A stretch of 64,000 nt of DNA, from positions 124,001-188,000 of the forward strand of contig JAHBWI010000004.1 in assembly GCA_019637075.1 (NCBI GenBank), in the 5' to 3' direction. The notes under the pieces were generated by a model. The model did not search any database. It saw nothing but the letters and a program-made list of their open reading frames with translations, and was not told where the DNA came from. Below, one piece after another: positions 1 through 64,000 of the stretch (positions are counted from its first letter, which is position 1; each line of letters begins with the position of its first letter). The translations under genes were made by a program, and so were the position numbers. The DNA is from Nitrospiraceae bacterium. Lineage in GTDB: Bacteria > Nitrospirota > Nitrospiria > Nitrospirales > Nitrospiraceae.

Positions 1-223
1 GTAGGAGGTAGTCGAGGGTCTTATCAGTCCAGATTCCGATATCGTGGAAGCACGCTGCGAGGTGAATCTTCTCCTTGTCTTCAGCACCGCTTATTCCCCC
101 TGCGTAGCAGAGATGGACCACTCGATAGACGTGGTTCCTATACCCAGGGAAGTCATTGCCGATGTGATCTTTGAACGCGCCGAGGATTTGCTCAACGAGC
201 GGAAGATGGCGATCAAGAGTCAT
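1..223 (-). CDS. HD-domain phosphohydrolase-like protein (partial, runs off the window start)
   Basis: Reading the minus strand from the ATG at 223 gives an uninterrupted frame of 74 codons that leaves the window at base 1. The frame contains HLAACFHDIGIWTD, with the His-Asp pair of the HD metal-dependent phosphohydrolase superfamily, preceded by YRNHVYRVVHLC, which looks like the first HD-family helix and its His. Within this superfamily the substrate cannot be told from the fragment. The ATG is the first good start after an in-frame stop further upstream (about 359); no strong ribosome site is visible. Only the N-terminal part is seen, so domain completeness cannot be judged. Confidence 0.7.
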   Translation of the reverse strand, partial: MTLDRHLPLVEQILGAFKDHIGNDFPGYRNHVYRVVHLCYAGGISGAEDKEKIHLAACFHDIGIWTDKTLDYLL

Positions 224-387
224 CAGCCGCGCCGTTCTTTCTCGTGCATCGGCAGATCGAGTGCGAACCGCATCCGGTCCGTTTTCATCGTGGTCAGTTT
301 CTACGGTTGTTGCTCCGACGCGGCACGCGAGCGGCGGGGGGAGGGCCGGCGTCGTGAGTCAGACTGCATGCGGTTGAGAGCGGCATT

Positions 388-870
388 TCATGCGTCGTGG
401 CTCAGTGTGAGCGCAAGGTAACGAACGCCCTCCACAGGATTGGGATAATACGCGTCGACTTCTCGGAACCCAAGAGAGTGGTAAAGTGATTGTGCCTCTG
501 CCATGCATGGCAAGGTGTCCAGCAATATTCGGGAATAGCCCAGTTTCTGAGCGCAGCGGATGGCCAATTCGGCCAGCCTCCTTCCCAGGCCTAGCCCACG
601 ATATTGGGTCTTCACATAGAGCCGCTTCATTTCGCAACTCTCGGTGTCCTGTTTGCGGACGGCGACACAACCAACCCACTCTCCGTTGATTCTGGCGAGC
701 AGCAAGCAGCCCCGAGGGGGCCCATAGACTCCTGGCAGGTCCGCCATTTCCTGGGAGAAGTCCTGAAAGCAGAGATCGACAGCCAAGGCTGCCGCGTATT
801 CTTCGATCAGCATTCTCCCTGCCGCATAGTCCTCTGCGCTGGCAGCTTCCGTGATTGCAGCCTGACTCAT
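388..870 (-). CDS. GNAT family N-acetyltransferase
   Basis: A 160-residue protein with the acetyl-CoA-binding signature of GNAT enzymes: RLYVKTQYRGLGLGRRLAEL (motif A, R/QxxGxG/A type) at about residues 80-100, followed by the C-terminal block with SLYHSLGFREV. It would transfer an acyl group from acyl-CoA to a small molecule or protein amine in the cytoplasm; the substrate is unknown. The frame is open further upstream to 1077, but the ATG at 870 is preceded by AAGGAA at about 7 nt and starts right before the family's first strand, so I use it. Monocistronic by appearance. Confidence 0.85.
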   Translation of the reverse strand: MSQAAITEAASAEDYAAGRMLIEEYAAALAVDLCFQDFSQEMADLPGVYGPPRGCLLLARINGEWVGCVAVRKQDTESCEMKRLYVKTQYRGLGLGRRLAELAIRCAQKLGYSRILLDTLPCMAEAQSLYHSLGFREVDAYYPNPVEGVRYLALTLSHDA

Positions 871-1067
871 AGTGATTTCCTTGGCTAAGCTGAGTTGACC
901 GGCCTGCCGTGGTTGCACCGCCCTCACTATTCCTGGGGTGGAAGGAAGAGTCAAGCTCCGTAGCATGCCGATTTCGATGAAACGCATCGTAGAGGAAAGC
1001 TGAAAGGGGAGGCTGTTTGCGAGGAGACGATCACTTGAAGTCCGCGGCTGATTCAGGGACGGGGCGT

Positions 1068-1078
1068 CACGCTTCACG
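1068..1078 (-). repeat. partial copy of the GTGAAGCGT dispersed repeat
   Basis: The minus strand reads CGTGAAGCGTG here, matching the core of the repeat found at 1831, 3671, 11539 and 13149. It lies just beyond the 3' end of the SNase-family gene. It is short, so on its own it could be chance. Confidence 0.35.
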
Positions 1079-1084
1079 CGTTGG

Positions 1085-1714
1085 CTAGCTTTTCCGCCCG
1101 AAGCCCTCCGCCGTCATCACGTCCGCCACGTTTTCCCCGTCGATGAAGACGTCGGCGAGCCTGCGACCGTAGACGTCGCGGCCGTGCAGGACGATACGGA
1201 TAGAGCCTTCGTGTAGGAGTTGTTGCAGTCGAAGCGTGGCTTCCAACCCGCCCGGTTCCGACCGTTCCGGAGCGTTGTAGCCGCGGATACGAATGCGTTC
1301 GGCGCCGTATCGCAACGTGTCGCCGTCGATGGCGCGCACCAACCGCTGCTCCAGATCGACGCCGGGCTCCGGTTGCCCGAGATGGTAATGCGGCAGAAGG
1401 CGAAAGTGGCTGGCGCGCGCCTGTGACTTTTTGGCGAAGGGGTTTTTATGTGGGCGTGGTCCGCGTTCGTGATGGCTGCGGCGATGGTGAGGGACCGTAT
1501 GTTGGGGCAACGGGCTCCGTTCCTCCGGTTTCAGCGGCCAGCAGTCGTTGCAGGAAAACGGTGTGGGATTGCCGGACGGCGCAGGAGTGTAGGTCCGCAA
1601 GTCAGACCGGCTCTCGTCGATTGCCCCGACCGCGTTGGCGGCGGGTGAGAGCGTCAACAGGCTCAGCGTGATTCGGGCCATCAAGTGTGAACACCATTGT
1701 GTGAGAGTGGACAT
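1085..1714 (-). CDS. secreted thermonuclease (SNase/TNase) family protein
   Basis: 209 residues. The N-terminus is a probable signal sequence (hydrophobic stretch about 11-29), followed by a long His/Pro/Arg-rich linker (about 40-115). The C-terminal ~90 residues are an SNase-like OB fold with VRAIDGDTLRYGAERIRIRG and YNAPERSEPGG, then GRDVYGRRLADVFIDG. These cover the Asp, Arg and Glu positions used by Ca-dependent staphylococcal-type nucleases. Start at ATG 1714 was chosen because AGGAGGA lies about 8 nt upstream; the frame itself opens earlier (1771). Likely exported and degrading nucleic acids. The basic linker is unusual and may be a poorly conserved spacer. Confidence 0.8.
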   Translation of the reverse strand: MSTLTQWCSHLMARITLSLLTLSPAANAVGAIDESRSDLRTYTPAPSGNPTPFSCNDCWPLKPEERSPLPQHTVPHHRRSHHERGPRPHKNPFAKKSQARASHFRLLPHYHLGQPEPGVDLEQRLVRAIDGDTLRYGAERIRIRGYNAPERSEPGGLEATLRLQQLLHEGSIRIVLHGRDVYGRRLADVFIDGENVADVMTAEGFGRKS

Positions 1715-1830
1715 GAAGCAGGTCCTCCTGCCTCGGTGCAAAGCAGGCTTCGTGCCACCGCGATTCTCCACCCGCGTAACGTTGACAGCATGGAAAACGG
1801 CGTGCTGAAATAGCTCGTCTTTCGTCGTTC

Positions 1831-1891
1831 GTGAAGCGTATCTCGTTCATACGTGGGTTCCGCGAGATACGAAATGCGAACCACGCTTCAC
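1831..1891. repeat. inverted pair of GTGAAGCGTATCTCG repeat halves
   Basis: GTGAAGCGTATCTCG occurs at 1831-1845. Its reverse-complement pieces follow as CGAGATACG at 1863-1871 and CACGCTTCAC at 1882-1891. This makes a split palindrome directly upstream of the small gene at 1919. The same motif recurs at 3671, 11539 and 13149. No transposase is associated, so this is a short non-autonomous dispersed repeat rather than an insertion sequence. Confidence 0.65.
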
Positions 1892-1918
1892 TTTTGATGG
1901 CCCACGGAGGTTCAACCA

Positions 1919-2149
1919 ATGGATATGTTTGGAAAAGTCGGCCTGGTCGAAGTGCCGATCTTGATCGCGCCGGACCAGAAGCTCTGGCTGGATAAGATGA
2001 TCAAAGAAGGCAAGATCGCGGTGCCGCCCGGCGGAACGCTGGAAAAGGGCTCGCTCTATTCGATGTTTATCCGCATGCTCCTGCACAACGCGATGGAAGA
2101 ACAGAAGAGGCAGGAGGCGATGGATATGGACGACGAGGATGACGAGTAG
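1919..2149 (+). CDS. small conserved-type hypothetical protein, acidic C-terminus
   Basis: 76 residues starting at ATG 1919 with a good GGAGG site 8-9 nt upstream. I do not recognise a family. The first two thirds look globular or helical (for example LWLDKMIKEGKIAVPPGG), and the tail is strongly acidic (MDMDDEDDE). No signal peptide or membrane segment. The 16-bp sequence AGGCAGGAGGCGATGG is present twice, at 2108-2123 inside the gene and at 2148-2163 across its stop codon, suggesting local slippage or duplication at the 3' end. A strong hairpin at 2232 follows. Confidence 0.75.
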   Translation: MDMFGKVGLVEVPILIAPDQKLWLDKMIKEGKIAVPPGGTLEKGSLYSMFIRMLLHNAMEEQKRQEAMDMDDEDDE

Positions 2150-2231
2150 GCAGGAGGCGATGGGGCATCCTGCGTCGTTTCTGAAGCGCTGATTCAGCCT
2201 GTCTCGACGGCAAGACTGTATCCAAAGAGAA

Positions 2232-2268
2232 GGGGCCCGTATCCGAAGGGATACGGGCCCCATTGTTT
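2232..2268. terminator. strong hairpin terminator between convergent genes
   Basis: GGGGCCCGTATCC (2232-2244) and GGATACGGGCCCC (2249-2261) form a perfect 13-bp stem with a GAAG tetraloop, followed on the plus strand by ATTGTTT. It lies between the 3' ends of the plus-strand small gene and minus-strand hemL, so it may terminate both. The U-tract is weak. Confidence 0.75.
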
Positions 2269-2295
2269 CGGAAACCACGCTTCATGAAATACGAA

Positions 2296-3585
2296 CTACG
2301 CGCTCAGCGATTTGAAGGCGGCCTGTGCTGCCTTGACGGTTCGCTCGATGTCCTTCGGTGTATGTGCCAGGGACATGAAGGCCGCTTCGAATTGGGATGG
2401 GGCAAAGTAGATTCCCGCCTCCAGCATCTGGTGGAAGAACTTCGCGTAGGCCTTCGTATCCGACTTCTTCGCCGTGGTCCAATCCACGATCGGCCCTTCT
2501 GAGAAGAACGCGCCCATCATCGAGCCGACCCTGGTTTGCGTAAGGGGCACACCGGCTTTCTTCGCCGCCTTACCCAATCCGTCTGCTAAGACCTTGGACC
2601 GCTCCTCCAATTGATCATAGGCACCCTTGCCCTTGAGTCGCTTGAGGGTTTCGATGCCGGCCGTGACGGCCAACGGATTTCCCGAGAGCGTGCCCGCCTG
2701 GTAGACCGGTCCTGAGGGGGCGATCATCTTCATGATGTCTTTGCTGCCGCCGTAGGCTCCGACCGGCAGACCGCCGCCGATGATCTTGCCGAGCACCGTG
2801 AGGTCTGGGGTGATGCCATAGAGTGTCTGGGCTCCACCGTACTGGACGCGGAAGCCGGAAATCACTTCGTCGAAAATCAGCACCATCCCGTGCGCGTCGG
2901 TGAGTTTGCGCAGGCCCTGCAGGAACTCGGGGTTCGGGGGGACGACGCCCATGTTGCCGGCGATCGGCTCGACGATTAGGGCCGCCAGGTGGCGGTAATG
3001 CTGCTTGATCAGCTTTTCGAGCGTGGCGAGGTCGTTGTAAGGCGCGGTCAGGGTGTGTTTGGTGAAGTCTTCGGGCACGCCGGGACAATCGGGAATGCCC
3101 AGCGTGGCCAGGCCCGAGCCCGCCTTCGCCAGCAGGTAGTCGCTGTGGCCGTGGTAGCAGCCTTCAAACTTCACGATGCCGTCGCGCTTCGTATAGGCAC
3201 GGGCCACCCTGATGGCGCTCATGACCGCTTCGGTGCCGGAGCTGACCAGCCGCACTTGCTCCATGGAGGGTAGGGCTTCCTTGACCATCATGGCGAGACG
3301 GATTTCTAATTCGGTCGGCGCGCCATAACTCGTGCCCTGCGCCGCCGCCTGTTGAATGGCTTTGGTGACGGTGGCGGGAGCATGCCCCAAGATCATCGGT
3401 CCCCAGGAAAGGACGTAGTCGATGTAGCTGTTCCCATCGGCGTCATAGAGCTTGGCGCCCTTGGCCCGTTCGATGAAGCGCGGAGTGCCGCCCACCGAGC
3501 GAAACGCCCGAACCGGACTATTGACCCCGCCGGGGATGACCTGTTGCGCCTCCGCAAACAATTGTTCAGAACGTTGTGTTTTCAT
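2296..3585 (-). CDS. hemL: glutamate-1-semialdehyde 2,1-aminomutase
   Basis: 429 residues, the usual family length. This PLP enzyme converts glutamate-1-semialdehyde to 5-aminolevulinate in the C5 route of tetrapyrrole synthesis. The class III aminotransferase features are complete: VNSPVRAFRSVGG near the N-terminus, SSGTEAVMSAIRVARA around 115-130, FDEVISGFRVQYGG around 238-251, and the PLP lysine in VLGKIIGGGLPVGAYGG at about K267. The start codon at 3585 is preceded by GGAAGAGG. It stands alone on the minus strand and ends at the hairpin near 2240. A haem/tetrapyrrole need fits an organism with cytochromes (see the cytochrome c at 30.5 kb). Confidence 0.97.
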   Translation of the reverse strand: MKTQRSEQLFAEAQQVIPGGVNSPVRAFRSVGGTPRFIERAKGAKLYDADGNSYIDYVLSWGPMILGHAPATVTKAIQQAAAQGTSYGAPTELEIRLAMMVKEALPSMEQVRLVSSGTEAVMSAIRVARAYTKRDGIVKFEGCYHGHSDYLLAKAGSGLATLGIPDCPGVPEDFTKHTLTAPYNDLATLEKLIKQHYRHLAALIVEPIAGNMGVVPPNPEFLQGLRKLTDAHGMVLIFDEVISGFRVQYGGAQTLYGITPDLTVLGKIIGGGLPVGAYGGSKDIMKMIAPSGPVYQAGTLSGNPLAVTAGIETLKRLKGKGAYDQLEERSKVLADGLGKAAKKAGVPLTQTRVGSMMGAFFSEGPIVDWTTAKKSDTKAYAKFFHQMLEAGIYFAPSQFEAAFMSLAHTPKDIERTVKAAQAAFKSLSA

Positions 3586-3949
3586 AGACCTCTTCCGTGA
3601 AGACGTGGGTGGGGCGACAAACTAGCATGCGACTCTGGGAGCGTCAATCGGGTGGACAAGAAGGTTATTCGTGAAGCGTCTCTCGACAATAGCAAAGAGC
3701 GAGCGGCGTGTAGCTGATGGCATAAGCCGCGTTCTGTTTTCATCTCCGAGCTATGCGGTATAGGCCATGAGCGATACGCCCTCCCCGCTCCGTATTTATT
3801 TGGATACGAATCCCCAACCAATCGGATACACCTCGATGGAGTCCATAGAACCTCGCAGAAATTTCAGTTGAAAATGTGACGACTTACAACGACTCACGAC
3901 ATGGCGCAGGTCTTGCTGAGTCTCCTGCTGTCACACGTAGGGGGAAGCC
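3586..3949. other. intergenic region with one dispersed repeat
   Basis: 364 bases between divergently transcribed hemL and the small gene at 3950. It must hold both promoters, but I cannot assign boxes with confidence. It contains a copy of the GTGAAGCGT repeat at 3671. I see no coding potential with a plausible start and ribosome site. Confidence 0.6.
3669..3689 (+). repeat. dispersed repeat copy (GTGAAGCGTCTCTCGACA)
   Basis: TTCGTGAAGCGTCTCTCGACAA here is the same as the sequence at 11537-11556, inside the first M16 peptidase gene, for at least 18 bases. It is related to the copies at 1831 and 13149, where A replaces C at one position. Here it lies in intergenic DNA upstream of hemL. Confidence 0.65.
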
Positions 3950-4180
3950 ATGAAAGTCATCTGTGCCTGGTGTCAAAGCGAAGGTCGTCCGGCCCTGGTT
4001 CAGGAGAAAGCTCCGTTCTGGGATGCCCGGGAAACCCACAGCATCTGCACTCATCACCTTGCGCAGATGAGCAGCCGACGGGCCTCTTCAGTCCCCTCGG
4101 CTGATGAACGGACGAGGAACCACCGAGAGTCCTTCCTCCACTCGTACTTCCACCGCAAACCGGCCGTCTGCACCGAGTAG
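3950..4180 (+). CDS. small CxxC...CxxH protein, copy 1
   Basis: 76 residues; ATG at 3950 with GGGGGAAG just upstream. The N-terminus MKVICAWCQSEG carries a CxxC pair, and THSICTHHLAQM carries a CxxH pair about 25 residues later, a likely single zinc-binding site. The C-terminal half (after about residue 42) is Ser/Arg-rich and unlike copy 2. The first ~40 residues align with the protein starting at 4451. I recognise the pattern as a recurring tiny-protein type but know of no established function. Confidence 0.7.
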   Translation: MKVICAWCQSEGRPALVQEKAPFWDARETHSICTHHLAQMSSRRASSVPSADERTRNHRESFLHSYFHRKPAVCTE

Positions 4181-4450
4181 CCACGCGCCTCTCTCCCCGT
4201 ACGACAGGATCGCTTCTCGAAATCTAGTTTCATGTCCCGCCGGCTGTCAGACATTTCCCTGCAGACAAAAAGCGTCAACTAGAGCCGGAATGTCACGGTT
4301 TCTCGACGATCCTCCCGGAGTGCGATCAGGAGGGGATTCCTATCCTCTTGAATGTGCGAACTTTTTGGATGTCGGGCCAAGCGGAACTACGGTGGTGCGA
4401 CTCTTGCGATCTTCCGGCGGCATGGCTGCAATGGGTCAACGGGGGGCACT

Positions 4451-4687
4451 GTGAAGGTCCTGTGCGCGTGGTGTGTCCGAGAGGGCAAACCTGCTTTTCT
4501 CCGAGACAAGGCGCCGCTCGATGACCCGAGTGAAACCCACGGCCTCTGTGGAAACCACTTCAAGTCACTCAGCTCAGGCGTCGGCAGCTGCGTGCATTGG
4601 ACCACTCACCTGAACCCGTTTCTGCACGACCTCTATTGGGGCGTGAATTGGTGGGTGCAGCGGTGGGTCGGTCTGCTCCGATTCTAG
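4451..4687 (+). CDS. small CxxC...CxxH protein, copy 2
   Basis: 78 residues from a GTG at 4451 preceded by a G-rich site. MKVLCAWCVREGKPAF matches copy 1 (MKVICAWCQSEGRPAL), and the second metal-ligand pair is retained in THGLCGNHFKSL. The C-terminal part differs: it is rich in Trp and hydrophobics (YWGVNWWVQRWVGLL) and might associate with a membrane. The frame is open upstream to 4352, but similarity to copy 1 fixes the start. The pair looks like a tandem duplication with diverged tails. Confidence 0.75.
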   Translation: MKVLCAWCVREGKPAFLRDKAPLDDPSETHGLCGNHFKSLSSGVGSCVHWTTHLNPFLHDLYWGVNWWVQRWVGLLRF

Positions 4688-4742
4688 AAGCAATCTCGGC
4701 CTGCGCCGGTGACCGACCTCATCCGATCTACCCGCGACCGGC

Positions 4743-5150
4743 CTAACCCAATTTCCCGCCCAAGAGTTTCAATCCCTGCTCCAGCAGCTTGGAGTCCGGT
4801 AGCTTTCCATCCGGCGTCAGCTTGTCGATAAGGCCGGGAAGGAGATCGGCCAGCTGGCCGCCGGCAACGTCCGGGCTGACTCCGGCTTTCCCCGCCAATT
4901 GTTTCACGAGATCGCTGCCCAGCCCCTGCTGAATTTGGTCCGCGGAGATCGGGAGATTCTTCCCCGTGCTCACCCAGGAGTTGACGATCTCGCCCAACCC
5001 GTTCTTTTGAAAGGCCTGGACGAGGCCCGCGAGACCGCCGACGGAGCTATTCTGGCCCAAGAGCCCGACGAGGGCTTGCATCAGGGGATGCTCTTTACCT
5101 CCGCCCATCATGCCGGCCGCTGCCTGTCCGAGCTGATCCATGAGTCCCAT
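4743..5150 (-). CDS. YidB family (DUF937) protein
   Basis: 135 residues, starting at ATG 5150 with a perfect AAGGAGGG site. Gly/Leu-rich with the family pattern: MGLMDQLGQAAAGMMGG, then GGLAGLVQAFQKNGLGEIVNSWV and GKNLPISADQIQQGLGSD around 60-85, and a C-terminal KLLEQGLKLLGGKLG. This is the YidB/DUF937 fold seen in many proteobacteria; its function is not established. No signal peptide or classical membrane helix. Same strand as the barstar/RNase pair, but 36 bases separate them and the strong ribosome site suggests independent translation. Confidence 0.85.
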   Translation of the reverse strand: MGLMDQLGQAAAGMMGGGKEHPLMQALVGLLGQNSSVGGLAGLVQAFQKNGLGEIVNSWVSTGKNLPISADQIQQGLGSDLVKQLAGKAGVSPDVAGGQLADLLPGLIDKLTPDGKLPDSKLLEQGLKLLGGKLG

Positions 5151-5186
5151 ACGTTCCCTCCTTCTGCATGGAGAAGTGTATTGTGT

Positions 5187-5720
5187 TTATCGCTTGCGTG
5201 GGCCAGCTGCCCGCCCAGCCTGTTGTTTCTTGGCGCTCACCTCCAGCAGGAGCGGCGGCACCAGCCAGTTGCGGCGTTTGCTCTTATGCCGTTCGGAGAC
5301 GGCAAGCACGGTGTGAAACGGCAAGCCCGCGCCGTTGGCTTCGTCCCGGTGGCTGCTCCAGCCTTCTCCCGCTTCCGTCAGGATCTCGATGAAGGTTTGG
5401 TAATCGTCCTCTTCATCCGGCTTCGCCAACAGCTGGTCTGCGTCGGTCACGACGACGACGTAGCCCTTGGCCGGCAACCATTCCAGATCGATGAGGCATT
5501 CCTCGAGTGCATCCCAGTTGTGACCGAAATAATCTGGGAACGACAGGATTCTGGCGAATTCGGAGAGCAACCCGGCCTTGGTCTTACACTTGGCGCCCGA
5601 GACGGTTTTGAGCAGGAATCCGGAGGGCAGCGACAGGAGCGTTTCCGGCTTGTCTTGTTCCCCATGGACCAGCAAGTGGGCCCAGGGTTGTTTGGTCGAT
5701 TGCAGGACGGTCGTGGGCAT
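5187..5720 (-). CDS. barstar family ribonuclease inhibitor
   Basis: 177 residues, longer than B. amyloliquefaciens barstar (about 90). The core barstar signature is FPDYFGHNWDALEECLIDLEW at about 60-80, followed by YVVVVTDADQLL. In this family the acidic face binds and blocks a barnase-type RNase in the cytoplasm. It begins 6 bases after the stop of a barnase/T1-type RNase gene, which gives the cognate partner. The C-terminus is extended with a basic tail (AGRAAGPRKR). The combination strongly supports an enzyme-immunity pair. Confidence 0.88.
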   Translation of the reverse strand: MPTTVLQSTKQPWAHLLVHGEQDKPETLLSLPSGFLLKTVSGAKCKTKAGLLSEFARILSFPDYFGHNWDALEECLIDLEWLPAKGYVVVVTDADQLLAKPDEEDDYQTFIEILTEAGEGWSSHRDEANGAGLPFHTVLAVSERHKSKRRNWLVPPLLLEVSAKKQQAGRAAGPRKR

Positions 5721-5726
5721 GGAACC

Positions 5727-6200
5727 TCAATTCATCGGGATAAACGTCTTGTAGTGGTCGCCGGTGTAATAGGCTTTCCCGGTCCGCTGGTCGATCACGA
5801 TCCGCTCAGCCCCGCGATTCTTCCCCGGCACTTTAGGGTGGACGTCGTACTCGCGATAGGAACCACGGGGCAAACGGCGCTCACGATTCTGAAACGTGCG
5901 ACCGCCGACATAGCCGGGGACCGGCTCGCCCTTGCGGGCCTCGATCAGTTGCAGCGTTTCCCGCGCGACGCCTGGGATCGCGCCGTTCGCAGCGGGGGCC
6001 AGACTGTCGCGAGCTTTCGGTTGGGAAGCGGTCGCTTGCGAGGCGGTCGATGAAGCGGTCGCGGCGTCGGTTGGTGTGACGAGGATGGGGGACGCTTCCT
6101 GCAGCGCCGGAGCCGCTTCGGCTACAAGGCTGATCCCCGCGCAGGCGAAGATCACGCCCAGGAGCAGCAGGACTATTCTGGTGGCGCATCGGATAGACAT
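5727..6200 (-). CDS. secreted barnase-type (N1/T1 family) ribonuclease
   Basis: 157 residues. The signal peptide is about 1-30 (RIVLLLLGVIFACAGISLVAEA), followed by a Ser/Thr/Ala-rich spacer to ~75 and a compact RNase domain. By eye the barnase catalytic triad is present: Glu in SYREYDV (E117), Arg in GAERIVI (R133) and His in YTGDHYKTF (H149). YVGGRTFQNRERRLP matches the family's substrate-site region. It would cleave RNA after guanine outside the cell or in the periplasm. The next gene encodes a barstar-type inhibitor, so self-protection is built into the operon. Confidence 0.88.
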   Translation of the reverse strand: MSIRCATRIVLLLLGVIFACAGISLVAEAAPALQEASPILVTPTDAATASSTASQATASQPKARDSLAPAANGAIPGVARETLQLIEARKGEPVPGYVGGRTFQNRERRLPRGSYREYDVHPKVPGKNRGAERIVIDQRTGKAYYTGDHYKTFIPMN

Positions 6201-6289
6201 GATCGCTGTGCGGCACAGTCGACGAAAACCCTAGCATGCCCTTTCGGTAGGGGTCAACGCTGCTTCCCCGTCACGACGCCGCAACTCCT

Positions 6290-8638
6290 TCACAAACGGT
6301 CCGGCGCGTGTTCCGCCCCGTGCATACGCGCGAACAATTCCCAATCGAACTGCTTCGGATGGATCGCGTGCAGCGGAATCGTATCCATGGCGTGCGAATC
6401 GCGATAGGCGACCATTGAGCCCACGATCGATTCCGGCTGCTCGACGAGGCGTCGGACCGTTTCATACGCCAGATGCTGGCCGATCATCTTGTCTTCCGGC
6501 GTCGGGGGCGCGCCCCGCAACGTGTGACCGAGGATCGTGGCCTTGGTGGCGGACGCCAGGGAGTATTGGTCGGTCCCTTGGCGGCGCGGGGGCCATTTGG
6601 CGATGGCGTTCGCGACGTACTCGACCAATCCATGGACTCCGCCGTCTGGGTGATGCCGATGGGGGGTGCGCTCCGCCACGATGAAAATGTGACTCTTGTT
6701 CGGGACGCCGAGCGTGCGTTTGAGCGTGCCGAGCATCACCTGATCGATATAGGCGTTAGGGTCTGGGTGTTCGTTGACCAGAATGCCTTCCGCCCGAGCT
6801 TGATAGGCGCAGGCCAATGCCAGATGTCCCGATCCCGCCCCCATCACCTCGACGAAGAAGATGCTGCCCATCGCGGCGCTCGTGGCCTTGAGCGATTCGA
6901 TCGATTGGTTGGCAAGTGCGATGGCCGAGTGGAACCCCAATGAGGTCGTGCCGGCCAGGTTGTTGTCGATCGTGCCGGGAATTCCAACGACCTGGACGCC
7001 GAAGGTTTCGAAGATCGCCCTCGCCCCGCGCAGGCTGCCGTCGCCACCCAACACCACCACCGCGCTGTCCTGCAGATAGGGGGTGAGGCTGCGGACCGCC
7101 GCTCGTTGGACTTGTTCGTCCTTGAAGTCCTCGAAGCGGCTGCTGCCGATGGGGCTGCTGGCGTGGCTTCCCATGCCGCGCGTGTCTTCTTCGGTTACCG
7201 GTGTGATCCAGTTATTCGCGAGCCCCAGGAATCCGTGGCGCACGAACATGACCTCTAATCCGAAACGGTTGCCCGTCACGCGTAGTTCCTTCAGGGCCGC
7301 GCCGCCGCCGCCGAAGTCGCCGCCGGAAACCAACGCGATCAGCCGTTTGATCTGCCGGGGTTTGAGCGTGACCCGGTCTTTCCGTTCGCGCTCGATCGTG
7401 ATCCAGGCCTCGCGGGCCAGCCGTTCGCTTTCGATCAATCCGACCGCCGTCGAGTACCCGGACAGTTGGTTGTTCTCGAAGGTCAGGAGGACGACGTTGT
7501 CCTGGCCTTCTTTGTATTCGCCGAACTCCGAGAAGGCTTCCCGGAAGGGCCTGGGGTCGAGATAGATGCGCAGGGCGCGCAGGGTCGAGCTATGTGTATA
7601 GAGGCACAGCACTTGGCCCGGGTTCGATCGGCCCAACTGGTGGAGGCCATCGATGACGTCCATGTAGAGGTCGAAGAACGAGTGGCCGCCGGGGTAGCTG
7701 TAAAAGGGGTGCTTGATGAGGCGTTTCGCGCTCTTGGCATCGACGCCGAAGGCTTTTGCCGCCGCCTCGACCTCCGCCTGTTTTTCCATGCCGGTCACCC
7801 ACCCGAAGTCTTGCGACTCCAAGGTCGGCTCAGTTTGGGTTTGCGGGGGCGGAGCCGTCTCGTCACGTTTGGGCAGGAGGGCTTTGAGGATGCGCCGGCA
7901 GAGTTGTTCCGTATTGGGGCTAGTGCTGATGCGATGGTGAAAGCGGTTTGGGTCCAGGTAGTTGTGCAGTTGGAGATAGTCGAGCTGCTGCCCCACGACG
8001 CCCACCATGCGGGCCAGGGCGGCGCCGACCGCATCGGCCCGCGGGACGCCGCGCTCGGTATCCAGAATATTGGCGAGACGCCGTCCGACGCGATGGGTCT
8101 TGCTCTCGACTTGCGAGACGCCGTGGCGCATTGTAAAGAACAGCGCTCGATCCTTGAGTTCTCGCGGGAGCAGCCAAAACCGATCGTCGCCTAAATCGAG
8201 AACGATGCGGCCTTCCGCCAATTCCGGCGTGAGGTGCGCGCGCGGGACGATGGCGACGGGACGCCGATGCGCGGGCTTCTGCACCGCGCCGATCGGGGCG
8301 CGATAGAGCGGCGCCAATTCGCCTCGCGCCAGGAGATAATTCCACGCGGCATAGAACACCAGCTCGTCGCCGCCGCAGGCCTTCACGATCAGCTCACGGC
8401 GCGCATCGCGATAGGCTCCGGCGTTGGGCAAGCCCGCCGTCACGCGGCTGATGAAATTCCGGATCGCCTCGATCGCGGTCTCTGCGACGCGGCGCCGGTC
8501 GGATGTCTGGGGTGGTGGCCCTGGCAGTACATATCGGTCCGTGGAGGTCCGCTCCGCGAGCGATTCGGCGTAGGCGAGCAGCCCGTCGATGGTGACGAAA
8601 TCCAACTGCTCGGTGGGGCGGTCCTTCGGTGTCTCCAT
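6290..8638 (-). CDS. histidine-phosphatase / phosphofructokinase fusion protein
   Basis: About 782 residues from ATG 8638 (GAGGTG 5-6 nt upstream; the frame opens at 8695). Residues 1-165 are not recognised. Residues ~165-420 look like a histidine phosphatase: FTMRHGVSQVES carries the RHG catalytic His, and YTHSSTLRALRIYL the second His. Residues ~433-782 are a phosphofructokinase: LVSGGDFGGGGAAL, GSSRFEDF, VVLGGDGSLRGA, GIPGTIDNN and ILGHTLRGAPP. GGDG is the ATP-type rather than the PPi-type (GGDD) signature. Compared by eye with E. coli PfkA, the F6P-site Arg of VMGR is Ala (VMGAGSG) and the Asp after TIDN is Asn. It lies divergent from pyruvate kinase, so a glycolytic role is likely, but substrate and direction are uncertain. 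Confidence 0.82.
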   Translation of the reverse strand: METPKDRPTEQLDFVTIDGLLAYAESLAERTSTDRYVLPGPPPQTSDRRRVAETAIEAIRNFISRVTAGLPNAGAYRDARRELIVKACGGDELVFYAAWNYLLARGELAPLYRAPIGAVQKPAHRRPVAIVPRAHLTPELAEGRIVLDLGDDRFWLLPRELKDRALFFTMRHGVSQVESKTHRVGRRLANILDTERGVPRADAVGAALARMVGVVGQQLDYLQLHNYLDPNRFHHRISTSPNTEQLCRRILKALLPKRDETAPPPQTQTEPTLESQDFGWVTGMEKQAEVEAAAKAFGVDAKSAKRLIKHPFYSYPGGHSFFDLYMDVIDGLHQLGRSNPGQVLCLYTHSSTLRALRIYLDPRPFREAFSEFGEYKEGQDNVVLLTFENNQLSGYSTAVGLIESERLAREAWITIERERKDRVTLKPRQIKRLIALVSGGDFGGGGAALKELRVTGNRFGLEVMFVRHGFLGLANNWITPVTEEDTRGMGSHASSPIGSSRFEDFKDEQVQRAAVRSLTPYLQDSAVVVLGGDGSLRGARAIFETFGVQVVGIPGTIDNNLAGTTSLGFHSAIALANQSIESLKATSAAMGSIFFVEVMGAGSGHLALACAYQARAEGILVNEHPDPNAYIDQVMLGTLKRTLGVPNKSHIFIVAERTPHRHHPDGGVHGLVEYVANAIAKWPPRRQGTDQYSLASATKATILGHTLRGAPPTPEDKMIGQHLAYETVRRLVEQPESIVGSMVAYRDSHAMDTIPLHAIHPKQFDWELFARMHGAEHAPDRL

Positions 8639-8721
8639 GTGGCACCTCGTCGAGGTGTGATGCGCGCAGCGGATGCCGTCGCGTGCGGCGCTCACGCCAT
8701 GTGCGGCACGCGTATGTTCTT

Positions 8722-8750
8722 TTGCGGCATGAGAATACGTTTGTTAGAAT
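8722..8750 (+). promoter_or_regulatory. candidate sigma-70 promoter for pyruvate kinase
   Basis: TTGCGG (-35, 8722-8727) and TAGAAT (-10, 8745-8750) are separated by 17 bases. Transcription would start near 8757, giving a leader of about 80 bases before the GTG start at 8840. The -10 is one base from consensus; the -35 matches only the first three bases. Confidence 0.5.
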
Positions 8751-8839
8751 GACACAATTATCGTCTCGATGAAAGAAACCTTCTGACGATCCACCCCGTT
8801 GTCGCAGATTGTGACAGCCGTTTCCGATCGGAGTGCTCG

Positions 8840-10303
8840 GTGCCGACCATGCGCAAAGCCAAGATCGTCTGCACGATCGGCCCGGCGAGTGAGCGACAGG
8901 ACACGCTGGATCAGCTGATCGCTGCCGGCATGGACGCGGCCCGGTTGAACTTCTCGCACGGGACGCACGAATCGCATGGGCGGGCGATCAAAGCGGTCCG
9001 GCAGGCGGCGGAGCAGCGCGGCGTCGCGGTTTCCATCATTCAGGATTTGCAGGGACCCCGCATTCGGGTCGGTGAATTGCCCGAGGAAGGCGTGGAACTG
9101 GTGGCGGGCCGGCAGGTGCGATTGCGCACGATGGCCTTGCGATCGGGCGGGCAGATCGGCGCGCGCGCGGCGCGGCCGTCCGACGACGTTCCGGAATTGC
9201 CCGTCACGTACCAGCAATTGACCCGCGATGTGCGGCCCGGAGCAAGAATTCTGATCGACGACGGGCTCGTGGAGTTGCAGGCGCAGCGCATCGTCGAAGG
9301 GGCGGTGCTCTGTTCGGTGACGATCGGCGGGCGCGTGACCTCGCACAAGGGCATCAATTTACCCGGCACACAAGTCAGCGCGCCGACGCTGACGGAGAAG
9401 GACCGGGAAGATATTCGATTCGGGGTTGCGCAAGACGTCGATTACATCGCCCTGTCGTTCGTGCGGGGGCCGGAGGACGTCGTTGCCGCGAAACGCATGA
9501 TCCAAGAATGCGGCGGCAATGTGCCGGTCATTGCCAAAATCGAACGTCAGGAAGCGGTGGTCGCTCTGGCTGACATCTTGGAACAGGCCGATGGAGTGAT
9601 GATCGCCCGGGGCGACTTGGGCGTCGAATTGGGGCCGGAGGCCGTACCGGTTCTGCAGAAGCGGATTATTGCCAGTGCCAACCGGCGCCGTTGTCTGGTG
9701 ATCACGGCCACGCAAATGCTCGAATCGATGACGCACCATATCAGACCGACCAGGGCGGAAGCCTCGGATGTGGCCAATGCCGTGTTCGATGGGACCGATG
9801 CCGTGATGTTGTCGGCGGAAACGGCGGTGGGGCAGTACCCCGTCGAGGTCGTCCGAATCATGGATCGAATCGTGCGGGCGGCGGAGGTCGAGACGGAGCC
9901 GAGTTTTGTCCGGCGCGGGCAGCCGGACGGCGAACTGGTCTCGTTCCCGGAGGCCGTCTCTACTGCCGCCTCCACGGCGGCTGCGGCCACGGGCGCCAGC
10001 GCCATCGTCGCCTTCAGCGAGCGGGGTATGACCGCGCGGCTGGTCTCGAAACAGCGGCCTTCCGCACCGATCCTGGCCTTTACGCCTTTTGTGCCCGTCA
10101 GACAGCGGATGGCGCTATATTGGGGCGTGCGACCCTATACGATGCCGCAGATCTCCAATACCGACGAGCGTGTCGACGAAGCCGAACGCCGCCTGAAGGC
10201 GGAGGGGCTTGTCACGGCAGGGCAGCGCATCGTCATTCTGTCCGGCACCCGCATCGGCCAGCCGGGCGGAACCAATCTCATGAAACTGCATAAAGTCGGC
10301 TGA
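8840..10303 (+). CDS. pyk: pyruvate kinase
   Basis: 487 residues, normal length for bacterial pyruvate kinase, which makes ATP and pyruvate from phosphoenolpyruvate and ADP. The family blocks are in order: KIVCTIGPAS at the N-terminus, ARLNFSHGTHESH, QDLQGPRIRVG, the VPVIAKIERQEAV strand carrying the catalytic Lys, VMIARGDLGVELG, and ITATQMLESM. The C-terminal domain ends GTRIGQPGGTN. A GTG at 8840 has GGAG six bases upstream and is preferred to ATG 8849. The gene is divergent from the PFK fusion, so two control points of glycolysis share one intergenic region. Confidence 0.97.
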   Translation: MPTMRKAKIVCTIGPASERQDTLDQLIAAGMDAARLNFSHGTHESHGRAIKAVRQAAEQRGVAVSIIQDLQGPRIRVGELPEEGVELVAGRQVRLRTMALRSGGQIGARAARPSDDVPELPVTYQQLTRDVRPGARILIDDGLVELQAQRIVEGAVLCSVTIGGRVTSHKGINLPGTQVSAPTLTEKDREDIRFGVAQDVDYIALSFVRGPEDVVAAKRMIQECGGNVPVIAKIERQEAVVALADILEQADGVMIARGDLGVELGPEAVPVLQKRIIASANRRRCLVITATQMLESMTHHIRPTRAEASDVANAVFDGTDAVMLSAETAVGQYPVEVVRIMDRIVRAAEVETEPSFVRRGQPDGELVSFPEAVSTAASTAAAATGASAIVAFSERGMTARLVSKQRPSAPILAFTPFVPVRQRMALYWGVRPYTMPQISNTDERVDEAERRLKAEGLVTAGQRIVILSGTRIGQPGGTNLMKLHKVG

Positions 10304-10306
10304 CGC

Positions 10307-10870
10307 ATGCAAAGAAGGTCATTCCTCCTATGGATGGGGGCTGCGCTGGTTGCCGCATGGGCATTCGGCGGTGCTTCCCCGTCGTTTGCGCAGACGAACG
10401 CCGGCACCCATTCCCCCGCCAAGGTCGTGGAGAAGTATTTCGCGTTGGACAACAAAGGCGTCCGGCTCGATGCAGCCTCGTTCGACGCCCTGGCCTCGTT
10501 CATCGATTGGAAGGAAGAACCGACCTGGGGCAAGATCGTTGTGATCGACGGGTTTACCGTCCCAGACGATTTCCGAAAATGGGACATCGTGGATAAGATG
10601 GAAGTGGTGGTCCCGGTCGAGTTCCGGGTCCTCGGTTACCTGTACCTGGAGACGGCCGGGTTTGTGCCGGAACCGAGCACGGAAGAAGTCCGCGTGCGCC
10701 TGAAGCTTCAGGGCGCGCGGTGGAAAATTATGGAACCGGTGCTGCCCCCGCATGTGGGACAGAAGCGCATGTTGAATTTCGTGCGGCAATCGATATTGGA
10801 TGAGCGGGATGAAACCAGGCGCGCGGCGCTCACGACGCTGCAGCAGGAATTGCGAAAGGCGAAGGAATGA
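10307..10870 (+). CDS. exported protein of unknown function
   Basis: 187 residues. MQRRSFLLWMGAALVAAWAF followed by GGASPSFAQ is a clear signal peptide, with cleavage likely after SFA (about residue 28). The mature part is a mixed alpha/beta domain with no motif I recognise; the final 30 residues are charged and helical. It begins 3 bases after the pyk stop and overlaps the next gene by an ATGA. It is therefore probably co-transcribed with pyruvate kinase and the following HAD phosphatase, although the functional connection is not evident. Confidence 0.8.
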   Translation: MQRRSFLLWMGAALVAAWAFGGASPSFAQTNAGTHSPAKVVEKYFALDNKGVRLDAASFDALASFIDWKEEPTWGKIVVIDGFTVPDDFRKWDIVDKMEVVVPVEFRVLGYLYLETAGFVPEPSTEEVRVRLKLQGARWKIMEPVLPPHVGQKRMLNFVRQSILDERDETRRAALTTLQQELRKAKE

Positions 10871-11514
10871 AACGCACCGCTGTGGATCTCTTGATCTTCG
10901 ACTTGGACGGGACGCTGATCGAGTCGAAGTGGGATATTGCTGAAAGCGTCAACCTGACGCTCCGGGAATTGGGTGTGCCGGAACGGCCGCAGGAGGAGAT
11001 CTTCGGCTTCGTCGGCGACGGCGTGAAAAAATTGCTGCGGTTGGCGGTGGGCGAGGCCGATCCCTCGCTCTACGACGAGGCCCTGCGGGTGTTCCGGGGG
11101 CACTACCTCGCGCATTGTCTCGATCGCACGGCGTTCTATCCCGGCATCGAGACCATGCTCGGGCACTTCGCCGACAAGTCCAAAGCCGTCGCGACGAACA
11201 AATCGCTGGAGTACACCAACGTCATTCTCAAGGGGCTGGGGCAGCACCACTTCAAGTTCGTCGTCGGCGGCGACAATGGGTTCGGCCTCAAGCCGGAACC
11301 TGGTATGTTGCTCCATGTGTTGGAGCAGTTGGGGGTGGACAAAGACCGGGCGGTGTTGATCGGCGACAGCACGAACGACATCAACGGAGGGCACAATGCC
11401 GGCATCCGAGTCTGTGCCGTGGGGTACGGCATGGGTAATCGCGAGCGCATGGTCGCCTGTAAGCCGGATTGGTTCATCGAACGGCCGGAAGAACTGATGG
11501 AGATTTTTAAATGA
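10867..11514 (+). CDS. HAD-family phosphoglycolate phosphatase-like hydrolase
   Basis: 215 residues with the haloacid dehalogenase motifs in order. Motif I is IFDLDGTLIES at the N-terminus, motif II is around SKAVATNKSLEY, and the motif III Lys followed by motif IV is GLKPEPGM ... VLIGDSTNDINGGHNAG. The cap position and the GFVGDGVKKLL segment resemble Gph, which removes phosphate from 2-phosphoglycolate. Other sugar phosphates cannot be excluded. The start overlaps the previous stop (ATGA) and its stop overlaps the M16 start, indicating translational coupling. Confidence 0.85.
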   Translation: MKRTAVDLLIFDLDGTLIESKWDIAESVNLTLRELGVPERPQEEIFGFVGDGVKKLLRLAVGEADPSLYDEALRVFRGHYLAHCLDRTAFYPGIETMLGHFADKSKAVATNKSLEYTNVILKGLGQHHFKFVVGGDNGFGLKPEPGMLLHVLEQLGVDKDRAVLIGDSTNDINGGHNAGIRVCAVGYGMGNRERMVACKPDWFIERPEELMEIFK

Positions 11515-13136
11515 ACGCAAAACCGTCGATCGTATTTCGTGAAGCGTCTCTCGACAGGATGAAGGGTGTGTCGTGCGGGGCCAGAGCCTTCTCCTTTGTC
11601 GCGCTTTTTCTGTTCAGCCTCAGCTTTGGCAGCCTGGCATCGGCGGAATCCTCCAACTTGGCCGATCGGGTGATCGAGCATAAGCTGGGCAACGGGATGA
11701 CCGTATTGATGGTCGAGCGGCACCAGACGCCGGTCGTGAGCATCAACATGACCTTCGGCGTCGGCGGCATCAACGAACAGGTCGGCCAGACGGGATTGGC
11801 GCATCTCTACGAGCACATGGCCTTCAAGGGCACCAGGACGGTCGGGACGAGGGACTTTGCGAAGGAAGAGGCGGTGCTCGAGGAACTGACCAAGGTCGGG
11901 ACTGAGCTGGAAAGCCGCGAACGCGAGGAGGCGGCGCAGGCACAACTCACCGGCAAGTCCCCCGCGCCTTCGAAGGAACTGGAAGCGTTGCACCATCGGT
12001 TCAAGGAATTGCAGGAGCAGGCAGGCCAGTACGTGGTCGGCAACGAGATGGCCATGCTCTACCAGCGGCACGGCGGGGTTGGGTTGAACGCCTCGACGGG
12101 CAAGGACATCACCCGCTATGTGATCAGCTTGCCGGCGAACCGGTTGCCCCTGTGGGCCGCATTGGAATCGGATCGCATGGCCCACCCCGTGCTGCGCGAG
12201 TTTTATAAGGAGCGCGGTGTGGTGATGGAAGAGCGCCGGTTGCGGACCGACGACAGCCCTAACGGCCTGCTGTATGAAACATTCACCTCGACGGCGTTTC
12301 AGGCGCATCAGTATGGCGTGCCGACGATCGGTTGGGGGTCGGACATCCTCTCGCTGACGCCGGCGGCGACGGAGGCCTTCTTCAAGACGTACTATGGTCC
12401 CAACAATGCCACAGTCGCAATCGTGGGGGACATCAATCCGAAGGAAGTCATCGCGCTGATCGAGTCGACATTCGGCAAGATTCCGGCGGCGCCGCCGATT
12501 CTGCCGTTGGTCACCGAAGAGCCGCCGCAGCGGGGGGAGCGTCGCGTGGAAGTGGAGTTCGACGCGGAGCCGGCCGTGGCCATGGGCTATCACAAACCCA
12601 CGATCGGTCATCCGGACGATTTCGTGTTCGACGTGATCGATGCGGTGTTGACGGAAGGCATGACCTCACGGCTCTACAGCAAGCTCGTGCGCGACAAGCG
12701 CCTCGCGGCCGGCGTCATGTCCGACACCAACTATCCGGGCGTACGCGCGCCGAACCTCTTCGTGCTGGCTGCCACGCCGTTGGCGCCTCACACCACGGCG
12801 GAAGTGGAAGCCGCCGTCTATGAAGAACTGGAACGGTTGAAGACCGAGCCGGTTTCTCCGAAAGAATTCGAGCGCGTGCTCAACGGGCTTGATGCGGACC
12901 TGGTCCGCTCGTTGCGGTCCAACAGCGGGCTCGCGTCGCAATTGTCGTTCTATCAGACGGTGGCCGGGACCTGGCGCTACGTGCTCGAGGCCCGCGGGAA
13001 GATCGCGGCGGTCACGCCGGCCGATGTACAGCGGGTGGCGTCGCAATACCTCACCAAGTCGAACCGGACGGTGGGCGTGCTGGTGAAGAAACCTTCGGAC
13101 AAGAAAGTCGCGGCAGCGAGTGAGGTGGCGCGATGA
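11511..13136 (+). CDS. M16 family zinc peptidase, catalytic-type subunit
   Basis: 541 residues. ATG 11511 overlaps the previous stop and has GGAG 8-9 nt upstream. A signal sequence follows a ~17-residue N-terminal extension (hydrophobic about 26-45). The inverted zinc motif HLYEH lies at about 98-102 (GLAHLYEHMAFKG), as in pitrilysin/processing peptidases. An insertion rich in Glu/Lys/Gln (about 115-180) interrupts the first domain. The C-terminal half has the M16C pattern. It probably acts in the periplasm with the next gene product. Oddity: residues 9-17 are encoded by a copy of the GTGAAGCGT repeat. A later start at Met17 (11559) is possible. Confidence 0.88.
   Translation: MNAKPSIVFREASLDRMKGVSCGARAFSFVALFLFSLSFGSLASAESSNLADRVIEHKLGNGMTVLMVERHQTPVVSINMTFGVGGINEQVGQTGLAHLYEHMAFKGTRTVGTRDFAKEEAVLEELTKVGTELESREREEAAQAQLTGKSPAPSKELEALHHRFKELQEQAGQYVVGNEMAMLYQRHGGVGLNASTGKDITRYVISLPANRLPLWAALESDRMAHPVLREFYKERGVVMEERRLRTDDSPNGLLYETFTSTAFQAHQYGVPTIGWGSDILSLTPAATEAFFKTYYGPNNATVAIVGDINPKEVIALIESTFGKIPAAPPILPLVTEEPPQRGERRVEVEFDAEPAVAMGYHKPTIGHPDDFVFDVIDAVLTEGMTSRLYSKLVRDKRLAAGVMSDTNYPGVRAPNLFVLAATPLAPHTTAEVEAAVYEELERLKTEPVSPKEFERVLNGLDADLVRSLRSNSGLASQLSFYQTVAGTWRYVLEARGKIAAVTPADVQRVASQYLTKSNRTVGVLVKKPSDKKVAAASEVAR
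11531..11556 (+). repeat. dispersed repeat copy inside the M16 gene start
   Basis: CGTATTTCGTGAAGCGTCTC continues into TCGACA here, matching the intergenic copy at 3669 for at least 18 bases. It is translated as VFREASLDR if the ATG at 11511 is used. A second repeat copy sits at the equivalent place in the following paralogous gene. Confidence 0.65.
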
Positions 13137-14638
13137 CACAGCAAGTTGGTGAAGCGTATCTCGTGAAGCGTGAAGCGAGGGCAGAGCGAATGCAACAGAT
13201 GCGGGCGCGGTTGGCAAGCGTGGCGGTCGTGGTCTTGCTGGTGATGCAGTCATTCGTGGGGCTCGCGGCCGATCAGGCCTCCGGCGATCCGCGGACCATG
13301 CGGTTTCCCACCGTCGACTTCAAGCCGCCAGATGCCGATCGGGTGGTCTTGGATAACGGGATGGTCGTCTATCTCTTGGAAGACCACGAGCTGCCCCTGG
13401 TGACCGTGAACGCCACGCTCAAGACCGGCAGCTGGCTCGACCCGGCCGACAAGGTGGGACTGGCCGGCCTCACAGGTTCGGTCATGCGCACCGGCGGCAC
13501 GGCCAAGATGTCGGCGGACGAGGTCGACGAGGAGCTGGAACGGCTCGCGGCGAACGTCTCGGTCGGGTTCGGCAAGGAGTCCGGTTCGGCGTCGCTCGAC
13601 GTGCTGACGAAGGATCTCAAACGCGGGCTGCAGATCTTCGCCGACCTGCTCCGGACGCCGGCATTTGACCAAGGGCGTGTCGAACTGGCCAAGCTGCAAG
13701 CCATCGAGGGCATCCGGCGGCGGCAGGATAATCCAGGTTCGATCGCGGGACGTGAGTTCGGCAAGCTACTCTATGGAGCGGCACATCCAAGCGCCCGTGA
13801 AACGTCGCCTGCGTCGATTCGCGCCATCACGCAGGAAGACCTGCTGGCCTTCCATAAACAAACCGTCCATCCGAACGGAATCATCCTCGGCGTCACCGGT
13901 GACTTCGAGAAGGGCGCGATGTTGGCGCTGCTGCGCGAGGTGTTCGGCGATTGGGCCAAGGGAACGGTTCCGGAGTTGAAGATTCCCGACGTGGCGACGG
14001 GTGAGACGCAGGCCGGCGCAGTACGGTTCATCAACAAGGAAACGTCGCAAACGCATTTGCGGGTGGGGCACTTGTCGCTCCGCGAGACGGATCCCGACTA
14101 TGTTGCGCTCTCGATCGCGAACGATATCCTGGGCGGCAGTTCCTTCCGCAGCCGGCTGTTCAACGACGTCCGCACGAAGCGCGGCTTGGCCTATTCGGTC
14201 GGCAGCGGCATCCGTGCCGGTGTCCATGACCAGGGCGTGTGGTTGATGCGGGCTGAAACGAAACTTGCCTCCACGCAGGAGGTTGTGAATCGCTTTGTCG
14301 CAAACATGGAACGGCTGCGCAACGAGCCGGTGACCGATGCCGAGCTCGAAGAAGCCAAGGAAGCCTACGTGAACTCGTTCGTGTTTTCGTTCACCAGTGC
14401 CTCGAGCATTGTGGCGCGGTTGATGGACCTGGAATACGACGGGTTGCCGAAAGACTGGCTGCAGCAAATCCGCGACAAGGTCGTGAAGCTGACCAAGGAA
14501 GATCTGCAGCAGGCGGCGCGGAAACATTTCAACCCGGAACGGCTGCGGATCTTGGCAGTCGGATCAGGTGAGGTGCTGTCGAAAGTGCTGGCGAGTTTCG
14601 GAGAAGTTAAAGAGATAAAGCTGGCACCGGAAGGGTGA
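13133..14638 (+). CDS. M16 family peptidase-like protein, non-catalytic type
   Basis: 501 residues, starting in an ATGA overlap with the active-type M16 gene. The signal sequence is at about 25-45 (VAVVVLLVMQSFVGLAA). The fold is M16, but the HxxEH motif is missing: the corresponding stretch is GLAGLTGSVMRTGG. The C-terminal Arg/Tyr region typical of inactive partners is kept (RSRLFNDVRTKRGLAYSV). Such active/inactive pairs form heterodimers in mitochondrial processing peptidase and several bacterial M16B systems, so a periplasmic heterodimer is likely. As in its partner, the N-terminus before the signal carries the GTGAAGCGT repeat; Met20 (13190) is an alternative start. Confidence 0.87.
   Translation: MTQQVGEAYLVKREARAERMQQMRARLASVAVVVLLVMQSFVGLAADQASGDPRTMRFPTVDFKPPDADRVVLDNGMVVYLLEDHELPLVTVNATLKTGSWLDPADKVGLAGLTGSVMRTGGTAKMSADEVDEELERLAANVSVGFGKESGSASLDVLTKDLKRGLQIFADLLRTPAFDQGRVELAKLQAIEGIRRRQDNPGSIAGREFGKLLYGAAHPSARETSPASIRAITQEDLLAFHKQTVHPNGIILGVTGDFEKGAMLALLREVFGDWAKGTVPELKIPDVATGETQAGAVRFINKETSQTHLRVGHLSLRETDPDYVALSIANDILGGSSFRSRLFNDVRTKRGLAYSVGSGIRAGVHDQGVWLMRAETKLASTQEVVNRFVANMERLRNEPVTDAELEEAKEAYVNSFVFSFTSASSIVARLMDLEYDGLPKDWLQQIRDKVVKLTKEDLQQAARKHFNPERLRILAVGSGEVLSKVLASFGEVKEIKLAPEG
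13149..13177 (+). repeat. dispersed repeat copy inside second M16 gene start
   Basis: GTGAAGCGTATCTCG (13149-13163) is followed by a partial duplication, TGAAGCGTGAAGCG (13164-13177). It lies 16 bases downstream of the start codon and is translated as GEAYLVKREA. Similar copies lie at 1831, 3671 and 11539. Confidence 0.65.
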
Positions 14639-15191
14639 AAGGGGGCGGCCGGGACCGAACGGGGGGGCTCGGCCAGCCATCATGCGAGGTTCGGCAACGA
14701 CCGTTTGAAGCATTGTGCCGATTGAGCGCAGGCTCCTCTGGGGCTGCGACTCCGTCGCAAGGCCGTTGCCTGCTCGATGGTCCATCCACCGATACCAGCT
14801 GCCCGCGATGGCTGGCCGAGCCCCCCGTTGGGTCCCGGCCGCTACAAGGAGCTTCCGGAGCTGCGTGAGAGACGAGAAAGAGGGATGGCTGGACGCGGAT
14901 GCCGGGCGCGAGGACGCCGCAACGCGTTCGGCTCAGGCTGGCCGCCCAGGCGCTGGAGGCCATCGACGCAGGCGCCTCTGAGACCGTGACGATGTCACGA
15001 TGCCGGCACCTGCTTCAGTGATCAGCTATCCCTACGGCAGTTGCCGCTGCGGCGATCCCCCGCCCGCCACCCGCATCCAGCCTGTATGGTGATGCCGGGA
15101 GAGGACAAGGGCTAAGCCCGAGGTAGTACGTGCGTCACCACCATGTGGTGCTCCCTTCCTTTTCTATAAAGGTGAAGTTGCCGGTATCAGC
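14639..15191. other. 553-base intergenic region with long inverted repeat
   Basis: I find no open frame here with a plausible start and protein-like composition. The left part carries an inverted repeat of about 36 bp (separate entry). The right part, just before the macro-domain gene, contains CACCACCATGTGGTG (about 15136-15150), a small palindrome. The region separates the pyk-M16 run from the next genes. Confidence 0.6.
14645..14843. repeat. long inverted repeat (~36-bp arms, ~127-base interior)
   Basis: The left arm 14645-14680 (beginning GCGGCCGGGACC, ending CTCGGCCAGCCAT) pairs with 14808-14843 (beginning ATGGCTGGCCGAG). There is one base substitution and a one-base G-run difference. 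It begins 6 bases after the M16 stop codon. The interior has a smaller hairpin (CTGCGACTCCGTCGCAAG near 14743-14760). No ORF. It could be a mobile palindromic element, a structured RNA or a 3'-end stabiliser; the sequence alone does not decide. Confidence 0.7.
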
Positions 15192-15698
15192 ATGATGAAT
15201 TTTGATGTCATTCACGGCAGCATTTTGGATGTCGACGCCGAAGTCATCGTGAATGCCGCCAACAGTTATGGCATGATGGGCGGAGGCGTGGCCGGCGTCA
15301 TCAAGCGCGCGGCGGGGTCTGTCGTCGAGGATGAGGCTCGTAAGCAGGCGCCTATTCCTGTCGGACAGGCGGTGCTGACGTCCGGTGGGAACACCAAGTT
15401 CAAGGGCATCATCCACGCGCCGACGATGACGGAGCCGAGCATGCTGATTCCGGCTCACCATGCATCCTTGGCCACATCGGCGGCCTTGCGAATGGCCGAC
15501 GTCCGGGGATTTGCTTCGGTCGCCATTCCCGGCATGGGCACCGGTGTCGGCGGCGTCTCGGCCGAGGAGGCGGCCCGTCACATGATCGATGCGATCAAGC
15601 AGTTTGCGCCCAGGTCCTTGCGGGTGGTGTTGCTGGTCGATGTCGACCCGAACATGGTACAAGCCTGGAGGAAGCAGCTTATCGCGTATGGCTTGTAG
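15192..15698 (+). CDS. macro-domain protein (ADP-ribose-metabolite binding)
   Basis: 168 residues forming a single macro domain: VIHGSILDVDAEVIVNAANS, then YGMMGGGVAGVIKRAAG (the ADP-ribose loop) and VAIPGMGTGVGGVSAEEAA (the phosphate loop). Macro domains bind ADP-ribose and related molecules and often remove ADP-ribose or deacetylate O-acetyl-ADP-ribose; the Asn of VNAAN is the usual catalytic-site residue. No ADP-ribosyltransferase gene is seen nearby, so the physiological target is unknown. Two adjacent Met codons (15192 and 15195) are possible starts. Confidence 0.9.
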   Translation: MMNFDVIHGSILDVDAEVIVNAANSYGMMGGGVAGVIKRAAGSVVEDEARKQAPIPVGQAVLTSGGNTKFKGIIHAPTMTEPSMLIPAHHASLATSAALRMADVRGFASVAIPGMGTGVGGVSAEEAARHMIDAIKQFAPRSLRVVLLVDVDPNMVQAWRKQLIAYGL

Positions 15699-15805
15699 CG
15701 AATGGCACGCACAAGAGCAGATCGCTAATGGCCGGTCGCACGTGACCTAAGTGTGATTAGTCCGGACCATACGCCACATGCTATGAGCCTTTTGCTTAAA
15801 CTCTC

Positions 15806-16639
15806 ATGTTAGAAGACGAACTTAGCGACATCATCAAGAAGGCGAGGACGGGCCAGCAGCGGACGGTGGCCGAGGTCGCGCGCGCGAGCGGCTTGACCGA
15901 ATCGGACCTGGGAGACCTGGAGCGGGGCCATGCGCCTCGCCGGAAGGAACAGGTTCGTGCCGTGGCCCATGCGTTGGGTCTGCGTCCCGAACCGTTGGAG
16001 CAGGTTGTCGAGGGTTGGACGCCGAGCGGCGTTCCTGCCGCCGTGCCCCATGTGGAAACGGTGTTGGGATCGATCGGCGGCTATGAGGTGAAGGGCTATA
16101 TTGTGCACGACCGGGGTGAGGCCGTGATGATCGATACGGCCTACGATCCAAAAGGCATGATGCGGGTGTTGGCGGAGAAGGGGCTTCGCCTGCGGGCGAT
16201 CTGTCTGACGCACGGCCACTCCGACCATGCCGAAGGTATCGAGGATCTCCTGCACAGCACGCGGGTGCCGGTCTATCTTGGCCCTGGCGACCTCGATCTG
16301 CTCGGCTGGCGCCCTCCGGCGGAGCTGCTTTCTACTCCTCAGGATGGTGGGACGGTCACCGTCGGCGGGCTGACCATCACGTTCCTGACCACGCCGGGCC
16401 ATACGCCGGGGGGCATTTGCTATCGAGTCGATCAGGCCGACCGTCCGCTCTGCTTCGTGGGGGATACGCTCTTTGCTGGGTCCATCGGCCGTTCCAACCC
16501 GGCCGGCCTGTATGCGACCCATCTGGAATCCGTGCGGCGACGTGTGTTGAAATTATCCCATGAGACCTGCCTCTTTCCCGGTCACGGCCCCGCCACCACC
16601 GTTCGCGAAGAACTGGTCCACAATCCCTTCTTTCAGTAA
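15806..16639 (+). CDS. HTH (XRE-like) - metallo-beta-lactamase fold fusion
   Basis: 277 residues. Residues ~5-70 look like an XRE/Cro helix-turn-helix (RTVAEVARASGLTESDLGDLERG, VRAVAHALGLRP). From ~85 the protein is a metallo-beta-lactamase-fold hydrolase: LTHGHSDHAEG carries the HxHxDH zinc ligands (about 136-141), with TTPGHTPGGICY, FVGDTLFAGSIGRSN and LFPGHGPATT supplying the remaining ligands. The hydrolase part resembles glyoxalase II-type thioesterases. The fusion suggests either a DNA-associated enzyme or a regulator sensing a thioester-like metabolite. There is no convincing ribosome site; the start at 15806 is the first ATG and the HTH begins immediately. Confidence 0.8.
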   Translation: MLEDELSDIIKKARTGQQRTVAEVARASGLTESDLGDLERGHAPRRKEQVRAVAHALGLRPEPLEQVVEGWTPSGVPAAVPHVETVLGSIGGYEVKGYIVHDRGEAVMIDTAYDPKGMMRVLAEKGLRLRAICLTHGHSDHAEGIEDLLHSTRVPVYLGPGDLDLLGWRPPAELLSTPQDGGTVTVGGLTITFLTTPGHTPGGICYRVDQADRPLCFVGDTLFAGSIGRSNPAGLYATHLESVRRRVLKLSHETCLFPGHGPATTVREELVHNPFFQ

Positions 16640-16657
16640 CGCGACGGAGGCCGATCG

Positions 16658-17656
16658 GTGAATCGGGACGAGACGGATCTTCCTCCTTCCGGTTCCCTGC
16701 ATGCGCCTCACGGTGATCCACGCCCGGTCCCGGTCCTCCAACCGGCCGTGCTCGACAAGGCGCCGGATGACGATGAGGAGGAGGACGACCCGCCCTCGTT
16801 CTTCTCGTCCGTGCTGCTTCCCTTGGGTCTGTTGCTCCTCACGATTTTCACCACGCTCTGGGCCGGTGCCTATCAAACGAATACCAATCCCCTCGTGGGG
16901 GCCTGGGCCTTTTTAAGCAACGATCCCACGGTGCTGTTGAGCGGAATTCCCTTCGCCGCCACGCTGTTGGGAATTCTGATCACGCATGAGCTGGGACACT
17001 ATGTCCTGTCCCGCATCCATCGCGTCCCGACTTCGTTGCCTCTGTTCATCCCGGGGCCGCCCCATTTTGTCGGGACCTTCGGGGCCATCATCCGCATGCG
17101 CGGGCCTGTCACCGATCGGCGAGCCTTGTTCGATATCGGCGTAGCCGGGCCGATTGCCGGATTCGTGGTAGCGGTCCTCGCGTTGGTCGTCGGGCTTCGG
17201 CTGTCCACCGTCGTGCCGTTACAGCCGGGCTACGGCCTCCATTTGGGTGAACCGCTGTTGTTGCAATTCATTTCCTGGTTGGTGATCGGTCCCTTGCCTC
17301 CGACCGCAGATGTGATCCTCCATCCCATCGGGTTTGCCGCTTGGTTCGGTCTGTTCATTACGTCGTTGAATCTCCTCCCGATCGGCCAATTGGACGGCGG
17401 CCACGTCGCCTATGCGCTGTGGGGAGAGCGGCAGCGCAGCTTGGCCGTGGCGATCGTACCGATTCTCTTACTCTTTGGCTGGCTGGGGTGGAAGGGGTGG
17501 TTTCTCTGGGTGGGGCTCGCCGGCATGATGGGGCTGGCCCATCCTCCGGTCTTGAACCCTCAGCGGAGCTTGGGGCGCGGCCGGCGGATCGTGGGCTGGC
17601 TCGCGCTTGGCATCTTTCTCGTGACCTTCTCGTGGGAACCCTTTATCCTGCGCTGA
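16658..17656 (+). CDS. M50 (site-2 protease family) membrane metalloprotease
   Basis: 332 residues from GTG 16658 with ACGGAGG 7 nt upstream. After an acidic cytosolic N-terminus (PDDDEEEDDP), several membrane helices follow. HELGH at about 110-114 lies in a helix (GILITHELGHYVLSRIH), and NLLPIGQLDGGH supplies the NxxPxxxLDG second motif. These are the zinc site and catalytic Asp of intramembrane S2P proteases. FGAIIRMRGPVTDRRALFDIGVAGP is also a family pattern. It has no PDZ domain, unlike RseP. Substrates are unknown; such proteases often release membrane-bound regulators. The next gene starts directly after its stop. Confidence 0.9.
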   Translation: MNRDETDLPPSGSLHAPHGDPRPVPVLQPAVLDKAPDDDEEEDDPPSFFSSVLLPLGLLLLTIFTTLWAGAYQTNTNPLVGAWAFLSNDPTVLLSGIPFAATLLGILITHELGHYVLSRIHRVPTSLPLFIPGPPHFVGTFGAIIRMRGPVTDRRALFDIGVAGPIAGFVVAVLALVVGLRLSTVVPLQPGYGLHLGEPLLLQFISWLVIGPLPPTADVILHPIGFAAWFGLFITSLNLLPIGQLDGGHVAYALWGERQRSLAVAIVPILLLFGWLGWKGWFLWVGLAGMMGLAHPPVLNPQRSLGRGRRIVGWLALGIFLVTFSWEPFILR

Positions 17657-18241
17657 ATGGCGCAGTTGAAGGAACTCCTCTCCACCGTCGAAGAATCCGT
17701 CAATCCTTTCTATTTTGCGGGCCGCGTGCTGGTCTTCCTGCTGTTGGCCGCTTGGGGCTGGCGCTTCATCACGACCCCGCTCGAAACCAACTACACCGGC
17801 GAGTCGTTCTTGCATTTGATCAACCTGCCGTTCCATGAAGCGGGCCATCTGCTCTTCATGCCGTTCGGAGAGTTCATGACGATCCTGGGCGGAAGTCTCG
17901 GTCAAATCCTCATGCCGGTCGTGTGCCTCGTGACCTTTCTCGTCAAGACGCGCGATCCGTTCGGCGCTTCGGTCGCGCTCTGGTGGACGGCGGAAAATTT
18001 CATGGACCTCGCGCCCTATATCAACGATGCCAGGGCGTTGGACCTCTTGCTGCTGGGTGGATTCACCGGCAAGGAAGTCGATGCGCACGATTGGAACAAC
18101 CTCCTCACGCTGTTGGGCTGGCTCGAGTACGACCATCGATTGGCCCATCTCTCGTACGGCTTCGGTACCTTGTTGATGATGATTGCGCTGATGTGGGGCG
18201 CCTGGCTCCTGGGTCGGCAGTACCAGCGGCTCGATTGGTAA
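17657..18241 (+). CDS. membrane protein with HEAGH motif (putative M50-like)
   Basis: 194 residues; the ATG immediately follows the TGA of the M50 gene, so translation is coupled. It has about four hydrophobic helices (about 22-38, 66-95, 128-136 and 165-185). FHEAGHLLFMPFGEF at 59-73 is a HExxH zinc motif at a membrane edge, as in peptidase families. I see no clear second motif (no NxxPxxxLDG), so enzyme activity is uncertain. The tight pairing with a real S2P-like protease suggests an accessory or a divergent protease of the same pathway. Confidence 0.75.
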   Translation: MAQLKELLSTVEESVNPFYFAGRVLVFLLLAAWGWRFITTPLETNYTGESFLHLINLPFHEAGHLLFMPFGEFMTILGGSLGQILMPVVCLVTFLVKTRDPFGASVALWWTAENFMDLAPYINDARALDLLLLGGFTGKEVDAHDWNNLLTLLGWLEYDHRLAHLSYGFGTLLMMIALMWGAWLLGRQYQRLDW

Positions 18242-18318
18242 GGCAGCACCTGCTTCACCCCTTGTCGGGTGTCACCGCCGTTGCAAAGGCTGCGTGCATC
18301 GTGCACACTGGGGCCGCC

Positions 18319-18792
18319 ATGCGATCCTGGCGCGACACACTCCTGGCATCGATTCTGCTGCCGGCCCTGTGCTGGACCGGTTCCGCATTCGCCGACGAAG
18401 CCACCTCGCGGTTCGTCCTGCAATTCGACGGCGAAGCGGTGAAGGACCAGAAAACCGGTTTGATCTGGGAGCGGGAACCGGATTACGTTTTCGACGTGTG
18501 GGACAAGTCGGTCGCGCGCTGCGCCACCAAGACCGTGGGCGGCCAGAAGGGGTGGCGAGCCCCAAGCATTGAGGAGATCAAGACGCTGGTCGATTCCGAG
18601 CAGCAGGATCCGTCGCTCCCACAGGGACATCCCTTCCGCAATATCCGGTCCGGCATCTACTGGACTGCGACGCCGCATCCCACCGACGATATCGTGGCTT
18701 GGCAACAGAGCTTCTTCTCCGGTCAGGCCGTGACCGATCAGAAGTCGGGTACGCGCCGTCTCTGGTGCGTGCTCGGGCAGGTCAACCGGTAA
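18319..18792 (+). CDS. exported DUF1566-type protein
   Basis: 157 residues from ATG 18319 (an in-frame GTG at 18301 is possible). The signal peptide ends after SAFA (about residue 25). The mature part has the DUF1566 (Lcl C-terminal-like) pattern: FVLQFDGEAVKDQKTGLIWE, GWRAPSIEEIKTLVD, GIYWTATPH and a final RRLWCVLG. This domain occurs in secreted or lipobox proteins of many bacteria and has no firm function. Two cysteines remain (ARCATK and LWCVL), so a disulfide is possible. It sits between the M50 pair and kdpD. Confidence 0.75.
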   Translation: MRSWRDTLLASILLPALCWTGSAFADEATSRFVLQFDGEAVKDQKTGLIWEREPDYVFDVWDKSVARCATKTVGGQKGWRAPSIEEIKTLVDSEQQDPSLPQGHPFRNIRSGIYWTATPHPTDDIVAWQQSFFSGQAVTDQKSGTRRLWCVLGQVNR

Positions 18793-18949
18793 GCTTTCCC
18801 AAACCCCGTTCACCTTTTCATCGGATTGTTGCTCCGTTCTTACATCCAGGTCGATAACCTCAGACCGCGTTTCGCGGGTACCCCGCATTGACGTCGTATC
18901 CACCCCTTCATAGAATGAAGCCGACCAGACACCGGATGCGGGGATTTGT

Positions 18950-21652
18950 ATGGATGTCACAGGCCCTGAACCCGATAGGCTGTTCAAGCGGGTGCAAGCC
19001 GAAAAGGCCGAGCGCATCCGCGGAAAGCTGAAGATTTTTTTCGGCGCGACGGCCGGCGTCGGTAAGACCTACGCGATGCTTCAGGCCGCGCATGAGCAGC
19101 AGGCCGACGGCGCCGACGTGCTCATCGGCGTGGTCGACACGCACGGGCGCGCCGACACCGCGGCCCTGGTGAGCGGGCTCGAACTCTTGCCGCTTCGCTC
19201 CGTCGAGGGCCGGGGAAAGACGCTCGCCGAGTTCGACTTGGACGCGGCCCTCGCCCGTCGCCCCACGATCATCCTGGTCGACGAACTGGCGCATACGAAC
19301 GCGCCGGGCCTACGGCATGCCAAGCGCTGGCAGGACGTGCAGGAACTGTTGAGCGCCGGCATCACCGTCTACACCACCGTCAACGTGCAGCATCTGGAGA
19401 GCTTGAACGACGTGATCACACAGATCACGGGCGTTCGTGTACGCGACACCGTCCCCGATTCCGTGCTCGAACGGGCGGATGACGTGGAATTGATCGATCT
19501 CCCGCCCGACGATCTGCTTCAGCGCTTGAAAGACGGCAAGGTCTATGTGCCGGAACAGGTGCAACACACCCTCCAGAAATTCTTCGCCAAGGGCAATTTG
19601 CTCGCATTGCGCGAGCTCGCGCTGCGCCGGACGGCGGAACGGGTCGACCAGCAAATAGAAGTGTACCGCCGTGACCACTCGGTGGTGCAGACGTGGCCGG
19701 CCACCGAGACGATCATGGTCTGTGTGAATCTCAAACCGCGGGGGCCGAGGTTGGTCAGGGCCGCGTGCCAAATGGCGGCCGGATTGCACGCCAAGTGGAT
19801 CGCCGTCTACGTTCAAACGCCTCGTCACCTGACGTTGTCCGACGAGGAACGAAGCCGCGTGGTGGAGACGCTGCGGTTGGCCGAAAAGCTCGGGGCCGAG
19901 ACGGTAACCTTGACCGGTGACCAAGTCGCGCAGGAACTGCTCACTTTCGCCCGCAGCCGGAACGTCACCAAAATCATCGTTGGAAAACCCGTGCGTCCCT
20001 GGTGGAAAGAATGGATCTACGGCTCCGTCGTCTCCGAGCTCGTACATTGCAGCGGCGACACCGACATCTATGTCATCACGGGAGAGGCGGGGGAAGGCCG
20101 TTCCCTCGTCAGGCGGACTTTTCAGCGGACCAGCAATTGGTCCACCTACGGAGCGGCCGGCCTCGGGGTGGCGCTGTCCACGACCGTGGCTTGGGTGATG
20201 TTTCCCTCTTTCGGGTCGGCCAATCTCATCATGGTGTATCTGCTGGGTGTGGTATTGGTGGCGGTTCGGTGCGGGCGTGGGCCTTCGGTGCTGGCGTCGT
20301 TGTTGAGCGTCGCAACCTTCGATTTCTTTTTCGTGCCGCCCTACTTCTCGTTCGCGGTGACGGACATTCAATACCTGCTCACCTTCGCCGTCATGCTCAG
20401 CGTGGCCTTGGTGATCAGCAATCTCGCGGTACGGATCGGACGGCAGGTGGAAACGGCGCGATACCGCGAACGGCGCACCGGCGTGCTCTATGCCATGAGC
20501 CGTGATCTCGCCACCCATCGCGGAGCCTCGACGCTTGCCAACGTGGCGGCCAAGCATCTGCGTGACGTCTTCGATAGCCAGGTCGCGATGTTCCTGGCCG
20601 ACCGGGAGCGGCGGTTGCAGTTGCAGCGAGGGGAACAGTTGTTCTTCGAGTTCGATCCGACGGAAATGGGTGTCGCGCAGTGGGTCTACGACCACGGCGA
20701 GCGGGCGGGGCTGGGGACGGATACGTTACCGGAATCCAATGCCCTGTATCTTCCGCTGGTCGGCTCGACCGGCGCCATCGGAGTGGTGGCTGTCCGTCCC
20801 GAACAGCCTCAGCTGTTGTTGGATCCGGAGCAATTGCATCTGCTCGAGTCCTTGGTCAACCAAACCGCGCTGGCGATCGAACGTACGAATTTATCGGAAG
20901 AAGCGCAGCGCGCCCATGTCCAAGCGGAAACGGAGCGCATGCGGAACGTCCTTCTCAGCTCGGTGTCTCATGACTTACGCACGCCGCTGGCCACAATTAC
21001 CGGCGCGGCCAGCGACCTGTTGGACGACTCGGGACGTGTCGATGCCGCCTCGAAGCATGAACTGGCGCGGTCCATCTACGAGGAAGGGGACCGGTTGGAT
21101 CGGTTGTTGCGAAATTTGCTGGAGATGATGCGGCTCGAGACGGGAGCGGTGCAGTTGAAGCGGGAGTGGATTCCGTTGGACGAAGTCGTCGGCGCGGCTG
21201 TCGGGCGGTTGAGAAGCCGATTGCGGGACCATGCCCTCGACACCAAGATCCCACCGGACCTTCCGCTGGTCAATGTGGATACGGGGTTGATGGAACAGGT
21301 GGTGATCAACCTAATGGAGAACGCAATCAAGTATGGGCCGCCGGGGACACCGATCGAACTCTCCGCATCCGCCGGGGATCGTGAAGTTGTGGTTGAGGTG
21401 GCGGATCGGGGGCCTGGCTTGCCGCCTGGTGAAGAGGAGCGTATCTTCGAAAAATTCTACCGGCTCCAGCGGAGTCGCGAGGGCGGGGTGGGGCTGGGAT
21501 TGACGATTTGCCGGGGCATCGTCGAGGCACACGGCGGACGTATTTGGGCTGAGAACCGGGTAGGCCGGGGCACGATGTTCCGATTCACGATTCCACTGAC
21601 CGAGCGACAGCCGGCTGCCGCTTCCGAGTCGATGGAGGTTCGTTCTCTGTAG
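18950..21652 (+). CDS. kdpD: sensor histidine kinase KdpD
   Basis: 900 residues with the full KdpD layout. The N-terminal sensor has Walker [10 protein letters not shown] (about 32-40) and [16 protein letters not shown] Usp-like domain follows (about 250-375), then four membrane helices of DUF4118 (about 400-500), a GAF-like segment, the phospho-accepting [16 protein letters not shown], and HATPase boxes [30 protein letters not shown] and [19 protein letters not shown]. KdpD senses potassium limitation or osmotic stress and phosphorylates KdpE to induce the KdpFABC pump. No kdpFABC lies in this window, and the expected kdpE directly downstream is only a fragment. KdpD here must act on another regulator, or is itself becoming obsolete. 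Confidence 0.95.
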
Positions 21653-21694
21653 GTCCGTCAGGTCGGCAGCATCCGGCCGTTCCGATTCGATTCA

Positions 21695-21898
21695 ATGGCC
21701 CAAGCTGCCTCGGTATTACTAGAGAACGATGAGCCGGACCTGAGACGATTTGTTCGTCCGTCATTCCCGGCGAACGGTTTCCGGCTCATCGAATTGTCCG
21801 TGGGCAAGGAGGGGTTTCGGCGGATTGCGGCCCTGTTCTGGAATATGTATCCCGTCTTGATACAGCTCGGTGTACAGTCAGTCTCGTGGGGAGCGTGA
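21695..21898 (+). pseudogene. kdpE: kdpE remnant (truncated response-regulator receiver)
   Basis: A 67-codon frame just after kdpD starts MAQAASVLLENDEPDLRRFV and continues with SFPANGFRLIELSVGKEGFR. This aligns by eye with the first ~40 residues of KdpE/OmpR-type receivers (VLxVEDEPxxRRFLR, ANGYRV). The following stretch, YPVLIQLGVQ, sits where receivers have PDLVLLDLGLP, and the phospho-accepting Asp has become Gln. The rest of the receiver and the DNA-binding domain are absent; the frame ends in the start of the porin gene. Position and resemblance together make a decayed kdpE the best reading. Confidence 0.7.
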
Positions 21899-23112
21899 GG
21901 GCGTCAGGCTGGAAAAAGAAGGGGCGGTGTCTTCTCTGGGCCGCGGCGGTTGCCTCGCTGATGGCGGGCACGGCCGTCGCTGTCGAAGTGCCGTCCCCGG
22001 CGGAAGGCCAAGGCACACCGACGTCCAGTGTCGCGGGAACAACAGAGCCGGCGAGCCTCTGGCATTACGGCGCCTATGCCGATGTCTCCTATGTCCTGAA
22101 TTTCAATTTTCCCGAAAACCATCTATGGCGGAGCCGTTCGACCGCCGTGCGGCACAATGAGCTGGCCCCCAACATGGGGCTGGTCTATGTTCGGAAGGAC
22201 ACAACCACCGACTCACGTTGGGGCATGGAGTTCGGCCTCCAGGGTGGGTACGACTCCAAGAACTTTGCATTTCTGCAAGGTGAGGGCAAGGTCGACGGCG
22301 CGGATACCTGGCGCCATCTCCATCGGGCGAACGTGTCGTATCTGGTCCCGGTGGGCAACGGCCTGACGATGACGGCTGGTCTCTTCAACAGTTTGATCGG
22401 CTACGAATCGCTCTACGCCAAAGACAATGCCAACTACACCCGTTCCTGGTTGGCGGACAATACGCCCTATATGATGTTCGGCGTCAGCGCCAAGTATCCG
22501 GTCAACGAACAGCTCACGGTCACGACCTTCGTCATTAATCGATACTCCCACCTGGCCTATACCAACGATCAGCCGTCCTATGGGGGACAATGGGCGTACA
22601 AGGTGACGCCGAGGTTGACCCTGACGCAGACGGTCTATGCCGGGCCTGATCAAACCAATACGTCACTCGAATTTTGGCGCCTGTACGGCAACCACATCGT
22701 GGAGTGGAAGGGCGAAGACCTGACGGTGGCGTTTTCCTACGATATCGGGACGGAAAAAGTGGCGAACAGACCGGGTCAGCCGCGAGCCTTTGTGACCGGT
22801 GCCAATGTGGTGGCCCGTTGGCACATCAGTGGACCCTGGGCGGTCGCATTCCGGCCAGAAGTCTACTGGGACCGGAACGGCCGCTGGACCGGCAACGAGC
22901 AGTTCGTGAAGGCGATGACGTCGACTGTGGAATACAGGATTCCATACGGCTGGACGAACACGATGCTCCGGCTCGAACATCGGTGGGATGAATCGACGGG
23001 GGCGGGAGGGGGATTCTTTAGCCGCGGAGAGATTCAACCGGGCGTGATCGGCCTGACGCCGAACCAGCATTTGGTGTTGCTGGGAATCCTCTGGACGTTC
23101 GACAGCCCCTAG
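21886..23112 (+). CDS. outer-membrane beta-barrel porin (OmpL-like, bbp2 type)
   Basis: 408 residues. The signal peptide is about 15-33 (CLLWAAAVASLMAGTAVAVE). The mature part has alternating aromatic/polar strands (YGAYADVSYVLNFNFPEN, WGMEFGLQGGYDS, TLRLEHRW-like near the end) and ends in a Phe-containing strand (LLGILWTFDSP), as in barrels. The N-terminal DVSYVLNFNFPE pattern resembles the putative porin-2 (OmpL-like) family. Its place beside kdpD suggests a potassium-uptake role. The start is the GTG at 21886, overlapping the kdpE remnant; no good ribosome site is seen, so the exact start is uncertain. Confidence 0.8.
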   Translation: MGSVRASGWKKKGRCLLWAAAVASLMAGTAVAVEVPSPAEGQGTPTSSVAGTTEPASLWHYGAYADVSYVLNFNFPENHLWRSRSTAVRHNELAPNMGLVYVRKDTTTDSRWGMEFGLQGGYDSKNFAFLQGEGKVDGADTWRHLHRANVSYLVPVGNGLTMTAGLFNSLIGYESLYAKDNANYTRSWLADNTPYMMFGVSAKYPVNEQLTVTTFVINRYSHLAYTNDQPSYGGQWAYKVTPRLTLTQTVYAGPDQTNTSLEFWRLYGNHIVEWKGEDLTVAFSYDIGTEKVANRPGQPRAFVTGANVVARWHISGPWAVAFRPEVYWDRNGRWTGNEQFVKAMTSTVEYRIPYGWTNTMLRLEHRWDESTGAGGGFFSRGEIQPGVIGLTPNQHLVLLGILWTFDSP

Positions 23113-23237
23113 GCGGATGCTGAAAACGACCTCGAAGCTTCGTTCTCGGGTCGCGCGCCCCCTCAACGTACGAGAAACAGTATGCCTCGGGTTCCCGCTC
23201 CCTGCGGCCTTGCCCGACGGTCGTTTTGAACATCCGC
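23113..23237. repeat. ~125-bp palindromic dispersed element, copy A
   Basis: The terminal arms GCGGATGCTGAAAACGACC (23113-23131) and GGTCGTTTTGAACATCCGC (23219-23237) are inverted repeats with 17 of 19 matches. The interior shares blocks with the element at 60338: CGTTCTCGG, CCTCAA(C/T)GT, AGTA, GGTT and GGCCTTG in the same order and spacing. It begins directly after the porin stop codon. No coding content. This is a non-autonomous repeat family of the genome. Confidence 0.8.
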
Positions 23238-23300
23238 TAGAACGATTGCCGCATAGGGTAGCGTCCTCACATCGGGCCGAGATACGAGATACTTCAGTTA

Positions 23301-24017
23301 CTAATTCGCCGCTCGCGACTTTTCCCTGACCAGCCGCAACATGTCCACGATTTCGCGATCGAAGCGATCAAGCGCGACCTCTTTGGCTTTCGCGATGGCG
23401 CTCTGGTCCTCGACGAACGGAGCGGGACCGACGAGCGTCGTCTCGCCCTCGGTGCTTTGGGTGCCGAACAAGTAGCCGGTCCGCACGTCCCAAAGCGCCC
23501 CTTCCATCATGAACAGCGCGTGACTTTCCGTGCCATGCGCAAAGTATGTGCCGATCCCGGTTGCATACCAGGCTGCATGGCCGTTGTTGTATCGCTCTAA
23601 GGCCGAGGCGCCGTCGATGATGAGGAGCGCGTCTGCGTTGTATCGAGCGGCGGCCAGGCGGAGATCGCGAAAGGTCGTTCCCTGCACCGAGGAATTGGCC
23701 AGCACTGAAACCTGCGTGAGGAGACCTTCATCCTTGAGCTGCCTCAAGGTGTTCAGCAGCCGATCGGCGTCGGCGCTCACCCAATCTACGCGGCGTAGTG
23801 AGGGTTGCGAGGGAAACTGCTTGTGCTTGAAAAACAGGGCAAGCCGGTACGGATGCGTGAGGGTCGGGGTCGCCGCCATGGTGTCCGCGATGTCGCGGTC
23901 CGTGACCATCTCCGGGTGTTCGTGAAACGATTGCTGCAGCGCCTGGCGGTTTAACCCCTTGGCGCCGCTGCAGGCGGCCAGGTTTGTCAGTAGCAGCATG
24001 ATCAGGAACAGTTTCAT
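23301..24017 (-). CDS. lipoprotein of unknown function
   Basis: 238 residues from ATG 24017 (GGAAAGG upstream). MKLFLIMLLLTNLAACSG gives a textbook lipobox (LAAC), so the protein is lipid-anchored after cleavage before Cys. The mature part contains RLALFFKHKQFP, LRQLKDEGLLTQVSVL and RYNADALLIIDGAS, which read as an alpha/beta domain resembling other outer-membrane-anchored proteins that compute on a 'rhombosortase-like' or LpoB/PelC-style fold; this comparison is weak. The reading frame is open much further upstream (24494), but the lipobox and ribosome site fix the start. It is adjacent to a dehydrogenase on the same strand. Confidence 0.75.
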   Translation of the reverse strand: MKLFLIMLLLTNLAACSGAKGLNRQALQQSFHEHPEMVTDRDIADTMAATPTLTHPYRLALFFKHKQFPSQPSLRRVDWVSADADRLLNTLRQLKDEGLLTQVSVLANSSVQGTTFRDLRLAAARYNADALLIIDGASALERYNNGHAAWYATGIGTYFAHGTESHALFMMEGALWDVRTGYLFGTQSTEGETTLVGPAPFVEDQSAIAKAKEVALDRFDREIVDMLRLVREKSRAAN

Positions 24018-24046
24018 AGAAGACCTTTCCATCGCCGACACGACGT

Positions 24047-24997
24047 TCAGGGCGTAGGTGATTGTGCAGGCAGTGTGATATGGGAGAGCGCTTCCAAGGC
24101 CAGGAGCAGCGCGTGGGTGCCGGAGCGACCGTGCCCGAGTTCCTGAACTTTCCGGTACAACTGATGCACGAGTGTTAGCCCCGGGAGTTGGAGATTCCGC
24201 CGCTTTGCTTCCTCGAGGGCGATGCCCATATCCTTGACGAAGTGATCGACGAAGAACCCGGGATCGAAGTTTCGGGCCAACATACGCGGGGCCAGGTTGT
24301 CCAGGGTCCAACAGGCGGCGGCGCCCCCGCGGATAGAATCCAGCATCCGTGGCAATTCCAGCCCGGCTCGGTACCCGTATACCAAACTCTCGCAGACGCC
24401 GACCATCGTGCCGGCAATGACGATCTGATTGCACAGCTTGGCGTGCTGGCCCGTGCCGGGCCCTCCTTGATGCACGATCTTCTTTCCCAGACACTCAAAT
24501 AGCGGCATGACGGCCTGCACGGCTTTGGTCCAGCCGCCGACCATGATGGAGAGCGTCGCGTTGCGAGCCCCGATGTCCCCGCCGGAGACCGGCGCATCGA
24601 TGGTTGCCACGCCGCGGGCCTGCGCCTGCTCCGCGATCTCGCAGGCGAGGGCAGGTTCCGTCGTAGTCATGTCGATCAGCACCATATCGGGTCTCGAACC
24701 CGCGAGTACTCCGTGGCCCCCAAAGTAGACCTCCCTCACATCGTCGGGAAAGCCGACCATCGTGAAGAGCACATCGGTCTGCTCGGCGACCGCGCGGGGC
24801 GAGTCGGCCCAGGTGGCGCCCTTTGCCAGGATCGGCAAGGCCTTGGTGCGATTGCGGGTGTAAAGGGTCATCCGGTAGCGGGCATTCTGCAGGTGCTGGC
24901 ACATCGGTCCGCCCATCACACCCGTGCCGATCCACCCGACGCGTGTTTCGGAGGGCGCGGCCAGTCTCGGAGGAGTGATGGAAGGTTCGATGGGCAT
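24047..24997 (-). CDS. NAD(P)-dependent beta-hydroxyacid dehydrogenase (3-hydroxyisobutyrate dehydrogenase-like)
   Basis: 316 residues. The Rossmann fingerprint GWIGTGVMGGPMCQHL lies at about 21-36, then LIDMTTTEPALA and DAPVSGGDIGARNATLSIMVGG (the substrate loop). The catalytic-lysine segment GPGTGQHAKLCNQI is at about 190-203. These are the conserved blocks of the 3-hydroxyisobutyrate / tartronate-semialdehyde / glyoxylate-succinate-semialdehyde reductase group, which interconvert a hydroxyacid and an oxoacid or semialdehyde. The substrate cannot be assigned. It starts 12 bases after the exported protein at 25010-25489, so the two are likely co-transcribed. Confidence 0.88.
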   Translation of the reverse strand: MPIEPSITPPRLAAPSETRVGWIGTGVMGGPMCQHLQNARYRMTLYTRNRTKALPILAKGATWADSPRAVAEQTDVLFTMVGFPDDVREVYFGGHGVLAGSRPDMVLIDMTTTEPALACEIAEQAQARGVATIDAPVSGGDIGARNATLSIMVGGWTKAVQAVMPLFECLGKKIVHQGGPGTGQHAKLCNQIVIAGTMVGVCESLVYGYRAGLELPRMLDSIRGGAAACWTLDNLAPRMLARNFDPGFFVDHFVKDMGIALEEAKRRNLQLPGLTLVHQLYRKVQELGHGRSGTHALLLALEALSHITLPAQSPTP

Positions 24998-25009
24998 ATT
25001 GCTTGTCGG

Positions 25010-25489
25010 CTATTCCACCAGGGGGGTGATGCGTGTGGCGATGGCTTGCACGACCCCCTCCTTATCCATTTGAATTTTGCCGCCCTTGAAGCTGAGCGCA
25101 TAGCCGCCGTGGCTCGGGGCTTGGATCGTTGCCTCGAGCGTGACGCGCGCGCCGTTTTCGACATCCGGGTCCTTGACCAATGGAATGCCGCAGAGGCCGG
25201 GAACCGCCACGGCGATCGTGCCGCTGTCGTCTTCCAAGCTGAAGAGGTAGCCGCCGTAGCAGGTGGAGCCGGCAGGAATCTCGTAGGGATCGAGCGGTTC
25301 GACGTTCCGGACGGTACCCTGCAACGACACCTGCCGTAAGTGAAACAGCCCCGGATCGGACAGGATGTCTTGAACCGGAGTGGTTTCCTGCGCCAAGGCG
25401 GGGGCCGTTCCGTTTGCGACGCACCAGACAGCCAGCAGCAACAATGCGTGAAACCACGGCCGCCGTTTCCGTTGTCTCATGGCGCGCAT
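25010..25489 (-). CDS. exported OB-fold-like hypothetical protein
   Basis: 159 residues with a signal peptide (FHALLLLAVWCVANGTAPALAQ, cut near residue 34). The mature part contains LRQVSLQGTVRNVEPLDPYE, YGGYLFSLEDDSGTIAVAVP and ARVTLEATI, the strand order and wording of small periplasmic OB-fold proteins that bind or test ligands. Cys residues in STCYGGY and GLCGIP may form a disulfide. The function is unknown. The Met at 25489 has little ribosome-site support; Met4 is equally possible. Same strand as, and 12 bases upstream of, the dehydrogenase. Confidence 0.7.
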   Translation of the reverse strand: MRAMRQRKRRPWFHALLLLAVWCVANGTAPALAQETTPVQDILSDPGLFHLRQVSLQGTVRNVEPLDPYEIPAGSTCYGGYLFSLEDDSGTIAVAVPGLCGIPLVKDPDVENGARVTLEATIQAPSHGGYALSFKGGKIQMDKEGVVQAIATRITPLVE

Positions 25490-25649
25490 TGTACCATCGT
25501 TGTCCCGCTGGTTCGTACACTTCGCCTGCTTTCTCTCTCAAAAATGACCCGCTATAATCGCCGAGGTCGCGTCGAATTCGATGGAGCCGCGAAGTGCGAG
25601 AGGCAGTACCGTCTTCAGACGACGGTGGCCGAAGTCGGAAAGGAGCAGG

Positions 25650-27017
25650 ATGAGCCGCAAGGACACACTCGACACCTACATCAACCATGTCCGCCCGCAA
25701 TATGAAGACATGTTGGGACAGGCGGTGGAGATTCCGTCCATCAGCATGGACCCGAAGCATGCGCCGGACATCGGGCGGATGGCGCAGTTGGCCGCCGACT
25801 ATCTCCGCGCGGCCGGCGCCGAAGCCCATATCGTCCAGACGCCCGGCTATCCGGTGGTGTCCGGAGGGTGGACGCTCGATCCGGCGTATCCGACGGTCAC
25901 GATCTATAACCATATGGACGTGCAACCGGCGCAGGAGCCGGAATGGAAACAGGCGCCGTTTGCCTTTCAAAACGACAACGGCTGCTATCGCGGACGAGGG
26001 GCCACCGACGACAAGGGGCCTGCCTTGGCGGCTCTCTTCGGCGCGCGCTATGCGGTGGATCAAGGGACGCGGGTCAACATTCGTTTTCTGTGGGAGCTGG
26101 AGGAAGAAAACGGTAGTCCCAGCTTTGCCGCGGCCATCAAAAATCACACCGCAATTCCGCGCCCGGATTCGGTCGTGATTTCTGACACCATCTGGCTCTC
26201 GAAGGGCCGGCCGGCCATGCCGTATGGATTGCGCGGGTTGCTGGGCGCGAGGCTTGTGCTTCGCACGGGCGAGAAGGATGCCCATTCCGGTGTCACCGGC
26301 GGGGCGGCGCGCAATCCGCTCGTCGAGCTGATGGAGATCGCCCATGCCTGCGTCGATGCGAAGAGCGGCAAGGTGAAAATCCCCGGATTCTATAACGACG
26401 TGGTTGCACCGACCAAGGCCGAGATCACGAGTTTCTTGAAGTCAGGATTCCAGGTCAGCAAGTTCAAACAGGCCTATGGGTTCAAGACCCTGCGCACGCA
26501 CGATCCGGCCGAGGTGATGAAGCGCATCTGGGCTGCCCCGACGTTCGAAGTACACGGCCTCACCGGCGGCTATCACGGTCCCGGTGTGAAAACAGTGGTG
26601 CCGGGTCATGGCGAACTCAAGATCAGTATGCGCCTGGTTCCCAGTCAGACGCCGGAGAAGGCCTTCGCCTTGCTGAAAAAATACGTGGCGAAGTTGAATC
26701 CTGCAGTGAAAGTGGAACGGGAAGGCATGCTGCATCCGTTCCGCGGGGTATTCGACGGGCCCTATGTCGAGGCCGTGAAGCGTGCAGTGAAGGAAGGGTT
26801 TGGCAAGGAACCGGCATTTATCCGGGAAGGCGGATCGATCGGCGCGGTTGTGACGATGCAGAAGGCCTGGAAGGTGCCGATTCTGTTCATGGGACTGAGC
26901 CTGCCCGAGCACGGATACCATGCGCCGAACGAGTACTTCGATTGGGGGCAAGCCTCAGGCGGGATGAAAGCCTTCGCGCACTATTTCGAGGAATTGGCGA
27001 AGATGGGAACGCAGTAG
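25650..27017 (+). CDS. M20 family dipeptidase / amidohydrolase
   Basis: 455 residues from ATG 25650 with GGAG 6 nt upstream (the frame opens at 25581). The di-zinc M20 motifs are present: IYNHMDVQPAQEPEW (first His and Asp), GRGATDDKGPALAAL (bridging Asp), LWELEEENGSPSF (catalytic Glu and zinc Glu), and the late His in LPEHGYHAPNEYFD. A dimerisation domain sits in the middle (HSGVTGG). This group cleaves dipeptides or N-acyl amino acids; the resemblance is to cytosolic dipeptidases of the CNDP/PepV-like branch. It has no signal peptide. Convergent with the alcohol dehydrogenase at 27097. Confidence 0.92.
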   Translation: MSRKDTLDTYINHVRPQYEDMLGQAVEIPSISMDPKHAPDIGRMAQLAADYLRAAGAEAHIVQTPGYPVVSGGWTLDPAYPTVTIYNHMDVQPAQEPEWKQAPFAFQNDNGCYRGRGATDDKGPALAALFGARYAVDQGTRVNIRFLWELEEENGSPSFAAAIKNHTAIPRPDSVVISDTIWLSKGRPAMPYGLRGLLGARLVLRTGEKDAHSGVTGGAARNPLVELMEIAHACVDAKSGKVKIPGFYNDVVAPTKAEITSFLKSGFQVSKFKQAYGFKTLRTHDPAEVMKRIWAAPTFEVHGLTGGYHGPGVKTVVPGHGELKISMRLVPSQTPEKAFALLKKYVAKLNPAVKVEREGMLHPFRGVFDGPYVEAVKRAVKEGFGKEPAFIREGGSIGAVVTMQKAWKVPILFMGLSLPEHGYHAPNEYFDWGQASGGMKAFAHYFEELAKMGTQ

Positions 27018-27096
27018 TCCGACCGACAGAGCTGGGAGGAAGACGCGGGACGAACGTGCACGCCGAATGGGACGGTCGTCTCGAGAATGGTGCAAA

Positions 27097-28170
27097 CTAT
27101 TTCAGCGATGCCAGGTCGATGACGAAGCGGTAGCGCACGTCGCCGCGGACGAGACGCTCATAGGCCTCGTTAACCTGTTGGATGTTGAGTATTTCGACAT
27201 CCGCTCCGAACCGGTGCTTCGCGCAGAAGTTCAGCATCTCCTGGGTTTCCTTGATCCCGCCGATCAACGAACCGACCAGTCTCCGTCGATGCAGCAACAA
27301 GGGGAATGCCCCGAGTGGCGTCGGTTTGTCCGGAGCCCCGACCAGGATCATGGTTCCATCGGTTTTGAGCAATTCGAGATAGGCGTTGAAATCATGTTGC
27401 GCCGACACCGTATCGAGAATGAAGTCGAACTGCTTGTCCAATTTTGTGAAGGTTACCGGGTCCGACGTTGCATAGAACGCCTTCGCGCCGAGGCGCTTGG
27501 CGTCGGCGGCCTTCTTGGTCGAGTGGCTGAGCACAGTGACGTCGGCTCCCAAGGCCTTCCCGAGTTTCACGGCCATATGGCCGAGTCCCCCCAGCCCCAC
27601 CACGGCGAGCCGATGCTTCTTCCCGACGCGCCAGTGCCGCAACGGTGAATAGGTCGTGATTCCCGCGCAGAGGAGTGGCGCGGCTTCCGCCGGCCGGAGG
27701 CCCTTCGGGATACGCAGGACGTACCGGTGATCGACGACGATTTTGGTGGAGTAGCCCCCATAGGTGGGCGTGGTCCCATCCAACTCCGTGCTGTTGTAAG
27801 TAAAGGCGATCGGTCCCTCGCAGTACTGCTCCAGACCCTTCTTGCATTGCGGGCAGGTGCGGCACGTGTCCACGAAACATCCGACACCGACGGTGTCTCC
27901 GACCTTGAACCGCTTCACCCCGGCTCCGATCGATTCAATGGTGCCGACGATCTCGTGGCCCGGCACCATCGGGAAGCGCGCGCCGCCCCATTCGTCGCGG
28001 GCCTGGTGCAGATCCGAATGGCAAATGCCGCAGTAGCGGATATCGATCAGGACATCGTGGCGACCGACTGCTCGGCGCTGGAAGGTGAACGGCGCGAGCG
28101 GCGTGGTTGGACCTGTGGCGGCATAGCCCTGTACCTCGATGGTTGATGCGGTTTTCCCTGTCCTGCTCAT
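27097..28170 (-). CDS. zinc-dependent alcohol dehydrogenase (YahK/cinnamyl-type)
   Basis: 357 residues. Catalytic-zinc ligands lie in YCGICHSDLH and VPGHEIVGTIE. The structural-zinc loop has four cysteines in DTCRTCPQCKKGLEQYC. The NAD(P) fold starts at LAVVGLGGLGHMAVKLGKAL, and the following LSHSTKK (Ser rather than Asp after the second strand) favours NADPH, as in the YahK/ADH6 group. These enzymes reduce broad-range aldehydes and may act in detoxification. Length and order are complete. The start at 28170 has AGAGGATCC upstream. Confidence 0.93.
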   Translation of the reverse strand: MSRTGKTASTIEVQGYAATGPTTPLAPFTFQRRAVGRHDVLIDIRYCGICHSDLHQARDEWGGARFPMVPGHEIVGTIESIGAGVKRFKVGDTVGVGCFVDTCRTCPQCKKGLEQYCEGPIAFTYNSTELDGTTPTYGGYSTKIVVDHRYVLRIPKGLRPAEAAPLLCAGITTYSPLRHWRVGKKHRLAVVGLGGLGHMAVKLGKALGADVTVLSHSTKKAADAKRLGAKAFYATSDPVTFTKLDKQFDFILDTVSAQHDFNAYLELLKTDGTMILVGAPDKPTPLGAFPLLLHRRRLVGSLIGGIKETQEMLNFCAKHRFGADVEILNIQQVNEAYERLVRGDVRYRFVIDLASLK

Positions 28171-28195
28171 CGTTGGATCCTCTGTCTATTGGAGA

Positions 28196-28618
28196 TCAAG
28201 GTGCCGTGGTCGGCGCCGATCCGATTTCCGGTTCAAGCGAAAGGTTGAAGATGCTCGGGTCTTGTTCCCACGCGCCCGGCGCAATCAATCCCAGCAGGGG
28301 CAGGAGAAACATCGCACCGCCGATGACATCGACGAAGCCGACGCTACTGAGTTTTCTGGATGTGGCGCGAGAGCTGGTTTGATACCCGGGCTTCTGGACA
28401 TCGATCCGGAGTTCGCCCCGGCGCGGTGCGTCATATTGGAGTGGGGTCGTGCCGATCTGCGAACCGTTTACGAGGACGGTGGCGCCGGGCGGCTCGGAAT
28501 TGATCTTCAACTGTTGCGAAGTGCCGCCGAAGAACGAGCAACCGGCCAGGTAACTCGTGCAGACCACGAGGCAGATCATGCGGCGGATTGTGTGAGAGCT
28601 GGATACGGAAGAGGGCAT
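28196..28618 (-). CDS. PEGA-domain lipoprotein
   Basis: 140 residues. A signal peptide ends in a lipobox, CTSYLAGCS (Cys at about 27). LKINSEPPGATVLVNGSQIG followed by TTPLQYDAPRRGELRIDVQKPGY is the PEGA motif, a beta-sandwich repeat found on surface and periplasmic proteins. A hydrophobic stretch near the C-terminus (FVDVIGGAMFLLPLLGLIAPG) is a possible membrane or amphipathic segment. It would be anchored at the cell envelope; its partner is unknown. The start at 28618 follows GAGGTCC. It shares the strand with the alcohol dehydrogenase, 25 bases upstream of it. Confidence 0.82.
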   Translation of the reverse strand: MPSSVSSSHTIRRMICLVVCTSYLAGCSFFGGTSQQLKINSEPPGATVLVNGSQIGTTPLQYDAPRRGELRIDVQKPGYQTSSRATSRKLSSVGFVDVIGGAMFLLPLLGLIAPGAWEQDPSIFNLSLEPEIGSAPTTAP

Positions 28619-28711
28619 GGGGACCTCGCTCGTTAGCCGAGCTCACGGTTACCATAGCGCTGGATGATTGGCAAGCACGAGTCCGACCCTCGGGCCGGGA
28701 GGCGGAGAGAC

Positions 28712-28737
28712 GGCCGTGGGAGTTCGCTCCCACGGCC
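28712..28737. terminator. hairpin with TTCG loop
   Basis: GGCCGTGGGAG (28712-28722) and CTCCCACGGCC (28727-28737) form a perfect 11-bp stem with a TTCG tetraloop, a very stable RNA hairpin. It lies 8 bases beyond the 3' end of the minus-strand gene at 28745. There is no long U-tract, so it may be a terminator or an mRNA-stabilising hairpin. Confidence 0.65.
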
Positions 28738-28744
28738 CTGTGTG

Positions 28745-30472
28745 CTAGTTGCTGGCCGGCGCCGGCGCCGGTGTGGCGGCCAGGAGCGGCGAGAAACTGG
28801 GATCCGCGTCCATGATCGGCTTCAAGAGGTTCGCCTGCATGAAATACCGCCAGACCTCATCGGACTTGCCGGGCACTTGGTCAAACCACCGCTTTGCCTC
28901 CGTCAAGTGGTGCAGCATCTTGGCCTTATCGCCATAGTTGGGCATAAAGATCATGCTGTAGGCCATCGTGTATTCGGCCAAGAACTTGTCGAGCGGCAGT
29001 TCGGCGTTCGCCAAGGAGGCTTCAGCGTCCGCATAGGCGCGTTCGCTCTCAGGGTCGTGCAGGATACGGTTCCAGGCGACCTTGGTGATGCGCGACCATG
29101 CCAACTGCAACTGCGCTTCAGCCTTCGGGGTCTTGCGGTTCTCGGGAATGTCCCGCACGAGCGATTCGAAGGTCTGGATCATCGGCACTTGATCGTTGTT
29201 CCACCGGTAGGCGACGCCGAGTTGGAATCGGTAATCCAGTTGTTGCGGCCGAACCGACACGAGCGTTTGCAAGGCCGGCAACATTCGATATAGGAAGTCG
29301 GCCGGTGTCGGCTCAGGCAATCCCCCCATCTCCATCCCGTTGGACAGGTCCAAGCGTTCCGATTCGGCATAGATGTTCCAATAAAATTCATCCAACACCA
29401 GTGCCAGGGCCGGGTCTTTCACGTTCAGCTGATGGCCCTTGCGCCCTTCGCGCAGGATGACGGTGTAGAGGTTACGGGTCAGGACCGTCAGCGCGTCCGG
29501 CTGTTTGGGATCGATGAGCAGGATACGGTTCAGGAGCGCCACTCGATCGCGCAGTTCCGGATAGGTGGCCGCGCGAGCCGCAGCCGCCGTCAGAGTGCCG
29601 GGCTGGTCGTCGGGTTGCCACCAGGCGATCGTCTCGGGGAGCGCCCGGCTGGTTTCGGTCGCAAACGGAATCTTTTCCACTGTCATACCTGGTGCTTCAG
29701 CTTGCGACGGCAGCGGAAGGTTGAACACGGCCGTGTCGCCCGGGAAGCCGTGCTTTTTCAGCCCGCTGAACACGACCCACTGGGTCGTGACCGATTTCAC
29801 CGCCAGCCGAGGCCGCTTGATCGTATTCGTCCACTTCGCAAGTCCCGGCGCATAAGTCAGCGGGGAGGTGAGCGGGTCCTGATACTCGACCTTCAGGAGC
29901 ACCAAGTTGGCTGTCGTCCCCAACACCTTGCCGCCGGTCTTCAGGCGAAACGACCCGCCCGGGATCGGCCGGGTTTCTACCGCCGTCAGGTGCAGGCCGG
30001 TCCCCGGAGGCGAGATACCGAGGGCATCCATCACGAAGGCACTGGCCGGCGCGCGCGGGAGTTCGTCGCCGAAAAATACCAATGGGCCTGTGCTGGGCCA
30101 AATGACATCCATGGCAATGTCGGTCCGCCGCAGGGCCGGCGCATGGGCGGCGGCGAGCGGCGCCCAGCAGGCCTCATATGAAGCATCCGACGGCGGCGCA
30201 AAGTGTTTCACCGGTCCGGACGCCGCGACGACCAGACGGTATTGGCAGGCAAAGTCCAGCTGACCCGCCTGAACGCGGTCACCTTTGGAGATGGCCTCCG
30301 CGTACTGCAGGGCGACCTGCGCGGCCGAGGTCTCGTGCTTTGCCGATTTGGGTTTCTGCTGCTTGGGCGCGGCCGACACCGATTCAACAATTCCGCTTCC
30401 AACGACGACGATGGCCGCGACGGACAAGGCGATGAGCAGTTTTGTATGCAAGAGCGCATTCCTGCGATTCAT
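28745..30472 (-). CDS. large exported protein of unknown function (TPR-like C-terminus)
   Basis: 575 residues with a signal peptide (LLIALSVAAIVVVGSGIVESVSA, cut near 34), then a short Lys/Gln/Ser linker. The middle (about 50-270) is mixed alpha/beta with no family I recognise. The C-terminal half (about 310-560) is largely helical, with repeat-like units such as LLNRILLIDPKQPDALTVL and YRFQLGVAYRWNNDQVPMIQ; these fit TPR or TPR-like scaffold repeats. It ends in a Pro/Ala tail. Probably periplasmic. It lies 81 bases downstream of the cytochrome c gene on the same strand, so it may belong to that transcript. Confidence 0.75.
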   Translation of the reverse strand: MNRRNALLHTKLLIALSVAAIVVVGSGIVESVSAAPKQQKPKSAKHETSAAQVALQYAEAISKGDRVQAGQLDFACQYRLVVAASGPVKHFAPPSDASYEACWAPLAAAHAPALRRTDIAMDVIWPSTGPLVFFGDELPRAPASAFVMDALGISPPGTGLHLTAVETRPIPGGSFRLKTGGKVLGTTANLVLLKVEYQDPLTSPLTYAPGLAKWTNTIKRPRLAVKSVTTQWVVFSGLKKHGFPGDTAVFNLPLPSQAEAPGMTVEKIPFATETSRALPETIAWWQPDDQPGTLTAAAARAATYPELRDRVALLNRILLIDPKQPDALTVLTRNLYTVILREGRKGHQLNVKDPALALVLDEFYWNIYAESERLDLSNGMEMGGLPEPTPADFLYRMLPALQTLVSVRPQQLDYRFQLGVAYRWNNDQVPMIQTFESLVRDIPENRKTPKAEAQLQLAWSRITKVAWNRILHDPESERAYADAEASLANAELPLDKFLAEYTMAYSMIFMPNYGDKAKMLHHLTEAKRWFDQVPGKSDEVWRYFMQANLLKPIMDADPSFSPLLAATPAPAPASN

Positions 30473-30553
30473 GACGTGCCAACCTCCGGTATCAAGGTAA
30501 GAACGGTCACTCTACCACGCGGTTCTTTTCGTGCGAAAGGGGTTTGGAAAGGG

Positions 30554-30985
30554 TCAGGGGGTCGGGGGAGAAGGGGTCTGAGGCCGGCTGAATCGCACGA
30601 GCGAGCGGATATAACGAAGCACGGCTTCCTGGTCTTCGGCTGAGAGCGTTCCATCCCAGGAGGGCATGGCTGTGTGGGGCTTCCCGTTGGCGATGATCTT
30701 CAGCAATTCCTTGTCGGACTTGGCGGAGGTGGCAGCGGATACGAGATTCCCCGGCCTGGGGGAGAGAAAGGGAGCCTTGGCTCCGTCGCCCTTGCCTTCC
30801 GGCCCGTGACAGTCGGCGCAACGTTCTTGGTAAAGGCTTTGTCCGCGCTGGAGGTCATCCGCGTGGGCGGTCAGCATCAGACCCGTCGCTGATCCCAAGA
30901 CCAGCAGCAGCACAAATGCGCGATCAAAGGAACGTGGTCGGGCTGGAGCCGTATGCGAAGTTCGCTGGGGATGGCTGGGAGCCAT
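30554..30985 (-). CDS. class I cytochrome c (exported)
   Basis: 143 residues from ATG 30985, with GGGAAAGG upstream; a start at 31003 is open but has a poorer ribosome site. A hydrophobic export segment precedes ADDLQRGQSLYQERCADCHGPEG, which holds the CxxCH haem-binding site (CADCH). The axial Met is in HTAMPSWDG, and LSAEDQEAVLRYIRSL is the C-terminal helix. This is a single-haem c-type electron carrier, matured in the periplasm. It follows the sigma and anti-sigma genes on the same strand (23 bases after the latter), so its expression may be under that sigma factor. Confidence 0.9.
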   Translation of the reverse strand: MAPSHPQRTSHTAPARPRSFDRAFVLLLVLGSATGLMLTAHADDLQRGQSLYQERCADCHGPEGKGDGAKAPFLSPRPGNLVSAATSAKSDKELLKIIANGKPHTAMPSWDGTLSAEDQEAVLRYIRSLVRFSRPQTPSPPTP

Positions 30986-31008
30986 GCGCCTTTCCCGCCG
31001 CATCGAGG

Positions 31009-31305
31009 TCAGGCTGAGGCCGCCGCCTTGAGTATTTGGCGTCGCAGGGTCGAGCGGCTTTGGGAGGAGAGGGTCGGTGCCGGGCGGTTCTGACAGAGAC
31101 GGACGGTCTGGCGGAGCGAATCGAGGAAGACTTCACAGTTCGGACAGTGGCCCAGATGGGAGCGGATTTCCTGGCAGACGTCCTTCGCGAGTTCATCATC
31201 CAGGTATGCCGACAGCCGTTCCAGGATCTTGAGGCAGTGGCCTTTCCTGTGACCGGCATGGACGGGTTTGCGGGTTCCTGGCTGGGTGCGAACTTGTGAA
31301 GCCAT
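31009..31305 (-). CDS. zinc-finger anti-sigma factor (ZAS type)
   Basis: 98 residues from ATG 31305 with AAGAAGG 6 nt upstream (GTG 31323 also possible). LSAYLDDELAKDVCQEIRSH continues into LGHCPNCEVFLDSLRQTVRLC. The HxxxCxxC arrangement after an acidic helix is the hallmark of zinc anti-sigma proteins. There is no membrane helix, so it is a soluble type in which zinc release or thiol oxidation can free the sigma factor. Its gene follows the sigma gene by 27 bases, the standard sigma/anti-sigma arrangement. Confidence 0.85.
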   Translation of the reverse strand: MASQVRTQPGTRKPVHAGHRKGHCLKILERLSAYLDDELAKDVCQEIRSHLGHCPNCEVFLDSLRQTVRLCQNRPAPTLSSQSRSTLRRQILKAAASA

Positions 31306-31332
31306 AATGACCTTCTTTTCCACTATACCAAA

Positions 31333-31962
31333 TCAATCCGGAATTGTGTGGTCGTTCTGCCGGATGTCGCCGGTCAGTCCTCTGGCGCTCAACTCTTTAC
31401 GGACGAACAACCGGGCGCGATGAAGGCGCGATTTGACGGCCCGCTCGTTCAGTCCCATGATGCTGCCGACCTCCTTGGCGCTGAGCCCTTCCATGTCGCG
31501 CAGCACGAGCACCATGCGATATTTTTTCGGGAGTTTGGCGATGGCATGGTCCAACATGCGCCGAAGCTCTTTATTCTCCAGCGCCTCCTGCGGGCTCATG
31601 CCGTCCATGGGAATCTGCAGCTTGAACTCGCCCTCCGACGTCGGGATGAACTCTTCCAGTGAGAGTTCCCGTTCGGGCTCGCCCTTCCGTTTGCGGCGCA
31701 TGCGCATGCAAGCGTGGGAGGCAATGGCATAGAGCCATGTGGAAATTTGAGCCTCACCACGAAAATCCTGGAACCCACGGTACGCGTTGAGGAATGTCTC
31801 TTGGACGAGATCCTTCGCCGCTTCGGTTTCGCCGCACAACCGGTGCGCGAATCGATAAATCAAATCGACGTTGTCTCGGTAAATCTGATCGAACGAGCGG
31901 GAGTCCGGCGCGGGTGATTGGATACTGGAACGATCGGGCCTGTTCTTGGCAGGGGAGGCCAT
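31333..31962 (-). CDS. ECF-type RNA polymerase sigma factor
   Basis: 209 residues from ATG 31962 (frame open to a TTG at 32007). Region 2 is YRDNVDLIYRFAHRLCGETE with DLVQETFLNAYRGF and STWLYAIASHACMRMRRKRK. Region 4 is LPKKYRMVLVLRDMEGLSAK with VKSRLHRARLFVRKEL. Extracytoplasmic-function sigma factors of this kind answer envelope, oxidative or metal stress and are held inactive by an anti-sigma such as the adjacent zinc-finger protein. The linker between regions 2 and 4 is somewhat long and acidic. It starts an operon with anti-sigma and cytochrome c, and possibly the exported protein after them. Confidence 0.92.
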   Translation of the reverse strand: MASPAKNRPDRSSIQSPAPDSRSFDQIYRDNVDLIYRFAHRLCGETEAAKDLVQETFLNAYRGFQDFRGEAQISTWLYAIASHACMRMRRKRKGEPERELSLEEFIPTSEGEFKLQIPMDGMSPQEALENKELRRMLDHAIAKLPKKYRMVLVLRDMEGLSAKEVGSIMGLNERAVKSRLHRARLFVRKELSARGLTGDIRQNDHTIPD

Positions 31963-32052
31963 AGAAGGACAGGAGTCTACGGGCGGTTCTTCGAGCCTGT
32001 CAAGCAACCACCGCGCGGAAGCGTCTGCGCCGGCCAGCGGCTTCCGGACCGG

Positions 32053-33069
32053 TCAATTCACCCGACGGATATCCACGACAGTCCCCTCATGGTCGAGCTC
32101 AACCGTAATGGGGGTCCCTTCTTTCAGGCTCGACAGGACGGTCTTACCGGCGGATGGGGTGACGGACTGTTCCCCTTCCGGGGTGTGGAGGGTCAACGCG
32201 GCTCGATCGGCGGAGGCATATGTGAGCGGGCCGGTGAGGAACCGCCGCGCGGTGGTCCCGTCTTGCAAGAGGTCGATCGCCACGTGTCCCTCATGGATCC
32301 AGAGGCTCATATCCTGCCCCACCTTCGCATTGCGCACGCCGGTTTTTGTGCTGACCGTGACGATGCCCAGCGGCGTCCGGAGGAACACATAGCTCGACTT
32401 GAGCTTGGCAACGGTGCCGTTGAGCAACACGTGCAAATGAGAAGCGGCATGCGGGACCTGACTGACTTGCAGATCGAATTGCATATCGTGGATCCCCCGC
32501 ATGGCGCCGGCTGCGTCGATCTCCACCGTCAACGGTTTCTGGCCGTTGTGGCCCAGCAATTTCGTGGCGAATTGGCCCATGGGGACGGTTTGCTCGCCGT
32601 CCGGCGTCCAAAGCGCGAGCGTCTTGGTGTCCGGCGAGATCGCTTCGGGCGTGGTCGTGACATACCGGTGAATGAGCGTCCCTGGTCCCCGGTCGCGCAC
32701 ATCCACGACGGTCGTGGTGCCATGCACGTAGAGGGTGATCTTGTGGGAACTGCGAATATCCCGAAGGGAGGTCTTGGAACTCAGCGACAATTTCCCGATC
32801 GGAGTCTGAAGGAACACAATGCCCGGTACGGAGCGCCAAATGGAACCCGACACTTGAACGGAAGGGGAAACCGGCGCCGCCTCGGCTTCCGGGGCCGCGG
32901 CTGCCTGAGCCTCTTCATTCTGCGGCGCTGCGTCCGGCTCGACCGGTGTTTGGGGGGCCTGAGCCCAGCCGGACGGCAAGGGGCCGGCACAGGACAGCGC
33001 TAAAATCCAGACGAAGGGACGAAGGGCGGAAAGACGGCGACGTGCCGCGCGGATGACCATGGTGCTCAT
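32053..33069 (-). CDS. exported protein with two ~115-residue repeats
   Basis: 338 residues from ATG 33069. The signal peptide ends near GWAQA (about 37), followed by a Pro/Ala/Glu-rich linker to about 70. Two copies of one domain follow: copy 1 has VFLQTPIGKLSLSSKTSLRD, TLALWTPDGEQTVPMGQ and LTVEIDAAGAMRGI; copy 2 has VFLRTPLGIVTVSTKTGVRN, LTLHTPEGEQSVTPSAG and ITVELDHEGTVVDI. It is therefore an internal tandem duplication of a beta-rich domain. I know no function. Probably periplasmic. Upstream of the sigma-factor gene on the same strand, with 90 bases between them. Confidence 0.78.
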   Translation of the reverse strand: MSTMVIRAARRRLSALRPFVWILALSCAGPLPSGWAQAPQTPVEPDAAPQNEEAQAAAAPEAEAAPVSPSVQVSGSIWRSVPGIVFLQTPIGKLSLSSKTSLRDIRSSHKITLYVHGTTTVVDVRDRGPGTLIHRYVTTTPEAISPDTKTLALWTPDGEQTVPMGQFATKLLGHNGQKPLTVEIDAAGAMRGIHDMQFDLQVSQVPHAASHLHVLLNGTVAKLKSSYVFLRTPLGIVTVSTKTGVRNAKVGQDMSLWIHEGHVAIDLLQDGTTARRFLTGPLTYASADRAALTLHTPEGEQSVTPSAGKTVLSSLKEGTPITVELDHEGTVVDIRRVN

Positions 33070-33266
33070 CGGATGACCTGTTCCTGTAAATCGATGATGG
33101 ATGACGCGGGAATCTCTGATAGCCCCCGAAGGAAATTCTGGGGGGCAGTCGATGCAGGGAGCGTTGTGCTCCGTTTCTTGAGCGAATAACACGACGCTCC
33201 CGCCCAGTCAAGTTGAAAGGCATTCGCGTCGGAAGGAGAGCGGCAGATGCAGTGCGGCGTGATGGA

Positions 33267-33650
33267 TCAGAGAGGATCGTGTTGGAGCAAAAGGACGATG
33301 CGGGACTGTTGCCGTCTGCTCGCTTCCGGCATTCCAAAGCCTCGTGCCAGCACGAGGCCTTGCGTCGATACGCAGACGGTTCTCATCTCGAAGTGGCGCC
33401 AGTCTTCCCCGGCAATCCGTTTTTCCATTTCGGCCAACACGGCGTGAAACAGATCGACCAACACGTTGGGCAAGGGCGACACGAGGCCGCGTTCAACTGG
33501 CCCCTCGCCGTCGGACAGCGCGCACAACCAGGTTCTTGCCCGATCGTTCAGATGGAGAATCCGCCGCGCCATGGTCAGCACAATGAACCCACTGTCGGTT
33601 GAAGCCGAGATCTCGGGAGAGACGCTCAGTTGAAGGGCTGTCGAGGGCAT
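33267..33650 (-). CDS. PAS-like regulator fragment, apparently truncated before its LuxR HTH
   Basis: 127 residues. GFIVLTMARRILHLNDRARTWL is a PAS-like opening, and SRIVLLLQHDPL ends the sensory domain. In related regulators such a domain continues into a LuxR helix-turn-helix. Here a TGA stops the frame. In another minus-strand frame directly beyond it (about 33265-33160) I read DPSRRTASAALLPTRMPFNL then TGRERRVIRS. That resembles the start of a LuxR DNA-binding domain (FNLTxRERxVI) followed by unrelated sequence. The gene is probably a decaying regulator. The start at 33650 has GAGGAATT upstream. Confidence 0.55.
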   Translation of the reverse strand: MPSTALQLSVSPEISASTDSGFIVLTMARRILHLNDRARTWLCALSDGEGPVERGLVSPLPNVLVDLFHAVLAEMEKRIAGEDWRHFEMRTVCVSTQGLVLARGFGMPEASRRQQSRIVLLLQHDPL

Positions 33651-33886
33651 GGACGAATTCCTCGCTGAGTGGTGCAGTGCAAGACACCCTTGCTGCTGGT
33701 TTGAGAGGCCGGCGCATCACAGCCTCGATGTCCCTAGGTAAAAGCAAGATGCAAGCCAGCACAGGAATCGGAGCTGTCGATAGGAATGAAGAGAAAACGT
33801 GGGAAATTTCGTGGATTGCTGCGGTGATCAGCGCGGCGAAATGTATCCAAATGTGTCAAAAGCGTATCTGTTCCGGCAAGCGCGCC

Positions 33887-35272
33887 TCACTTCTTGCGGA
33901 CCATGAGGCGAATCGGCGTACCGGAAAACCGGTATTCCTTCCGAATTTGATTTTCGAGGTACTTCAAGTACGCGGGCGTGATATCGCCTGGATGTCCCAC
34001 GAACAAGACGAACACCGGTGGTCTTGTGGCAACTTGAGTCAGGAACGCGGACTTGCTGGCTTTGGTCGGCTTGCCCTTCTTGACCGGCAGTGGGTGCGAT
34101 TCGAGCAGGCCTTGGAAAAATTGATTCAAGTGGCCCGTTGCCACCCGCTTGCTGAATGATAAGAACACTTGGTCGATCAACGTGAAGAGACCGCGAAGGA
34201 AATCCGGCTGCAGCGCCGAGATGAACAGCACGGGCGACCAGGCGAGGAAGGGGAACCGTCTGGCCAAGTCCTCTTTATAGGCTTCCCGAGCTTCCACATC
34301 GTCGCTCTTCAAGTCCCATTTGTTCACGATCAGGACGCAGGCGCGTCCCTGCCGCAGGATCAATCCTGCGATCTTGGTATCCTGTTCGGTGACGCCCTCG
34401 ACGGCGTCGAGCACGAGGACGGCGACGTCGGATCGTCCGATTGCGCGCAGCGACCGCGCGACGCTGTAGCCTTCGATGCCCCGCTCCACCTTCCCGCGCC
34501 GACGGATGCCGGCCGTATCGGTGAAGATGTATTGCTTGTCACGGAAGGTCGCGATGGAGTCCACGGGGTCGCGAGTCGTCCCGGGCACGTCGCTGACCAC
34601 CACGCGGGCTTCACCCAGCACGGAGTTGACCAGCGTGGACTTGCCGACATTCGGGCGCCCGACAATGGCTACACGCGGGATATCGGTCGGCTGCGATTCG
34701 GTTTGCTCTTCCGGAGGAAGCAGCGGGAACAACGCGTCCAAGAGCTCCGCGACTCCGATGCCGTGTTCGGCGGAGAGGGGGAACAGCTGTTCATAGCCGA
34801 GACGGTAGAAATCGGCGACCAACGGTTCCGCCTTCGGGGTGTCGATTTTGTTGACGACGATGAAGACGGGTTTCTTGCTCCCGCGGAGCGTTTCAAACAC
34901 TTCCTGGTCGGGGGGCGTGAGTCCGGATCGGCCGTCGAGCACGAGGATCAGAATGTCGGCTTCGGCAATCGCAAGCTGGGATTGCTGTCGAATGAGGGCC
35001 AGCATGCCTTCGTGGGCCGTCGGGTCGAGGCCCCCCGTATCGACCAGCCGGAAACGCCGATTCCGGTATTGGCCGTCGGCATAGTTGCGGTCCCGGGTCA
35101 CGCCGGGCACGTCATCGACGATCGCGGTGCGGCTTCCGAGGATGCGATTGAACAGGGTAGATTTGCCGACGTTAGGTCGGCCGATAATGGCGACGACGGG
35201 CAGCCGGACGCTTTCCGTCGGCGGAAGCTCCGCCATGAGGTCCTGTTGTGAATCGGTCTCTGGCCTGCCCAT
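33887..35272 (-). CDS. der: ribosome-assembly GTPase Der (EngA)
   Basis: 461 residues from ATG 35272 (ATG 35236, preceded by AGGA, is an equally good candidate; the frame itself opens at 35485). Two tandem GTPase domains are present. Each has a GRPNVGKST G1 loop: VVAIIGRPNVGKSTLFNRIL near residue 28 and RVAIVGRPNVGKSTLVNSVL near 202. DVPGVTRDR/DVPGTTRDP form G2, DTGG/DTAG G3, and VVNKID and IVNKWDLK G4. A C-terminal KH-like domain ends the protein. Der binds the 50S subunit and is needed for its assembly. The gene stands alone and is divergent from the HAD phosphatase gene at 35338. Confidence 0.96.
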   Translation of the reverse strand: MGRPETDSQQDLMAELPPTESVRLPVVAIIGRPNVGKSTLFNRILGSRTAIVDDVPGVTRDRNYADGQYRNRRFRLVDTGGLDPTAHEGMLALIRQQSQLAIAEADILILVLDGRSGLTPPDQEVFETLRGSKKPVFIVVNKIDTPKAEPLVADFYRLGYEQLFPLSAEHGIGVAELLDALFPLLPPEEQTESQPTDIPRVAIVGRPNVGKSTLVNSVLGEARVVVSDVPGTTRDPVDSIATFRDKQYIFTDTAGIRRRGKVERGIEGYSVARSLRAIGRSDVAVLVLDAVEGVTEQDTKIAGLILRQGRACVLIVNKWDLKSDDVEAREAYKEDLARRFPFLAWSPVLFISALQPDFLRGLFTLIDQVFLSFSKRVATGHLNQFFQGLLESHPLPVKKGKPTKASKSAFLTQVATRPPVFVLFVGHPGDITPAYLKYLENQIRKEYRFSGTPIRLMVRKK

Positions 35273-35337
35273 ACGTGAGGCGGACCGTAGCACAGCGATT
35301 TCGAGAAAGACAACGGGCGTCGTGTATACTGACAAGA

Positions 35338-36036
35338 ATGACCAACCATCGTTCCGAGCCCCCCGCTCCCGCACTCGACTGGGAAGAGATCGACGATGTG
35401 CTCCTGGACATGGACGGCACCTTGCTCGATCGGCACTTCGATAACTTCTTTTTCGAGGAGGAACTGCCGCGCCGCTATGCCGCACTCCATGGCCTGGCGG
35501 TGGATGTCGCTCGGGACCGGCTGATGGGGTTGTACCGCTCCGTGGAAGGAGAACTAGCCTGGACCGATCTCCATTATTGGACTGAGCGGGTCGGCCTCGA
35601 CGTGGTGGCGATGCATCGTGAGCTCGATCACATGATCGGCTTCCTTCCCGATGCGCCGGAGTTCCTCTCCCAGCTTCGAGGGCTGGGCAAGCGGGTCACG
35701 ATTCTGACGAACGCCCATCGCGCCGGGGTCGAGGTCAAGGCGGCGAAGACCGGCTTGGATCAGCAGGTCGATCGCATCGTGGACGCCTTCGAAGTCGGGT
35801 ATCTCAAGATGAGGCAGGAATACTGGCCGGCTTGCCAACGACTGGTGGGGTTCGATCCGCGCCGCTCGCTCTTTGTCGACGATGATGAACGGTGCCTCGC
35901 CGCGGCCCAACGGTTCGGCCTGGGCCGGATCTTTCATCGCTCCAAGTCCAGTTCGCAGCTTCCGCCGGAACCGTCCGACCGGTTCCATTCGATCGAGAGC
36001 CTCCTCGTGCTGTCCGACGGTCGTCGCCCCTCTTGA
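35338..36036 (+). CDS. yrfG: HAD-family GMP/IMP nucleotidase (YrfG-like)
   Basis: 232 residues from ATG 35338 (the frame opens at 35248, but the match begins here). VDLLDMDG-like motif I is DDVLLDMDGTLLDRHFDNFF; motif II is VTILTNAHRAGVEVK; motifs III/IV are FEVGYLKMRQEYW and SLFVDDDERCLAAA. From memory this closely follows E. coli YrfG (DTVLLDMDGTLLDLAFDNYF, LLTNAHPHN, LFIDDSE), a nucleotidase preferring GMP and IMP. It lies divergent from der. Its TGA stop and the stop of the convergent methyltransferase abut (TGATCA at 36034-36039). Confidence 0.85.
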   Translation: MTNHRSEPPAPALDWEEIDDVLLDMDGTLLDRHFDNFFFEEELPRRYAALHGLAVDVARDRLMGLYRSVEGELAWTDLHYWTERVGLDVVAMHRELDHMIGFLPDAPEFLSQLRGLGKRVTILTNAHRAGVEVKAAKTGLDQQVDRIVDAFEVGYLKMRQEYWPACQRLVGFDPRRSLFVDDDERCLAAAQRFGLGRIFHRSKSSSQLPPEPSDRFHSIESLLVLSDGRRPS

Positions 36037-36654
36037 TCAGGTTCTCGTGCGACGGGCGGTCCCCCGATAGAGTTCACCCAGAATTCTTGGCGCATCGGGT
36101 ACGAGGCTCCTGCTCAGCTGCTCCACCGACAAACCCGCCTGCGTCACCAACCGATCGATCGGCCGATTGAGATTGCAGCCGCAGCCGATGACATTTTGGA
36201 TTGGATTCAGCCGGTCCTGCCACCGCGCTACGGACGGTAGGTCGCTGCGCCCATGCTCGAGAAAGTAAAACCGCCCCTCAGGCTTCAGCACCCGTTCAAC
36301 TTCCCGGAGGGCCGATATCGGGTCGGGAATCGTACAGAGGGTGAAGGTGCAGACCACGCAATCGAAGTGTTCCGATGCAAAGGGCAATTGCTCGGCATCG
36401 GCATAGACCAAGGAGACGGGGACCGATGCGCGTCCGATACGGTTGGTCACTCGCCGGGGCAACAGGGGCACGGGGTCTACGGCTGTGACCCTCGTGACGG
36501 TATGGGGATAGTGCGGGATGTTCAGGCCGGTGCCGAATCCGATTTCGAGGACCGAGCCCGCGGTCTGAGCAAGCAATTCCTGCCGGGCGCTGAGGAAGAA
36601 CTCCTGGCTCAACGCCCAATCCATGAGACGAGGGAAGATGACGGTGGCGTACAT
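36037..36654 (-). CDS. class I SAM-dependent methyltransferase
   Basis: 205 residues from ATG 36654. SAM-binding motif I is VLEIGFGTGLNIPHYP (about 36-51); motif II contains VTAVDPVP; the post-I segment is LVYADAEQLPFASEHFD with CVVCTFTLCTIPDP (about 86-110). A UbiE/Methyltransf_11-type core follows: ALREVERVLKPEGRFYFLEH. The C-terminus has GCGCNLNRPI, and the substrate is unknown (a small molecule, quinone or lipid is plausible). It is convergent with the nucleotidase gene. The long minus-strand frame that continues above 36654 lies antisense to leuS and is not real. Confidence 0.88.
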   Translation of the reverse strand: MYATVIFPRLMDWALSQEFFLSARQELLAQTAGSVLEIGFGTGLNIPHYPHTVTRVTAVDPVPLLPRRVTNRIGRASVPVSLVYADAEQLPFASEHFDCVVCTFTLCTIPDPISALREVERVLKPEGRFYFLEHGRSDLPSVARWQDRLNPIQNVIGCGCNLNRPIDRLVTQAGLSVEQLSRSLVPDAPRILGELYRGTARRTRT

Positions 36655-36757
36655 GTGAGGCGGCAGCCTAATTGGTGCGGTGCATCGGCCCTCATTATAT
36701 AGATTTCTTAACAGCCTGTGCCGCGCGGGCCAGTCTCCTTGTCGATGTGTCCTGTTC

Positions 36758-36786
36758 TTGTTGCCCCGGTGCGTCTGTGTTAGCAT
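36758..36786 (+). promoter_or_regulatory. weak candidate promoter for leuS
   Basis: TTGTTG (36758-36763) and TAGCAT (36781-36786) are 17 bases apart, giving a start near 36793 and a 60-base leader before ATG 36853. Both boxes are imperfect (three and four matches of six), so this is tentative. Confidence 0.3.
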
Positions 36787-36852
36787 CCTCCCCTTTGGCG
36801 GGCACGACCCACGCTTGGGCTGCGTTGCCCCGCCGTCACCCGAACATTTTGT

Positions 36853-39288
<2,436 letters not shown>

Positions 39289-39334
39289 CGCTGTGCGACA
39301 AAGAAAGAGTCACAAGGCAGTAGGAACAAGTACA

Positions 39335-39976
39335 GTGCGAAGCAATAGATTGGACCTTTTGCCGCTTTCCTTCTGCCTCGCGCTCTTGGCGCTCGCCGGT
39401 TGCGGCTATCAGTTTCGTGTCCAGGGCTCGGGCCCGACCATCGGCGGGGCGGAAGAGCCTGCGGCAAAACGAGCCCATGCGCCGCGCCTGGCGATTCTCC
39501 CTCTGCAAAACAGCACGTTCGAGCCCAATCTGGAACTGAAACTGGCCAACTACTTCAGACGGGAATTTTCGTCGGGTGCCGGAGCGGAAATCGTGAGCGC
39601 CTCCGGCGCCGCCGACTTACTATTGTCGGGGTCGATCATGCAGATCGAATTGCCGACCCTGAGCTTCGACCGTACGACGACTTTTGAAAGCCGGGTCCAG
39701 ATGCTGGTCAACGTGAGGATCGAGGACGTGAAGACTCGCCGGGTGGTATGGACGCAGGTGGCGAAAGGGACGTCGGAATTTTTTCTGACCCAAGATCTGC
39801 AGTTTAATCGAGTCCTTCAAAATCGCGCTCTCGAACAGGCGGGACGATTTATCGCGGAAGATCTGGCTTCGCGCTTTCTGTTGTTCATAGATTCGGGCGA
39901 GTTGGAGAAGGTCTTGGCGCGTCCCACCAATGCGGAGGCGTCGCCAGCCTCCGTTCCGGCTGGAGTTGCACGGTAA
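39335..39976 (+). CDS. lptE: LPS-assembly lipoprotein LptE
   Basis: 213 residues from GTG 39335 with TAGGAA about 8 nt upstream (the frame opens at 39293). The lipobox LALLALAGCGYQFRVQG (Cys about 23) is followed by the family's GYxF. LAILPLQNSTFEPNLELKLA, LLLSGSIMQIELPTLSFDRT and VRIEDVKTRRVVWTQ fit the LptE/RlpB beta-sandwich fold. LptE plugs the LptD barrel and carries LPS to the outer leaflet, which indicates an LPS-bearing diderm. Gene order leuS-lptE-holA supports the call. Confidence 0.87.
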   Translation: MRSNRLDLLPLSFCLALLALAGCGYQFRVQGSGPTIGGAEEPAAKRAHAPRLAILPLQNSTFEPNLELKLANYFRREFSSGAGAEIVSASGAADLLLSGSIMQIELPTLSFDRTTTFESRVQMLVNVRIEDVKTRRVVWTQVAKGTSEFFLTQDLQFNRVLQNRALEQAGRFIAEDLASRFLLFIDSGELEKVLARPTNAEASPASVPAGVAR

Positions 39977-39996
39977 CGCATATCAACGGATAAGCC

Positions 39997-41118
39997 ATGG
40001 GACAGACCCTCGCCAGCTTGGAATTGCCTCAGGCCCTCGGTCGGGCAGGCCTTGCGCCGATCTATGCCGTGGTCGGCGAAGAGGACTACCTTCGCGATCG
40101 CGCGGTGGCGGCCTTACGAAACGCGGTGCTCGGCGATGAGACTCCGACCGGATTCAATGATGACGTGTTCCACGGCGACGAATCGGCGGTTGAGGACGTG
40201 TTGGCCTGCGCGGCGGAGATTCCGGTTTTTGCGACGCGACGCGTGGTCGTGTTCAAGACTCTCGACAAACTGGCGGCGCGTGAGGGCGAGAAACTCCTAC
40301 CCTATCTCGCCGAGCCGAACGAGACCACGACCCTGGTGTTGGTCGCGACGAAATTCGACGGGCGGCTCAAGTGGACGCAGGCATTGACGAAGCATGCGGT
40401 CGTCGTGGATTGCGCTCCGTTGCGCGAGGCGCAGGTTGCCGGATGGATCAAGCAGGAAGCCGGTACGGTGGGCGTGCGCCTGGACGATGAGGCGACGCAG
40501 TTGTTGAAGGAAGTGGCCGGTGAGTCACTCTACGGGGTGCGCCGAGAACTGGAAAAACTCGCTGCCTACGTGCCTGCTGATCGAGCGGCGCAGGCGGCGG
40601 ACGTGGAATTGTTGCGGGGGACGGAGGCTGGCGCGTCGGTTTTTGACCTCACGGCTGCCATTGGCGCTCGGGACCATGGCCGCGCGCTTCGAATTCTGGC
40701 GAGGAATGTCGAAAACGGGGAGGCGCCCCTTCGTATCCTGGGAGCCTTGGTTTGGCAATATCGCCGGCTTTGGAAGGTGAAAGATCAGCTGGCGGCCAGC
40801 GGACGCGATGGTGACGCCGCACGGACGCTGCGGATGGATCCGGCCCGCGTGCGGACGTTTCTCGGGCAGTTTTCAGACGGTCATATGGTGCAGGCGTTTC
40901 AGTGGTTCATGGAAACGGATGGACGACTGAAGGGAGGAAGCGGGAGCTCGCCGGTGCGCGTCATGGAAGGTCTGCTCTTGCAGCTCTGCAGTCGGCCAGC
41001 CCCTCAACAGATCACGCCGGGGACTGGACGGACCACACCGCCGGCTCAGAGGCCTGCGGGAGCTCGACCCCTGTCGAACGTTCGTACGATTACGCGTGGG
41101 AAGCAGCCAGGGCGTTGA
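39997..41118 (+). CDS. holA: DNA polymerase III subunit delta
   Basis: 373 residues, slightly longer than E. coli HolA (343). LAPIYAVVGEEDYLRDRAVAAL is the N-terminal opening of delta, then VVVFKTLDKLA and TTLVLVATKFDGRLKW. A C-terminal helical clamp-loader domain (RALRILARNVENGEAPLRIL, QYRRLWKVKDQLAASG) follows. The tail is rich in Pro, Arg and Thr and looks disordered. Delta opens the sliding clamp in the clamp-loader complex. It follows lptE by 20 bases. Its 3' end overlaps the convergent rpsT by 29 bases. Confidence 0.93.
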   Translation: MGQTLASLELPQALGRAGLAPIYAVVGEEDYLRDRAVAALRNAVLGDETPTGFNDDVFHGDESAVEDVLACAAEIPVFATRRVVVFKTLDKLAAREGEKLLPYLAEPNETTTLVLVATKFDGRLKWTQALTKHAVVVDCAPLREAQVAGWIKQEAGTVGVRLDDEATQLLKEVAGESLYGVRRELEKLAAYVPADRAAQAADVELLRGTEAGASVFDLTAAIGARDHGRALRILARNVENGEAPLRILGALVWQYRRLWKVKDQLAASGRDGDAARTLRMDPARVRTFLGQFSDGHMVQAFQWFMETDGRLKGGSGSSPVRVMEGLLLQLCSRPAPQQITPGTGRTTPPAQRPAGARPLSNVRTITRGKQPGR

Positions 41119-41368
41119 CACGCTGGGTGAGACGCGAGACGCGGCGGGACGCCGTGTTCCGCTTCAAGACACCCTTGGTAACGGCTTTGCTCAGGGCTGC
41201 CGTCGCGGCGCGCAACGAAGCTTTCGCCTCATCGACCTTCTTGTCCGCGATGGCCTCGGTGACCTTGCGGATGACGCTGCGGACGGAGCTCAACGTCGCC
41301 CGGTTACGGAGGCGACGGCGTTCGGACTGGCGGGCCCGGCGGATCGTGGATTTGTGCACTACAGGCAT
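41090..41368 (-). CDS. rpsT: 30S ribosomal protein S20
   Basis: 92 residues, highly basic and helical: HKSTIRRARQSERRRLRNRA, SVRSVIRKVTEAIADKKVDE, LRAATAALSKAVTKGVLKRN and TASRRVSRLTQRVNAL. These are the S20 signatures. The family's usual length is 85-95. ATG at 41368 has GGAG about 7 nt upstream. It binds 16S rRNA early in small-subunit assembly. The gene stands alone and is convergent with holA, overlapping it by 29 bases, so transcripts from both sides can interfere or be processed. Confidence 0.97.
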   Translation of the reverse strand: MPVVHKSTIRRARQSERRRLRNRATLSSVRSVIRKVTEAIADKKVDEAKASLRAATAALSKAVTKGVLKRNTASRRVSRLTQRVNALAASHA

Positions 41369-41396
41369 ACGGAATCTCCTACGTTCAAAGCTTGGA

Positions 41397-41426
41397 CTTG
41401 TAGCATAGGACGGGAATAATGGTCAA
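41397..41426 (-). promoter_or_regulatory. candidate promoter for rpsT
   Basis: On the minus strand TTGACC (41426-41421) and TACAAG (41402-41397) are 18 bases apart. Transcription would start near 41390, about 22 bases before the ATG. The -35 has five of six consensus bases, the -10 four of six. It is placed just where a short-leader ribosomal-protein promoter is expected. Confidence 0.5.
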
Positions 41427-41479
41427 GGCGGTTTATAGGCGGTGGGCGTCCTGCAATTCACCTGAGTCGGAGAGAGAGC

Positions 41480-42217
41480 ATGACGAGAATTGACGCGAGG
41501 GATCGCCTGATGTTGGCCTTGGATGTGCCGTCTGCGGCCGAGGCGGAGCAGTTGGTCGCGCGTCTCGGCGATCATCTGCGCTTTGTGAAAGTGGGATTGG
41601 AACTGTATACGGTGGCGGGGCCTGACATCGTGCAGAAGCTCGTTCGGATGGGAAAGCGGGTCTTCCTCGACCTAAAGTTCCTCGACATCGAAGAGACGGT
41701 CCGGCGCGCAACAGCCCGCGTCGCCTCCATGGGTGTGACATTTCTCACGGTGCATGCCAATCGGAAGGCCCTGATCGCGGCGGTTCAAGGACGTGGCCAG
41801 TCGGATCTCAAGTTGTTGGCAGTGACCGTGCTGACGAATTTTGATGGCCAGGATCTTCGGGATATGGGGATCCAGCGCACGGTTCAGGACCTGGTCACGG
41901 CACGGGCATCCCTGGCGGCCGAAGTAGGATGCGACGGGGTGGTTGCCTCCGGAGAGGAACCTCAAGCCATCCGCGCCAAGGTCGGCCAGGATTTGATCAT
42001 CGTCACTCCGGGGGTCCGCCCGGCCGGCAAGGGTACTGACGACCATGCACGGGCAACTACGCCCACCCAGACCATCGCGTCGGGGGCGGATTATTTGGTG
42101 ATCGGTCGGCCGATTCGGGATGCCCAGGATCCGCAGGCCGCCATGAACGCGATTTTGGAGGAGATGCAGGCCGCCTTCGATGCCAGGAGCATTCCGGCCA
42201 TCGGTCGCGAATCGTGA
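41480..42217 (+). CDS. pyrF: orotidine 5'-phosphate decarboxylase
   Basis: 245 residues. ATG at 41480 follows GGAGAGAG. LMLALDVPSAAEAEQL opens the TIM barrel. The catalytic Asp-Lys-Asp set is in FLDLKFLDIEETVRR (D64, K66, D69). VGCDGVVASGEEPQAIR, IVTPGVRPAGKGTDDHAR and ADYLVIGRPIRDAQDPQAA form the phosphate-binding loops. The enzyme makes UMP from OMP, the final step of pyrimidine synthesis. It is divergent from rpsT; no other pyr gene is adjacent. Confidence 0.97.
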   Translation: MTRIDARDRLMLALDVPSAAEAEQLVARLGDHLRFVKVGLELYTVAGPDIVQKLVRMGKRVFLDLKFLDIEETVRRATARVASMGVTFLTVHANRKALIAAVQGRGQSDLKLLAVTVLTNFDGQDLRDMGIQRTVQDLVTARASLAAEVGCDGVVASGEEPQAIRAKVGQDLIIVTPGVRPAGKGTDDHARATTPTQTIASGADYLVIGRPIRDAQDPQAAMNAILEEMQAAFDARSIPAIGRES

Positions 42218-42309
42218 CGCCACCTTGTCCCTATCCGATGCCGCCGGCCGATCTATGCGTAGGGGCATGGGGCCTACGCTGCTCCCTGCGGGACTTCACG
42301 AACAGCTGG

Positions 42310-42339
42310 TTGCGGCGTTTCCCCGCGGTTTGCTATGAT
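42310..42339 (+). promoter_or_regulatory. candidate promoter for tRNA-His
   Basis: TTGCGG (42310-42315) and TATGAT (42334-42339) are 18 bases apart. The predicted start is near 42346, about 35 bases before the tRNA. The -10 has five of six matches. The same -35 word, TTGCGG, is present in the candidate pyruvate kinase promoter. Confidence 0.5.
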
Positions 42340-42379
42340 GCGCGTTCGCCACGTATTCGGGTCGTGTACTGCAGATGAT

Positions 42380-42455
42380 GGTGGGTGTAGCTCAAGGGTA
42401 GAGCGCCTGACTGTGGCTCAGGAGGTTGCGGGTTCGAAGCCCGTCACTCACCCCA
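42380..42455 (+). tRNA. tRNA-His (anticodon GTG)
   Basis: The cloverleaf is complete. Acceptor GTGGGTG (42381-42387) pairs with CACTCAC (42445-42451). The anticodon stem CCTGA/TCAGG encloses loop CTGTGGC with anticodon GTG. The T arm is GCGGG-TTCGAAG-CCCGT. The discriminator is C73, followed by an encoded CCA. A G precedes the acceptor at 42380 and can pair with C73, the G-1 feature used by HisRS. The PilZ gene at 42490 follows. Confidence 0.95.
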
Positions 42456-42489
42456 TCCTTTTGTTCGTGAGTTTCCCGCAGGAGGATCA

Positions 42490-42864
42490 ATGGCCGGCCA
42501 GGCTCATCCGCTGTCCGTCTCGACGGCCGACCAGAGATCCCAGTCTTCCGGTACCCACTTTCACGTCCGCTCCTTCCGCCGGTTTTCGATACAGTGTGCC
42601 GTGTACTACGCATCCGAGACCGTCCGAGGAAGCGGCACGGTTTGGAATATGTCCATGGACGGTTGGCGTGTGGATGGGACGGAGCCGGTTGTGCCAGGTA
42701 CGGTGATGACGCTGAGTGTGATTCTTCCAGGGAAATCCTCAACCGTCTTCGTGGAGCAGGCCACGGTGCGCTGGTCGCGAGGACGGGAGTTCGGTATCCA
42801 AGTCTCTTCGATTCGGGAAGACGAACAGGCCAGGTTGGCGGATTTCGTGCGCGCGCTCGTGTAG
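42490..42864 (+). CDS. PilZ-domain protein 1
   Basis: 124 residues. ATG 42490 is preceded by CAGGAGGATC. After a short Ser/Thr-rich head, FHVRSFRRFSIQCAVYY carries a RxxR-type PilZ opening, and GSGTVWNMSMDGWRVDGTEP holds the (D/N)xSxxG motif. Together these are the c-di-GMP-binding elements of PilZ. VMTLSVILPGKSSTVFVEQA and VRWSRGREFGIQ complete the barrel. It would bind cyclic di-GMP and act through a partner protein. It is the first of three related genes in a row, which differ in motif quality. Confidence 0.82.
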   Translation: MAGQAHPLSVSTADQRSQSSGTHFHVRSFRRFSIQCAVYYASETVRGSGTVWNMSMDGWRVDGTEPVVPGTVMTLSVILPGKSSTVFVEQATVRWSRGREFGIQVSSIREDEQARLADFVRALV

Positions 42865-43003
42865 CTCATGCCTCTGTCTTTCTAGACCTCCTGTCCGCGG
42901 CGCACCCGAAAACGGAAAAATCTTTGCCATCCCGACGCTGATGGGTACACTAACCCCGAGGCAAGACACCCCGGCTCTTCAAGATTTTGGATCCCCATAC
43001 ATC

Positions 43004-43348
43004 ATGGCCAAACAGTACAAAGCCCGCTCCCATTCCCGCGTTCCCGTCAGCTGCTTCCTCTACTACCTCGGAGATGGGCTCGTCGGCACAGGCAAAGTGT
43101 GTGATCTGTCCGTGAAGGGCTGGCGGATCGAGGGTGACAAGCCGGTTACCATCGGCATGAAGCTGACCCTTCGAGTGTTTCTCCCGGATCAACCCAAGGC
43201 GATCGATATCGACGGCGCCATGGTGCAGTGGGTAAAGGACCGTGTATTCGGATTGGAAATTGTCCGGATGAGTGCCTCGGCTGAAACCCGCATCCACAAG
43301 TTTGTCGAGTCCATGCTGAACCCTCCCGGTTCTTCCCGCGTCGCCTGA
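43004..43348 (+). CDS. PilZ-domain protein 2
   Basis: 114 residues from ATG 43004 (the frame opens at 42941, but MAKQYKARSHSRVPVSCFLY matches the PilZ opening). RSHSRVPV holds the RxxxR-like basic segment, and KVCDLSVKGWRIEGDKP holds D/NxSxxG (DLSVKG). LTLRVFLPDQPKAIDIDGAMVQWV and VFGLEIVRM complete the beta barrel. It keeps both motifs and so is the best candidate c-di-GMP binder of the three. No signal or membrane segment. Confidence 0.83.
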   Translation: MAKQYKARSHSRVPVSCFLYYLGDGLVGTGKVCDLSVKGWRIEGDKPVTIGMKLTLRVFLPDQPKAIDIDGAMVQWVKDRVFGLEIVRMSASAETRIHKFVESMLNPPGSSRVA

Positions 43349-43508
43349 GCCGCGTTTCTTTTCTCCGTCTTCCGCGCCGGCGCCATCGCGTTCCACACAC
43401 ATCCGTCACCGTTACGGGTTGGGCGGGGAGGTCCCCCCTTTAGAGGACTACCGACCGGTCGGCGAATTTTCATATTCTGCCGAGGCTTTTGATTGCCCGG
43501 AGGATTGA

Positions 43509-43874
43509 ATGGAACAACAGAATCGCCCCCGCTTCATAGTGGAATGCACCGGATCGCGCTCGGAGGATGGTCGCTTAGTGTGGAATGGTCGGATGCTGGA
43601 TTTATCGATTCCAGGGTGGTCGCGGACCGGACTGAAGGGGTTGATTGCGGGTGATTTGCTGCAATTGCATCTCCATATCCCGGGGCAACCGAAACCGCTC
43701 TCGGTACGCTTGGCCACCATTCGTTGGATTGCCGATTCCCGGGTCGGCGTCGATCCGATACTCATGGATGCCGACGATCAGGCCAGGCTCAATGCTTTCG
43801 CTACCGCGCACGGTGCCGATGTCCAATTCGCCAGCGATCGACACGATCAAATCGTCATCTCGGATATGCGCTGA
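43509..43874 (+). CDS. PilZ-like protein 3 (degenerate motifs)
   Basis: 121 residues; ATG 43509 follows GGAGG. The barrel outline is shared with its two upstream neighbours (LVWNGRMLDLSIPGWSRTG, LLQLHLHIPGQPKPLSVRLA, TIRWIADSRVGVDPILM). The N-terminal basic motif is reduced to NRPRF. DLSIPGW keeps part of the D/NxSxxG motif but has Trp-Ser-Arg after it. Nucleotide binding is therefore doubtful; it may act as a partner of the other two. It ends with a C-terminal His/Asp-rich segment. Confidence 0.75.
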   Translation: MEQQNRPRFIVECTGSRSEDGRLVWNGRMLDLSIPGWSRTGLKGLIAGDLLQLHLHIPGQPKPLSVRLATIRWIADSRVGVDPILMDADDQARLNAFATAHGADVQFASDRHDQIVISDMR

Positions 43875-44156
43875 CCCTTCCTTTCGCTCCTTCCATATCA
43901 GAGGGTTGTCCGGCCGGGCGCGATCCCAGATCCGCGCGGCCTTCGTGAGCCCATCCTCGGCTCGCCGTGCGGCGCAGTTCGCGACTGTTTGATTCTGCGC
44001 CAGCCTGCGCTCTTCCGCCCCTTGTCAGATCGTATGGCGACGGGATTGCTTGACATCAGTCGGCTAGATGGTGTCTCTTGCCTAGAGGGCTGTCCCGGCA
44101 GAGGCTCTGCATCGTCGTGACGCAGTCGCGGACGGCTCAGGCTCGAGGACTACAGA

Positions 44157-45458
44157 ATGACGACGGGCACGCACGTTACCCAGGCTCCACATACGACGCC
44201 CCTCACGCCTGAAACCGAGGCGCAGGTTTCCCAATTTGCGGAAACCGAGATTCTGGTCGGCATTCCCAGCTTCAACAATGTCGAGACGATTGGGCACGTG
44301 GTCCGAGCAGTCAGTGCAGGGCTGGCCAAATACTTTCCGCAAGCCCGCGCCGTATTGGTGAATTCCGACGGCGGGTCGACCGACGGCACTCAGGAAGTCG
44401 TCGCGCAGACCGTCGTCGACCTCAAGACGCTGTTTATCGGGGACCAGCAGAGCTCATTACACAAGATTATTACCCCTTACCATGGCATTCCAGGGAAGGG
44501 CAGTGCGTTTCGCACCATTTTCGAGATCGCTCGGCGCCTGAAAGCCAAGGCATGTGCAGTGGTGGATTCCGACCTTCGTAGCATCACGCCCGAATGGATC
44601 GAATTGCTGGTGAGTCCCGTGCTCGAACAGGGGTTCGATTATGTCGCCCCCTATTATCTCCGGCACAAATATGACGGGACGATTACCAACAGTATCGTCT
44701 ATCCGATGACACGGACGCTGTACGGCCACAGGATCAGGCAGCCCATCGGGGGAGACTTCGGTTTCTCCGGGCACCTGGCGCAGCATTATTTGGACAAGCA
44801 TGTCTGGGAGTCAGAGGTCGCCAAGTTCGGGATCGATATCTGGATGACCACGGAAGCCATCGCGAGCGGAGCCCGCGTCTGTCAGAGCTTTCTAGGGGCC
44901 AAGATCCACAACCCCAAAGATCCTGCTGCCGACCTGTCCGCCATGCTGGTGCAGGTGTTGGGGGCGGTGTTCGCACTCATGGAGGAACACCACAGCGTGT
45001 GGTCGAAGACCGAAGGGTCGAACATCGTCCCGCTGTTCGGCTTTCAATATGAGGTCGGCGTGGAGCCGGTCAACGTGAATGTCGATAGAATGATCAGCAG
45101 TTTTCGGCAAGGATTAAGCGACTTGGCGCCGATTTGGGAACAGATGTTGGCCCCGGGAACGCGTCAAAGTCTCAAGCCGTTAGGCACCTGCTCGCTGCAG
45201 GAATTTCGCATCGCCGATACGCTCTGGGCCCGCGTGGTCTTCGATGCGGCCGTGGCCTACCGTAACCGGGTATTGCCCCGCGAGCATTTGCTCAAGGCCT
45301 TTACGCCGCTGTACCTGGGACGCACCGCGTCGTTTGTCTTGGACACTCAAGGACTGACCTCGGCGGAGGCCGAAGGCCGTATTGAGGCATTATCGCAGGC
45401 GTTTGAGAAGGACAAATCCTATCTGGTAGCCCGGTGGAACGAACCGCCGGGGAACTGA
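44157..45458 (+). CDS. GT-A fold glycosyltransferase (GT2/GT78/GT81-like)
   Basis: 433 residues. EILVGIPSFNNVETIGHVVR then AVLVNSDGGSTDGTQEVV form the nucleotide-sugar fold; AVVDSDLRSITPEW is the DxD-type metal site. The long C-terminal part carries acceptor-site features such as GGDFGFSGHLAQHYL and FGIDIWMTTEAI, as in mannosylglycerate synthase and glucosyl-3-phosphoglycerate synthase families. The co-located phosphatase at 48035 is of the mannosyl-3-phosphoglycerate phosphatase type. Together they suggest synthesis of a glycosyl-glycerate osmolyte. The exact sugar donor and acceptor cannot be read from sequence. There is no membrane helix. Confidence 0.78.
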   Translation: MTTGTHVTQAPHTTPLTPETEAQVSQFAETEILVGIPSFNNVETIGHVVRAVSAGLAKYFPQARAVLVNSDGGSTDGTQEVVAQTVVDLKTLFIGDQQSSLHKIITPYHGIPGKGSAFRTIFEIARRLKAKACAVVDSDLRSITPEWIELLVSPVLEQGFDYVAPYYLRHKYDGTITNSIVYPMTRTLYGHRIRQPIGGDFGFSGHLAQHYLDKHVWESEVAKFGIDIWMTTEAIASGARVCQSFLGAKIHNPKDPAADLSAMLVQVLGAVFALMEEHHSVWSKTEGSNIVPLFGFQYEVGVEPVNVNVDRMISSFRQGLSDLAPIWEQMLAPGTRQSLKPLGTCSLQEFRIADTLWARVVFDAAVAYRNRVLPREHLLKAFTPLYLGRTASFVLDTQGLTSAEAEGRIEALSQAFEKDKSYLVARWNEPPGN

Positions 45459-45515
45459 GGAAACCCGCTCCATCCATCTGAAGGCAGGCTACGGTATGAG
45501 CCGGAGGAGGAGACC

Positions 45516-46223
45516 ATGAAGGAATTCTTGGAAAAGGGCTTGTTGGACCCGCTGGAACTGATGGCCCGGCAGGTTCTGGCCGTGTTGCCGAGCATCCTGG
45601 CGATGTCGATCATTTTCTTTGCCGGGTTGGTCGTTGCCTGGACGTCCAGTCAGGCCCTCGAGCGGCTGTTGCGCGTTGTAGGGTTGGATCGGTTGTGCGA
45701 TAGGTTAGGCGTGACCGGAGCGCTGCTGCGCGGCGGAGTGAAGACCGATCCGTCTCGACTCGTCGGGCAGGCGGCCTATTGGTTGGTGATGATTTTCGCG
45801 ACCGTGGCAGCCTTGGGGGCGCTCAACCTGCAGCCGATCAACGACTTCGCAAAATCGTTCCTCGCCTACGTACCGCATCTCGTCACGGCAGGCATCATCC
45901 TGGTCGCCGGGTGGTTGCTCTCCAACTTCGTCTCTCAAGCGGTATTGATTGCGGCGGTGAATGCAGGCTTGCCGCCCGCCCGGTTGGTGGGGACCTGCTC
46001 GCGCTGGGGGATCCAACTTCTCGCGGTGGCCATGGCCTTGGAGCAATTGGGCATTGCTCAGAATATCGTGGTGGTGGGTTTCGGGATTACCCTCGGCGGG
46101 CTTGTCATGGCCGGTGCGATCGCCTTCGGGCTTGGAGCGAAGGATCTGGCCAAAGATTACCTCGAGCGCGGATTGTCCGTTCGGTCGCGTGATCGAGCCC
46201 CGGACGATCTGCGTCATATGTAG
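45516..46223 (+). CDS. MscS-type conserved-TM-helix membrane protein
   Basis: 235 residues; ATG 45516 is preceded by GGAGGAGG. About five membrane helices are visible (25-48, 85-107, 117-137, 161-177 and 182-203), with repeated sequences like the conserved TM helix of small-conductance mechanosensitive channels: FFAGLVVAWTSSQALERLL, LVAGWLLSNFVSQAVLIAA and GLGAKDLAKDYLERGLS. The soluble beta domain of MscS is missing, so it is a membrane-only member. A role in relief or sensing of membrane tension would fit the glycosyltransferase and antiporter next to it. Confidence 0.78.
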   Translation: MKEFLEKGLLDPLELMARQVLAVLPSILAMSIIFFAGLVVAWTSSQALERLLRVVGLDRLCDRLGVTGALLRGGVKTDPSRLVGQAAYWLVMIFATVAALGALNLQPINDFAKSFLAYVPHLVTAGIILVAGWLLSNFVSQAVLIAAVNAGLPPARLVGTCSRWGIQLLAVAMALEQLGIAQNIVVVGFGITLGGLVMAGAIAFGLGAKDLAKDYLERGLSVRSRDRAPDDLRHM

Positions 46224-46241
46224 TGATTTGGAGAGGAAACG

Positions 46242-46484
46242 ATGTTGCAACGAGAAGGATTGCGAATGGATAAGAAGCCAAGGGATTCCGAGTCAGACGC
46301 GAAAGCACGTTTGTGGTTGGGCGGGGAGGCGGTGGTGCCGAAATATCCACGGCGGCGCCAGTGGCCCGTCTTGTTCAACCGGTCATTGACCGGTCTCATG
46401 GTTCTGGCCATGGGAGTCGGGTTTGCCGGAGGACTGCTGGTAGGCCTCAAATCCTGCCGGCGCAGCAGTTCTTCTTCCCGCTGA
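46242..46484 (+). CDS. small single-helix membrane protein
   Basis: 80 residues from ATG 46242 (GAGAGGAAACG upstream). The N-terminal half is charged; one hydrophobic helix (LTGLMVLAMGVGFAGGLLVG, about 49-68) is followed by a Lys/Cys/Arg/Ser tail. The family is unknown. It starts 18 bases after the MscS-type gene, so it is probably co-transcribed and co-localised at the membrane. An inner start at 46266 is possible. Confidence 0.65.
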   Translation: MLQREGLRMDKKPRDSESDAKARLWLGGEAVVPKYPRRRQWPVLFNRSLTGLMVLAMGVGFAGGLLVGLKSCRRSSSSSR

Positions 46485-46659
46485 GGCGTGGGGCCTGCTT
46501 CGTGCCGGGCTCGCGCCGTTGTCTGTCCCTGAGCGGATGGCCGTTCAAGGTGATCCGCCGATTCTCCTCGACACCCGCAGGATTCCATGGCACCGTCGGC
46601 CACGGTGCGTTGGCGGGGAGTTCTGCCCGATCGCTTCCGTCAGCGCCTCGACGTGACCT

Positions 46660-48000
46660 ATGGATGACGTAACCCTTGCGCTTCTCATCTTCATCGCGGC
46701 CTACCTCGCCATCATCAGCGAGCGTATCCACAAGACGATCGTGGCGCTGTTGGGCGCCTCGTTGATGATCGTCTCGGGTGTCCTAACTCAAGAGGAGGCT
46801 TTTCATTCGCCTGAGCATGGGGTGGACTACAACGTGGTCTTCCTCTTGATTGCGATGATGGTCATCATCAATATCGTCCGAAAGACCGGATTGTTCGAGT
46901 GGTTGGCCGTCTGGGCCGCCAAGCGCACTCAAGCGCGGCCGTTTCCGATGATGGCGCTGCTCTGCACGATTACGGCGGTTCTGTCGGCGTTCCTCGACAA
47001 CGTGACGACGGTGTTGTTGATGGCGCCCGTCACGCTCGAGTTGGCCAAGCGGCTGCAAGTCGAGCCGGTGCCGTTTCTGGTCGGCGAGGCGCTGTCTTCG
47101 AACATCGGCGGCACCGCCACGTTGGTGGGGGATCCGCCGAATATCATGATTGCCAGCAAAGCCAGCTTGGGCTACCTGGATTTTCTCGTCATGCTCGGGC
47201 CGGTGACGATTGTGATCTTTGTCCTATTCCTGCTGGCGATCTGGATCTTCTCGGGTCGTGGGATGAAGGTGTCGCCGGAGCTGCAGGCTCAGGTCTTGGC
47301 GCTCGACGAGGGTGAGACGATACGGGACGCACGCCTGCTGCGCACGTCCCTATGGCTCTTGGGTCTGACGACGGTGGGGTTTTGTTTCCACGGGGTGCTG
47401 CACGTGGAGCCGGCCACGATCGCACTGCTGAGCGCGAGCATTTTCATGGTCGCGGGACATGGACGCGGATCGAACAGCGGTGAAGCGGAACTCGACTACC
47501 TCACGGAAGTGGAATGGAAGACGATTTTTTTCTTCATCGGCCTGTTCATTCTGGTCGGTGGGCTCGTCAAGACCGGCGTGATCGGACTGTTGGCCAAGCA
47601 GTTGATCGTACTCACAAAGGGGAGCGAAGTCGGAACGGCCATGGCGGTCTTGTGGGGATCGGCCATCATTTCGGCGATTGTCGACAACATTCCCTATGTG
47701 GCCGCCATGAATCCGCTCATCATCGACCTCGCCAGATCGCTGCATCCCTCCATCAGCGATCCGGTGGCCCTGGTCCATCAACCAGACATTGTGCCTCTCT
47801 GGTGGGCCCTGGCGCTGGGCGCTTGTTTGGGTGGCAATGGCACCGTGATCGGCGCTTCGGCCAACGTGATCATCGTCGATCTCGCACGCCGGGCCGGCTA
47901 TCACATCAGTTTTGGGCGGTTCATGCTGATGGGAGTTCCGGTGATGCTTGGCTCGATGGTCGTGAGCACCCTGTACCTCTGGCTGCTCTTTTTTCGATAA
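46660..48000 (+). CDS. ArsB/NhaD-family ion transporter
   Basis: 446 residues, about 11-12 membrane helices. LDNVTTVLLMAPVTLELAKR is the NhaD/ArsB signature in the first half, repeated as VDNIPYVAAMNPLIIDLARS in the second. SSNIGGTATLVGDPPNIMIA and LGGNGTVIGASANVIIVDLA are the paired re-entrant motifs of ion-transporter-superfamily antiporters. NhaD-type members exchange Na+ for H+, and ArsB exports arsenite. No ars genes are adjacent, so Na+/H+ exchange is the better guess. It lies in the candidate osmoadaptation cluster. Confidence 0.9.
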   Translation: MDDVTLALLIFIAAYLAIISERIHKTIVALLGASLMIVSGVLTQEEAFHSPEHGVDYNVVFLLIAMMVIINIVRKTGLFEWLAVWAAKRTQARPFPMMALLCTITAVLSAFLDNVTTVLLMAPVTLELAKRLQVEPVPFLVGEALSSNIGGTATLVGDPPNIMIASKASLGYLDFLVMLGPVTIVIFVLFLLAIWIFSGRGMKVSPELQAQVLALDEGETIRDARLLRTSLWLLGLTTVGFCFHGVLHVEPATIALLSASIFMVAGHGRGSNSGEAELDYLTEVEWKTIFFFIGLFILVGGLVKTGVIGLLAKQLIVLTKGSEVGTAMAVLWGSAIISAIVDNIPYVAAMNPLIIDLARSLHPSISDPVALVHQPDIVPLWWALALGACLGGNGTVIGASANVIIVDLARRAGYHISFGRFMLMGVPVMLGSMVVSTLYLWLLFFR

Positions 48001-48034
48001 GCAGGTCGGGCGTTCACGCCGGCCCCGAACGCCG

Positions 48035-48859
48035 TCAGATGCGCGTCAGCACGTCCAGCACGCTGCGATTCCACCCGACGGGTCCCACGCCCGGGGCCTG
48101 AATGAGACCGGACATCCGCACGTCCGGATCGTACGAAGTATCGGGCTTCTGCACGAGGATCGGATAATCTACGAGGGCGAGCATCGGCGTATCGTTGAGA
48201 CTATCCCCGATGCCGATCGTCACGAGCGCCTGCCCCTCCTGCTCCGCGAGCCGACGGTAACATCCAAGCAGAACACGGCTTGCGATGCCCTTATCGCTCG
48301 CTCCCATCAAGTGGTAAAACCGCCCGCCTCTGGTGCAACGAAGGTTGCGCGCAGCGGCCGCCTGGCATAACCGTTCCCAAGGTACACCGGGCTCTCGCAT
48401 GACGAACGGTTCATCGTATTCCCGCTGTTTCGAGAGGAGCGCATCGGAAACGGAGAGACCCGTCAGCCGGGCTATGTCCTCCGCGGATAGATCACCGAAT
48501 CCCACGAGCCGGCAGTTCAAGGTCTGCCCGAGTTCTTTCAAGGCCAGCCGAAGTCCGGCATAGGGAGAGCCGATTTCAACAACTTGGTACTCGCCTCGCA
48601 ACACGGACTGTTCGATCGGAAAGGGGAAGTAACCCTTCGGCATGAACAGGCCCCCGCCATTTTCGACCACGAACGGATGCTGATGGTTGAGGCGGAAGCG
48701 CAGCGGTTCGATTTCTGAACGTGTCTTGCTGGAGACAAGGATCAAGGAGGCGCCGATCCCTTGGATCCGTGCGAGAGCTTCGTCGGCGGCATTGTAGGCA
48801 TAGGTGTCGGCATCGAGCAGGCTACCGTCCAGGTCGGTCAGGATCACGATTCGGGCCAT
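48035..48859 (-). CDS. mannosyl-3-phosphoglycerate phosphatase (MPGP)-type HAD hydrolase
   Basis: 274 residues from ATG 48859 (the frame opens at 48913; GGAG lies about 12 nt before the ATG). HAD motif I is ILTDLDGSLLDADTY; LILVSSKTRSEIEPLRFRL is motif II with cap; motif IV is TIGIGDSLNDTPMLALVD. PFVVENGGGLFMPKGYF and GASDKGIASRVLLGCYRRL are specific to the MPGP/YedP branch, which removes phosphate from mannosyl- or glucosyl-3-phosphoglycerate. With the upstream GT-A glycosyltransferase it makes a two-step route to mannosyl- or glucosylglycerate. Convergent with the antiporter gene. Confidence 0.85.
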   Translation of the reverse strand: MARIVILTDLDGSLLDADTYAYNAADEALARIQGIGASLILVSSKTRSEIEPLRFRLNHQHPFVVENGGGLFMPKGYFPFPIEQSVLRGEYQVVEIGSPYAGLRLALKELGQTLNCRLVGFGDLSAEDIARLTGLSVSDALLSKQREYDEPFVMREPGVPWERLCQAAAARNLRCTRGGRFYHLMGASDKGIASRVLLGCYRRLAEQEGQALVTIGIGDSLNDTPMLALVDYPILVQKPDTSYDPDVRMSGLIQAPGVGPVGWNRSVLDVLTRI

Positions 48860-49318
48860 AAGTGGAGATGCTCCTTTGACCAGGCAGTATACGGAAGTTT
48901 GGCGGTGGGGCAAACCGGCCCCGCGAGGAACCCACCTCTATCGGTTGAAGGCCTCCACACTTAACGGGCATGGGGGCTGGGACCGTCACGCACGACGCGA
49001 TTCGACGTGTAATTGACGGGGGGCTAGGCGTCCAGTTCTGACACAAGAGAAACCCCGATTTAGGAACGGGCGGCTTTTGCCGAAGAATGTGCAAAATTGG
49101 TTGGTGATGATGAGCAGAGGGATCCAGGGGGACTCGAATTCCCGCTAAATTTGAGGGCTGCTCAGGGCAAAACCATACAGTCGATGAGGCACCCGGCTTG
49201 CATCGTTCTGATTGTTTTTTCTTCACCTCCTGCTTTGGACTCAGCACTGCCACACCGTACTGGTTGTCCCGAGGGGCGGCGAAATAGCCAAAACCCTGGA
49301 ATCTGCTAAGGTTATACT
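48860..49318. other. intergenic region of ~459 bases with a sigma-54-like site
   Basis: No plausible gene. GGCACCCGGCTTGCA at 49188-49202 has the GG-N10-GC spacing of a sigma-54 (-24/-12) promoter, 117 bases ahead of the giant gene's GTG. This is a single match in a GC-rich genome and is weak evidence. GGGGGACTCGAATTCCC near 49126 resembles a tRNA T-arm but no tRNA body is present. Confidence 0.35.
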
Positions 49319-52300
49319 GTGCGATCCGACAAGAAATCCCCCCTCAAATCCGACAAAAAGACCCCTCCTAAGATCCAGAAGAAGGGCGTCGTCGGCTACA
49401 ACAAAAAGTCGGCGTTGTTGGAAGACGCGATTACCCAAATGAATGCCGGCAAATACGGCCGGGCGTCGTCTGCCTTGAAGGAACTCCTAGCCCTCGATCC
49501 CCACAATGCCGAGGCCCGGCGTCTGTTTGCCACCTTGCATCTCCGGCTCGGCAGCCTGATGAGCGCGCGTACCGCATTTGAATCTCTCGCCCGCGAGGCC
49601 TTGGAGCGGCAGGACTATTGGTTGGCCGAATCCCTCCTGAGGGAATATCTCGTGGCCGGGCCCCGCTGTGTACCGTTCCTCGACATGTTGGGCCATGTGT
49701 ACGAGGAAAAGGGCGACGCGATGGCCGCAGTTGCGGAGTACGGGAAGGCCGTCGAAGTCCTGTTAGAAGATCCGGATCCGGACAATCCAAACCGGGCCAG
49801 TGATCTCTTCGCCAAGATTCGGGAATTGGCTCCGGCCAGCCCCGTGGCATTTCGCTTTGCCGCCATGTTCGATGCCACAACCGGGCTGTTGATCCAGCAG
49901 GCGGTACCTCCTGCCGCAGACTCCATTACTCCTTCGGCTGAGCCGGCTGTGTCCGGCGACCTTCCTGCTGATCTGCCCAGCGAGCCGGGTTCTGCCCCCG
50001 AAGTTCACAGTGCGAACCTTGAGGTGACCCCGGCAGAGCAGCCTCCGTCCGTCGCAATCGAGCAATCGCTTGAAGTTGCCGAACCAGTCCTGCCGGACAC
50101 TGCGGCTCCTGTTGAGACGGCGACAGCGGAGGGCAAGAAGCCTCAGACCGAGCCGCCTGCTTTGGCTGATTCGATTTCCATCCCCGAGGGTCACCTCCAA
50201 ACAGTCTTTGCTGACTCCTCGGAATCAGCGTCCGCTCCGTCGCTTTCGGCAGCGTTGGAGTCAACGTCCGAGGCCATTCGGTCAGTCGAGCCGGTGGCCC
50301 CCGCGCAGCCGGTGATGCCCGTAGAAGCAGGGATGCCCGCAGAAGCAGTGGCGCCCGTGGAATCAGCGATGCCGATCGAAGCAGCGGCTCAGCCTGCCAG
50401 TGTCCAGCTGAGTGAATCGATCGCGGACCAGACCATCGAGGCTCCAGCAGAGCCGATTCCCTCGCCCATCGTGCCGGAAGTTCTATCCCAGCCCAGCTCA
50501 GAGCCGATCGCTGCCGCTCCGTCGAGCCCGGCGCCGATGCCGTGGGACCAAGTTCAGGAAGTCGCCGCGGAGTTGCCGGCTGCTTCTGCTCCAGAAATGA
50601 AGGAGGAAGCGCCGGTCGAACCGCCGCGTCCGTCCCTCGAGCTCATCTCGCAACCCAGCCCGTTCCCGATTGCGACAGCGCCGACTGTTCCGGCAGCGAT
50701 GCCGTGGGATCACGTTCAGGAGTCGCCGGTTTTGGTGTCGCCGCCGACCGATGCGACCTCGGATCGGGTTGAACCGATTGCTCCCTCCGCGCCCTCGTCC
50801 GCGGTCTTGGCAGGCGATCAAACGATTCCCCCGATCGCATCGAGTGCGGCCCTTTCGTGGGATGAAATTCTCAAGGCCGTTGAGCAATTCCGAACGGAAG
50901 CTTCCTCGCAGCTCGCCGCCCCGCCCGTTCCGGCCGAGGAGCCGACTGCTGGTGCTCCGCGATCTGAAACGATGCCGAATCTTCCGGCGCCAGCTGAGAT
51001 GGAGTCCCTCGGCGCCGATCACCAGATTGACATGCCGCCTGCTTCTCTCCCGGAAGTCGTCCTCGACGCAACGCCACTATCCGCTCCGATGCCCTGGGAA
51101 CAGGTTGAGCATGACACCGTAGCCATTCCACGCCTGGAGCGCGAGCCTGAGTTCGGCTCCATGCCCGTCGTGCCGAAGCCGGACACGCAGGACCCGACAC
51201 TCATTCTACAGCCGCCGCTGGATCAGCCTGACAGCCCCTCGACCGCGCAGGCAGGGCAAGCACCGGATGTCACGAGCGACGCCCCGCCGGCCGAGCCAGC
51301 ATTGCGAATCCTATCGCTCGATACCCCAGTTGCCGCTCCGTCGCCCATTGAAAAGACGATCCACATTCCGCCCGTAGCCCTGGAACCTGCCGAGGAGGTC
51401 CCGTCGGCGGCATCTCCAGAATCCAAACCGGTCTTGGCCGAAGCCGGGCCGGTGTTGGAGTCGGTGGTTGAGCAGCCGGCCGCGCCTATAGACGCACCTG
51501 CCCTTGCAACTGCGAAGATTGCGGTAAGTGAGCCGGCACCTACGGTGATTGACAAGCACGAGCCAGTTCCAGCAGTCGCGCAACCCTCTGCGGCTGTGCC
51601 GTCGCCCGTCATAGAGCCACCGTCGGAAGACACCTTTACACTCGCAGTCGAAGCGCCCCTCGCAGTTTCACCAGCTGAGCCGGTAGTAGTCGAGCCTGAG
51701 GAGGTTGTCCCCGAGCCGCCTGCCTTGCGGCTGGCTACTGAACCTGCCCCCGAACCAGTTCCATTGCCGAAGGCAACGCCTGCACCGCAGCCGGCAGTGA
51801 TGGCAGCACCGGCCTTTACGTTGGCTCAGCCGGGGGCGAGTGAGCAACTGACACGACCGGCACCGACCTCGCCTGCACTGCCGGAAGCTGTACCTCCTCC
51901 GGCGCCTGAGGCAGCAGCGCCGCCGGAGTCAGTCGTTGTCGAGTCTCCGGCCCTCGTGCCGCAAGCAGCAGCCGAGCTCATTGAGATTGCTCAATCTACC
52001 GAGGTGCTGTCTCCGCCGCTAGAAACTGCAGCGGTGGAATCGCCAGTCGAGATCGTTCAGGAGCCAACTCAGACTGAAGTCAGCAGGGCGGTGGTCGAAG
52101 TAGTTGAAGAGCCGGCGCAGGTGGTCGAGCCAGTCCCAGCGGCAGCGGCACCGGTAGAAGCGATTGAGGTCCAGGCGCTTGAGCCTCCCCCCGCGACTAT
52201 GAGCCCGCTCGAGGTCCCGACTCCGGCTCCGCCCCAGGCCGCTTCGGTTGCAGAGCCCACGATTTCGGCAGAGCCCGTGGCTCCGCCGCCGCAACCGATT

Positions 52301-54055
52301 CCTGCTCCGGCAGCAGAAGACAATATAAAAATTCTCTGGAACGATTCTTCAGGACGCACTGCCCCGCGTTCATCCAGTGCCGGCTTGTTTGGCCGATGGC
52401 TCAAGAAGCCAAGCGAGGAACCCGCTCCGGAAGCACCGGTGGTCGAGGAGCCGGTCAGCGAAGTCCCCGCTGCAGTGTCCGAAGCGGATTCCAGTGTCAT
52501 GCGCCGCGAGGCTGCCGCATCGGCTGTTGATGTGCTCTTCGACCGCACCAGCGGACCGCAACCGGCATCGAGTGAGGAGTCGATTGCCAAACCGAAACCG
52601 AAAAAGCGGACGGGCGGACGGGCAGCCAATCAGGCGCGCATGGCCGTCACGGTCTTGCTGGGAACCTGCTTTTCCACGACCCGGTCGTTGGTGTTGTCGC
52701 TCGTTGCCCTGGTCGGGCTGGTGATCGCGCTGGCGGCTATTGGGATAGGTGCTGCGGGTCTGACGTGGGTGTTCCTCGAAGAACAGCCGAACGGGGCCTA
52801 TCACAACATGACAGCCGTGCCGCAACGCACACTGCAGGATGCCTCGAAGAACGGGTATTTCATGCTGCTCGGCTTCAGCCTCCCGACCAACCAAGATCCG
52901 GTTCTGGCGGGTTTTGAGCGGAAGGTCGATGACTCCGATGCGGAATTTGCGCGGGGCTGTCTGGCCGGGGACGGCGGCAGCGGTGCCGTGCGACAGGGTG
53001 CTTCCGCCGACGTGCTGGGAAAATGGTACCGCGCGGGCGACCCGGCCGCTCAGATGAGTGGCGAGCCCTCCGGTGTGAAGGCGTGGATCGGCCAGGCGGA
53101 TGTCTCGATGGGCCGCTACAGGCAGTGGCTCAAGATGCCGTTTGAAGACTGGGGTTATGGCGAAGGCGCAAGTCCGAATTGTGGCGTGATCTTGTATGCG
53201 CACCGGCTCTACGTCGCCGAAGGGTTTGCCCAGGACCAGGATGCCGGGGTGGATCGGTTGGAAGCCGACCTGGGAGCATGGCGTGCCGTGCTTGGTCATG
53301 CCAAGACACTGCCGATCAAGATGCTGGCTACGTCCGCCATGAATGACGACATCGCGGTCGTCAGCGGCCTGCTCCTGCGTCCTGATCTCGAGGAGCGCCT
53401 GATCGGCCGATTGGCGAAGATGGCCCGCCCGCTCGATCAGGTGGAACAGTCGATGCGTTGGCCCATGCAGAGCCAATTCGTCCAAGCGACGAAAACCATC
53501 GATCAAGCCTTGAAGCATGACAAGGGCGAGACACGGCCGTTCTACGTATCGGTCGCTGCTGCGATGCCGCTTCCCAAACAGCGTCGGTTCAACGATTATG
53601 CCGAGTATTACGAGGCGGCCGGAAAGGTAGCGTCGGAAGGCCAGTTCAGCCACATTCCCAAACGCGGCCAGTTCGTTCGCACCCCGGCGGATGGGTTCAC
53701 GGATTACCTCGTGAATCCAATTGAGCACATCATCGGACTTGAGCCGTTACCTGCCTGGGAAACCTACGGTGGGCTGGTGCTTGAGACCGATGCGAGGTTG
53801 AGATTGGCCGGGCTTCAAGCCTGGCTGAGACGTACCTCACCGGAGCAGGACCTTCTCACGCGCGTGGCAAAGGCGGGCCAGGCATTTTACGATCCCTTCA
53901 CGGGGCTTCCCATGCTGGTCAATCTGAAGCGGGGATTGTTTTACAGTGTCGGTCGCGACCTCAAGGATAGTGATGCCTCAGCCCCGGCAGACGTGGTGGC
54001 CTCCATCCCTTTGATGCAAGGGCAGGAAGGCAAGCGCAGCGGTAAGGCCAGGTAG
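49319..54055 (+). CDS. giant TPR / Pro-Ala-Glu linker / transmembrane protein
   Basis: 1578 residues from GTG 49319 (AAGG 7 nt upstream). A basic head is followed by TPR-like helices (about 35-200: ALLEDAITQMNAGKYGRASS, AAVAEYGKAVEVLLED). Residues ~205-1060 are a Pro/Ala/Val/Glu-rich unordered linker. Within it the motif MPWDQVQE recurs as MPWDHVQE, LSWDEILK and MPWEQVEH at 407, 461, 512 and 591. One long hydrophobic helix lies near 1110-1155, and a folded ~420-residue domain with no family I know ends the protein. The topology suggests a cytoplasmic TPR head, an extended arm and a periplasmic domain; this is inference. Confidence 0.85.
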   Translation: MRSDKKSPLKSDKKTPPKIQKKGVVGYNKKSALLEDAITQMNAGKYGRASSALKELLALDPHNAEARRLFATLHLRLGSLMSARTAFESLAREALERQDYWLAESLLREYLVAGPRCVPFLDMLGHVYEEKGDAMAAVAEYGKAVEVLLEDPDPDNPNRASDLFAKIRELAPASPVAFRFAAMFDATTGLLIQQAVPPAADSITPSAEPAVSGDLPADLPSEPGSAPEVHSANLEVTPAEQPPSVAIEQSLEVAEPVLPDTAAPVETATAEGKKPQTEPPALADSISIPEGHLQTVFADSSESASAPSLSAALESTSEAIRSVEPVAPAQPVMPVEAGMPAEAVAPVESAMPIEAAAQPASVQLSESIADQTIEAPAEPIPSPIVPEVLSQPSSEPIAAAPSSPAPMPWDQVQEVAAELPAASAPEMKEEAPVEPPRPSLELISQPSPFPIATAPTVPAAMPWDHVQESPVLVSPPTDATSDRVEPIAPSAPSSAVLAGDQTIPPIASSAALSWDEILKAVEQFRTEASSQLAAPPVPAEEPTAGAPRSETMPNLPAPAEMESLGADHQIDMPPASLPEVVLDATPLSAPMPWEQVEHDTVAIPRLEREPEFGSMPVVPKPDTQDPTLILQPPLDQPDSPSTAQAGQAPDVTSDAPPAEPALRILSLDTPVAAPSPIEKTIHIPPVALEPAEEVPSAASPESKPVLAEAGPVLESVVEQPAAPIDAPALATAKIAVSEPAPTVIDKHEPVPAVAQPSAAVPSPVIEPPSEDTFTLAVEAPLAVSPAEPVVVEPEEVVPEPPALRLATEPAPEPVPLPKATPAPQPAVMAAPAFTLAQPGASEQLTRPAPTSPALPEAVPPPAPEAAAPPESVVVESPALVPQAAAELIEIAQSTEVLSPPLETAAVESPVEIVQEPTQTEVSRAVVEVVEEPAQVVEPVPAAAAPVEAIEVQALEPPPATMSPLEVPTPAPPQAASVAEPTISAEPVAPPPQPIPAPAAEDNIKILWNDSSGRTAPRSSSAGLFGRWLKKPSEEPAPEAPVVEEPVSEVPAAVSEADSSVMRREAAASAVDVLFDRTSGPQPASSEESIAKPKPKKRTGGRAANQARMAVTVLLGTCFSTTRSLVLSLVALVGLVIALAAIGIGAAGLTWVFLEEQPNGAYHNMTAVPQRTLQDASKNGYFMLLGFSLPTNQDPVLAGFERKVDDSDAEFARGCLAGDGGSGAVRQGASADVLGKWYRAGDPAAQMSGEPSGVKAWIGQADVSMGRYRQWLKMPFEDWGYGEGASPNCGVILYAHRLYVAEGFAQDQDAGVDRLEADLGAWRAVLGHAKTLPIKMLATSAMNDDIAVVSGLLLRPDLEERLIGRLAKMARPLDQVEQSMRWPMQSQFVQATKTIDQALKHDKGETRPFYVSVAAAMPLPKQRRFNDYAEYYEAAGKVASEGQFSHIPKRGQFVRTPADGFTDYLVNPIEHIIGLEPLPAWETYGGLVLETDARLRLAGLQAWLRRTSPEQDLLTRVAKAGQAFYDPFTGLPMLVNLKRGLFYSVGRDLKDSDASAPADVVASIPLMQGQEGKRSGKAR

Positions 54056-54087
54056 CCCTCCCTCAGGCAGTCGTAAGTCCTCACTCT

Positions 54088-54112
54088 TTGCGGGTGAGTT
54101 CTCGCCCGCAAC
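54088..54112 (+). terminator. possible hairpin terminator
   Basis: TTGCGGGTG and CGCCCGCAA pair across a six-base loop (54088-54112) 33 bases after the giant gene's stop. No U-tract follows, so it may be only a stabilising hairpin. Confidence 0.4.
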
Positions 54113-54346
54113 CTCCTGTCAACCAAATGCCTCGTCGTACGTTGTTCATGCCGGGGTCAGATTGCCCTTCAAGGGCTGGTCTTGGACGAAATGCGGCGAA
54201 CCATGGCACACCAGCGGTCAGGAGAATGGGTTGAGGCGGTCGAGCCGGAATTGTACGGAGTGGTCCGACGGCTTGACGGCGGAGACCGTTGGGCTGAGAA
54301 TCGGCTGAGTCCGAACCCTGTCCTTGTCGGCAAGGAGAGGGGGTAG

Positions 54347-54970
54347 GTGGCGATGGACGGGATACAGTCCCGACTCCTGGCCCCCGCGCAGCCCGGCAGC
54401 CTCTGCCTGGGCGGGAGGGCGATACTGCTGGAGCAGACCCAGGCATTGGATCGATTTCTTGCGGGGATCGAGCGCCGCGCGTTTCGGATGGCTCATATTG
54501 CCACCGGAAACGAGGACGAGGCGATGGACCTCGTGCAGGATGCCATGCTCAAGCTGGTCGATCGCTACAGCCATCGGCCTGAGTCGGAGTGGGGCCCGCT
54601 CTTTCATTGCATCCTGCAGAGCCGCATTCGAGATTGGTATCGTCGAACGCGGGTCAGGAACCGATTCCGGGAGTGGTTCGGGGGAAGTCAGGCCGAGGAC
54701 GATGAAGAAGATCCGCTCGATCGGCTGCCCGATACCTCGGCTGTCCCGGCGGATGAGGAATTGCGGCGGAAGCGTGCCTGCCTGGCTCTTGATCGGGCGC
54801 TTCGCACCTTGCCGTTGCGCCAGCAGCAGGCCTTCCTCCTTCGAGCCTGGGAAGAATTGGATGTTGCCTCGACGGCGGCAGCGATGGGCTGTTCGGAAGG
54901 AAGCGTGAAGACGCATTTTTATCGAGCGGTGCAGGCCCTGAGAAAACATTTGGGGGAGCATTGGCCATGA
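54347..54970 (+). CDS. ECF-type sigma factor (DUF3619-linked)
   Basis: 207 residues from GTG 54347 with GGAGAGGGGG upstream (ATG 54353 possible). Region 2 is FRMAHIATGNEDEAMDLVQD with LFHCILQSRIRDWYRR; region 4 is LRTLPLRQQQAFLLRAWEEL with SEGSVKTHFYRAVQALRKHL. The next genes are a DUF3619-type membrane protein, a secreted Pro-rich protein and a DUF3106 protein. The same trio of sigma, DUF3619 and DUF3106 is a recurrent cluster in proteobacteria, which supports the family calls. All four genes overlap by a few bases. Confidence 0.88.
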   Translation: MAMDGIQSRLLAPAQPGSLCLGGRAILLEQTQALDRFLAGIERRAFRMAHIATGNEDEAMDLVQDAMLKLVDRYSHRPESEWGPLFHCILQSRIRDWYRRTRVRNRFREWFGGSQAEDDEEDPLDRLPDTSAVPADEELRRKRACLALDRALRTLPLRQQQAFLLRAWEELDVASTAAAMGCSEGSVKTHFYRAVQALRKHLGEHWP

Positions 54971-55326
54971 GTAAGCGCGTTGACGAAACGGTCGACCCGC
55001 TCTCGGCGTCGGCTAAACTGGTACTGGATGATGCTGTTCAGCAACTCGATCGGGACACGACGCTGCGACTCCAGCGGGCCCGCATGCGCGCCCTTGAGGG
55101 GGCTGCTCATGGTCGGCCGTGGCTGGCATGGGCCGGCGGGTTGGTGCTCGCATCGGCGGCCATTCTCACGGTCGTACTCTGGGAGGCTCCCACGGCGATC
55201 GAGCCCCATAGCCATATGCATTTGCTGGAGGATTTGGACTTGGTGACGTCGACCGAGAACGTCGAAATCTCCGAGGACCTCGAATTCTACGATTGGCTCG
55301 CCGATGCCACTTCGACGATCGGGTAA
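54967..55326 (+). CDS. DUF3619-type membrane protein (putative anti-sigma)
   Basis: 119 residues; ATG 54967 overlaps the sigma gene's stop as ATGA. The N-terminal ~55 residues are helical and charged (LDDAVQQLDRDTTLRLQRAR). One membrane helix (WLAWAGGLVLASAAILTVVL) follows, then a short acidic periplasmic tail. Position and topology (cytosolic helix bundle, TM, periplasmic end) suggest it tethers or inhibits the upstream sigma factor. Similar small proteins sit directly after ECF sigma genes with DUF3106 genes. Confidence 0.75.
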   Translation: MSKRVDETVDPLSASAKLVLDDAVQQLDRDTTLRLQRARMRALEGAAHGRPWLAWAGGLVLASAAILTVVLWEAPTAIEPHSHMHLLEDLDLVTSTENVEISEDLEFYDWLADATSTIG

Positions 55327-55624
55327 TTGGGCGCTGGTCGCAGTTTGCGTGTGGGTTCCCGTAGTCCTCCAGGCCGCGCCGCAAGCGGTGGCGCCGAGTG
55401 AAGCCCTGGAGGCAGATTTTCTCGATTTTCTGGAATCCTTGGAGCAAGAGGACGAGCTTCGCGGCGATCCCTTCCAGGAGCCACCGGTCGAACCATCACC
55501 TGAAGCGCCTCATGCTCGAGGCCGGGCCGACAAGGAGAAGGCCCTGACGCCGTCCCGGAAACCAGCGCCGCCGGCGCCGGTGAAGCAGGGCTCGGCCACG
55601 ACAACACCGCAGTCAAAGCCATGA
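55304..55624 (+). CDS. secreted Pro-rich hypothetical protein
   Basis: 106 residues. ATG 55304 lies inside the previous gene. The signal peptide reads WALVAVCVWVPVVLQAAPQA, cut near residue 25. EALEADFLDFLESLEQEDEL is an acidic helix, and the rest is Pro/Ala/Lys-rich. It overlaps the next start by ATGA. It is the third member of the sigma operon; its function is unknown. The short amphipathic helix could bind the DUF3106 protein. Confidence 0.65.
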   Translation: MPLRRSGNWALVAVCVWVPVVLQAAPQAVAPSEALEADFLDFLESLEQEDELRGDPFQEPPVEPSPEAPHARGRADKEKALTPSRKPAPPAPVKQGSATTTPQSKP

Positions 55625-56154
55625 TTCGCACACTCTTGCTTCTGCTGGTCATCGCTACCTGTCTTGCCGGGCCTGTCTGGGCGCAGCGGGACGCGAAGGG
55701 GGTGCCTTGGAACCAGCTTTCTCCGGATGAACAAACCGCCCTGCAACGGTTCAGCGAGAAGTGGGACCAGTTCCCACCGAATAAGCAGGAGCGATTGCTC
55801 AAGGGGGCGCGCCGCTGGAATGCGATGACGCCGGAGGAACGGAAAGACGCGCAGAAGCGGTTTCGTGCGTGGCAGAATATGCCGGATGACCAGCGGCGGC
55901 AAATGCGGGAACGGTTCCAACGTTTTCGGGATCTCTCTCCGGAGGACCGCGAGGCGGTGCGGAAGGCGCGCAGGTGGTTCAAGTCGTTGCCGGAGGAGCG
56001 CAAGGAGGAACTGCGGAAACAATTCAAGGGAATGTCGCCGCAGGAACGCCGCGCCTATCGAGAGCAATTGCGCCGCGATATGATGGAGAAGCCGGCTGGT
56101 ACGCCTTCCCCTGCCACTGAACCCTCCCCGAAGTCCTCTGCCGCCGAGGATTGA
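55621..56154 (+). CDS. secreted DUF3106 protein
   Basis: 177 residues with signal peptide (LLLLLVIATCLAGPVWAQ) and a charged helical body in repeated units of about 21-24 residues: WNQLSPDEQTALQRFSEKWD, RWNAMTPEERKDAQKRFRAW, RFRDLSPEDREAVRKARRWF and FKGMSPQERRAYREQLRRD. This repeat of L/MxPEER is the DUF3106 pattern. Its periplasmic role is unknown. It overlaps the previous gene by ATGA and ends 10 bases before the convergent GGDEF gene. The sigma-DUF3619-DUF3106 order suggests an envelope-stress circuit. Confidence 0.85.
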   Translation: MIRTLLLLLVIATCLAGPVWAQRDAKGVPWNQLSPDEQTALQRFSEKWDQFPPNKQERLLKGARRWNAMTPEERKDAQKRFRAWQNMPDDQRRQMRERFQRFRDLSPEDREAVRKARRWFKSLPEERKEELRKQFKGMSPQERRAYREQLRRDMMEKPAGTPSPATEPSPKSSAAED

Positions 56155-56164
56155 GCAGGAGGTC

Positions 56165-57145
56165 TCACTGCTTCGAGGCGGATTCTTCCTGGTGGGTACC
56201 GACCCCGGTTCCCCGCTGGTCTTTCACGTAGACGCTGCCCTTCTTCGCCTTCGCGACCTTTTTCAATTCAGACGCGATCTTGCTGACGTCACCGGGGTGT
56301 GAAATCTCGCGATGTTGGTTGGTCACGACGGCGATCGAGAGGCTCATGACGGCAAAGCGCTCGTGGTTGCCCTTGCGATCCACGGAATCGATGTAGCCCT
56401 TTTGCCGATCCTCCGGGTCGTAAAAGTCCGGAATGACGAGGTCGAAGCGTTTGATGAGGGTTTGGCAGATGGCGTCGATCGTCTGTGGCGCGCTCATGAA
56501 GACAAAGTCGTCGCCGCCCACGTGGCCGACGAAGCCGTCGGGGCCCGCCAGTTCACTGACCACCGTGGTGAGGATGCGGCAGGTCACCACCAGGACTTCG
56601 TCTCCACGGGCATATCCGTACCGGTCGTTGAACGACTTGAAGTTGTCGATGTCCAAGTACGCCAGCGCGAACGGGGCCTTGCTCTCGATGCGGGCGGTCG
56701 TTTCATGCAGGATGGTAGTGTTGCCGGGAAGTCGCGTGAGGGGATTGGCGTCGAGCGACCGCGCCAGTCGGCTGAGGCACAGTCGCACCCGCTGTGTGAC
56801 TTCTTCTGCCCGGTAGGGGATGGCGATATAGTCATCGATGCCCAAGGCCGTCCAATCCAAGTCACCGACCCGAATGTCACGGATAAGGAAGACCAGCGGC
56901 AACCGACCGAGGAAGGGATCAGCCCGGAGGTCGCGGGCCAAGGTTTCGGCCGATCGACCGTTCGTGCCCTCGGCGGCGAGTACCAAACCGGGAGGATCTT
57001 GTACCAGTTCGTGTAGGGCGAGCCCCGTTGCTTCACCCACCACGACGTTGAATCCAGCTTTGGCGAGCCACGCCGACAGCCGCTCGATTTCACCCGGATC
57101 ATTGTGCAGCAGGAGGATGCGTCGGTTGGTGGGCGGGTGGCTCAT
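56165..57145 (-). CDS. receiver-GGDEF protein with variant GGDDF site
   Basis: 326 residues. The N-terminal ~120 residues resemble a receiver (RILLLHNDPGEIERLSAWLA), but the phospho-Asp position reads VLAAEGTNG, so phosphorylation looks lost. The C-terminal GGDEF domain begins at NPLTRLPGNTTILHE, with ALAYLDIDNFKSFNDRYGYA and the signature HVGGDDFVFMS. The catalytic Glu of GGDEF is Asp here. Diguanylate cyclase activity is thus doubtful but not excluded; a binding role is an alternative. The protein is coupled by ATGA overlap to the HDOD gene that precedes it. Confidence 0.85.
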   Translation of the reverse strand: MSHPPTNRRILLLHNDPGEIERLSAWLAKAGFNVVVGEATGLALHELVQDPPGLVLAAEGTNGRSAETLARDLRADPFLGRLPLVFLIRDIRVGDLDWTALGIDDYIAIPYRAEEVTQRVRLCLSRLARSLDANPLTRLPGNTTILHETTARIESKAPFALAYLDIDNFKSFNDRYGYARGDEVLVVTCRILTTVVSELAGPDGFVGHVGGDDFVFMSAPQTIDAICQTLIKRFDLVIPDFYDPEDRQKGYIDSVDRKGNHERFAVMSLSIAVVTNQHREISHPGDVSKIASELKKVAKAKKGSVYVKDQRGTGVGTHQEESASKQ

Positions 57146-57978
57146 AGGTAATCGTCGATCGTCTGGAATTCCTCGCTCGCCTTGGCCAGGCAGTCGGCAA
57201 GGCTCTGCTCATCCAGGCCGACGAGTTTCCATGCCGCCTGGGACAGCGGCGGGACCAGGTCATCGCCGGAATGGCCGCAGGCCATGCCTTTGACGAGAAT
57301 GTCGGCGACATGGACGATGGCCGTTTGGAGCTTCGCGTCTTGGGCAGCGGTGGGGGTGTGATGGAGCATGATCGGTTCGCGCAGCGTGATGGGTAGGTGC
57401 CAGGCCGACGCCAGCCAGCCGCCGACGTCGGCGTGGGTGACCTCGAACAGCTCTTGCTCCGTTTCCATCAGATAGCGGTCCTGTCCCTTGTTGGCCGCGG
57501 TGATCTGGCGGCCGACGTCAGGCCATTTGACGTACAGCACGACCTTCCCGATGTCGTGCAGCAAGCCGGCTACGAAGGCCTCTTCGGGATTCTTCATCCC
57601 CGCTTTGGTGCCGAGAATGTGGGCTGTGATGGCGACGCCGAGCGAATGACGCCAGAGTTGATGCATGCCGGCCGTCTTCATCATGTCGAAGGCGGTGGCG
57701 CAGAGGGTCAACCCCTTCACGACATTCAAGCCGAGCACGACGACGGCATGGGCCACGGAGGCGATGCGGGAGGGAAAACCGTAGAAGGGGGAATTGGCCA
57801 GGCGCAGCACTTTCGCGGAGAGAACTTGGTCCTTTTCGATCAGGATCCCGATCTCTTCGGCCGAGACATTCGGCCGACCGATCATCGAGGCGAGCTTCTG
57901 CACGACGTGGGGCAAGGTCGGCAGCTCGCCGACCTGCTCGATGCGTTTCTTGAGATCGACTTTCGTGGTTGGGCTCAT
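57142..57978 (-). CDS. HDOD-domain signalling protein
   Basis: 278 residues forming one HDOD domain: LPTLPHVVQKLASMIGRPNV, IEKDQVLSAKVLRLANSPFY, IASVAHAVVVLGLNVVKGLT and AFVAGLLHDIGKVVLYVKWP. The last keeps an HD pair (HDIG), unlike many HDODs. HDODs regulate other signalling enzymes or chemotaxis-like responses. It overlaps the small protein at 57975 (ATGA) and the GGDEF gene at 57145 (ATGA), so the three form a translationally coupled operon on the minus strand. Confidence 0.9.
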   Translation of the reverse strand: MSPTTKVDLKKRIEQVGELPTLPHVVQKLASMIGRPNVSAEEIGILIEKDQVLSAKVLRLANSPFYGFPSRIASVAHAVVVLGLNVVKGLTLCATAFDMMKTAGMHQLWRHSLGVAITAHILGTKAGMKNPEEAFVAGLLHDIGKVVLYVKWPDVGRQITAANKGQDRYLMETEQELFEVTHADVGGWLASAWHLPITLREPIMLHHTPTAAQDAKLQTAIVHVADILVKGMACGHSGDDLVPPLSQAAWKLVGLDEQSLADCLAKASEEFQTIDDYL

Positions 57979-58304
57979 GAGGAAGAACCTGAGGCTTCGC
58001 CGACGCCGTGCGTGTTTCGCAGGTGTTGCCGGATCGCTTCAAGAATCAGGCGTTGCTGAGGATCTTGGTTGACGCGGGAAAAGCGGCTGTCGAGATCGGC
58101 TTCGAGTTCGGCCAAGGTCTTGCCGTCGGACGAGCCGGCCTCGCCCTCGATGTAGACCGAGGCGAGTCCCAGTTGCCGGAGCCGGCCGATCGTCGCGTCG
58201 TCGAGTGCGGCCCCTGAGGCCAGCACGACCATCCCTCCGGAATTCGTGACCGGCTTGGCCAAGACCATGCCCGGCGTCAGTTCTTCGAGCACCACGCGCT
58301 TCAT
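57975..58304 (-). CDS. small N-terminal HD-GYP-like (DUF3391-like) domain protein
   Basis: 109 residues. MKRVVLEELTPGMVLAKPVT then LDDATIGRLRQLGLASVYIE matches the beta-rich domain placed before HD-GYP phosphodiesterase domains. Here it stands alone and ends in a helical charged tail. It overlaps the HDOD gene. A free-standing sensor or adaptor domain that works with the HDOD and GGDEF proteins is the simplest reading. The start at 58304 is the first ATG of the frame and lacks a strong ribosome site. Confidence 0.75.
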   Translation of the reverse strand: MKRVVLEELTPGMVLAKPVTNSGGMVVLASGAALDDATIGRLRQLGLASVYIEGEAGSSDGKTLAELEADLDSRFSRVNQDPQQRLILEAIRQHLRNTHGVGEASGSSS

Positions 58305-58641
58305 GCAGCGATATCGTCCATTGAGCGGCGGGCTGCCGAGGCCGCTATCACGGGCCGCGGGAGATCGCGCAGGTCATGAATTCGGGTTCGTGGTGCGTTA
58401 TCGGTCGAATCCGCCCAAATCTGTAGGGACCCTGAGACGGTCGGTCATTGAAGGTTGATGGGGATCGCCGGCTGGGGTAGCCGAGCGAGGCTCGCCATGA
58501 GCCGGGACGGCACGGACATTACTAGGTTATAGGGCCATTTGATTTCTTGACCGTCCAGGTGTCGTTCCCCACACTGCCCCCCATTCCTAACTGCTAGTAC
58601 TTACTGTGCACGACGTTGCTCCGTGCCTTCAGGGCCTGCCG
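58305..58641. other. intergenic region of ~337 bases between divergent genes
   Basis: Holds the promoters of the HDOD operon and the response regulator; none is clear. A small hairpin with CCGGCT (about 58468) and AGCCGG (about 58500) encloses GAGCGAGGCTC. No coding sequence recognised. Confidence 0.5.
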
Positions 58642-59038
58642 ATGATGCTGCAACCTGAACACCGCCCGGACGAAGCCGGGCACATTCTGGTCGTGGACGA
58701 CCAGATCTCAATTCGGGAGATGATGAGTGAGTTTCTGAGACACCTTGGCTACGGCGTGACGCTGGACGAGGGCGGGCATCGGGCGATTGCCCTCTATCAG
58801 CAGCGGCCGGTTCGATCTCGTGTTGCTGGATGTCGTGATGCCGGGCATGACCGGGATCGAAGTATTTCGTGTGATTCGGAAGTTCGATCCCCAAGCAAAG
58901 GTGATTCTCTTCTCGGGGCAACCGTTCGCTCAGCCGTATCGGGAACTGCTCGACGAGGGGCTCCGCGGTTTCATCAAGAAGCCATTCGACTTGGATGATC
59001 GATCCAGCCTTTTGGCGGCACAGCTCCATCAGCGGTGA
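58642..59038 (+). pseudogene. response regulator receiver with a frameshift
   Basis: The frame from ATG 58642 reads AGHILVVDDQISIREMMSEF and LGYGVTLDEGGHRAIALYQQ, then loses sense at about 58808. Another frame resumes exactly with FDLVLLDVVMPGMTGIEVFR, then IRKFDPQAKVILFSGQ and LRGFIKKPFDLDD, ending at 59038. Removing one G from CGGCCGGTTCGATC would restore a normal single-domain receiver of about 130 residues with phospho-Asp (LLDVV), Ser and Lys (IKKPF). So it is a recent one-base insertion or a sequencing error. The start at 58606 (GTG) is also possible. Confidence 0.8.
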
Positions 59039-59058
59039 CGAATCGAGCACAACGCCCG

Positions 59059-59406
59059 TCAGTCATTGCCTCGGTGGTCAGGCATCACTGAGAGCATTCC
59101 GGCCGAATAAATGCTTGAGCTGTGCCTGGTAGGATGGGCAGACCGTGCATCGCACCGGTAGGGGAGGCGAAAGGATCGACCTGTGCGGGTGACCCAGGCA
59201 TGCAGCTGCCGGTAGAACGTGCGGGTCGTTCCTCCGGCGATATGCTGCAGCACTGGGGTGACGACGATGGAAGGCCCGGCGCAATCTTCCGCGCCGAAGC
59301 ATTTGGCGCCCATGTCCCACGCCTGATCCACGGAACGGATCGGGAAGTGATCGTCCAACTCCAAGACAATGGAGTCGGGCTCACGTGGGACGATTGCAGT
59401 GTCCAT
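59059..59406 (-). CDS. PAS-like hypothetical protein, possibly C-terminally frameshifted
   Basis: 115 residues. IVLELDDHFPIRSVDQAWDM, GPSIVVTPVLQHIAGGTTRT and FYRQLHAWVTRTGRSFRLPY read like the single-domain PAS-type proteins with 'SVNDAWxxFA ... FIAGxxTxxLYRxLxxRVRxTG' wording. The last ~30 residues (after RCDARS) no longer fit this pattern. A neighbouring frame gives CPSYQAQLKHLFGRNALSDA, which looks more protein-like, so a frameshift near 59150 is possible. Expression and function are uncertain. ATG at 59406. Confidence 0.45.
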   Translation of the reverse strand: MDTAIVPREPDSIVLELDDHFPIRSVDQAWDMGAKCFGAEDCAGPSIVVTPVLQHIAGGTTRTFYRQLHAWVTRTGRSFRLPYRCDARSAHPTRHSSSIYSAGMLSVMPDHRGND

Positions 59407-59505
59407 GGCGGCCGGCCCCTACGCCGAAAATGTGTCGTGATGCGCGGATCTTGCCAAGCACGAGCACGGAGTGACCGACGAAGTCGCGGGCGGGATGCGC
59501 GTGAC

Positions 59506-59534
59506 TTGACAGGATCACGGACATTCTCGAGAAT
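59506..59534 (+). promoter_or_regulatory. candidate promoter for the AIM24-like gene
   Basis: TTGACA (59506-59511, consensus) and GAGAAT (59529-59534, four of six) are 17 bases apart. The start would be near 59541, about 113 bases before the ATG at 59655. No other gene on this strand lies between. Confidence 0.5.
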
Positions 59535-59654
59535 CGGCTTGCTGTACTCCGCTGTGAAATTTGTCAGCGAAACAATTCTTCAACGGGAGAGCAGAAAGAC
59601 CGTGTGCCTTCTCACCTCCGGTCTCTGGCAAGCCTTGAGCAAGGAGAACATCGC

Positions 59655-60338
59655 ATGAAGAGTGAAATCTTGTATCCGGGGGCGTTCCCGATGGTTCGGG
59701 TGCATCTGAACGACGGCGAGACGGTCAAAGCAGAGTCCGGTGCCATGGTCGGTGCGTCCCCCACGATCGACATCGAAAGCAAGATGGAAGGCGGGTTCCT
59801 CGGTGCCTTGTCCCGCAAGATGCTGACCGGCGAGAAGTTTTTCTTTCAGACCCTCCGGGCAGCCCGCGGCGCCGGTGAAGTGCTATTGGCGCCCACGGTG
59901 CCCGGTGAGATCGTCATCATGGATCTCGACGGCGTGAACGAATATATGGTGCAGAAGGACGGGTTTCTGGCCGGGGCAGAAGGCGTGAAAATCGAGAGCA
60001 AGATGCAGAGCCTGACGCGCGGGCTTCTCGGTGGAGAGGGTTTCTTCATTCTGCGCATCAGCGGGACCGGCCAGTTGATCCTGAACAGCTTCGGCGCGAT
60101 CCATAAGATCGAGCTCAAGCCGAACGAAGAATACATCGTCGACAACAGCCACCTGGTGGCCTGGACTGCCACGACGACCTACAACATCGAGAAGGCGGCG
60201 TCCGGATGGATCGCGAGCCTGACGTCGGGAGAAGGGTTCGTCTGCCGATTCCGCGGTCCGGGGTTGGTGTATATCCAAAGCCGCAATCCGGGGAGTTTTG
60301 GGGCATGGATCAGGCAATTCATCCCTGTTTCGGAATAG
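59655..60338 (+). CDS. TIGR00266/AIM24 family protein
   Basis: 227 residues from ATG 59655 with AAGGAGAAC upstream (the frame opens at 59604). It is a beta-rich protein with the family phrases FPMVRVHLNDGETVKAESGA, MVGASPTIDIESKMEGGFLG and FFFQTLRAARGAGEVLLAPT, with LILNSFGAIHKIELKPNEEY and IVDNSHLVAWTATTTYNIEK later. This tryptophan-RNA-binding-attenuator-like fold is widespread in bacteria and archaea; no biochemical role is firmly known. No membrane segment. The palindromic repeat element begins at its stop codon. Confidence 0.9.
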   Translation: MKSEILYPGAFPMVRVHLNDGETVKAESGAMVGASPTIDIESKMEGGFLGALSRKMLTGEKFFFQTLRAARGAGEVLLAPTVPGEIVIMDLDGVNEYMVQKDGFLAGAEGVKIESKMQSLTRGLLGGEGFFILRISGTGQLILNSFGAIHKIELKPNEEYIVDNSHLVAWTATTTYNIEKAASGWIASLTSGEGFVCRFRGPGLVYIQSRNPGSFGAWIRQFIPVSE

Positions 60339-60461
60339 CGGCTGATGAAAATCCCTCTCTACATCGTTCTCGGCTTCCGACAAATCCTCAATGTCCTCGG
60401 AGAGTACACCTCCGGTTTGCGTTCGCCTGTGGCCTTGTCTAGGAGGATTTTGATCGGCCGC
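60338..60461. repeat. ~124-bp palindromic dispersed element, copy B
   Basis: The outer arms GCGGCTGATGAAAATCC (60338-60354) and GGATTTTGATCGGCCGC (60445-60461) are inverted repeats. The interior shares order and spacing of CGTTCTCGG, CCTCAATGT, AGTA, CTCCGGTT and GGCCTTG with copy A at 23113. Its first base is the last base of the upstream TAG stop codon. No gene content. The two copies differ at roughly half the positions, so they are not a recent duplication. Confidence 0.78.
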
Positions 60462-60578
60462 TTGAACAGGTGACCGTATTCTCGGGTATCCGAAAGTGGC
60501 GTGTGAGCGATTCAGTGAGAATCTGGTCTTCTTATCGGCGGTCGCAAGAAGTTCGATATTGGTGTTGACCGACCTGTC

Positions 60579-61706
60579 ATGATGTCGCCAGCCAACGCGT
60601 TGTGTTTTGGTGAAGGTCTTCCCGCCGCCGGCGTGCCTTGCCATGCCGTGGTGACAAGTGATGGGCTGCTCCTCTCGGGAGCGGCCGGGGTGGCTGACCA
60701 GTCGATTTCGTTTGCTCAGATCACGGTTGCGGCAGGCGGGCTGGACCATGACCATCTGGTAGTGTCGTGGAGCGACGGTCCCGCAGCGTATACGCTCTAC
60801 CTAAAGGATCCTTCCGTCATTCTGGCATTTCGTCGCACGGCTCCGCCCGAACTGACTGCGCACCTCGATCGCGCGGCGGAAGAGGTGCGGCGTGCACGTC
60901 ACCGCCACCGCACCCTCTGGACGGTTGCCGCCGGCATTGTGGTTGGGTTGGGGGTGTTCCTGTGGTTCGGTTCAGACCTGCTGGTGGAGTGGGCCGTCAG
61001 CCGTATTCCAGTCGAATGGGAACAAAAGCTGGGCGAGGCCGCCTATCACGATTTTCTTTCCGGCCAGACCGTTACCAAAGAAGGAATGGGAGTGGAGGCC
61101 GTGCAGGAAATGACGCGACGGCTGGCGGAGAAGATTCCGAACAATCCTTACAAGTTCGAGGTGTCGGTCGTACAGAGTCCCGTTGTGAATGCCTTCGCGC
61201 TGCCGGGCGGATATGTCGTCGTGTTCACCGGCCTTATGAGAAAGGCCGAAAGCGGCGAGGAAGTGGCTGGCGTCTTGAGCCATGAACTCAACCATGTGCT
61301 GCAGCGTCACGGGTTGGAGCGGATCGTGAAGACACTGGGACTGGCCGCGGTCGTGACGATCATCTTGGGGGATCAATCCGGCTTGGTCGGTCTGGCAAAG
61401 CAACTGGGGGTTGAGTTGGTGACCCTTCGGTTCAGCCGTGAGCAGGAGACCGAGGCCGACCTGACCGGCATCCATCTGCTGCATGAAGCCCGCATTGCGC
61501 CGGACGGAATGATTCGCTTTTTTGAACGATTGTCGGAGAAGGACAAGGAACGGCTGGAGTTGTTTTCGACGCATCCCATGAGCGCCGCACGGGCGGAGCG
61601 ATTGAAAGCCGAACTGGCGGCCCTACCGAAACGAAGTCCGGAGCCCTTCACGTTCGACTGGAATAAGGTTCGCGAGTCGTTGGGGCCGGTAGAGGCCGGA
61701 AAGTAA
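60579..61706 (+). CDS. M48 family metallopeptidase
   Basis: 375 residues. An N-terminal ~110-residue domain of beta character precedes a membrane helix (TLWTVAAGIVVGLGVFLWFG, about 112-131). The peptidase domain has HELNH in GVLSHELNHVLQRHG and the third zinc ligand in REQETEADLTGIHLLHEA. FALPGGYVVVFTGLM is also a family block. This resembles BepA/YfgC-like M48 enzymes that act in the periplasm on misassembled outer-membrane proteins. The N-terminal domain is not part of BepA. ATG 60579 has no strong ribosome site. Confidence 0.88.
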   Translation: MMSPANALCFGEGLPAAGVPCHAVVTSDGLLLSGAAGVADQSISFAQITVAAGGLDHDHLVVSWSDGPAAYTLYLKDPSVILAFRRTAPPELTAHLDRAAEEVRRARHRHRTLWTVAAGIVVGLGVFLWFGSDLLVEWAVSRIPVEWEQKLGEAAYHDFLSGQTVTKEGMGVEAVQEMTRRLAEKIPNNPYKFEVSVVQSPVVNAFALPGGYVVVFTGLMRKAESGEEVAGVLSHELNHVLQRHGLERIVKTLGLAAVVTIILGDQSGLVGLAKQLGVELVTLRFSREQETEADLTGIHLLHEARIAPDGMIRFFERLSEKDKERLELFSTHPMSAARAERLKAELAALPKRSPEPFTFDWNKVRESLGPVEAGK

Positions 61707-61715
61707 CCGGGAGCC

Positions 61716-62207
61716 ATGGCGATGCGACTTGGCGTGGTGTCGGATACGCATGGGTTGTTCGATCGGGCCCTTCTCCGACACCTGGCCGGGGTGGAGAGGA
61801 TTCTCCACGCGGGCGATATCGGCCGTGCGCAGGTGATTGGACATTTGGAGGCGATTGCGCCGGTCACGGCTGTGTCCGGCAATGTCGATGGCTTCGAGGA
61901 GAGCGGATTCCCCGTCGAGCAAGTCGTCGAGCTGATGGGGCATCGGATCGCGCTGTATCATCGGCTGTACGAGGGCGGGCGAATGACCAAAGAGGGGTGG
62001 CACTTCCTCGATCGCGTGCGTCCCGACGTCTGCGTGTACGGCCACACGCATCAGCCAAAGGCGGAATGGTTGGACGGCATGCTGCTGTTCAATCCCGGGT
62101 CGGCTGGTCCGAAGCGATTCACGTTGCCGCGCGCCGTCGGGCTTCTTGTCCTTGGGACCGATCGGGTCGAGCCGCAACACATTCTGTTGGAGGATCGCGC
62201 GGAGTGA
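61716..62207 (+). CDS. YfcE/MJ0936-type phosphodiesterase
   Basis: 163 residues. The calcineurin-like phosphoesterase motifs are LGVVSDTHGLFDRAL (first D/H), RILHAGDIGRAQVI (GD), TAVSGNVDG (GN) and VYGHTHQPKA (GHTH), followed by LFNPGSAGPKR. These metal-dependent enzymes hydrolyse phosphodiesters such as bis-pNPP; the natural substrate is unknown. It begins 9 bases after the M48 stop, so it is probably in the same transcript. There is no export signal. Confidence 0.92.
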   Translation: MAMRLGVVSDTHGLFDRALLRHLAGVERILHAGDIGRAQVIGHLEAIAPVTAVSGNVDGFEESGFPVEQVVELMGHRIALYHRLYEGGRMTKEGWHFLDRVRPDVCVYGHTHQPKAEWLDGMLLFNPGSAGPKRFTLPRAVGLLVLGTDRVEPQHILLEDRAE

Positions 62208-62247
62208 CCGCTGATTCCATTAGGGAATCGGCCGCAAACTTTTTCGC

Positions 62248-62277
62248 TCAACATGCCTTGGGCGATTTGGTTATAAT
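62248..62277 (+). promoter_or_regulatory. candidate promoter for the DUF3015 gene
   Basis: TATAAT (62272-62277, consensus) is preceded by TCAACA (62248-62253, four of six) at 18 bases. The start would be near 62284, giving a leader of about 63 bases with a strong GAGGAGG site before ATG 62347. Confidence 0.6.
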
Positions 62278-62346
62278 GCCGCGCGTGGTGCTCGATGTTT
62301 AATTGATTGCACAGGCCTATTCACTCTCATCCGAGGAGGACGTGAT

Positions 62347-62853
62347 ATGAAGAAGCTTCTTATGGTGGTAGGGGCATTGATGTTCGTCTCGCAGGCAGGG
62401 TTGGCCATGGCTGCCAATCCCGATACGGGGCCGGGGTGCGGTTTGGGCAAGCTGGCCTGGGCCGATTTCAAGAATCAAAAGAATATCGCGCCGCAGGTGA
62501 TGATGGCGACCACCAACGGCAGTTTCGGCAGCGGGACTTTCGGCATCAGTTCCGGGACCTCCGGTTGTACGAACGACGGACAGGTGTGGGCCGACCAAAG
62601 GACCACGATGTTCGCGCTGCTGAATTTTGAAAACCTCACGCAGGAAATGGCGCAGGGGAAGGGAGAGCACCTTGCTTCCTTGGCGACGCTCATGGGCATT
62701 CCCGAAGAGCATCACCAGGCGTTCTTTTCGCTGACGCAGGAGCGCTATACGTCGCTGGTACAGACCGGCGAGACGTCATCCGTTGCGCTGGTGAAGGCGT
62801 TGAACGATGCCGTGAGCCAGAATCCCGTCCTTGCTCAAGCGGTCACTCGCTAA
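62347..62853 (+). CDS. secreted DUF3015 protein
   Basis: 168 residues. ATG 62347 follows GAGGAGGACG. The signal peptide is MKKLLMVVGALMFVSQAGLA, cut near AMAA. CGLGKLAWADFKNQKNIAPQ and TTNGSFGSGTFGISSGTSGC are the DUF3015 blocks; two cysteines (GCGL and SGCTND) may form a disulfide. Its role is unknown. It has its own promoter candidate and ends at a strong hairpin, so it is a single-gene transcription unit. Confidence 0.87.
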   Translation: MKKLLMVVGALMFVSQAGLAMAANPDTGPGCGLGKLAWADFKNQKNIAPQVMMATTNGSFGSGTFGISSGTSGCTNDGQVWADQRTTMFALLNFENLTQEMAQGKGEHLASLATLMGIPEEHHQAFFSLTQERYTSLVQTGETSSVALVKALNDAVSQNPVLAQAVTR

Positions 62854-62862
62854 TCTTTCCTG

Positions 62863-62900
62863 AACGGGGCTCCGGCCTTGCGCCGGGGCCCCGTTGTGTT
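62863..62900 (+). terminator. rho-independent type terminator
   Basis: AACGGGGCTCCGGC (62863-62876) pairs with GCCGGGGCCCCGTT (62882-62895) over a five-base loop, with one wobble, followed by GTGTTTG. It lies 10 bases after the DUF3015 stop and immediately before the next gene's start codon. Confidence 0.7.
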
Positions 62901-62911
62901 TGCGCCCCATC

Positions 62912-64000
62912 GTGCATCTTTTCCTCACGTTCCTGATCCTCCTCCTGTCCGCCTCCGTCGTGTGGGGTGAGGAACGGGTGACCCCCTATCAAGACCGATT
63001 GATCGAGGAAGCGACCGCGCGTCGTCTGGCGGATCAGCGGGAATGGCGCCTGCTCCTGCATTATCGAGATGGCTGGTTCGGCGGAATCGAAAGCGAGCAG
63101 GACGATCCTGGGTTTTTCCTCTCGCCGAACGGGAAACGGGATCCGGAAGCCGAACTTGCCGCGACGTTGAAGCAGTTTTTCAGCGAGGAGTCGGTCGGCC
63201 GTTCGAAGCAACCGGCCCAGTGCGCGTTCATCGCCCGGTATGCGTGGTTGAGCGAGCAACTGCAGTTCGATCCGGCTCAGCTGAAGCCGCTTTCCTGTGA
63301 GCGGTTCAATCGCTGGTTCGCCGAGTTTCATGCGAAATCCATTTCCCTGATCTTTCCCGCCGCCTTTCTGAACAATCCGGCATCGATGTTCGGGCACACC
63401 TTTCTCCGGATCGATCAGGAAGGCCAGACCCCGCAGACCAGGTTGCTGGCGTACACCATCAATTACGCGGCTGAGGTGGAAGCAGGGTCCGACCTCCTGT
63501 ATCCGATCCGCGGCATCTTCGGCGGCTATCGGGGGCTCTTTTCGACGATTCCCTATTACTTAAAGGTACAGGAGTACCGGGATATCGAGAACCGGGATAT
63601 CTGGGAGTATCAGCTCAACTTTACGGAAACCCAAGTTCGGCGTCTCCTGATGCATGCGTGGGAAATGGGCAATGCGTCGTTCGATTATTTCTTCTTCAAG
63701 GAGAATTGCTCCTATCACCTATTGGCGTTGCTGGACTATGCGGATCCGTCCCTGCATCTGACGGACCACTTCGTCTTATGGACCGTGCCGGCCGATACGG
63801 TCCGACTTCTGTCGGCTCAGCCGGGTTTGGTGGCCGATCGGGTTTACCGGCCGTCCCGGGTGACCCTGATTCGACGGAAACGGGAACGATTGGGAGACGA
63901 AGAGTTCGGCTTGGTCAAGCAGCTGGTGGATGATCCGGCGGCGCTGAAGTCCGAGACGCTGACTTCACTGCAACCGGCGCGGCAGGCCTTTGTGTTGGAC
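62912..64000 (+). CDS. DUF4105 / Lnb N-terminal periplasmic domain protein (partial, runs off the window end)
   Basis: An uninterrupted frame of 363 codons from GTG 62912 (or TTG 62900) to the window edge. A signal-type stretch is VHLFLTFLILLLSASVVWG. The conserved pieces are SISLIFPAAFLNNPASMFGH then TFLRIDQEG, GGYRGLFSTIPYYLKVQEY, RDIWEYQLNFTETQVRRLLM and KENCSYHLLALLDYADPSLH. The His of FGHTFLR and Cys of ENCSYH are the family's invariant residues, fitting a thiol-type acyl transferase fold as proposed for Lnb-type lipoprotein N-acyltransferases. Its start lies right behind a terminator hairpin with no ribosome site seen. The C-terminus is outside the window. Confidence 0.82.
   Translation, partial: MHLFLTFLILLLSASVVWGEERVTPYQDRLIEEATARRLADQREWRLLLHYRDGWFGGIESEQDDPGFFLSPNGKRDPEAELAATLKQFFSEESVGRSKQPAQCAFIARYAWLSEQLQFDPAQLKPLSCERFNRWFAEFHAKSISLIFPAAFLNNPASMFGHTFLRIDQEGQTPQTRLLAYTINYAAEVEAGSDLLYPIRGIFGGYRGLFSTIPYYLKVQEYRDIENRDIWEYQLNFTETQVRRLLMHAWEMGNASFDYFFFKENCSYHLLALLDYADPSLHLTDHFVLWTVPADTVRLLSAQPGLVADRVYRPSRVTLIRRKRERLGDEEFGLVKQLVDDPAALKSETLTSLQPARQAFVLD

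Follow-up and report, generated by a model that had tools for sequence, protein, structure and literature searches.

A 64,000-nucleotide stretch of a Nitrospiraceae genome (the window) encodes a protein in which a histidine-phosphatase (HP) fold is joined in front of a PfkA-family kinase domain. Sequence comparison and structure prediction establish the two folds, the conservation of their fusion, its residue changes, purifying selection, and linkage to a pyruvate kinase gene. As a tentative explanation, to which we give somewhat less than an even chance, we propose that the protein is a sugar-phosphate kinase of the PfkA type and that its HP domain binds a phosphorylated metabolite and thereby controls it.

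The fusion gene runs on the minus strand from an ATG at position 8638 to a stop at 6290 (8638..6290), in a genome of 4.06 Mb whose closest matches are Nitrospira. An alternative GTG start upstream, at 8695, would lengthen the product to 801 residues. The original prediction, which did not give the strand, described a 782-residue frame joining phosphatase-like and phosphofructokinase (PFK) domains; this frame was recovered, with the motifs RHG (171-173), THSS (348-351), GGDG (531-534), TIDNN (556-560), and MGA (599-601) in place. The divergent orientation of a pyruvate kinase gene was also predicted correctly. The layout is as follows:

6290..8638, minus strand: HP-PfkA fusion gene, 782 residues, ATG start, stop included, supported by full-length orthologs
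8159..8611, minus strand: N-terminal helical region, residues 10-160, with predicted helices at 17-28, 48-68, 73-87, and 92-104
7439..8158, minus strand: HP-fold domain, residues 161-400, from Pfam on orthologs, profile-profile comparison, and fold superposition
6329..7351, minus strand: PfkA-family kinase domain, residues 430-770, from Pfam, alignment, and fold match
8840..10303, plus strand: pyruvate kinase gene, divergent from the fusion gene

Orthologs of the fusion protein are present in 100 of the 396 sampled Nitrospirota genomes, in one class only and at 61-85% identity. They also occur at 58 loci of the species-genome collection, all from Nitrospirota and nearly all full length. A profile of residues 1-428, run against 198 genomes of the phylum sample, matched nothing besides the fusions. 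The possibility that two genes were joined only here by a missing stop codon or an assembly artefact is therefore ruled out, because the orthologs are fused across the class and no separate halves were found in the genomes searched. A scan of 84,980 species genomes returned matches only in Nitrospirota; it used six exact 8-residue patterns, and more distant HP-PfkA fusions may therefore exist outside the phylum. Plasmid records searched for the fusion contained only ordinary PFKs, matching over residues ~418-773. Two damaged copies were observed. In the complete chromosome of Candidatus Manganitrophus (L060 7926-10306) the fusion is read in two frames, broken where the PFK domain begins (GGDFAG); this single case is likely due to an indel or sequencing error. 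An ortholog of 61% identity in another genome (G330, C1:133636-135930) has five in-frame stop codons, which may reflect decay of this copy or a fault in the assembly.

Both the HP and kinase domains are under strong purifying selection. Close pairs have dN/dS ratios of 0.02-0.07 in the kinase, 0.02-0.10 in the HP domain, and 0.10-0.35 in the N-terminal region, which is the least conserved part of the protein. Mean identity to the window protein rises from 64% in the N-terminal region to 74% in the HP domain and 81% in the kinase, and reaches 94% in residues 575-630 around the substrate site. The constraint on the kinase domain, the highest in the protein, speaks for an active, specialised site and against decay.

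Pfam family PF00300 matches the window protein alone only under the cut-off (E 9e-4), and is matched by 30 of 32 orthologs with a best E of 2.6e-6. Alignment with hhalign against six HP/phosphoglycerate-mutase proteins gave a probability of 98% and an E of 5.5e-12 over 201 columns. In the AlphaFold2 model of residues 1-428 (pLDDT 82, pTM 0.83), residues 164-398 superpose on solved HP enzymes, with a Z score of 16.0 and 2.8 Å over 193 residues for 4ij6, and a Z score of 15.7 for 1ebb. The hhalign result and the superposition bear out the HP fold that had been predicted for residues 165-420. Confidence is lower for the model of the entire chain (pLDDT 75, pTM 0.54), and we therefore claim no arrangement of the domains. 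The active-site positions of the HP domain are:

8120..8128, minus strand: R171-H172-G173, with the pocket arginine and the nucleophile histidine, in 71 of 71 orthologs
7592..7594, minus strand: H349, the second catalytic histidine, in 71 of 71 orthologs
7907..7921, minus strand: S240-P-N-T-E244, where 244 is the position of the second pocket arginine, from alignment and ortholog comparison
7790..7822, minus strand: L273-E-S-Q-D-F-G-W-V-T-G283, with S275 at the general-acid glutamate column, from alignment

The hhalign alignment was used to place the positions of the canonical HP residues on the fusion protein. Position 244, a glutamate in the window protein, is Arg in 31, Glu in 22, Thr in 10, and Lys in 4 of the 71 orthologs, with Ser, Ala, or Gln in others. 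The column of the general-acid glutamate holds S275 in 69 of 71 orthologs, flanked by E/D274 and an invariant D277, in an alignment that may be off by one between 274 and 275. The glutamate of the PGGES motif is replaced by His or Asn in the fusion orthologs. The general-acid glutamate is not kept in every HP phosphatase. On this pattern of residues, normal HP phosphatase activity of the fusion is doubtful.

The same residues bear on whether the protein could be bifunctional, such that the product of the PfkA domain, a sugar (bis)phosphate, or a related compound is dephosphorylated by the HP domain, as in a convergent counterpart of PFK-2/FBPase-2. Such an enzyme is unlikely, though it would account for two selected domains in one chain, for the invariance of the pocket residues Arg171, His172, and His349, and for the presence of PFKFB3 and TIGAR among the best Foldseek matches. 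However, the PFKFB3 matches have an rmsd of >20 Å over long alignments, the second pocket arginine is variable, and serine takes the place of the general-acid glutamate, albeit with acidic residues adjacent. The evidence lends no support to the self-reversing glycolytic switch of the animal PFK-2/FBPase-2 type that was originally suggested, although such a switch is possible. By the alignment, two of the five catalytic residues canonical in HP enzymes have not been retained; among the fold matches, FBPase-2 does not stand out from PhoE, from phosphoserine phosphatase, or from phosphoglycerate mutase; and almost all genomes, fusion-bearing or not, encode class I FBPase. A two-way switch requires an active phosphatase, which the conserved HP residues favour only in part. 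Pfam found no match to the PFK-2 family in the fusion protein, the kinase of which belongs to PF00365, and nothing in the analysis points to fructose 2,6-bisphosphate. The boldest form of the idea, an independently evolved bacterial PfkA-based kinase/phosphatase switch that forms and removes a regulatory sugar phosphate and couples upper glycolysis to pyruvate kinase in nitrite oxidisers, appears to us rather improbable.

The kinase domain matches PF00365 over residues 434-729 (E 8.9e-55, 186 bits against a cut-off of 30.9), and in the whole-chain model it superposes on 1pfk with a Z score of 25.5, an rmsd of 2.6 Å over 214 residues, and 30% identity. Together with its ATP signatures, this agrees with the ATP-type PfkA-family kinase that had been proposed. 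Its scores fall below all NCBIfam PFK cut-offs (182.5 of 253 bits for PRK03202 and 169.7 of 371 for PFKA_ATP). The site was compared, in E. coli numbering, with five PfkA proteins and the canonical PFK of the host genome:

7034..7048, minus strand: G531-G-D-G-S535, ATP-type donor signature, from alignment and the donor rule in PMC12203962
6959..6979, minus strand: P554-G-T-I-D558-N-N560, Asp127 kept and Asp129 replaced by Asn in all orthologs, from alignment
6824..6847, minus strand: V598-M-G-A601-G-S-G-H605, a near-invariant stretch with Arg171 replaced by Ala in all orthologs, from alignment
6512..6547, minus strand: T698-K699-A-T-I-L-G-H705-T-L-R708-G, His249 and Arg252 kept, Arg243 replaced by Lys, from alignment

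Residues Gly11, Arg72, Asp103, Gly104, Thr125, Asp127, Met169, Gly170, Glu222, His249, and Arg252 of E. coli PfkA are kept. The donor glycines of GGDGSLRG (G531-G534 and G538) are invariant in the orthologs. According to a recent superfamily review, GGDG and the later glycine are ATP signatures, Asp127 is the catalytic base, and Arg162' is a ligand of the fructose 6-phosphate (F6P) phosphate (PMC12203962). The P(G/K)TIDXD motif with two aspartates, described in the same review (PMC12203962), reads PGTIDNN in the fusion, with the second aspartate replaced by asparagine in 71 of 71 orthologs. The replaced residues are Asp129 (Asn560), Arg171 (Ala601), Arg162 (Ser/Thr592), and Arg243 (Lys); the first three are present in all five PfkA references, and Ala601 and Asn560 are invariant in the 71 orthologs. 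Both substitutions noticed by eye in the original prediction, that of the F6P-site arginine of VMGR and that of the aspartate after TIDN, thus hold in the alignment, and altered substrate handling, as it had suggested, is plausible from these conserved changes. Residues Arg21, Arg25, Arg54, Arg154, Lys211, and Lys213, the effector-site positions of E. coli PfkA, are Lys, Val, Glu, Lys, Val, and Asn in the fusion. The changes at Arg243 and Arg54 weigh little, because lysine is likewise found at 243 in Bacillus methanolicus PfkA and the group III enzyme, and the references do not all share Arg54. The fusion has its own near-invariant motifs, SLKATSAAMGS, MGAGSGHLALACAYQARAEG, and PHRHH. The last of these, residues 659-663 (6650-6664, minus strand), is a histidine-rich motif that follows the Glu222 equivalent, is not found in ordinary PfkA, and may bind a metal or a ligand.

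The loss of Arg162 and Arg171 makes a changed substrate plausible. The site may have been re-shaped for another phosphorylated compound, for example sedoheptulose 7-phosphate (S7P) or a compound other than a sugar, and the HP domain may belong to that side pathway too. The substrate-side changes are invariant rather than random, and the peculiar motifs, the scores under every NCBIfam PFK cut-off, and the canonical PFK found in 16 of the 28 fusion-bearing genomes are consistent with such a kinase. However, an S7P bypass is unneeded, since transaldolase-family proteins are encoded in nearly all genomes, and the pyruvate kinase linkage points to glycolysis; we regard a different substrate as improbable on balance. 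Still less probable is that a weak or dead kinase and a dead phosphatase together form a regulator or scaffold that binds metabolites, perhaps one for pyruvate kinase. Residues are lost from both active sites, and eukaryotic PFK, whose C-terminal half has become regulatory, shows that a PFK fold can take such a role; in our alignment, that half of liver PFK has TISNN and MGG at the places of TIDNN and MGA. Against a scaffold, Asp127, the ATP signature, Glu222, His249, and Arg252 never vary in the orthologs, conservation is highest in the stretch around the active site, and some genomes have no other PF00365 protein.

The genomic neighbourhood of the fusion points to glycolysis, of which pyruvate kinase is the final enzyme. 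The start of the pyruvate kinase gene is ~200 bp from that of the fusion gene, and the two genes adjoin in 22 of 28 fusion-bearing relatives (families f1, f2, and f3). By coordinates, they are divergent in most relatives and co-directional in others, with pyruvate kinase downstream; two further loci (L033 and L037) have the convergent order. Pyruvate kinase occurs in 27 of 28 fusion genomes and 15 of 33 others, as raw counts that ignore relatedness. No sigma-70-like promoter was found in 8500-9000. The host genome contains two pyruvate kinase genes (G000:C1:449545-450510 and window 8840-10303), and only the latter is beside the fusion. On the other side, a barstar-family protein (PF01337, E 9.5e-26) is encoded directly downstream of a secreted-looking barnase/T1-family ribonuclease (PF00545, E 1.2e-15), at 5187-5720 and 5727-6200 on the minus strand, and this pair accompanies the fusion gene in most related loci.

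The host genome also encodes a second PFK (G000:C9, L080:1273-2598, 441 residues), which matches NCBIfam PRK06830 with 599 bits against a cut-off of 400. Both proteins belong to the PfkA superfamily and the second is of the ATP-dependent type by its model; unlike the fusion, it keeps Arg171 and Asp129 and has no HP domain. The fusion is therefore not the only candidate PFK of its host. For 12 of the 28 fusion genomes, which include incomplete drafts, the fusion was the only PF00365 protein detected. PF00365 PFK is absent from 28 of 61 Nitrospirota genomes, several of them complete; most of these encode FBPase and some pyruvate kinase. The idea that the HP domain stands in for FBPase finds no support, given how widespread class I FBPase is, nor does an S7P bypass for a missing transaldolase. 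A link of the fusion to glycogen phosphorylase was looked for and gave no clear pattern.

Based on these observations, a mechanism can be proposed in which the fusion is an ATP-dependent PfkA-superfamily sugar-phosphate kinase, most likely acting on F6P or a close relative. The kinase would have lost its own ADP/PEP effector site, and the HP domain would be mainly regulatory, binding a phosphorylated metabolite and perhaps acting as a weak or specialised phosphatase. It may thereby set kinase activity in step with the pyruvate kinase encoded next to it. We infer an active kinase from the intact ATP determinants (GGDG, PGTID, and Gly538) and the retained Asp127, Arg72, Glu222, His249, and Arg252. 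A sensing rather than fully catalytic HP domain would fit its constraint and the retention of RHG and His349 beside a second arginine and acid in non-canonical form. The changed effector residues, the adjacent pyruvate kinase in 22 of 28 relatives, and the 12 of 28 genomes lacking another PF00365 protein are consistent with a regulated kinase that has an F6P-like substrate. Against it stand the loss of Arg162 and Arg171 and the asparagine at Asp129; because Arg162' binds the F6P phosphate (PMC12203962), F6P may not be the substrate. The invariant RHG and second histidine could mean real HP catalysis, and the host has a complete canonical PFK besides the fusion.

PFK is the textbook control point of glycolysis, and the sugar metabolism of the Nitrospirota that carry the fusion, many of them nitrite oxidisers, is poorly understood. 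About a quarter of the sampled Nitrospirota genomes encode this PFK-superfamily protein with a strictly conserved non-canonical site and a phosphatase-fold domain. If it is annotated as an ordinary PFK, the glycolysis of these organisms may be misrepresented, and the fusion may be an unrecognised control of sugar breakdown in Nitrospira-type nitrite oxidisers. Both domains are known, but searches of the open literature did not turn up their combination and yielded no papers on a Nitrospira PFK or a PFK-HP fusion; annotations of Nitrospira genomes may already record it. Great Lakes Nitrospira were reported to lack PFK (PMC9239080). A text search of the 2025 PFK superfamily review for fusion, phosphatase, and Nitrospira showed nothing of the HP-PfkA kind, and the review predicts the discovery of further domain fusions (PMC12203962).

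The fusion combines features of several known systems. It shares with E. coli PfkA (1pfk) the fold, the ATP signature, Asp127, Glu222, His249, and Arg252, and differs from it in the replacement of Arg171 by Ala, Asp129 by Asn, and Arg162 by Ser/Thr, in the changed effector site, in ~430 additional N-terminal residues, and in falling under the NCBIfam PFK cut-offs. With branch 1 of the HP superfamily (PhoE 1ebb, phosphoserine phosphatase 4ij6, and phosphoglycerate mutase), it has in common the fold over residues 164-398 (Z ~15-16), RHG, and the second histidine, whereas it lacks a conserved second arginine, has serine at the acid column and His or Asn for the glutamate of GES, and always carries its HP domain joined to a kinase. 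PFK-2/FBPase-2 (PFKFB) likewise has an HP-fold domain and a kinase on a single polypeptide tied to glycolysis, but in the fusion their order is reversed, the kinase is of the PfkA rather than the P-loop PFK-2 type, and the HP catalytic set is incomplete. A precedent for the proposed regulated kinase is yeast PFK, which has a fused N-terminal domain related to the enzyme glyoxalase I (PMC12203962). The Nitrospirota protein is bacterial, has a single PFK unit, and carries a different added fold, but in both proteins an enzyme-derived domain is placed in front of PFK.

Follow-up and report, generated by a model that had tools for sequence, protein, structure and literature searches.

In Escherichia coli, the sensor KdpD has recently been shown to be two kinases in one (PMC11018627): its N-terminal part is a serine kinase for KdpB, which it phosphorylates at Ser162, beside Glu161, and its C-terminal part is a histidine kinase for KdpE. 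In species lacking kdpE, the same source reports that about 90% or more of the KdpDs are without the kinase half. KdpD/Usp-only forms (the Deinococcus type in that source; NF038185) likewise have no KdpE of the usual kind, and in these forms the histidine kinase is missing and the pump is kept. Signaling by KdpD to other regulators has also been described. In E. coli, KdpDE and PhoBR show mutual non-cognate phosphorylation (PMC5458449), and in Francisella tularensis SchuS4 an orphan KdpD, encoded intact beside a kdpE pseudogene, is reported to phosphorylate QseB/PmrA (PMC6584805). An orphan KdpD next to a kdpE pseudogene is thus already known from Francisella, where kdpB and kdpC are listed as present and kdpA as a pseudogene.

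Here we describe a kdp locus from an environmental relative of Nitrospira, an organism unlike Francisella, in which kdpA, kdpB and kdpC are all gone and kdpE is reduced to a stub. Its KdpD has the same domain order and motifs as E. coli KdpD, yet its genome has neither KdpB nor KdpE. In contrast to the KdpD/Usp-only forms, the histidine kinase was kept and the pump was lost. The KdpD of this locus therefore breaks the pattern described in PMC11018627, in that the kinase half is kept when both substrates are gone. Searches of open-licence papers showed no report of a KdpD without both KdpE and the pump; the new element would be the loss of both substrates while both kinase parts look maintained.

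Results

The analysed stretch, hereafter the window, comprises 64,000 nucleotides (bases 124001-188000 of contig 4). The genome assembly amounts to 4.06 Mb in 22 contigs and is rated 100% complete and 4.94% contaminated. The kdp site lies deep within a 522-kb contig and contains the following features:

18301-18792, + strand: Lcl_C (DUF1566-like) gene, PF07603 match, directly 5' of kdpD
18888-18916, + strand: promoter-like TTGACG-17-TAGAAT, 33 nt 5' of the kdpD start
18950-21652, + strand: kdpD, full-length orphan sensor kinase (Pfam domains, motifs, constraint)
21695-21898, + strand: kdpE stub, first ~58 residues, decayed, without DNA-binding domain (KdpE alignment)
21886-23112, + strand: BBP2/OmpL-like porin, intact (PF07642; neighbour positions in relatives)

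Besides the Lcl_C gene, a gene for an M50 peptidase lies 5' of kdpD. In two relatives (L034 and L039), the Lcl_C gene is found upstream of kdpABC; standing now directly before kdpD, it marks the site of the missing pump genes. The promoter-like sequence is a weak candidate for a promoter of kdpD's own, given that one sequence of this type was observed in the region and 1.2 were expected by chance. When the 157 nt before kdpD were compared with DNA upstream of kdpA or kdpD at the loci of 18 relatives, no consistent similarity was found (single outliers were L050, z 6.8, and L046, z 4.8), and the idea of conserved promoter DNA before kdpD was dropped. On the other side of kdpD, a gap of 42 nt separates it from the stub frame, and the stub's stop codon overlaps a possible in-frame GTG start of the porin gene (GTGA at 21895-21898). 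The porin matched PF07642 over residues 62-397 with 194.2 bits (cut-off 26.2), which identifies it as a BBP2 porin and agrees with the initial annotation, where it had been called an intact OmpL-like porin. A blastn search with the stub and the DNA upstream of the porin gave no matches.

The initial annotation had also described KdpD as full length with all motifs, and this was borne out. The protein has 900 aa and contains, in order, the KdpD domain (PF02702, 325 bits), Usp, the DUF4118 membrane part, GAF_3, HisKA and HATPase_c. The N-terminal domain carries both a Walker A motif (G-X5-GKT; GATAGVGKT at 32) and a Walker B motif (DE at 111). In the kinase half, every catalytic motif checked was present, namely SHD at 673, NAIKY at 791, DRGPG at 819 and GLGL at 848. 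By its domains and motifs, KdpD is thus predicted to be both a serine and a histidine kinase. By far the best model was the 895-position NCBIfam equivalog PRK10490 (KdpD), which the full-length protein matched along the length of the model with a score of 944.7, below the cut-off of 1123; the orthologue call is founded on Pfam, synteny and the tree, not on PRK10490. The score against NF038185, a KdpD-like non-kinase sensor, was 363.8 (cut-off 550), and HisKA and HATPase are present. The closest KdpDs belong to records named Nitrospira sp. A search of this genome found no diadenylate cyclase, and control of the Usp domain by c-di-AMP is unsupported here.

The frame downstream of kdpD (21695-21898) encodes 67 aa and aligns with KdpE residues 1-58 at 38% identity (E 2e-9); among solved structures it matches E. 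coli KdpE best, though weakly (E 0.025). It matched no Pfam or NCBIfam model, either for a receiver or for a DNA-binding domain, and ends at about residue 58, so that it has neither a receiver with its phospho-Asp nor the DNA-binding domain of a KdpE. The earlier reading of this frame as only the start of a KdpE, with no DNA-binding domain, holds; the recognisable part extends to about 58 residues by KdpE alignment rather than the ~40 first given. In the alignment, Asn replaces Glu of the acidic pair and Gln stands in the phospho-Asp column. The change of phospho-Asp to Gln, which the initial annotation had stated outright, is probable rather than certain, since the alignment around that column needs a 2-residue insertion. 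No resumption of kdpE sequence was found downstream of the stub, which rules out a kdpE continuing 3' of it. We conclude from these alignments that the stub is the remnant of a decayed kdpE of which about three quarters has been lost. Another receiver-like stretch was seen in the window at 58814-59032, with 30% identity to KdpE residues 50-121.

Neither the pump nor a second KdpE was found elsewhere. No kdpABC fragment was detected within the 64-kb window, as the initial annotation had said of kdpFABC. In the whole genome, PF02702 occurs in one copy, KdpA has no match, and no kdpB orthologue exists (the best-scoring KdpB match is only 31% identical). Besides the stub, there is no KdpE orthologue genome-wide; the best other regulator is 39% identical and scores best with the PhoB model. 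These searches rule out a kdpE or a pump elsewhere in the genome, and the orphan state proposed for KdpD, which an intact kdpE or kdpFABC at another site could have overturned, stands. TrkH, Kup, KdpA and Ion_trans_2 were all not found in this genome (the Kup search covered this genome only). The Trk-less state is not unique in the family, with TrkH found in 2 of its 37 genomes, this one counted.

To these absences might be opposed an assembly or sequencing error that dropped kdpE and kdpABC, and the 22-contig assembly with its 4.94% contamination lends this some support. Such a slip is nevertheless highly improbable, because decay affects even the 58 residues that precede the break, and a mis-join would leave a normal kdpE there. 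Moreover, the site lies far from any contig end, and no kdpA or kdpE orthologue occurs anywhere in a genome rated complete.

Orthologues of KdpD were found in 13 of 60 related genomes, at 66-76% identity; the other matches listed were other histidine kinases. In 11 of these 13, kdpA, kdpB and kdpC lie upstream of kdpD and kdpE lies downstream. In the remaining two, contig ends cut the locus; one of them has kdpE on a contig that starts inside kdpD. In a separate collection of nine Nitrospira loci (L045-L053), one of them apparently on the same contig as a relative already counted, all nine had matches to KdpA, KdpB, KdpC and KdpE, KdpA being a fragment in one. In many relatives the porin lies close to kdpE, with varying orientation, and in several it is the downstream neighbour of kdpE. 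Because relatives have the order kdpA-B-C-D-E, often with this porin next in line, we read the window as a reduced kdp operon, that is, kdpABC-kdpDE-porin minus kdpABC and most of kdpE. Across the Nitrospira loci (L032-L053), several neighbours are shared with the window, and the pump and kdpE are complete where contigs allow; genome G017 may lack the pump. At its locus (L043, 953-5997), kdpD is followed by a kdpE of which the contig end leaves only the start. The 3.3 kb before kdpD are free of kdp genes, a TIR-domain gene lies upstream, and the genome has no KdpA; G017 thus seems to have retained kdpD and kdpE but not the pump.

In a survey of 395 genomes of the phylum, the KdpD domain was found in 108 and KdpA in 104, with 99 having both (a hand count from two lists). 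Nine genomes, including that of the window, have KdpD without KdpA. Among the other eight, four are accounted for by assembly gaps, their kdpC or kdpB lying at the edge of a contig, two have a double-KdpD protein on short contigs, and G303 and G017 complete the set. In G303 (L139, 7323-10786), kdpA and kdpB are missing from the middle of a contig on which kdpC, kdpD and kdpE are intact; its relative L033, with a 98% identical KdpE, has kdpA and kdpB complete. Only the window's genome was seen to lack kdpE as well. These cases suggest, short of proof, that loss begins with the pump and ends with kdpD.

Several variant kdp arrangements were also observed. The double-KdpD proteins (L148, 6787-9003; L149, 6421-8658) are of ~740 aa, have two KdpD serine-kinase domains and Usp-like regions with no histidine kinase match, and are encoded beside kdpB; in one family of the phylum (f22), most of the genomes that have KdpD show such two-domain matches. 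In G015 (L146, 6505-18692), three kdpA and two kdpB stand in tandem upstream of one kdpD, one set being ordinary (82-86% to L033) and one divergent (KdpB 59%). Five loci (L054, L074, L075, L081 and L091) have a full-length KdpD and no kdpE immediately downstream; pump genes lie upstream in four of them, and L081 has only 335 bases there. In G011, which is absent from the list of genomes with a KdpD domain, kdpA fragments in more than one frame (C5, 159546-160053) probably represent a decayed kdp locus.

Rates of change were estimated from 22 KdpD sequences, leaving out the Nitrospira loci L044, which is partial, and L052, which shares its contig with L042, as well as the more distant L054-L124. 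Branch lengths were fitted on a fixed KdpD tree topology, in which the window joined L036 at 0.58 support. The terminal branch of the stub measured 1.82 substitutions/site, or 38.8% of its tree, compared with 0.18-0.22 in the three orthologues printed. For KdpD, the terminal branch was 0.256, or 7.6% of tree length. By part, the share was 9.8% for the serine kinase (ASK), 8.1% for Usp, 6.2% for the membrane part, 4.9% for GAF and 8.5% for the histidine-kinase part (DHp 8.6%, CA 8.2%); the branch of the histidine-kinase half was 0.41, and those of its neighbours were 0.37 and 0.42. Correspondingly, dN to relatives was 0.49-0.61 in the stub, compared with 0.17-0.27 in KdpD; because dS approaches saturation among these species, timings are rough. 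Neutral drift was then simulated at 0.38 substitutions/site, a rough estimate equal to the stub's excess. At this level kdpD acquired a mean of 16.6 stops and stayed open in 0 of 100 runs; the real kdpD has none. Taken together, branch lengths, dN and the stop simulation indicate that kdpE has been dead for long and that KdpD is undrifted in either kinase half.

At columns invariant elsewhere, KdpD carries 19 changes in 329, the highest of the 22 sequences (next, 16/327 and 16/326), which suggests that it is mildly fast. In HisKA, 3 of 26 otherwise invariant columns are changed, versus a maximum fraction of 0.08 in the other sequences; the changes are A to G, K to R and A to T, none of them in the His box. 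In the leave-one-out count for KdpE, the presence of the stub leaves the other sequences with fewer invariant columns (10-11 versus 21).

The same simulation bears on the stub frame, which might be a leader coupling porin translation to the kdpD transcript. An open frame 42 nt behind kdpD whose stop overlaps an in-frame porin GTG would fit such a leader. That GTG start is putative, however, and a 58-codon neutral remnant stayed open in 34-40% of runs, so that the open state of the stub calls for no explanation. A leader function, although compatible with the other explanations, is very unlikely.

Discussion

The pump genes and most of kdpE have been lost from this genome, the stub has decayed, and all parts of KdpD are under normal constraint. 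We propose that kdpABC was deleted cleanly from a kdpABC-kdpDE-porin locus in this lineage, that kdpE lost everything past about codon 58 and its remainder decayed, and that the porin, formerly next to kdpE, was thereby brought beside kdpD. Selection would have maintained KdpD as an orphan serine/histidine kinase, and its histidine-kinase half would respond to K+ or ionic state by phosphorylating a non-cognate regulator of the OmpR family. KdpD has probably come to control something other than the pump and KdpE; the account as a whole, up to another OmpR-family regulator as the target, we hold to be about evenly poised. That KdpD signals to another regulator was one of two possibilities offered in the initial annotation, and it is the one favoured here, the histidine-kinase half being constrained as in relatives and the output itself being predicted. 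Another OmpR-family regulator is favoured because of the cross-talk between KdpDE and PhoBR in E. coli and between KdpD and QseB/PmrA in Francisella.

The genome has four full-length KdpE matches, of which three have an intact receiver and DNA-binding domain. The first, PhoB-like and closest to KdpE, and the second, CopR-like, each have their own adjacent kinase; the third lies beside Wzz-type polysaccharide genes, in a 10-kb stretch whose ORFs include no kinase. The fourth (L153, 4499-5215, minus strand), also PhoB-like, was dropped as a partner, having a DNA-binding domain and no Pfam receiver. Because cross-phosphorylation between KdpD and PhoB has been described in E. coli, the PhoB-like regulator is the first guess and most plausibly the partner. 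Several points count against the account. Each of the two regulators closest to KdpE is already encoded next to a kinase, and KdpD has an excess of changes at otherwise invariant columns. Moreover, by eye, the residues after the phospho-accepting His show no obvious change from relatives, so there is no sign in this stretch of a re-targeting of KdpD.

KdpD could instead be a relic. If the decay of kdpE dates from long ago, when the phosphorylation of KdpB still required KdpD, and the pump was lost recently, the decay of kdpD might simply be pending. The loss of the pump cannot be dated, the slight excess of KdpD changes at conserved sites fits such a course, and G303 illustrates pump loss with kdpC, kdpD and kdpE remaining. 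On this course, however, the histidine-kinase half should have decayed along with kdpE, and its branch is far from that of the stub; no trace of kdpABC is left either. We consider the relic explanation unlikely.

The second possibility in the initial annotation was a kinase-independent role for the N-terminal and Usp domains. A role for the N-terminal part stays in consideration, but not as kinase-independent, given that the domain is described as a serine kinase (PMC11018627) and its Walker motifs are intact. Restated, KdpD would be kept for a serine kinase whose substrate is now another P-type ATPase instead of KdpB, and the histidine-kinase half would serve for sensing or dimerisation. Besides the Walker motifs, the constraint on the KdpD-domain region is in favour of this, and the genome encodes four other P-type ATPases with DKTGT, three with TGES and one with TGET. 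The phosphorylated serine of KdpB presumably lies in the TGES stretch seen in a relative's KdpB. TGES is general to P-type ATPases, however, and is weak evidence for that reason. Furthermore, the histidine-kinase half is intact and not relaxed, when species without kdpE mostly lack it (PMC11018627). A serine kinase re-employed in this way is unlikely. More doubtful again is a re-employment of both halves, in which the serine kinase would modify the serine of TGES in another P-type ATPase and the histidine kinase would serve a regulator outside the Kdp system; if true, KdpD would be an ion-state kinase that stands on its own, without need of the Kdp pump.

The preferred reading remains that of a reduced kdp locus whose orphan KdpD is under selection and may act on another OmpR-family regulator. 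Its interest is moderate, for a single lineage is concerned and orphan kinases are common. This genome nevertheless offers a natural test of KdpD outputs beyond the Kdp pump.
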